IMG/VR virus record: IMGVR_UViG_3300044622_001081
Location: 1-20,718 of that record
Strand: one strand, 5' to 3'
Length of the DNA: 20,718 bases
Source of the DNA: a virus
The notes under the pieces are model-generated. The model worked only from the letters and a program-made list of their open reading frames with translations, was not told the DNA's origin and made no database searches. Positions 1 to 20,718 of this stretch are shown here, one piece after another. The translations under genes and the position numbers were made by a program. Each line of letters begins with the position of its first letter. The first letter of the stretch is position 1.

Positions 1-179
1 TTAGGCTTGTTTATATTTAAACTTATTGGTGTATATTTAGTTTTTGTAATTATGGTATTTAAAATACTACTTTGCGTATATTGTATTTTTTCTTTTACTA
101 TTATTTTTTTCTTACTTTTATAATAGCCAAATAAAAAAATCAATACAAATGTTATAAACGACCCAGTAAAATATTCCAT
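1..179 (-). CDS. Small single-pass membrane protein, truncated by the left window edge
   Basis: The reading frame starts at an ATG (177-179) preceded by an AGGTGA ribosome-binding site and stays open for 59 codons to the window edge, so the C-terminus is missing. Residues about 4-21 (FTGSFITFVLIFLFGYY) form one hydrophobic helix. A basic run (KSKKK) follows, which predicts N-out/C-in orientation, and the tail is rich in Lys, Thr and Ile. I do not recognise a family and assign no function. The frame follows the preceding gene after a 22-base gap holding a TATAAT box, so it may be transcribed separately. Confidence 0.6.
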   Translation of the reverse strand, partial: MEYFTGSFITFVLIFLFGYYKSKKKIIVKEKIQYTQSSILNTIITKTKYTPISLNINKP

Positions 180-195
180 AGAATCACCTATAACA

Positions 196-224
196 ATTAT
201 ACTACTTTTGTTTCAGTATTCTTA
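196..224 (-). promoter_or_regulatory. Candidate promoter for the left-edge membrane protein
   Basis: On the minus strand a perfect TATAAT (196-201) lies in the only gap between two otherwise packed genes. At 17 bases upstream the -35 position reads TAAGAA, a poor match to TTGACA, so the call rests on the -10 box and its location. The predicted transcript start is about 10 bases before the ATG, leaving room for the AGGTGA site. Confidence 0.35.
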
Positions 225-534
225 GAATCTCCTTTAAAGAGTAAACCTGATCTTTTGTTAATGATTTTATGGCATCTTCGTCAAATGCCTTTGGATTTAG
301 AGATACTGTAGGATTGTCATCAGTTATATCCATATTAATAAATCCTAACTGCCACAAAGACATCATCTCTTGATGAAAATAATTGGTCATTTCATTATGA
401 AGCATAGGGGACACAGCCTCTAATTTATTAGTAAAGGTATATAAAAACTCCCCAGTTTCTATATCTAACCCTGCTGGCTCTAACGCTCCACTAAGTATAA
501 GATTTTCTAAAACCTTATCAGTTTCATCTGACAT
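202..534 (-). CDS. Small acidic protein, paralogue of the upstream gene
   Basis: This is a 110-residue acidic protein of unknown function. It starts at an ATG (532-534) with a GGAG box five bases upstream, inside the end of the preceding gene (11-base overlap). Residues 7-47 align without gaps, apart from one residue, with the preceding gene product. Shared positions include L(I/L)xxGAxE, sGLD, and a block of xDKL or xNKL, V(S/N)PML and xNE. The C-terminal half (LTKDQVYSLKEILRILKQK) is an added helical segment absent from the paralogue. The pair looks like a tandem duplication. The overlap implies coupled translation and similar expression. I see no catalytic or metal-binding motif. Confidence 0.75.
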   Translation of the reverse strand: MSDETDKVLENLILSGALEPAGLDIETGEFLYTFTNKLEAVSPMLHNEMTNYFHQEMMSLWQLGFINMDITDDNPTVSLNPKAFDEDAIKSLTKDQVYSLKEILRILKQK

Positions 535-748
535 TTATTCTCCAATTCATTGTTTTTGGACCTTGCTCTATTAATCTGAACATGTGTGATTCAAACTGAT
601 CTTTTAATTCATTATACAGCATTGGGTTAACTGATTGCAACTTATCTGTAATAGAATAAGTCATCTCTCCATCAACATCTAACCCAGATATTTCTATAGC
701 ACCCTGAATTAAAAGATGCTCAATCATTGCCTCACTTTTTGGATCCAC
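524..748 (-). CDS. Small acidic protein, shorter paralogue; GTG start proposed
   Basis: This is a predicted 74-residue protein of unknown function, homologous to the next gene downstream (MIEHLLIQGAIEISGLDV against VLENLILSGALEPAGLDI). An ATG at 778 would force a 47-base overlap with the nuclease gene. Starting instead at the GTG at 746-748 makes the two paralogues' N-termini align residue for residue (12 residues before the shared Leu), so I prefer it. An ATG at 725-727 is a third option. The product ends 11 bases into the next gene with a short, unrelated tail (KTMNWRINVR). No enzymatic motif is visible. Confidence 0.65.
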   Translation of the reverse strand: MDPKSEAMIEHLLIQGAIEISGLDVDGEMTYSITDKLQSVNPMLYNELKDQFESHMFRLIEQGPKTMNWRINVR

Positions 749-1154
749 GTAACTTTGCTTTTTCTCTTTGTGCAGCAAGTGCAGAAAAATCTTTAATCTT
801 AGTCTCTCCTAAATAGCCCCAAGCATAACCATCTTCAATCATTTGATCATTAATTGAAATTGTATTTTCATCTACATATAACCATCCTAAAATACGGCCA
901 TACTTTTCTGAAGAATCTGGTTTTTCTGTTTTAATAACAACACTCTTAGCATCTTTTAATTTTGACTTTAAGTATTCTTTTGACTCAAGTCCAAGAACTT
1001 TTTCAGCCTTATCTGATGTTCGTGATTCTGGCGTATCGATTCCAGCAAGCCTTACTCTTTGTGAAAATGAAACGTTAAATCCAAGATCGATGTCTACATC
1101 AATTGTGTCTCCATCTACAACACCTGTAATTTTTTTAACTCTATACTCGTACAT
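732..1154 (-). CDS. Staphylococcal-nuclease-like (SNase, thermonuclease) endonuclease
   Basis: This is a Ca2+-dependent phosphodiesterase of the SNase fold, 140 aa. The sequence shows the family blocks VVDGDTIDV (12-20), RVRLAGIDTPE (33-43) and EKYGRILGWLYV (83-94). The expected active-site residues are present: Asp21, Arg35, Asp40, Glu43 and Arg87. This spacing matches the numbering of mature S. aureus nuclease. There is no signal peptide, so it probably acts in the cytoplasm, perhaps in host DNA or RNA degradation or nucleotide scavenging. The start at 1154 has an AAGGAG box upstream and overlaps the glycosyltransferase gene by 14 bases. The family call is strong; the role in infection is inference. 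Confidence 0.92.
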   Translation of the reverse strand: MYEYRVKKITGVVDGDTIDVDIDLGFNVSFSQRVRLAGIDTPESRTSDKAEKVLGLESKEYLKSKLKDAKSVVIKTEKPDSSEKYGRILGWLYVDENTISINDQMIEDGYAWGYLGETKIKDFSALAAQREKAKLRGSKK

Positions 1155-2121
1155 TTTTATATATCTCCTTATTTAAATTAAAGAACTCAAAGAATTGATC
1201 TACGGTTCTTGGCCTATCGTCTTCATACCCATTATTAATAACATATAAAAACCAATCTCTACCAGCAATATCTTTATTTATATCAAAATATCTATTTGCA
1301 TAGAATGTTTTCCCATCATACTCAAAAGAAACTCCTGGCCTTGTGCTGGAATGATCTACCATATGAATATGATACTTATACCTTGGCATCCATATATCAT
1401 ATCCGCTTGTATAAATATTCATTGCAGTTTCTGGTTGATCACCTGCAAAAAATATCTTTTCTGAAAAATTATATTTTTCAAACCAAGATTTTGGATAAAA
1501 AGAAAAATTACCAGAATATATATTGTTTAATTGCCGAACATTGTCTCCATGACCATGAGTTAAAAACGGTATTGAGTTAAGTATTACCTGATAATAATCT
1601 TGGTCCCCAACACTTTCCCAAGTTCTCATGTCTCCGTCTATAATAAACTCTTCTACAGAGTTTGGTATTTTTTCATTGAAAAAATTATCATTGTTAAAAT
1701 ATTCTTGTAAACAATAGTCATACTCTAAATCTCCTACTTGAACTGAATTACCAAAGTTTCCAGAGATAACTATATTTTTATTTTCGGCAGAGTTAACTCT
1801 ATCTTCATAATCTTTAATTAATTCTTCATCCCAATCTTGCATCATAATAACATGAGAATCTATAGAAAGAACAAAATCTTCATCTTGAATCATTTTTGAC
1901 AAAATATTTTTTGGTTTTTGAACCCCTACCTTATCACCTTTGGGAATGATGTACCTATTAATTCTTGTATTTAGATGAGAGGTATCTACCGTATGATCTT
2001 CGTGATGAGCAATTGCAAAAGAAATTCTATCTGGATACTTTGCTCTTTTAAGACATGACTCTATTGTATTTATTTGAAAGCGTTCATAATATCCTGCAAT
2101 TGTTACTAATATTTTTTGCAT
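1141..2121 (-). CDS. GT60-like glycosyltransferase A (Skp1 GnT1-type GlcNAc-transferase family)
   Basis: This 326-aa protein resembles the family of [Skp1]-hydroxyproline N-acetylglucosaminyltransferases (GT60, PF11397). Visible blocks are ILVTIAGYYERFQINTIESCLKRAKYPDRISFAI (3-37, in pieces), a DxD-like DSH metal/nucleotide-sugar site (Asp88-Ser-His90) followed by DW and an ELI block, and FFAGDQPETAMNIYTSGYD. The last fits the family's F.GEE..xA.R.WT.GYD block, and HIHMVDH is the family's late His motif. It is about 50% similar to the protein at 3102-4094, so the two are paralogues. The start overlaps the stop of the DUF7455-type gene by one base (TAATG). Acceptor and sugar are unknown; in characterised eukaryotic members the acceptor is hydroxyproline. 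Confidence 0.78.
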   Translation of the reverse strand: MQKILVTIAGYYERFQINTIESCLKRAKYPDRISFAIAHHEDHTVDTSHLNTRINRYIIPKGDKVGVQKPKNILSKMIQDEDFVLSIDSHVIMMQDWDEELIKDYEDRVNSAENKNIVISGNFGNSVQVGDLEYDYCLQEYFNNDNFFNEKIPNSVEEFIIDGDMRTWESVGDQDYYQVILNSIPFLTHGHGDNVRQLNNIYSGNFSFYPKSWFEKYNFSEKIFFAGDQPETAMNIYTSGYDIWMPRYKYHIHMVDHSSTRPGVSFEYDGKTFYANRYFDINKDIAGRDWFLYVINNGYEDDRPRTVDQFFEFFNLNKEIYKNVRV

Positions 2122-2378
2122 TAGTAAGAGTCTCCGACTGTACGACTCTCGTCCAGCCTTGCTCTTTCATCTATAATATCAACCGCAAACTTCATCATAT
2201 TGTTATAGCCAACAGCGTTGTCCATAGCCTTATTATAGTGATGTCCACAAAATAAAAGATCCATACTGTTTTTGCCAATAATCTTTACATACGCTTGTGC
2301 TGCACAACGATCACATCTATCGTTGGCATCCAAAAGCCATACAACTTCTTCTTCTTTTGACTTAAGCATACTAAACAT
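2121..2378 (-). CDS. DUF7455-like small zinc-binding protein
   Basis: This 85-aa protein has the pattern DRCDRCAAQAYV (21-31) and then LLFCGHH (41-47). Cys22, Cys25, Cys44 and His46 or His47 are a plausible single zinc site. The same arrangement is typical of the small DUF7455 proteins common in actinobacteria, where function is unknown. The gene starts with an AAAGG site seven bases before the ATG and lies 3 bases after the FmdB-like gene, so it belongs to the 3077-2121 cassette. An alternative start is Met4. The acidic, Arg-rich C-terminus (DIIDERARLDESR) looks helical. The family call supports an actinobacterial host. Confidence 0.72.
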   Translation of the reverse strand: MFSMLKSKEEEVVWLLDANDRCDRCAAQAYVKIIGKNSMDLLFCGHHYNKAMDNAVGYNNMMKFAVDIIDERARLDESRTVGDSY

Positions 2379-2380
2379 AA

Positions 2381-2566
2381 TTATACCTTTCTATTATCAG
2401 TTTTATAAAAACCAGAACCGTTAAAAGTAATTCCTATACTAGAGTATACACGAACCAGGGGCTTGTTGCAAGTTTCACAACTATATCCAGGATCTGATTC
2501 AGACATAGACCTAACCTTAGTATATCTTGTAGCACAAGACATGCAGTCATATTCATATGCTGGCAT
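2381..2566 (-). CDS. FmdB-type zinc-ribbon protein
   Basis: This is a small zinc ribbon of the FmdB/CxxC_CxxC_SSSS family. I choose the start at Met 2564-2566, giving 61 aa, because the family begins MPAYEYDC. A longer frame back to 2599 would overlap the ferredoxin gene. Cys8/Cys11 and Cys30/Cys33 form the zinc site, and the C-terminal GSGFYKTDNR block matches the usual family ending. Members are annotated as putative regulatory proteins, but biochemical evidence is thin. The ATG overlaps closely with the ferredoxin stop, so the two are translationally coupled. A link to redox or metal handling with ferredoxin is inference. Confidence 0.85.
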   Translation of the reverse strand: MPAYEYDCMSCATRYTKVRSMSESDPGYSCETCNKPLVRVYSSIGITFNGSGFYKTDNRKV

Positions 2567-2567
2567 A

Positions 2568-2876
2568 TTAATCTCTATTCTTAATATCTTCATGGTCAAG
2601 ATTATTATTTTTTAAATATCTTGAGCCACCCAAATTACCAATAGGTATAAAAAATTCTTTATTTATTCTTTCAAAATCTTTTTTTTCTTCTGGAAGATCA
2701 ATATCAAAATAAATGGCATCTGTTGGGCAGGCTGGTTCGCAGGCTCCACAGTCTATGCATTCTTCTGGGTTTATGTATAACATTCTTCCACCTTCATATA
2801 TACAGTCAACTGGACATTCTTCCATACAAGATTTATCTTTAATATCTACACAGGCATCGGTAATTACATATGTCAT
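2568..2876 (-). CDS. 7Fe ferredoxin, FdxA/Azotobacter FdI type
   Basis: This is a small soluble electron carrier of 102 aa. The eight cysteines occur in the 7Fe pattern. Cys9, Cys17 and Cys50 would bind the [3Fe-4S] cluster. Cys21, Cys40, Cys43 and Cys46 would bind the [4Fe-4S] cluster, with Cys25 extra. The numbering is offset by one from Azotobacter ferredoxin I. The blocks ECPVDCIYEG and CIDCGACEPACPTDAI are close to mycobacterial FdxA/FdxC. The ATG follows directly on the DUF2061 stop codon, with a GGAG box eight bases upstream. It is an auxiliary metabolic gene: it could power a host redox enzyme or an oxygenase, but no reductase or P450 partner is in the window. Confidence 0.93.
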   Translation of the reverse strand: MTYVITDACVDIKDKSCMEECPVDCIYEGGRMLYINPEECIDCGACEPACPTDAIYFDIDLPEEKKDFERINKEFFIPIGNLGGSRYLKNNNLDHEDIKNRD

Positions 2877-3077
2877 TTACTTAACTCCACTACCCCATTT
2901 TGTCCATGCTCTTTCATGTAAATAATATGCAGTTGATTCCCAGGCAAGATATGCGATTGCACCAAGTGATGCATACTCCCATTCTTTAGTAAAAATATAT
3001 ATTAATCCTGCAACAAAGCCAAGATGAACAAATTGCCATGTTATTGTTTTAATAATGCTTTTTCTTTTTGATTCCAT
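2877..3077 (-). CDS. DUF2061-family small membrane protein
   Basis: This 66-aa protein fits DUF2061 (PF09834). It has a basic start (MESKRKSIIKTITWQ), two hydrophobic helices at about residues 15-30 and 36-52, and the ending YYLHERAWTKWGSG, which matches the family's Yy.HEr.W signature. The start is placed at ATG 3075-3077 because AAGGAG (3083-3088) sits five bases upstream. An upstream GTG lies inside that ribosome-binding site. Function in bacteria is unknown. It is the first gene after a strong promoter and precedes ferredoxin by zero bases, so a membrane partner for the redox cassette is possible but unproven. Confidence 0.8.
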   Translation of the reverse strand: MESKRKSIIKTITWQFVHLGFVAGLIYIFTKEWEYASLGAIAYLAWESTAYYLHERAWTKWGSGVK

Positions 3078-3090
3078 GATCACTCCTTTT

Positions 3091-3124
3091 ATTATATTAT
3101 ATCACTTGTAGATTGACAAGTCAA
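3091..3124 (-). promoter_or_regulatory. Tandem overlapping sigma70-like promoters
   Basis: On the minus strand TTGACT (3119-3124) and TATAAT (3096-3101) are 17 bases apart. A second pair, TTGTCA (3114-3119) and TATAAT (3091-3096), is also 17 bases apart, shifted by five bases. The upstream pair would start transcription near 3089 and keep the AAGGAG site in the mRNA. It overlaps the 3' end of the glycosyltransferase B gene and would drive the DUF2061-ferredoxin-FmdB-DUF7455 cassette. The two -35 boxes also form an inverted repeat (TTGAC-TT-GTCAA), which might be an operator. Confidence 0.75.
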
Positions 3125-4094
3125 GTTTATGAAAGTCAAAGAAATCTTTGATTGATCTTTCTCTTTTAATATTATCATCATATTCTGTATTTTTTAGAAT
3201 ATTACAGAACCAATTAAATCCAGCCAAATCTTTTTCTACATCTATATATATGTGTGCATTCCATAATTTATTTTCAAAAACTATCCATTGAAAAGATGCT
3301 TTTTTATGATCAACCATGTGTATGTGGTACTGATATCTGGGCATCCATACATCATATCCAGTAGTATAAATATTTATGCCAGCCTCCTCTTGATCCCCAG
3401 CAAAAAATATATTTTGAGATAATTTATATTTATCAAACCAATCTGCTGGAAAGAAAGCAAAACCTGCTGAAAATACACATGTTTTTTCTGGATAACCTTC
3501 TTCTGGTTCTGGAACATTAACATGATGTGTCATTCCTGGCATTCTAGTTCTTAGTAGTTCTGTGTAATTTGGATAAACTTGTTCTTCGCTTTTATATTGT
3601 CCCTTATCTACATAGAATTCATAAATTTTACTACTAATCTTTTCATTAAAAAAGTTATTATTATTAAAATATTTTTCAAGTGCAACATCATACTTTAAAT
3701 GACTTACTGGCACACTATTTCCAAAACTTCCAGAAATAATTATTTTTTTATTTTCTGCATTAGATACTCTGTCCTCATAATCTTTTATTATTTCTATATC
3801 CCAATCTGGCATAAATATAACATGAGAGTCTACTAAAAGCACAAAGTCTTCATCTGTTTTTAATTGACACAATACCGATCTTGGTTTTGCAACTCCAACC
3901 TTAGAACCTTTAGGGATAACGTATCTTGAAATTTTATTTGATATATGCGATGTATCTATGTTATGGTCTTCATGATAAGAAATTGCAAAAGAAATATTTT
4001 CTGGATGACGTGCCCTTTTTATAGCAGACTCTATAGTATTTATTTGAAAACGCTCATAGTATCCAGCAATAACTATTAATATTTTTTTATGCAT
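3102..4094 (-). CDS. GT60-like glycosyltransferase B
   Basis: This 330-aa paralogue of the 1141-2121 product has the same blocks: ILIVIAGYYERFQINTIESA, the DSH metal site (Asp89-Ser-His91) followed by PDW, FFAGDQEEAGINIYTTGYD, MPRYQYHIHMVDH and a final FNWF. The family is GT60/PF11397, whose studied members add GlcNAc to hydroxyproline of Skp1. The middle region (about 160-200) differs most between the two paralogues, suggesting different acceptors. The start overlaps the preceding metallopeptidase-like gene by eight bases, placing it in one transcript with the oxygenase-like gene. Sugar donor and acceptor cannot be read from sequence. Confidence 0.78.
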   Translation of the reverse strand: MHKKILIVIAGYYERFQINTIESAIKRARHPENISFAISYHEDHNIDTSHISNKISRYVIPKGSKVGVAKPRSVLCQLKTDEDFVLLVDSHVIFMPDWDIEIIKDYEDRVSNAENKKIIISGSFGNSVPVSHLKYDVALEKYFNNNNFFNEKISSKIYEFYVDKGQYKSEEQVYPNYTELLRTRMPGMTHHVNVPEPEEGYPEKTCVFSAGFAFFPADWFDKYKLSQNIFFAGDQEEAGINIYTTGYDVWMPRYQYHIHMVDHKKASFQWIVFENKLWNAHIYIDVEKDLAGFNWFCNILKNTEYDDNIKRERSIKDFFDFHKLDLSIYK

Positions 4095-4989
4095 GAATAG
4101 TTTTTGCCAATTCTACTAAATCTTTTCCCAGTTCACTATAAAATTTATTGGGATCTTTTCTCATGAAATATACAAAAAGATCATCATAATGCTCGCCACG
4201 GACAAATCTTTTATAAAATTCCATCATATCTTTATGGGTAAGTTTATACATCATTTCTTCGTAAGCCAGCAATCCAGTGTAGTATTCGTCTACTAGTGGT
4301 ACACCCTTGAATTTTTGAGGAGACAGTCTTAAAGAGTCTGACCACTCTTTCTCAGATAACTGTTTCATTTCTTTACGTCTTTCTCCTGCTGGTATAAAAG
4401 CATATTTAAAAAAGTTTTTCCTATGCTCTATATATTCATCAAATGTATTTGAAATAGACATTAAAGCAGCGAAATCTGCTTGACCTTCTACATACCAACC
4501 TGGAAAATCTGTTGCTGTTTTTTTATAATTATCAAACATAACAGTTTGTATAGAATGTGTAAAAAGGTGTGGCCCTGTTTTTAAATCTCCAGTGTGTTCA
4601 AATTCAACTTGACTACCTATCACTTGCCAATAAAGCAACACTTTTTTGCCATTTATCACTGAATAACCGCCAGATCCAAAAACACCACGACCATAATTTG
4701 TGTTCCATTTTTCTTGACTTGGAATGGCATCTGCAAAATTCAAAGATCTTAGTTGATCGCTAAGAAATTCATATCCATTTTCATCAGTGGAAACAATAAC
4801 AATCGGAGTATCATATTTGTAATCATTTGACCAAAACTTAATAATATTATTAAAATTTTCCAATGACTTATCTATAGTGTTTGTATTCGCATTTTCTGAT
4901 ACACGCAAATCTATTTGATAACTGCTCTCTAATGATTTAAAGAATAGTGCATTATTATATGCTATTTTAATTTTTTCTAAATCAAGCAT
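4087..4989 (-). CDS. Gluzincin (peptidase MA-like) fold protein with altered HExxH
   Basis: This 300-aa protein has the layout of a gluzincin metallopeptidase. A histidine pair (His141 and His145 in GPHLFTHSIQ) is followed by WYVEGQADF with Glu168, the usual third zinc ligand. In active members the motif is HExxH; here the catalytic Glu is Leu142 (codon CTT). The three metal ligands are therefore kept while the general base is lost. It may be an inactive peptidase retained as a binding protein, or I may have mis-assigned the fold. There is no signal peptide. It overlaps both neighbours (8 bases each side), between the oxygenase-like and glycosyltransferase genes. Confidence 0.6.
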   Translation of the reverse strand: MLDLEKIKIAYNNALFFKSLESSYQIDLRVSENANTNTIDKSLENFNNIIKFWSNDYKYDTPIVIVSTDENGYEFLSDQLRSLNFADAIPSQEKWNTNYGRGVFGSGGYSVINGKKVLLYWQVIGSQVEFEHTGDLKTGPHLFTHSIQTVMFDNYKKTATDFPGWYVEGQADFAALMSISNTFDEYIEHRKNFFKYAFIPAGERRKEMKQLSEKEWSDSLRLSPQKFKGVPLVDEYYTGLLAYEEMMYKLTHKDMMEFYKRFVRGEHYDDLFVYFMRKDPNKFYSELGKDLVELAKTIHA

Positions 4990-5860
4990 CTTGAGAATTT
5001 GCCTTTGGTACTACACCTTTTCTTTGGTGTATTTCAGCATCTTCTTTAGTAGGAACTTCGTCCCACGGAATATTTGGCATAGTTCCATTTTGAATTAAAT
5101 CGTTAGTGATTTTTAAATATGGCTCATCAAATATTCTTCTTCTTTGATTTTGAAAAGCATTAAATACTTCAAGGTCTCTAAAATACTGTCCAAACTCATA
5201 CTTTTCTTCTAGTTGAGGATCTCTTTCTGAAATATTTGCCTTACTTGGTATACACCAATGATCTTTATTTACTAAATGAAAAAATAATGCTTGGTAATAC
5301 TCGTTAGGATCATCATTTCCCCAAGAAGGTCTATAATGGTAGTCAAATTGTGGCTGACAAATAACTGCTTGGTTTGGTTTTGTTATAAAATTTTCATATC
5401 TTGCAACAAATCCCCAGTCACGGTTTCCTCCTATATGTAAATCTACCATATAAGATCCTGGCGCCCAATCTATATGTAGTGGAAGTTTTGGCACTCTTCC
5501 TTCAGAAGTAATCTGATGATGTGCATACATGTGATAGCCAAACCTTACATCGTCGATCTCTAATAAACTCTTTACTTTTTCTACGGCGTAATCTATAAAT
5601 TTCTGTGGGATGTCAACTCCCTCTTCCCACTTATTCATTTGATGAGAAAAATCTACTTTAGTTAGATCATTAGAAGTACAAATTTCTACTAATTCATTAA
5701 ACATGTCTTCTGGAAAAAAGTTTTCAACTATAAAAGGATCAAACAACTTTACCCCTTTAGTAAAAATATTTTCTATCTCTATATATGTTTCTTTATCAAG
5801 ATAGTTCCATTCAATATCTTCTATATTGCCTGGATAGTTAGCAAGAATTGGATGCTTCAT
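4982..5860 (-). CDS. 2-oxoglutarate/Fe(II)-dependent oxygenase-like protein
   Basis: This 292-aa protein has the double-stranded beta-helix iron site pattern. His129-x-Asp131 is in LPLHIDWAPGSYMVDLHI, and a distal His175 is in QPQFDYHYRPSW, with Arg177 nearby as a candidate 2OG contact. YQALFFHLV follows, as in the common phage 2OG oxygenase ending (QVFLHYV). The N-terminal FDPFIVENFFPEDMFNELV is also typical of the family. Such enzymes hydroxylate proteins, nucleic acids or small molecules; the substrate here is not evident. The ATG has AAGGAG (5866-5871) and an extended -10 promoter just upstream. It precedes the metallopeptidase-like and GT60-like genes, so hydroxylation of the glycosylation acceptor is an attractive inference. 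Confidence 0.68.
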   Translation of the reverse strand: MKHPILANYPGNIEDIEWNYLDKETYIEIENIFTKGVKLFDPFIVENFFPEDMFNELVEICTSNDLTKVDFSHQMNKWEEGVDIPQKFIDYAVEKVKSLLEIDDVRFGYHMYAHHQITSEGRVPKLPLHIDWAPGSYMVDLHIGGNRDWGFVARYENFITKPNQAVICQPQFDYHYRPSWGNDDPNEYYQALFFHLVNKDHWCIPSKANISERDPQLEEKYEFGQYFRDLEVFNAFQNQRRRIFDEPYLKITNDLIQNGTMPNIPWDEVPTKEDAEIHQRKGVVPKANSQDA

Positions 5861-5878
5861 TTGATCTCCTTTTTCTAT

Positions 5879-5887
5879 ATTATACCA
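5879..5887 (-). promoter_or_regulatory. Extended -10 promoter upstream of the oxygenase-like gene
   Basis: TGGTATAAT on the minus strand lies in the 35-base gap between the carbamoyltransferase and the oxygenase-like gene. It gives a short leader containing AAGGAG. No good -35 box is visible at 16-18 bases, as expected for extended -10 promoters. The identical nine bases occur at 18539-18547. Confidence 0.65.
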
Positions 5888-5895
5888 TTATTTGG

Positions 5896-7332
5896 TTATC
5901 TAATAATTCTAAAATTATACTGTTTTTCCCATTGCTCTATATCTTTTTCATCATTTAATAAGGGCTGACCCTTAATATTTAAACTGGTATTTAATAATAT
6001 CGGAACGCCAGAAATTGCATACCAGTTAGATAATACAGAATATAATCCAGGATGCTGTTTCTGATTTACTGTCTGTACTCTAGACGTTCCATCTTTATGA
6101 ACTACAGATGGTATTTTATCTGGTTGCAAACATTTAACAGCATACTGCATGTATGGTGATGTAAATCTCATATCAAACCATTTATGGGCATACTCTTCCA
6201 TGACTACTGGGGCGAAAGGCCTAAACAATTCTCTTTTTTTAATAAGATTAACTTTGTCTTTTATGTCTGGATCCCTTGGATCTGCAAAAATAGATCTATT
6301 TCCTAATGCTCTTGGACCATATTCCGCTTTTCCAGTCGCTACTGCCACTATCTTGTCTCTAATTAAACCAGTAATGATATCTGTTACTGGATACTCCCCA
6401 CCTAAATCATATCCAAGATATGGGTTCTCCCAATTTATATGGCTTCCATAAGCCGCAGCAGCCGCACCAAGGGACGATCCTGCGTCTCCAGGATTAGGCA
6501 TAATCCAAACATTGTCAAACATTCTCCAAAGCATTGTATTGGCTGCACAGTTTAATGCACAACCACCCATAAAAACAAGATTGCGTTGTCCTGAAAGTTT
6601 TTGTGCCATTGACATAAAATTAACTAATCTATTTTCATATACCTTTTGTACTGCTGCAGCAATGTCAAACTTATCTTGTTCTGAAATTGGCATATCCCAG
6701 TCAAAAATTCCTTTATGAAAATTATATTTTTGTTTGTTTAAATCTGGAAAGTATTCATTTACCTTAAGAAAATATTTTGCCCAATCTCCATAGGCTGCCA
6801 TTCCCATAAATATATACTCTTCCTCATTTGGCTTGAGTCCTACTAATTGAGTAAAAGCAGAATAAAATAATCCAAAACTAAAAGGATAGTTCTTTTTATA
6901 AATTTGAGATATATTTGATCCATTACCTATCCAAATTGTTGATGTATTGTATTCTCCAATAGCATCTAAAACTACTATTACAGCATTATCAAAGTTACTT
7001 GTATAATACCCTGCTGCTGCATGAGAATAATGATGGCTAAATGATTCACGAGGAATCCATTGCAAATCTTTTCTATTTAAATAGTATGGTTTCCCACCGC
7101 CGAAACCACCACGAGTTAATATTCTAGATTTTTTTAACCACCTATTTTCATAATATGCAACTTTGTCTGGCTTTCCGTATTGAAGAGCATAATCTATTAA
7201 CTCGTCATTTGTGTACCAATCATTTTTTTCTTTACTAAATCTTTCAGAATGACCAGCAAATAGAATATTACCGTCCTCAATTAAGGATATAGAGGCATCA
7301 TGCGTTGTTTCATTAATTCCTAAAATTTTCAT
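5896..7332 (-). CDS. NodU/CmcH/TobZ-family O-carbamoyltransferase
   Basis: This 478-aa enzyme of the NodU family would transfer a carbamoyl group from carbamoyl phosphate via carbamoyl-AMP. N-terminal Kae1-like domain: MKILGINETTHDAS at the start, HHYSHAAAGYY with the conserved histidines, MGMAAYG, GGCALNCAANT and NPGDAGSSLGAA. C-terminal YrdC-like part: GKAEYGPRALGNRSI, RELFRPFAPVV and LLNTSLNIKGQP. The family is usually 540-600 aa; this one ends soon after the last motif, and the usual final strand block is replaced by a short charged tail. Family substrates include sugars, antibiotics and, in one reported phage-linked case, 5-hydroxymethylcytosine. The gene starts 18 bases after tRNA-Thr; TGGTACAAT just upstream may be a promoter for a leaderless or short-leader mRNA. 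Confidence 0.93.
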   Translation of the reverse strand: MKILGINETTHDASISLIEDGNILFAGHSERFSKEKNDWYTNDELIDYALQYGKPDKVAYYENRWLKKSRILTRGGFGGGKPYYLNRKDLQWIPRESFSHHYSHAAAGYYTSNFDNAVIVVLDAIGEYNTSTIWIGNGSNISQIYKKNYPFSFGLFYSAFTQLVGLKPNEEEYIFMGMAAYGDWAKYFLKVNEYFPDLNKQKYNFHKGIFDWDMPISEQDKFDIAAAVQKVYENRLVNFMSMAQKLSGQRNLVFMGGCALNCAANTMLWRMFDNVWIMPNPGDAGSSLGAAAAAYGSHINWENPYLGYDLGGEYPVTDIITGLIRDKIVAVATGKAEYGPRALGNRSIFADPRDPDIKDKVNLIKKRELFRPFAPVVMEEYAHKWFDMRFTSPYMQYAVKCLQPDKIPSVVHKDGTSRVQTVNQKQHPGLYSVLSNWYAISGVPILLNTSLNIKGQPLLNDEKDIEQWEKQYNFRIIR

Positions 7333-7350
7333 ATCAGTTAATTGTACCAG

Positions 7351-7422
7351 AGCCTCCTGTAGGATTTGAACCTACGACAACCCGCTTACAAGGCGGGTAC
7401 TCTACCACTGAGTTAAGGAGGC
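7351..7422 (-). tRNA. tRNA-Thr (anticodon TGT)
   Basis: A full 72-base cloverleaf: acceptor GCCTCCT/AGGAGGC, D stem ACTC/GAGT, anticodon stem CCCGC/GCGGG with loop CTTGTAA, and T stem GTAGG/CCTAC with loop TTCAAAT. CCA is not encoded. It reads ACA, a codon expected to be frequent in an AT-rich phage. Confidence 0.96.
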
Positions 7423-7423
7423 G

Positions 7424-7495
7424 TACCACTAACGGGAATCGAACCCGTCTTTCCGCCGTGAAAGGGCGATGTCCTAACCGATAGACGATAGTGGC
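7424..7495 (-). tRNA. tRNA-Glu (anticodon TTC)
   Basis: A 72-base cloverleaf: acceptor GCCACTA/TAGTGGT (one G-U at the end), D stem GTCT/GGAC, anticodon stem TCGCC/GGCGG with loop CTTTCAC, and T stem ACGGG/CCCGT with loop TTCGATT. CCA is not encoded. One base separates it from tRNA-Thr, so the two are probably processed from one transcript. It reads GAA. Confidence 0.96.
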
Positions 7496-7502
7496 AATAC
7501 TG

Positions 7503-7871
7503 CTAGTTACTTGTCCAAGGATCTGGTTCAGTAGTTGAAGATACTAAGCCCTTATTAAGAGTTTTTGTAGTAATTCCAACAGATTCTGCTACCACCTCGA
7601 ATGAAGTTCTCTTACTGCCATTATTATCCGTCCAATTTTCTTCACGCATAACTCCAACAACAATTACTTCTTGTCCCTTTTTAAGCATACCCTTTGATTG
7701 CTCTGCAAGAGTTTTCCATGCTTTAACTGTAAACCAAGAAGTGTCTCTGTCTTCCCATTCACCCTCAGCATTTTTGATTCTATCATTTGTGGCCATACGG
7801 AATCTAATTCCAGATCCAATTGGTTCTGGATCTTGTCCGATACGTCCTATTAGCGTAATTTTAGGATTCAA
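7503..7871 (-). CDS. ssb: Single-stranded DNA-binding protein (SSB, OB fold)
   Basis: This 122-aa SSB-like protein would coat ssDNA during replication and recombination. The N-terminal MNPKITLIGRIGQDPEP, the core FRMATNDRIKN and DTSWFTVKAWKTLAEQS, and VVGVMREENWTDNNGSKRTSFEVVAESVG match the SSB OB fold (about residues 3-103). The C-terminal tail is short and ends DPWTSN, without the DDDIPF-type tip that recruits partners in bacterial SSBs. The start is a TTG (7869-7871) after AGGAGG at a nine-base spacing; no ATG is available. The gene lies between two tRNA pairs and is probably co-transcribed with them. Confidence 0.9.
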   Translation of the reverse strand: MNPKITLIGRIGQDPEPIGSGIRFRMATNDRIKNAEGEWEDRDTSWFTVKAWKTLAEQSKGMLKKGQEVIVVGVMREENWTDNNGSKRTSFEVVAESVGITTKTLNKGLVSSTTEPDPWTSN

Positions 7872-7912
7872 TTTGAATTCCCTCCTAGATTGTAATTCAC
7901 CTATTTGGTGAG

Positions 7913-7986
7913 CGATCCGTACGGGACTTGAACCCGTGACCTCTACCGTGACAGGGTAGCGAACTAACCAACTATTCTAACGGACC
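7913..7986 (-). tRNA. tRNA-Asp (anticodon GTC)
   Basis: A 74-base cloverleaf: acceptor GGTCCGT/ACGGATC (one G-U), D stem GAAT/GTTC, anticodon stem CTACC/GGTAG with loop CTGTCAC, and T stem ACGGG/CCCGT with loop TTCAAGT. CCA is not encoded. It lies 41 bases before ssb. Confidence 0.96.
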
Positions 7987-7990
7987 TTGG

Positions 7991-8063
7991 CTGGTCTGGC
8001 AGGTCTCGATCCTGCGACATCTCGATTAACAGTCGAGTGTTCTACCAACTGAACTACAGACCA
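7991..8063 (-). tRNA. tRNA-Asn (anticodon GTT)
   Basis: A 73-base cloverleaf: acceptor TGGTCTG/CAGACCA, D stem GTTC/GAAC, anticodon stem CTCGA/TCGAG with loop CTGTTAA, and T stem GCAGG/CCTGC. The T loop is ATCGAGA, with A in place of the near-universal T54. Unlike the other three tRNAs here, CCA follows directly in the DNA (7988-7990), one base before tRNA-Asp begins. Confidence 0.94.
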
Positions 8064-8070
8064 AAACCTT

Positions 8071-8853
8071 TTATGGAATTAAATTAACAATTCCAGACAA
8101 TGATGTGCCATTTACATAATGTGATGCGACTGCTGCTGTAGCAGAAGATGTAGTTTGTGGCACTAAAAATGTACCTAAATTATAACTAAATACATTTACT
8201 GGTGTTGAGCCAATATAGTCAACTGTAGAGTTGTAGTTACTGTTATAAACAGTTCCACCAATACCAGCAGCAACAGACATTGAGTCTGAAATGCATGCAG
8301 GATATTCAATAGGATTATTAGGCTTGTTTCCAGTAGAAATAAATACTGGAATGTTCATTGATTTCAGTTGAGAAATTAATGACTTAATAGATGCATCCGT
8401 AGTTCTATTTGTTGTTGCACATTTTCCAGTATCGGCAGAACCTCGTGACAATGAAACTGCTGCAAACTTTGATGCATTATTCTTTACAAATAGTAATGCT
8501 TGATTTAGTTGATCAACAGTCATAGCATTTACATAACTTTTATTTGCATCTCTCTTATTGATTACAACAGTTCCAGATCTTACCAAAATAATATTGATAT
8601 TTGGAGACTGCTTTCTAGCAACAAGAGCCATTGAATTACCGTGGTTTACTTCGTGTGAAGGTTGAGCAGGAATTACCTTAATGTCATCAGCACAAACAGC
8701 ATTGCTAAGAGTTACACATGTAGTATTTCCTACAAGTGCTCTTGAATCAAAGTAACTGTCTATAATTGCAAGTGCTTTATTGTTTGCTTGTGCTTGTGTT
8801 GTTGGTAGTAATGCAGCAAAAATTGCTATAACCAATAGTACGATTTTTTTCAT
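8071..8853 (-). CDS. Secreted subtilisin-like (S8) serine protease
   Basis: This 260-aa protein has a signal peptide (MKKIVLLVIAIFAALLPTTQAQA; cleavage near residue 23). The mature part carries subtilase landmarks in order: Asp32 in LAIIDSYFD, His71 in VNHGNSMALVA, oxyanion Asn176 in FISTGNKP, and Ser236 in TTSSATAAVAS. The triad is complete, although the usual GTSMATP context is altered (Gly to Thr). Paired cysteines (Cys46/Cys54, Cys145/Cys187) may form disulfides. There is no propeptide domain of normal size, and the catalytic domain is shorter than in bacterial subtilisins (about 275 aa). It is probably exported to the host surface. Possible roles are processing surface proteins, exclusion, or release. 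Just downstream lies tRNA-Asn. Confidence 0.78.
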   Translation of the reverse strand: MKKIVLLVIAIFAALLPTTQAQANNKALAIIDSYFDSRALVGNTTCVTLSNAVCADDIKVIPAQPSHEVNHGNSMALVARKQSPNINIILVRSGTVVINKRDANKSYVNAMTVDQLNQALLFVKNNASKFAAVSLSRGSADTGKCATTNRTTDASIKSLISQLKSMNIPVFISTGNKPNNPIEYPACISDSMSVAAGIGGTVYNSNYNSTVDYIGSTPVNVFSYNLGTFLVPQTTSSATAAVASHYVNGTSLSGIVNLIP

Positions 8854-8872
8854 TTTTTGTGTTGCCTTTCTG

Positions 8873-9076
8873 TTAGATGAATATTCTTATTACGTGTTCG
8901 CATGGGTCGCCTCCTGCTTCCCACTCTTCTACTTCTTCTTGACTCATATACTGATAGCCACCATCATGTGTGTGACAATAAGGGTCACTGATCCAGCCTC
9001 TTTCGATACCGTTCTGTAACCAGATACCAAACTCTTGCTCCTCTGGAGAAAGATCTTCCATACCCATATGATTCAT
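8873..9076 (-). CDS. Small acidic protein with a CxTHDGG segment; probably leaderless mRNA
   Basis: This 67-residue acidic protein contains GWISDPYCHTHDGGYQYMSQEEVEEWEAGGDPCEHVIRI (29-66, in pieces). Cys34, His35, His37, Cys59 and His61 could bind a metal. The pattern resembles small conserved proteins of actinophages and actinobacteria, but I know of no function. A consensus promoter ends seven bases before the first ATG (9074-9076), so the transcript would begin at or near the start codon. Alternative starts are Met4 and Met6, with GAGG upstream. It lies 15 bases after the Ntn-hydrolase gene. Confidence 0.78.
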   Translation of the reverse strand: MNHMGMEDLSPEEQEFGIWLQNGIERGWISDPYCHTHDGGYQYMSQEEVEEWEAGGDPCEHVIRIFI

Positions 9077-9082
9077 ACCTCT

Positions 9083-9111
9083 AGTATATCCTTAAATGCT
9101 TACGATGTCAA
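9083..9111 (-). promoter_or_regulatory. Consensus sigma70-like promoter (leaderless)
   Basis: TTGACA (9106-9111), a 17-base spacer and TATACT (9083-9088) occur on the minus strand. The -35 box lies within the last codons of the Ntn-hydrolase gene. The expected +1 is about base 9076, the A of the downstream ATG, which predicts leaderless translation. Confidence 0.8.
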
Positions 9112-9616
9112 TAGGCCCCATACACGATGGAGAAAATTTTATTGCTGCGCTTACTGCAGAATGCACACGGTTTCTTGCATTTTTTTGTTTATCTGTTGCA
9201 TATAAAACACCGTATGCGTACTCTGCTCCTGAACCCATAGCAAGATATGGCAGCGTATATTTAGATAAAGACATATCTCCAGAACTGTGTTCATATATTT
9301 CTCCACGAACAACAATAATTAAACCAAGGTCTCCATCTTTTGATGTGTCAACCCAGAACTCGTTGTAAAATTCACGAAGTTCTTTGATAAATTTTGTCTG
9401 CATAAATTTATCTGTATCTTTAATATTAGGGGCACTTGGCTTAAAGTTATAACGAATTCTTTCCCCATCCATAGACCCCGCATATCCAATTAAGTACGGA
9501 CCAATTTTCCATACCTTTGGTGCATCAAGCGCTAAAATAGTTCCATCATCTGAGGCTCCACGATCTCCAGCCATGTAGACTTTATCTTCGTGACGTACAA
9601 CAGCAATACAAGTCAT
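9092..9616 (-). CDS. Proteasome-beta/HslV-like Ntn-hydrolase
   Basis: This 174-aa protein of the proteasome beta fold begins MTCIAV, so removal of Met exposes Thr as the N-terminal nucleophile without any propeptide, as in HslV. In mature numbering Thr1, Asp17 (in AGDRGAS) and Lys33 (in APKVWKIG) match the proteasome catalytic triad. GYAGSMDGERI and YLAMGSGAEYAYGVL correspond to the conserved glycine turns, with Ser near 128. It would self-assemble into a ring and hydrolyse peptides; a partner ATPase is not seen here. It is driven by its own promoter (9643-9671) and follows the endolysin. The host proteasome may be a partner or competitor (inference). The family is confident; activity is untested. 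Confidence 0.85.
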   Translation of the reverse strand: MTCIAVVRHEDKVYMAGDRGASDDGTILALDAPKVWKIGPYLIGYAGSMDGERIRYNFKPSAPNIKDTDKFMQTKFIKELREFYNEFWVDTSKDGDLGLIIVVRGEIYEHSSGDMSLSKYTLPYLAMGSGAEYAYGVLYATDKQKNARNRVHSAVSAAIKFSPSCMGPIDIVSI

Positions 9617-9642
9617 AATATGCCTTCCTATATTTACTATTT

Positions 9643-9671
9643 AGTATAGCATTGAACTAAAAATGTGTCAA
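9643..9671 (-). promoter_or_regulatory. Strong sigma70-like promoter of the Ntn-hydrolase gene
   Basis: TTGACA (9666-9671), a 17-base spacer and TATACT (9643-9648) preceded by TGC, which adds an extended -10 element. The leader of about 20 bases contains AGGAAGG eight bases before the ATG at 9616. It begins one base beyond the endolysin stop codon. Confidence 0.85.
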
Positions 9672-10265
9672 TTACTTGATTGTTTGTCCACATTCTGAGC
9701 ATGTTTTAGACTTCTTAACAGTCTTATTAGGCTCAGATTTTGTAGTAGATTTTGCTGCTCCATTACCGCCAAACTTAGGACGACCAAAGCCGACGATTGA
9801 AATCATTACATTCTTTTTATTTTTCTTAAATGCACGGAGTTGCTTGCAAACTTCTCCACCATTTCTTTGGCTTCCTTTTTTATTTGAAGATGTGTTTCCT
9901 TCAATACACCAAACAGTTCCATCTCCATTGTCTTCAACAACAATACCAACATGTGAGATTCTATCGACACCGTCTGAGGGGAAATCAAAATAAACTATAT
10001 CTCCTGGTTCTGGATCTGCGATGTCTCCATCAATCCATGCGCCAGCCTTCTTAAATGCTGCTGCTCCGCCTGGAGTATAAACAGTGTTAGGAATCTTTAC
10101 GCCACTTTCCGACGCACACCAATTTACGAAACTTCCGCACCATGGTTGGAAGTTTGCTTTCATGAACTTGCCATATTTGGTTTCGTTATCTTTTGGACCT
10201 TCTATAGTGCCAAGTTCGCCTTCAGCAACTTCAATAAGTTTTTCTGGTGTTCCCATCTCTGCCAT
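9672..10265 (-). CDS. CHAP-domain peptidoglycan hydrolase, probable endolysin
   Basis: This 197-aa protein has a CHAP cysteine amidase/peptidase domain over about residues 5-155. Catalytic Cys43 is in WCGSFVNWCA, His105 in RISHVGIV, and Glu122/Asn124 in CIEGN; DPEPGDIVYFDF precedes the His, as in the family. It has no signal peptide, so a holin should release it. The C-terminal tail is Lys/Thr/Ser-rich and ends in CSECGQ, perhaps half of a zinc ribbon or a wall-binding tail. The start at 10265 is chosen for AAGGAG five bases upstream; a longer frame to 10283 would overlap the holin-like gene and lacks such a site. Confidence 0.88.
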   Translation of the reverse strand: MAEMGTPEKLIEVAEGELGTIEGPKDNETKYGKFMKANFQPWCGSFVNWCASESGVKIPNTVYTPGGAAAFKKAGAWIDGDIADPEPGDIVYFDFPSDGVDRISHVGIVVEDNGDGTVWCIEGNTSSNKKGSQRNGGEVCKQLRAFKKNKKNVMISIVGFGRPKFGGNGAAKSTTKSEPNKTVKKSKTCSECGQTIK

Positions 10266-10267
10266 GA

Positions 10268-10711
10268 TTACTCCTTGTCCCAATTAGTATCTATTGGTTG
10301 TTCTTCTGGCATAGCGCCATCTGGTTTCTTTGCAAGTCTTGCTCTTACTTCGTCAAGTTCTGCGTCAAGTTTATCTTCAGCCATTCTAATTTCAGATTCT
10401 AACTTTTTATCTGCTTGAGTATTTTTAGCATCTACCTCTTTATTTGCAACCTGTGCTGCCATAACATCTTTAGCACCTGATTGACCAATTAATAAACCAG
10501 CAAGTGTTCCTGTAATAAATGTTGCAACTGATCCCAAAACATTAAAGAACATCTTGTCATTTTCTGACTGTGCTCCGATAGGCTGTGTTACAAATATAAG
10601 AGCATATAAAATTCCTAATGCTGTAAAAAGAAGGATTGCTCCAAGTGTACAACCAAGAATAAACTTTAGTCGTGCATCAAGATCCTGTGGCGTTAATCGT
10701 TGCTTAGACAT
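10268..10711 (-). CDS. Two-helix membrane protein with cytoplasmic coiled coil, holin candidate
   Basis: This 147-aa protein has two transmembrane segments (about 17-42 and 58-79) and then a charged, heptad-like helix (84-128, rich in Lys, Glu, Asp and Ala) and an acidic tail. Position immediately upstream of the endolysin, with two bases between the stop and the endolysin ATG, makes a class II-like holin plausible. The long coiled coil is unusual for a holin, so it might instead be a structural or regulatory partner. The start overlaps the lipoprotein stop by one base. No family name is certain. Confidence 0.65.
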   Translation of the reverse strand: MSKQRLTPQDLDARLKFILGCTLGAILLFTALGILYALIFVTQPIGAQSENDKMFFNVLGSVATFITGTLAGLLIGQSGAKDVMAAQVANKEVDAKNTQADKKLESEIRMAEDKLDAELDEVRARLAKKPDGAMPEEQPIDTNWDKE

Positions 10712-10923
10712 TACTTACCTTTCGTTTTCTGATACTCATCCCAAGTATCTTTTCCAATTATATCCCTTGTACATGTTCCAGTAGTTTCACATATTGGAAC
10801 ATTGCATTCTGCCTTATCCCAGTTGGCTGGGTCCTGGCAAGGGTAGCGATAATGACCGTCATACCCGCAGCCAGAAAGGCCTAATATAAGTATACACGAT
10901 AATAAAATATGACGAATCTTCAT
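10711..10923 (-). CDS. Small phage lipoprotein, probably leaderless mRNA
   Basis: This 70-aa protein has a lipoprotein signal: MKIRHILLSCILILGLSGCG, with lipobox LSGC (Cys19). The short mature part has five further cysteines (CGYDGHYRYPCQDPANWDKAEC, in pieces, then CETTGTC), suggesting disulfides. The location inside the lysis cassette suggests an envelope role, perhaps helping lysis or exclusion. There is no clear ribosome-binding site; a TATAAT box ends seven bases before the ATG, which predicts a leaderless transcript. Confidence 0.75.
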   Translation of the reverse strand: MKIRHILLSCILILGLSGCGYDGHYRYPCQDPANWDKAECNVPICETTGTCTRDIIGKDTWDEYQKTKGK

Positions 10924-10929
10924 ATTGAC

Positions 10930-10935
10930 ATTATA
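10930..10935 (-). promoter_or_regulatory. -10 box for a leaderless lipoprotein transcript
   Basis: A perfect TATAAT lies in the 12-base gap before the lipoprotein gene, with the ATG's A at the seventh downstream base. No convincing -35 sequence is seen at 16-18 bases upstream, so this is weaker than the promoter at 9083-9111. Confidence 0.45.
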
Positions 10936-11145
10936 CTATTCTTTTTCTTCACGAAGCGGAATGGTAATAAGCCATAGGGCTATTGATATTAATGTGGCTA
11001 CCCCCACTACCTGCTGGGCGGTACCTGTAAGGGTAAGCCAAGCAATAAAGAAGCCAAGGATGGTAAATATCTGGGCTATGCTCTCAATAACAGCAGCCTT
11101 AAACCACCTAAACAGTCCTTTAACTATCTTCTTAATCATGTTCAT
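10936..11145 (-). CDS. Small two-TM membrane protein, holin-like
   Basis: This 69-aa protein has a basic amphipathic N-terminus (MNMIKKIVKGLFRWFK), two hydrophobic helices (about 17-37 and 44-62) joined by a short TGTAQQV turn, and a charged end (PLREEKE). Size and topology suit a small holin. The ATG at 11145 is preceded by AAGGAGG at eight bases and directly follows the gene for the Pro-rich surface protein (one-base gap). Two holin-like genes flank the lipoprotein; which is the true holin is undecided. Confidence 0.68.
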   Translation of the reverse strand: MNMIKKIVKGLFRWFKAAVIESIAQIFTILGFFIAWLTLTGTAQQVVGVATLISIALWLITIPLREEKE

Positions 11146-11146
11146 A

Positions 11147-12790
11147 TTATAACCTCCTTAGTGACATAACTGAACTAACAATATTTCCTACCAAAATAAC
11201 AGGAATGACTACCTCTTGAACCTTTTCTCTCTGATCATCTGTCATATCTTTACCCCATTCTGTTGGGCTTAATAATTTTTCAAAATCTATATCTGTCAAT
11301 ACTCCAAGTGGGTCTGCTAAAAATGCTTCTGTTTGTACTTCAGTAATAGCATCCGCTAATGTATATGGCATTGGGGCACCTGCGTTTTCTTCTGCTCTAC
11401 CAGCAAACTCTACAAATGCCACTGCTATTGCTGGATTGTCTTTAATTGCTTCTGCAATTATTGCTACTTCTTCTGCCTTAATTCCAAGACTTTCTGCTAC
11501 TGCTTCTTCCTCTGTTGTGGATAATTCAGTTAGCATGTTTGATAATTCGGCAGCCAACTTAGCATCGTTTTGTCCAATTAGTTTATTTAACTTATTAAGT
11601 TCATCTGCTGAAATTGGATTACTATCGTCTGTGTCATTATTATCTGGTGCTGGCACTATAGGCTCTTCCTCAACAGGTTGCTCAGGTTCAGGCTCTTGAC
11701 CTTGATCTGTTTCCTCTGGCTGAGATGTTGGCTCTTCTGAAGGCTCTGGAGTTGGATCAGTCTCTTCGCTTTCACCATCTGTGGTATCAGGGCTTGGAGA
11801 AGGAGTGGGATCTTCTGGTTCAGTTTGCTCATCATCAGGGAATCTTGGATCCTCTGGAGTAATAATCTCTGGATCAACTTCAACATCAGGTTCAGGTAAA
11901 TCTGGATCTTCTGTAGAATCAGGACTTGGCTCTGGCTCTGGTTCAGTTGTAGGCTCTGTTTCTGGTTCATTTATTTCTTCACCATTTATTGCAGCAATAA
12001 GATTATTAAGGTCTGATATTTCTCCAGCCAATTGAACTGCCTCTGCTACTTGCTCTTGCTGTTCTTCTGGCGTTATAGGGGCTTCTGTGGGCGTTGGGGA
12101 GGGTTCTGGGGATGGTTCCTGTGTAGGAGTAGGGGAAGGCTCTGGAATAGGCTCTGCCTGCAATACAGGAACTGGCTCAGAAGCAGAAACTTGGGTTGCT
12201 CCCCATGCCTCAAGAGAGACAATGTCACCATTATGTAACCTTACTCCTGTTCTAAGATTTGGATATTCAGGACCCTGATAACTATAGGACACCGCTAAAT
12301 TACCAGTATTAGTAATAGCCACTAATATATTTACTGTGCTTGGTTGTGCCCCATAGTTACCAAAAGGAACCATATTTAGATTTAATTGAAACCCGCCCTC
12401 TGAATAATATATATCCAAACCAGATGTATTGCTTACTCCTGGAAACCAGTCCATTGAATATAGGGAGATAGATGGTGTATTAGGATATGCCCAGTATGTG
12501 GGATCAGGTTGACCAAATGTAATTACTGAGTTAGTTGTTGCATAAATGTTTTCATACTGTACCCCGTCAAAAGTCACGGTAGTTGCGATTGGTATTTGAT
12601 AGCCTATGTCATCTCCAGAACATGTATCCATATGATGGACTGTAGGTTCTGCATCGCCTTCGTATGCTGCTGCTATGGTTTGTGATTGAATGTGGTTTAT
12701 ACAAGTAGCATTAGCGTTTTCTGGAATGAAAAGATTGAATCCGAAAGCCAGTAAAGTTGCTGTAAGTATTCTTGTTAATTTTTTAATTAT
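11147..12790 (-). CDS. Secreted, Pro/Glu-rich, C-terminally anchored surface protein with start-codon anomaly
   Basis: The conventional ATG start (12631) would give 494 aa, but the frame continues upstream into an obvious signal peptide (KKLTRILTATLLAFGF then ENANA), so the product is about 547 aa. No ATG, GTG or TTG occurs in frame there. ATA (12788-12790), eight bases after GGAGG, or ATT (12785-12787) are the only candidates; one missing A after an out-of-frame ATG would instead give a start of MKRIIKKL. The parts are: a beta-rich head (about 60-210), an acidic Pro/Thr/Ser repeat linker (PSPTPT, EPEPEPSP), a helical domain (about 390-510), and a C-terminal membrane helix (VVIPVILVGNIVSSVMSL) with a basic end. 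It could be a host-surface-displayed phage protein or a virion fibre. I recognise no family. Confidence 0.7.
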   Translation of the reverse strand: MIKKLTRILTATLLAFGFNLFIPENANATCINHIQSQTIAAAYEGDAEPTVHHMDTCSGDDIGYQIPIATTVTFDGVQYENIYATTNSVITFGQPDPTYWAYPNTPSISLYSMDWFPGVSNTSGLDIYYSEGGFQLNLNMVPFGNYGAQPSTVNILVAITNTGNLAVSYSYQGPEYPNLRTGVRLHNGDIVSLEAWGATQVSASEPVPVLQAEPIPEPSPTPTQEPSPEPSPTPTEAPITPEEQQEQVAEAVQLAGEISDLNNLIAAINGEEINEPETEPTTEPEPEPSPDSTEDPDLPEPDVEVDPEIITPEDPRFPDDEQTEPEDPTPSPSPDTTDGESEETDPTPEPSEEPTSQPEETDQGQEPEPEQPVEEEPIVPAPDNNDTDDSNPISADELNKLNKLIGQNDAKLAAELSNMLTELSTTEEEAVAESLGIKAEEVAIIAEAIKDNPAIAVAFVEFAGRAEENAGAPMPYTLADAITEVQTEAFLADPLGVLTDIDFEKLLSPTEWGKDMTDDQREKVQEVVIPVILVGNIVSSVMSLRRL

Positions 12791-12818
12791 CCTTTCATCC
12801 TCCAGTTATAATAAACCT

Positions 12819-12827
12819 ATTATAACA
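12819..12827 (-). promoter_or_regulatory. Extended -10 promoter for the Pro-rich surface protein
   Basis: TGTTATAAT on the minus strand lies immediately after the terminator's T-tract. Transcription would start near 12812, leaving GGAGG (12799-12803) in the leader. No -35 box of quality is seen. Confidence 0.65.
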
Positions 12828-12830
12828 TTT

Positions 12831-12867
12831 TATTTAAAAAGAAAAGGGAGCCAGTTTCCTGACTCCC
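12831..12867 (-). terminator. Rho-independent terminator
   Basis: As RNA on the minus strand, GGGAGUCAG and CUGGCUCCC pair over nine base pairs (one G-U) around a GAAA tetraloop (stem 12846-12867). A T-rich run, TTTTCTTTTT, follows. It lies 20 bases after the stop of the Ala-rich secreted protein gene and ends that transcription unit. Confidence 0.93.
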
Positions 12868-12886
12868 AAATCTTTTAATTTGTTAA

Positions 12887-14035
12887 TTACTTAACAAGTG
12901 TAACCTTTGCCTTTGGATTCTTTGCGTTCCACTTCTTGGCAAGATCATTGAATGCCTTCTTCATTGCAGCGATTGATGCAGCGTTATCTGCCTTAACCTT
13001 TGCAAGTTCTGTAGCATGTGCAGCAGTTGCATCAGCAAGAGCCTTGTCTGCAGCAACCTTAGCAGTTACGGCATCAGCCTTAGCCTTAGCAAGTTCTGCA
13101 GCAGCAGTAATAGCAGCAGCATCAGCAGCAGCCTTAGCAGCAACTGCATCAGAGGCAGCCTTTGCTACAGCAGCAGCAAGAGCAGCATCTGCAGTTACCT
13201 TATCAGCAGCACGACCAGCCTTTTCAGCAGCAAGTGCAGCGTTAGCAGCAGCAAGTGCTCCAGCAAGGTCAGCAACTGTTACGATTGACATTACTGAGGT
13301 TGTTGCCAACTTAATTGTTGGAACAGATGTTGGTGCAGCAATAGATGCTCCAACAGAAATAGGTCCAGCAGTTGCAGGAAGTGAAATCTCTGATGTGTAA
13401 CGACCTGTTACAAGAGCATCAGCAGTTACAGTTCCAGCAGTTGCGCCACCAAGAGTAGTAACAGTTACTGTATCAGCAACAGCGTTGCCGAAAATATCTG
13501 CTACATCAAGAGTTGCAGTTACCTTGCCAGAAATATTTCCTGAAGCAGGGATTGACATCTTAAGTTCATATGCAGGACCTGCAACACCCTTAAGATAAAT
13601 TGTTGTGCTTGCACCAGTTACAGAAACTGTAACCGCAGATGCAGCAGTAGTTGTTGTATATGCATATACAGTCGCTGTTGTTGAAGCAGGCGTTACTGTA
13701 ATTGAAGATGATCCAGCAGATGCATTAACTGTTGAACCAACTGTAGATACTAGGCGTGTATTAGCACCGACTGCAGTAAATGTTACTGGTGTTCCAGCAA
13801 CTACTGTAGCAGTGATAAGAAGTGCTTCGTTGTTTGTTGCAGTTGTGGTATCTGCAACGCTTACTACGTTGTCAGAAGGAACCTTTACTGTGAATGGTGA
13901 GGCTGCTGTACCAGAACCAGATACTTCAGTTGTTACGTCTACTGAAACGGTATTGGCACTTGCAGGTGTCACTACGAGTGTGCCCATAGTCATGACTGCA
14001 ACCACGACAAGAGCGATCTTCTTAAATGAATTCAT
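12887..14035 (-). CDS. Secreted Ala/Thr/Val-rich surface protein with C-terminal coiled coil
   Basis: This 382-aa protein has a signal peptide (MNSFKKIALVVVAVMTMG, cleavage near PASA-N, residue 28). The mature region (about 30-255) is rich in Thr, Val, Ser and Ala with beta-type alternation, like Ig-like or S-layer repeats. Residues about 260-365 form a long Ala-rich helix with regular Lys, Asp and Glu (AKAAADAAA, KADAVTAKVAADKALADA). The end is basic (KKWNAKNPKAKVTLVK). The start at 14035 is fixed by AGGAG five bases upstream. It lies between terL and a terminator and has higher GC than its neighbours. It resembles secreted proteins of planktonic actinobacteria (from memory), so capture from a host is possible. 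Function is unknown. Confidence 0.72.
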   Translation of the reverse strand: MNSFKKIALVVVAVMTMGTLVVTPASANTVSVDVTTEVSGSGTAASPFTVKVPSDNVVSVADTTTATNNEALLITATVVAGTPVTFTAVGANTRLVSTVGSTVNASAGSSSITVTPASTTATVYAYTTTTAASAVTVSVTGASTTIYLKGVAGPAYELKMSIPASGNISGKVTATLDVADIFGNAVADTVTVTTLGGATAGTVTADALVTGRYTSEISLPATAGPISVGASIAAPTSVPTIKLATTSVMSIVTVADLAGALAAANAALAAEKAGRAADKVTADAALAAAVAKAASDAVAAKAAADAAAITAAAELAKAKADAVTAKVAADKALADATAAHATELAKVKADNAASIAAMKKAFNDLAKKWNAKNPKAKVTLVK

Positions 14036-14062
14036 TTTTCTCCTTTTATTATTCATTTTGAT

Positions 14063-15838
14063 TTATATTGTTTTTAATCTATCCAGATAGTCTTTTATAT
14101 CTTCTATTTGGTTAGGTTTATATTGTATCACGTTCTCAGGGAGCGTGTCAACTCTGCGGGGCTGTCCTCTAAATGTGTGAACATCAACTTCAAGGTTTTG
14201 GTCTCTTGGTGTATAAGATATGGCACCAAAAATAGAACCGCACACAGCATCGGCAAGGTCTTTAGATTTTTTGCGTGGGTGATCGACCTTGTCATTTTTC
14301 ATAATCTTAAGTTCTGTTAGTTCTTCAAACAAAAGTTCGATAGCAGGCATTACTAGTCTTTGCTCATACACAAGCATAGCCATGTCTTCGTAATGCTTCT
14401 TGGCTACAGAAACTGTTTCTGTTCTCATGCCTACCGCCTGCAATTCGTTCTGAATATCAAAGGACTGCCAACGGTCAAAAGTAACCAGCCCTATATTAAA
14501 TCCAAGTCTGCGTAGATTTTGTATCCACTGCTTTACCTCTGAAAGATTGACTGGGCCTTCTACTTTTGGTTCCCACCATGCAACAGCATCGACAACGACA
14601 ATAGGTGATATCTGTTCGTAGTCTTTAATTACCTGAACATTAACCCACTTATCAACATGTGCAATTGCTACCGCACACTTATCGTGCTTCTGCGCTAAGT
14701 CAGCATGGACATAATAAACCTTATCTAGATCTGGCTTAAAGTTTTCTTCAAATCTTCTGAATTGATCCAAAGGATTTCTGGCTGTCATACATGCTCTAAC
14801 TTTGTCTGCCTGCTTAAAGAAAGCATCAGATGCATAAGTTGGAACACAAGCAAAACGCATCATAGCATCGCCAAGGTCTGTCATAAATGCAATCTTAAAA
14901 TCATCGATCTTTCTTGTTGGGTTAACTTCCCATGTAGGTCTTTTTAATCCGAATACTCCAGGATATTTATATGATTTAATATGGTCTTCATCCCAAGATA
15001 TTTCAAACCAGTTATCCTTATCATCTTCTGGAAGTAGCGGGTTAATAATAAATTTATGAGTCTTTGTTACTACTTCTTTGTCAGCAATTACTGCTTCATA
15101 CCGCTCAGAAATAAAGTCTCCGTTATAACGAGGAAATGAAAGAAGAACTACCTTGCCAAGATCTGGGAAACGAGAATCGACTGATCCACGAAAGGCTTTA
15201 TAAATATTATCAGCAGTCTTGCCTTGTTCATTTCCAGTACCTACTTCTGTAGCAAAACCAGAAATTTCATCAAGTACTGCAAGTAAAAGATTTAAGCCCT
15301 CATGAGACTCACGCTCTGAGTGACCAGAATAAACTGTAATTGATTTATCAAAACTAATTGAATCCACCTTTGCTTCATACTTACCAGCAAACCAAGGGGA
15401 CCTTTCAATCTTAGACTTAAAACCTTTAAAGAAAACGTTCTTAGCCTGTTGAGCGTTGATAGCAACGTTAATTAAATCTATAGCGTCTCCAGATGGTTTT
15501 CCGAAGTATCTTGCAGGGTCTTTAAGACAAAGTAGTTTGTATACAATATAAGCACAAGCCACAGTAGAGGTGAAATCTTTACCGCTACCCTTGCCAAGTT
15601 GTAAAATGATTTCGTTTTTTGTATATTTTTCATAATACCTTGCCCCCTCTTCTTCCCCCATAATAAATTGTAAATCTTCTTTACGATAAATCTGACTCAT
15701 TGCTTCTACTATGTCATATTGAATTGTGGATAATCCTGGCTGCCCCAAATAATCTGGAGACTCTATAAAAGTTTTTGCATCTACTGGAGTCTCTTCAAAA
15801 TGATTATCTTTAAGAGCCTCAAGAAAATCATCAAACAT
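14063..15838 (-). CDS. terL: Terminase large subunit (ATPase-nuclease)
   Basis: This 591-aa DNA-packaging motor subunit has a Walker A, LQLGKGSGKDFT, at about residues 80-90, and a Walker B, LLLAVLDEIS, with the catalytic Glu near 191. The motor domain also includes the FPRYNGDFISERYE region. The RNase H-like nuclease domain has acidic residues in YYVHADLAQKHDKCAVAI, GLVTFDRWQSFDIQNEL and KDLADAVCGSIFGAI. The length is typical. The start is either ATG 15836-15838 or TTG 15845-15847, both overlapping terS; no strong ribosome-binding site separates them. No portal gene follows downstream, which is unusual. The identification is very secure. Confidence 0.96.
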   Translation of the reverse strand: MFDDFLEALKDNHFEETPVDAKTFIESPDYLGQPGLSTIQYDIVEAMSQIYRKEDLQFIMGEEEGARYYEKYTKNEIILQLGKGSGKDFTSTVACAYIVYKLLCLKDPARYFGKPSGDAIDLINVAINAQQAKNVFFKGFKSKIERSPWFAGKYEAKVDSISFDKSITVYSGHSERESHEGLNLLLAVLDEISGFATEVGTGNEQGKTADNIYKAFRGSVDSRFPDLGKVVLLSFPRYNGDFISERYEAVIADKEVVTKTHKFIINPLLPEDDKDNWFEISWDEDHIKSYKYPGVFGLKRPTWEVNPTRKIDDFKIAFMTDLGDAMMRFACVPTYASDAFFKQADKVRACMTARNPLDQFRRFEENFKPDLDKVYYVHADLAQKHDKCAVAIAHVDKWVNVQVIKDYEQISPIVVVDAVAWWEPKVEGPVNLSEVKQWIQNLRRLGFNIGLVTFDRWQSFDIQNELQAVGMRTETVSVAKKHYEDMAMLVYEQRLVMPAIELLFEELTELKIMKNDKVDHPRKKSKDLADAVCGSIFGAISYTPRDQNLEVDVHTFRGQPRRVDTLPENVIQYKPNQIEDIKDYLDRLKTI

Positions 15839-16364
15839 CGTGGACAATTGTAATCACTTCATCTTTCTTTGCAATATCAGAAAGTCTACGCATAATTTCA
15901 TCACGAATTTGTGGATACTCTGATGCAATATCACGAAGAATAGCCATAAGAACTTCCTGTTTCTTTTCTATCTGAACCATTTCTTCTGCTAATTCTTTAT
16001 TTTCTAATAGACCAGCCTTTTGCAACATATCAATTCTTTTAGATTCAATGTCCATAACTAGTTTAATTGCTTGAGTCTTTGCGCCTAAATTATTGGTCAT
16101 TGACGCTTCATCAATAACCTCATATGATTTTGCAATTAATTTATTGTAATGTGTATCAGCAACTGCTAATGCTTCTTTTGCACGAGCACGAATTGCATCG
16201 TTTGCAGAAGCCATTACCTTCCACTCATTGATGTGTTGAACAACACGAGTTCGTGGTATTGCTAAATCTTTAGATATCTTTGTTGCATCATTACCTTTGA
16301 GGTACTCTCCAACAACAACGTTAATTTCATCAAGATGTTTAACTAAATCTTCTTCAGTCGACAT
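15831..16364 (-). CDS. terS: Terminase small subunit-like, HTH DNA-binding
   Basis: This 177-aa protein, directly upstream of and overlapping terL, has an N-terminal helix-turn-helix (GNDATKISKDLAIPRTRVVQHINEWK, in pieces, about 25-50). A long helical region (60-165) suits oligomerisation. This organisation fits small terminase subunits, which recognise packaging-site DNA and regulate TerL. The start at 16364 is chosen because AAGGAG is just upstream; the extended frame (16379) would overlap further. It overlaps the upstream DUF1599-like gene by 11 bases. Without a search I cannot exclude a general HTH regulator, but position makes TerS most likely. Confidence 0.8.
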   Translation of the reverse strand: MSTEEDLVKHLDEINVVVGEYLKGNDATKISKDLAIPRTRVVQHINEWKVMASANDAIRARAKEALAVADTHYNKLIAKSYEVIDEASMTNNLGAKTQAIKLVMDIESKRIDMLQKAGLLENKELAEEMVQIEKKQEVLMAILRDIASEYPQIRDEIMRRLSDIAKKDEVITIVHDV

Positions 16365-16689
16365 ATCTCTCCTTAGCAATCTTCAATAAAATAAGATACC
16401 CGATTAAATCATCAATATCATTATCTCCTGGATATTCTGTACCACGCATCATACGACTAAGTTTATCATCTATACGAACATGTAATTGCTCTCTAGGGTC
16501 TGCTTTGCTAAAAACACGAACTGGATTTAAGGCTGAGTCTCCATAGGCTATATTCTTTTTAATTAACATATGAGCAACCTCATGACAAGAATCCCATATT
16601 TCTTTTCCAGCAGAGGTTCCCACTGTTAAAAGATATAGGTCCTCACACTTAAAACGATTCATGTCTTCAAATACTCGATCTAAACTCAT
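16354..16689 (-). CDS. DUF1599/Nmad1-like phage protein
   Basis: This 111-aa protein has the segment KKNIAYGDSALNPVRVF, SKADPREQLHVRIDDKLSRM and GDNDIDDLIGYLILLKIAKERY. It resembles the DUF1599 (nucleotide modification associated domain 1) proteins that are common in phages. The link of that domain to nucleotide modification comes from comparative genomics, and its activity is not settled. The start is set at 16689 because it forms an ATGA overlap with the stop of the 51-aa HTH gene, which indicates translational coupling. The longer frame to 16755 lies within that gene. No catalytic mechanism is asserted. Confidence 0.68.
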   Translation of the reverse strand: MSLDRVFEDMNRFKCEDLYLLTVGTSAGKEIWDSCHEVAHMLIKKNIAYGDSALNPVRVFSKADPREQLHVRIDDKLSRMMRGTEYPGDNDIDDLIGYLILLKIAKERYVD

Positions 16690-16841
16690 CTCTTTGATTT
16701 CCTTAATCCAAATTTTGCCAAATATACATAAATAGTTTCCACGCTTACCCCGCATTCTTTGGCTATATCTTCAGGAGTTTTTTTGTCCATGTGATATCTT
16801 TTTTTTAGCCATAGTTCGTTTGTATATAGTTTACCAGCCAT
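16686..16841 (-). CDS. 51-residue helix-turn-helix protein
   Basis: A small gene of 51 codons: MAGKLYTNELWLKKRY at the start, then KTPEDIAKECGVSVETIYVYLAKFGLRK. The second part is a clear HTH (residues 21-46) with the usual Ala-xxx-Gly turn. The arrangement W-L-xx-x-Y before the HTH occurs in many phage regulators and homing-type DNA binders. It starts two bases after the RuvC-like stop region (AAGGGG is its ribosome-binding site, overlapping the end of that gene). It ends in ATGA coupling with the next gene. It may be a small transcription regulator or a packaging or recombination accessory. Confidence 0.82.
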   Translation of the reverse strand: MAGKLYTNELWLKKRYHMDKKTPEDIAKECGVSVETIYVYLAKFGLRKSKR

Positions 16842-16843
16842 GA

Positions 16844-17419
16844 CTACCCCTTGTCAATTCCAATTGCTTTATTCCAGTTTTTTACAGCCCAATGACCAAT
16901 GCCACAAGCATCTGCAACATCATTATCTGTAATTGTTCTATCATAATTTATGTTAATAAAATTAATAGTTCTTTCTTTACGAAGCATTCTTTCATAAGCC
17001 TTGTACCAAGAAGCAGACTTTCCAGGGTTCTGTGCACGAATAAGAAGTTGCTCTTCTTTAGAAATCTTTTTATTTCCAATATAGTTTTGCCAAGTTATTG
17101 GAGATACCTTTCCAATTACTTTAGTTCCAGACTGTCCTGCTGACCCAAGGATAGCCCCTTGTACCAATGCAAGATCTGCAGCAGTCTTAGGGCTATTCAT
17201 GAATACAGTATGCTCAATAACTATCGCTTCAAACCCACCATATATATCAAAAAAGGCTTTTACTTTTTTACCAGCATCCATAACTTTTTCATAAATATTG
17301 TCTCCATCAAAATGAATCTTTCCAATACTGTTAAGATCATTGTCAACAAACAAAGCAAAAGCAAGACTATTTGTGCTTGCATCGATTGCAACAAAAGTCT
17401 TTGGATTACTCTCTACCAT
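16844..17419 (-). CDS. RuvC-like Holliday junction resolvase
   Basis: This 191-aa RNase H-fold endonuclease would cut four-way DNA junctions before packaging. The conserved acidic residues are Asp13 (VAIDASTNSLAFAL), Glu69 (AIVIEHTVF), and Asp167/Asp170 (DNDVADACGIG). Basic residues in the central helix (RMLRKER) suit DNA binding. Length is slightly above the E. coli RuvC size (173 aa). The ATG overlaps the zinc-finger gene by 14 bases, and AAGGGG is seven bases upstream. It belongs to the recombination block with RecA and the Cas4-like nuclease. Confidence 0.88.
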   Translation of the reverse strand: MVESNPKTFVAIDASTNSLAFALFVDNDLNSIGKIHFDGDNIYEKVMDAGKKVKAFFDIYGGFEAIVIEHTVFMNSPKTAADLALVQGAILGSAGQSGTKVIGKVSPITWQNYIGNKKISKEEQLLIRAQNPGKSASWYKAYERMLRKERTINFININYDRTITDNDVADACGIGHWAVKNWNKAIGIDKG

Positions 17420-17690
17420 TCGAAAACCCCTTTATTTGTTTTAATACTTTTTTAACATCTCCTGGATTAATGTTACATTTTGAACATAACTGATCATCAT
17501 TATAAATAGAAAGTTTTTCTCCACACTGCTTGCATAATCTATTCTTACCTTTTCTTTTTTGTCTTCTGGTTTGTACATATCTTTCTGCTATTTTTTCTTT
17601 AGTAGCAAGATCTCTACATTCTTCAGAACAATATATTTGATAAGATATTTTAGTGTAAAACTCTTTATCACACCATTTACAGTTCTTCAT
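17406..17690 (-). CDS. Small double zinc-finger protein
   Basis: This 94-aa protein has two Cys4 sites. The first is CKWCDK with YCSEEC (Cys4, Cys7, Cys21, Cys25). The second is LCKQCGE with LCSKC (Cys53, Cys56, Cys69, Cys72). They are joined by a basic segment (RRQKRKGKNR). The pattern fits a nucleic-acid-binding zinc ribbon of the kind found in many phages. No HNH residues follow, so nuclease activity is not supported. It overlaps both neighbours by 14 bases. It may assist the RuvC or Cas4-like proteins. Confidence 0.7.
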   Translation of the reverse strand: MKNCKWCDKEFYTKISYQIYCSEECRDLATKEKIAERYVQTRRQKRKGKNRLCKQCGEKLSIYNDDQLCSKCNINPGDVKKVLKQIKGFSNGRE

Positions 17691-18519
17691 TTTCTAATGG
17701 CTCCAAGGATTTTATTTTAATAGTTCCATCCCCAGCATCAGCGCACATTTTCTGTAAAGGACATGTCTTACAAATTTTTGAATTAGATCTGTAATTCTTC
17801 GCAGGCAAAGTTTTATTTTTCCATGCCTCACGAACTGTTCTCATCCAGTCAAACGCTTGATCTACCCACCGAATGTAATGACCGTTAACCTCTATAGGAA
17901 ACAAAAGAAGTTCATGATTATTTTTATTTTCATAAATCAAAACACCTTTTTGCTTCTTAAGAATTTTCATATAAATAAGCAATTGCATTAAATGCCCTGC
18001 CTTTGGCTTGGAATGATTTTTTCTATATTCAAAGCCGTCACTCTGAGCGGTTTTAATTTCTATAACCATCTCTTCGTTATTCCAATTAATTATTCCGTCA
18101 CCATAACCAAATATTGGAGGATCAGAATGTGTAATTTTGAACTCTGTGGTATCTTTTTCTTCTTTATATTTTTCAAAATGTTTTTCATCTAAGAATTTTT
18201 TTGCTATCCCAGAATCAAGCAATGCCTTTTGAATTCTTTCATGAGACAATGATCCGTTGCTCATATTGGCTACTGCAAAAGCATCAGAGAAATCTTCAAA
18301 ATCTCCTCCCTCAAATGCAAGATACCAATATCTTGCACACTCTCCGTGACCATAAACTAAAGTAGAGGGGGCAAATGTCTTCTTTTTTTGATTCTTAGTT
18401 TCTCTACCTACCAGGTATCCAGACTCTATCTTTTCTTTCATCCCACTAATATCAAATGAATTAAAGAATTCTTTAGTCTCTGTCTTAATCATAACTTCTT
18501 TTAATAAATTTTTTGTCAT
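17677..18519 (-). CDS. Cas4/RecB-like Fe-S PD-(D/E)XK exonuclease
   Basis: This 280-aa protein is a predicted 5'-3' ssDNA exonuclease with an iron-sulphur cluster. It has the PD-(D/E)XK core: Asp141 in FGYGDGIINW, Glu154-x-Lys156 in MVIEIKTAQ, and the downstream HLMQLLIYM helix with Gln179. It has the four Fe-S cysteines: Cys61 (GHGECARYWY) and Cys250, Cys253, Cys259 (CKTCPLQKMC). SHERIQ (about residue 92) fits the family's early His motif. The start at 18519 follows AAAGGA and an extended -10 promoter; a longer frame to 18555 would overlap the promoter. Likely role: end processing for phage recombination with RecA, or degrading host DNA. No CRISPR genes are nearby. Confidence 0.9.
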   Translation of the reverse strand: MTKNLLKEVMIKTETKEFFNSFDISGMKEKIESGYLVGRETKNQKKKTFAPSTLVYGHGECARYWYLAFEGGDFEDFSDAFAVANMSNGSLSHERIQKALLDSGIAKKFLDEKHFEKYKEEKDTTEFKITHSDPPIFGYGDGIINWNNEEMVIEIKTAQSDGFEYRKNHSKPKAGHLMQLLIYMKILKKQKGVLIYENKNNHELLLFPIEVNGHYIRWVDQAFDWMRTVREAWKNKTLPAKNYRSNSKICKTCPLQKMCADAGDGTIKIKSLEPLENEEL

Positions 18520-18538
18520 AGTTTCCTTTGTTTGTATA

Positions 18539-18547
18539 ATTATACCA
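18539..18547 (-). promoter_or_regulatory. Extended -10 promoter of the Cas4-like gene
   Basis: TGGTATAAT on the minus strand gives a leader of about 12 bases with AAAGGA five bases before the ATG at 18519. It is identical to the box at 5879-5887. The -35 region lies in the end of the upstream gene and shows no good hexamer. Confidence 0.7.
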
Positions 18548-18551
18548 GTTC

Positions 18552-18857
18552 TCATCGTGTTATGTATTTAAGAGCAGATACAAGATTGTTGATAGACTCT
18601 GCTGCAGTATAATAAATATTTTTCTTGCCTCTGTCTGATTTATCCACATTAGCCATCCATGTTGCTTTAAATGCCATTTTTGCTGCTATTGCCTGTAGCC
18701 TAACTATCTCTATAGTTGCAACATTCATAGGGATATCTGGCTTAATAATAATCTTAGCAATAAATGTAAGAGCAGCGGTTAACTCTTCATCCTCCATATA
18801 TTCTGCTATTTCTGACAAGCCATTTACCATTTCAAGCGTTGTGTTATTCTGTTCCAT
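18552..18857 (-). CDS. Conserved-type helical phage protein of unknown function
   Basis: This 101-aa, mostly helical protein has no membrane segment. It contains AEYMEDEELTAALTFIAKIII and VRLQAIAAKMAFKATWMANV, KKNIYYTAAESINNLVSALKYI. The second half looks strongly conserved (it resembles short proteins I associate with actinophages, without a function). It lies in the recombination cluster, with an overlap of 14 bases with the preceding gene and 32 bases before the Cas4-like gene. It could be a DNA-binding or replication accessory protein; I assign no activity. Confidence 0.65.
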   Translation of the reverse strand: MEQNNTTLEMVNGLSEIAEYMEDEELTAALTFIAKIIIKPDIPMNVATIEIVRLQAIAAKMAFKATWMANVDKSDRGKKNIYYTAAESINNLVSALKYITR

Positions 18858-19134
18858 TATTCACCATCTGCTCTAGTAGTTCTAACTCTATTATAGCAAG
18901 TCTAACTTTCTTGCTTCCCTCGCCAAGTACCACTACTATGGCTGGATCATTCCCGTTTTTGATAGCGTCAGTTGTTGCCTTGGCCCATACATCTTGATTT
19001 AATGTGAATGATTTACTATTTTCTTTAAAGTCAACAGTAAAATTATTCCATGTAGCATCGCCCTTTTTTGTATTTCTACCAGAATTCTTATGCTGTTTGG
19101 CACCTATTCTTTTACTTTCGCTTTTCTCAGTCAT
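18844..19134 (-). CDS. Possible small PD-(D/E)XK-type nuclease
   Basis: This 96-aa protein has KRIGAKQHKNSGRNTKKGDATWNNFTVDFKE (8-38, in pieces) and KSFTLNQDVWAKATTDAIKNGNDPAIVVVLGEG. The Asp26 in GDA and the VDFK segment (Asp35-x-Lys37) resemble a PD-(D/E)XK site of archaeal-type Holliday junction resolvases and related phage nucleases. The following Trp-Ala-Lys helix and beta strands also fit. The protein is short for that fold, so this is a guess. It overlaps both neighbours (8 bases upstream, 14 bases downstream). It would make two resolvase-like enzymes in the same cluster. Confidence 0.5.
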   Translation of the reverse strand: MTEKSESKRIGAKQHKNSGRNTKKGDATWNNFTVDFKENSKSFTLNQDVWAKATTDAIKNGNDPAIVVVLGEGSKKVRLAIIELELLEQMVNNGTE

Positions 19135-19303
19135 TTATTTTTACCTTCTTGTATCCAACTTTAAATAACTGTACTTCTGATAAATGTTTTTCAGGACACA
19201 TCCAAGAGGCCATGCCAGTTTTTACATAAACTCTTATTGTTCTAACTTCTTTTTTACAAGTTTTACAAGGAAACTTACCCTCATAAATAGAATATTTATC
19301 CAC
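19127..19303 (-). CDS. 58-residue zinc-ribbon-like protein, GTG start
   Basis: This 58-aa protein starts with GTG (19301-19303) inside the end of recA. Its sequence includes YEGKFPCKTCKKEVRTIRVYVKTG and then WMCPEKHLSEVQLF. Cys13, Cys16, Cys36 and His40 could hold one zinc ion (CxxC...CxxxH). It overlaps recA by eight bases and the following gene by eight bases, so translation is coupled on both sides. The AAGG upstream is a weak ribosome-binding site. I know of similar small proteins in actinophages but no tested function. Confidence 0.78.
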   Translation of the reverse strand: MDKYSIYEGKFPCKTCKKEVRTIRVYVKTGMASWMCPEKHLSEVQLFKVGYKKVKIND

Positions 19304-20309
19304 TAATCTTAGCCTTGATCATATCTTGTAAGTCAAGATCCTCTCTTACTCTATTAACAAATGCTTCTCTACCTTGTACCTTTGATCCATCTGGCAGTAA
19401 GTACCAAGCGCCTGTGCGCTCAACGATACCTATCAACTCAGCGGTATCAACAAGATCAGCGATAGAATCAATGCCCACGCTGTCGCCTCTAAAATAGAAA
19501 TCATACTCACCAGATTGGAAAGCAGGAGAAGTTTTAGAAAACTGTAACTCCCATCGAATTTTTCTACCAATCTTTTCTTCAATAGCCTTGTCACCAACAT
19601 AGATCTTCCCCTTTATTGCTTGATTATCTGATTCTGATGAAAACAACTTAATTACAGTAGATGAATAAAACTTTGTAGCCTGACCACCCGTAGGTTGTTG
19701 ACTTGTATACATCGCATTAATATTATTTCGTGATTGACTAATAAGAACTAACAAAGTTGGCTTAACTTTATTGTTAGCATAGTTAAGCATTTTCCAAGCA
19801 TTACTGAAATCTCTTGACTCTGCACCAATTTGTTTCGTATTTTCTAATTGCTTAAGTTCATCAGAATCTTTTTCAAAGTATATTGCTGGAAGTAATGATG
19901 TAATTGAATCTACTACAATAATATCTACTCCCGCTTCAATAAGATTTACTCCAACATCTACCATCTCATTTATTGTGCGAGCCTGAGATACTATGAGTTT
20001 AGATGTGTCCACTCCTAATTTAGTTGCCCAATCTTTATCATATGACATTTCTGCATCGATCCAAGCACAGACCTTTCCTTCTTGTTGAGCAAGGGCAATC
20101 ATCTGTAAACATAAAGATGACTTAGCGCTTGACTTGCTGCCCCATACTAAGACCTGTCTGCCATAAGGTAGTCCGCCATTTAGTGCACGGTTAAGCCCGT
20201 AACTTGGAGTTGCTGCATATTCTGTTTTTGGAATTGCATCTCCTACTAAAATATTCTTTCTTAACTTAGGGCTTAATTGCGCCAAAACATCTTCTATGCT
20301 AACTGACAT
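19296..20309 (-). CDS. RecA-like recombinase with variant Walker A
   Basis: This 337-aa protein matches RecA: PSYGLNRALNGGLPYGRQVLVWG, Walker A GSKSSAKSS (57-65), WIDAEMSYDKDW (83-94), Walker B IIVVDSITSLLP (130-141, Asp134), and SQSRNNINAMY with GGQATKFYSS in loop L2. The usual glycine before the catalytic Lys63 is Ala62; the Lys and the downstream Ser are intact. The C-terminal region has a regulatory-type VNRVREDLDLQD. It would load on ssDNA and promote strand exchange. The ATG is preceded by TTGGAGG six bases upstream and overlaps the DnaE-like gene by 11 bases. Confidence 0.93.
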   Translation of the reverse strand: MSVSIEDVLAQLSPKLRKNILVGDAIPKTEYAATPSYGLNRALNGGLPYGRQVLVWGSKSSAKSSLCLQMIALAQQEGKVCAWIDAEMSYDKDWATKLGVDTSKLIVSQARTINEMVDVGVNLIEAGVDIIVVDSITSLLPAIYFEKDSDELKQLENTKQIGAESRDFSNAWKMLNYANNKVKPTLLVLISQSRNNINAMYTSQQPTGGQATKFYSSTVIKLFSSESDNQAIKGKIYVGDKAIEEKIGRKIRWELQFSKTSPAFQSGEYDFYFRGDSVGIDSIADLVDTAELIGIVERTGAWYLLPDGSKVQGREAFVNRVREDLDLQDMIKAKISG

Positions 20310-20718
20310 TTATATCCTCCAATATAACAGTTCCGTCTTTTGTTTTTCCTAATGCAAACTTGTATGCGTGTCCTTCTTCAATCTTCATATACGCCTTAGC
20401 AAAAGCCGTAGGGAATACAGTTACAGGATGTAACTCTCTAGACGTATCTGCTAAAGTTAATGATGCCATCTTTTTACCAGCCTTTGTAATTCTTGGCTTA
20501 AAGGATACCACAAACAACTCGTCATCTTTATACGGCAACATTCTATAGTTCAAAAATTTAATAAGTGCAGAATCAGAATTCTTTATTTCATCCACAGGAA
20601 TAGCACTAACAATTCTATTATCAGAACAGAGTGCAATATAACTTCGTCCAGCCTCAATTGTGGTTTGCTCTTCATCAAATATACCTATACTTCCTGTTTT
20701 ATCTAAAATTTCTACACG
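20299..20718 (-). CDS. C-terminal fragment, probably DNA polymerase III alpha (DnaE)-like, truncated by window edge
   Basis: The frame is open to the right edge, so 139 residues of a larger protein are visible. The last 98 residues could begin at a GTG (20593-20595), but the frame runs straight upstream (RVEILDKTGSIGIF, AGRSYIALCSDNR), so that start is not real. The tail (KPRITKAGKKMASLTLADTSRELHPVTVFPTAFAKAYMKIEE) matches the OB-fold block near the end of DnaE (TKKGxxMAFLTLED...VVFP). An earlier OB-like segment (GSIGIFDEEQTTIEAG) is in view. It is followed at once by recA, as expected for a replication block. A DnaE call needs the missing part; an OB-fold protein is the safe reading. Confidence 0.58.
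   Translation of the reverse strand, partial: RVEILDKTGSIGIFDEEQTTIEAGRSYIALCSDNRIVSAIPVDEIKNSDSALIKFLNYRMLPYKDDELFVVSFKPRITKAGKKMASLTLADTSRELHPVTVFPTAFAKAYMKIEEGHAYKFALGKTKDGTVILEDINVS

Follow-up and report, generated by a model that had tools for sequence, protein, structure and literature searches.

The window, a 20.7-kb virus record from a group of large viruses of ~117 kb, encodes a predicted proteasome-like threonine peptidase of the Ntn hydrolase superfamily. The protein is a member of the catalogued viral family phrog_1040, which forms a phage branch within the group-I proteasome homologues, and is not new in kind. With a probability of roughly 55%, it is a propeptide-free group-I proteasome-like subunit of a large actinophage, which forms a ring, works independently of an unfoldase or is fed by a host ATPase, and serves proteolysis in or on the infected cell rather than capsid maturation. 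The features are listed in Table 1.

Table 1. Positions of the peptidase gene, its active-site codons, its neighbours and promoter-like sites in the window.
Feature	Position	Strand	Evidence
Ntn (proteasome-like) threonine peptidase gene, 174 aa	9092..9616	(-)	ORF, translation, PHROG match, AlphaFold, dN/dS
Thr2 codon (mature Thr1, predicted nucleophile)	9611..9613	(-)	T in 182/182 unique homologues
Asp18 codon (mature Asp17)	9563..9565	(-)	D in 181/182, E in one
Lys34 codon (mature Lys33)	9515..9517	(-)	K in 182/182
Gly-Ser-Gly 128-130 codons (active-site loop)	9227..9235	(-)	G128 in 182/182, G130 in 179/182
CHAP endolysin gene, upstream neighbour	9672..10283	(-)	PF05257 2.4e-11; PHROG endolysin 1.3e-26
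g67, gene for a small 67-aa protein between both peptidase genes	8873..9076	(-)	Conserved downstream of the peptidase
Secreted subtilisin-like (S8) serine protease gene, divergent, 260 aa	8071..8853	(-)	Residues, profile, model
Sigma70-type promoter TTGACA-N17-TATACT, TG before -10	9671..9643	(-)	11/12 match
Second promoter-like site TTGACA-N17-TATACT, ahead of g67	9083..9111	(-)	Exact pattern match

The gene starts with ATG, and the protein opens with MTCIAVV (Met-Thr-Cys-Ile). When the residues are numbered from the Thr that follows Met removal, T1, D17 and K33 are all present, G46 occupies the oxyanion position, and there is a G127-S128-G129 motif. The proteasome spacing of Thr1, Asp17 and Lys33 in the original prediction is therefore confirmed in the ORF, and the residues are nearly invariant among 182 unique homologues of phage or viral-contig origin, on which the residue counts in Table 1 are based. 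The one homologue with Glu for the catalytic Asp17 (L341:3089-3619) keeps Thr1 and Lys33. All 275 homologue copies start with Met-Thr, indicating that the family has no propeptide, as had been proposed. The dN/dS ratio within the clade is ~0.046 (738 pairs). Judged from its sequence, the gene is real and under strong purifying selection. It is present as one copy in 14 of 15 records of relatives, the exception being a 47-kb fragment.

The window peptidase matches phrog_1040 ("peptidase HslV family") over its full length (residues 1-174, E = 1.9e-22) and scores 23.8 bits against the Pfam Proteasome model, whose cut-off is 22.4. A family profile built from 52 relatives found in the PDB first BPH (3e-14) and HslV (4e-13), then 20S beta subunits (3e-8). 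These matches indicate homology, not chance similarity. The AlphaFold model from the same alignment (pLDDT 93.6, pTM 0.89) shows the core strands and helices H1 to H4 of the proteasome sandwich. The top match of this model in Foldseek was BPH (TM 0.81), followed by HslV, while other phage Ntn proteins were the top matches in a viral library. The predicted sandwich fold, with Thr1, Asp17, Lys33 and the oxyanion Gly, places the protein in the proteasome-like Ntn hydrolase superfamily, and the full-length profile match places it in PHROG 1040.

The description of the protein as proteasome-beta-like holds as far as the fold is concerned, but profile, Foldseek and phylogeny all put it nearer to BPH and HslV, both of group I, than to 20S beta subunits. 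It is not a 20S beta subunit: there is no propeptide, the TIGR03690 score (15.5 bits) is far under the cut-off of 191.9, and the protein is separated from PrcB in the tree. HslV shares the fold and the catalytic residues. The score against the NCBIfam HslV model, however, is 22.5 bits against a cut-off of 157.75, and no match to PF07724 (AAA_2; HslU/ClpX) was found in nine relatives of 98-123 kb, so HslV was rejected as well. A prohead protease of the HK97/T4 type was rejected because its fold differs and PF04586 is found elsewhere in the relatives' genomes.

Fuchs, Alva and Lupas described 22 new proteasome homologues in 2021, and group I, which consists of HslV, BPH, AAH, CPH and PPH, includes types carried by phages (PMC8665760). 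PPH and AAH thus resemble the window peptidase as group-I homologues on phage genomes. PPH is ~140 aa long and lacks helix H2 (PMC8665760), whereas the window peptidase has 174 residues and contains H2 (residues 68-87); by this definition it is not a PPH. AAH is the better guess for the subfamily. A copy on a Rhizobium etli plasmid falls with the wider clade in the tree. The 2021 survey found no Actinobacteria-specific phage with the AAH type (PMC8665760).

The nearest solved structure is BPH, the betaproteobacterial proteasome homologue (PDB 5ovs/5ovt/5ovu). Like the window peptidase, it has Thr1 without a propeptide and no known unfoldase. The identity is only 16-24%, and the window peptidase is encoded by a phage. 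Its H2-S7 loop, WVDTSKDGDL, is short and mixed, in contrast to the long acidic pore loop of BPH. BPH forms tetradecameric double rings and binds epoxomicin; standard assays revealed no protease activity (PMC5777263). This inactivity would fit a specific amide-bond enzyme (ligase, transpeptidase or amidohydrolase), and the proteasome family does include the monomeric ligase connectase (PMC8665760). It is highly improbable that the window peptidase is such an enzyme, as its model is a compact core and lacks the insertion that connectase has between strands 3 and 4.

The maximum-likelihood tree, in which deep placement is uncertain due to long branches, separates the phage family and two proteobacterial plasmid copies from BPH, HslV, PrcB and the PPH-like Aeromonas phage paralogue (97/92). 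The paralogue is a second homologue in Aeromonas phage 2L372D (L089:4570-5454), in tandem with the first and with a C-terminal extension. The window clade joins proteobacterial phages and plasmids (97/90). The homologues from Planktophila phage LanE43-AprE7 (E7), Arthrobacter phage Pitbull, Microbacterium phage Pumpernickel and the metagenome-assembled DSL-LC01 form a separate actinophage clade with weak support (83/70). Named members of PHROG 1040, such as those of LanE43-AprE7, Salmonella phage Sw2, Arthrobacter phage Pitbull (gp77) and Actinomycetia phage DSL-LC01, share with the window peptidase full-length homology, the Met-Thr start, T1/D17/K33, the absence of a propeptide and a core of 170-220 aa. 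They differ in being only 24-35% identical to it and in having other gene neighbourhoods, and in the tree the window clade joins copies from proteobacterial phages and plasmids, apart from the clade of E7, Pitbull and DSL-LC01.

WhiB was detected above the cut-off in all 11 larger relatives (75-123 kb); among 14 control genomes it was detected only in Corynebacterium. The ferredoxin encoded in the window matches 2v2k, the Mycobacterium smegmatis ferredoxin, over its full length, and its cellular relatives are nearly all actinobacterial. WhiB and the ferredoxin together indicate that the phage infects Actinobacteria; the host is probably a freshwater group of this phylum. Among the other actinophages with a homologue, E7 has been isolated (OX376640), and the homologue of DSL-LC01 adjoins WhiB (PMC10611076). 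The paper on the Planktophila phage (PMC10202952) does not mention the peptidase. A phage-type homologue in actinobacterial genomes themselves was sought with the A1 profile in 396 genomes; the matches proved to be normal PrcB and one HslV, with none of the phage type. The P0001 search of GTDB contigs yielded no relative, and the phiTY18 query had no match in IMG/VR.

Several other genes are observed in the window. The phage-borne ferredoxin (2568-2876, (-)) is of the actinobacterial 7Fe type. A carbamoyltransferase gene (5896-7332, (-); PF02543/PF16861) is present, and a glycosyltransferase-like gene (1141-2121; PF11397) lies near the ferredoxin and carbamoyltransferase genes. Four tRNA genes (Thr, Glu, Asp, Asn) at 7350-8063 (-) are split by a gene for a single-strand-binding protein. 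A 300-aa protein (4087-4989, (-)) with a gluzincin-peptidase-like motif, THSIQT...GWYVEGQADF, has no Pfam match and is possibly a degenerate metallopeptidase. Ferredoxin, oxygenase-like and kinase-like genes of the phage group are also seen in a GTDB contig binned as Chitinophagaceae (L201; CANGYR010000020.1); this contig probably comes from a phage and was wrongly binned with a Bacteroidota MAG.

As originally predicted, the peptidase gene lies after the lysis genes: it directly follows the CHAP endolysin gene. Among 26 loci that were picked by TerL and extend far enough downstream, 25 have the gene, at a distance of 3.9 to 6.3 kb behind TerL. Where a locus has room, g67 is located downstream of the peptidase gene in 85/85 cases of clade A and 62/71 of clade B, and the gene for the 260-aa protein in 71/85 and 33/71, respectively. 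More than half of the clade-B loci thus have no detectable S8 gene. The same search found neither g67 nor S8 in E7-like phages (0/65).

The 260-aa protein has an N-terminus that resembles a signal peptide by eye. Pfam gave no subtilase match for the window's own protein, while PF00082 was matched by 17 of 46 relatives, with the best E-value of 3.9e-18. The S8 profile matched subtilisin in the PDB (8.5e-16), and subtilisins were the top Foldseek matches of the AlphaFold model (pLDDT 87.9). D32, H71 and G175-N176 are present in 79/79 unique homologues and S236 in 78/79; the catalytic residues remain conserved even where identity drops to ~25%. The Asp-His-Asn-Ser residues in subtilase order and the predicted fold assign the protein to peptidase family S8. 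The cassette of the peptidase, the small protein and the secreted subtilase appears undescribed.

The promoter of its own that had been attributed to the gene is present, and its position is kept in relatives. In most clade-A and clade-B loci, TTGACA-17/18-TATACT lies 54-61 bases ahead of the start codon. Of 66 unique regions upstream of the gene in the clade, 92% have a promoter near the same position; among mononucleotide-shuffled controls the share is 4%. Of the 98 loci that contain the strict promoter pattern, 58 form a hairpin below -18 kcal/mol across the stretch that runs from -35 to the ribosome-binding site, compared with 5 among the 329 other promoters of these loci (odds ratio 94; the sequences are related, and a p-value is not to be taken literally). 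At least three of those five are situated in the same cargo region (L136, L066, L075). Compensatory changes were found in 5 of 14 consensus pairs among 15 sequences chosen for low folding energy. The promoter within a hairpin or terminator element is largely specific to the peptidase locus. Examples are L132:9183-9247 and L112:15932-15996, and L472 has one ahead of its DUF885 gene (about 6920-7000).

The hairpin loop contains the -10 box, and in Ntn loci the 3' arm carries the ribosome-binding site and pairs with the -35/-10 spacer. This layout suggests that RNA reading through from the lysis genes would terminate or hide the ribosome-binding site. RNA that begins at the promoter itself would be without the 5' arm. 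T4 genes e, soc, 49 and I-TevI work by the same hairpin logic (PMC3014915). The window's own promoter region has no significant hairpin (-4.9 kcal/mol, z +1.0), and therefore only the promoter is claimed for the window.

The content of the locus is exchanged between phages. Two peptidase alleles, only 57-60% identical, are found in phages whose terminases are 84-97% identical, indicating the exchange of the peptidase gene between phages. It was also considered that the peptidase is more conserved than the terminase. This was seen in loci picked by the gene, but in terminase-picked loci the difference is milder and blurred by allele exchange, and the claim was dropped. In L136 the slot contains no Ntn gene; the promoter-hairpin is followed by a DUF885 metallopeptidase-like gene, g67 and the subtilase. 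The DUF885 protein matches PF05960 (1.8e-116) and has an HESVPGHH motif; from this motif and general knowledge, it is presumably a peptidase. A scan for DUF885 found six loci, five of which (L467/L471, L468, L469, L472) share this order without an Ntn gene. In all five the DUF885 gene is at about 7001-8644, and L467 and L471 look like one phage.

Genes for other functions are also observed between the hairpin promoter and the Ntn gene: by eye, a methyltransferase-like gene (L075:1489-2262) and an oxygenase-like gene (L066:9296-9988). The slot that follows the hairpin promoter resembles a site for the insertion of cargo genes. Since non-peptidase genes also enter it, the swap of one peptidase for another may be partly coincidental, and the exchange of DUF885 for Ntn peptidase is suggestive, not proof.

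Capsid processing had been suggested as one function. PF04586, the HK97-type prohead protease, is above the cut-off in 10 of 11 IMG/VR relatives, far from the peptidase gene, and because of this separate protease, capsid maturation is unlikely in the window's phage group. The PF03420 search is uninformative, with no match anywhere, controls included. The Ntn gene of the window's group further adjoins lysis and tRNA genes and has its own host-type promoter, and the homologues of T5-like, Vibrio and Aeromonas phages are surrounded by genes for nucleotide metabolism or PhoH. It is thus very unlikely that the peptidase is a maturation protease of capsids or virions, even though E7-like actinophages speak for such a role. 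In these phages the homologue comes directly after a portal-like gene in the morphogenesis operon, whose order by eye is TerL-like, portal-like, Ntn, and later scaffold-like and capsid-like ORFs, and PF04586 was not found in the 39-kb E7 record (L085/L479; OX376640). A maturation role is plausible in E7-like phages, and the family may be put to different uses in different phages.

In the literature found, no function is given for phage proteasome-like proteins. The two Pfam models searched, PF07724 and PF00004 (AAA), revealed no credible unfoldase in the relatives: PF00004 gave only matches below the cut-off, and the one inspected was a kinase-like nucleotide enzyme. This negative result would also be expected if the peptidase acted on or through the host degradation machinery, by joining or competing with the 20S proteasome or by being fed by Mpa/ARC or a Clp ATPase, and freshwater actinobacterial MAGs with a related ferredoxin encode normal PrcB. 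Such action is unlikely, given that the peptidase is apart from PrcB in the tree and that BPH and similar group-I relatives assemble by themselves (PMC5777263).

The host-type promoter of the gene itself and the adjoining secreted subtilase make a role in the infected cell most likely, and the protein is most likely an ATP-independent, self-assembling threonine peptidase acting there. Host-type RNA polymerase would transcribe the gene from its promoter, apart from the upstream lysis genes. Host methionine aminopeptidase would then remove Met1 and expose Thr1, and the subunits would assemble into a homo-oligomeric ring, probably a double one, like BPH or HslV. The particle would need no dedicated unfoldase; without ATP it may cut peptides, unfolded chains or particular proteins, or it may borrow a host ATPase. 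Beside a secreted subtilase, it may contribute to proteolysis in and on the infected cell, so as to take over the host, recycle peptides or remove host proteins.

A narrower function, counter-defence or host take-over by removal of specific host proteins early in infection, appears rather doubtful. The insulation of the host-type promoter from the lysis genes, the exchange of divergent alleles among phages with similar terminases, and the replacement by another peptidase (DUF885) are in line with it. The strong conservation (dN/dS ~0.05), however, is unlike many arms-race proteins.

Beyond the single enzyme, a regulated, modular protease cassette in large freshwater actinophages is tentatively proposed. 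The hairpin/terminator promoter would drive an exchangeable cytoplasmic peptidase (Ntn or DUF885), the small protein and a fast-evolving secreted subtilase, which might jointly digest or reprogram the host; the Ntn particle would work without an unfoldase and be portable across phages of different bacterial phyla.

The gene is an ordinary family member, in a phage group for which the literature found contains no earlier discussion of it, and what deserves follow-up is the cassette, together with the exchange of peptidases and the promoter embedded in a hairpin. The phage enzyme can now be placed in actinophages as two separate lineages, one of which occurs in a cultivable phage-host pair (Planktophila phage E7). 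Genome context separates capsid maturation, plausible in E7-like phages, from a role in the infected cell in the window's group, and the conserved protease cassette is directly testable.
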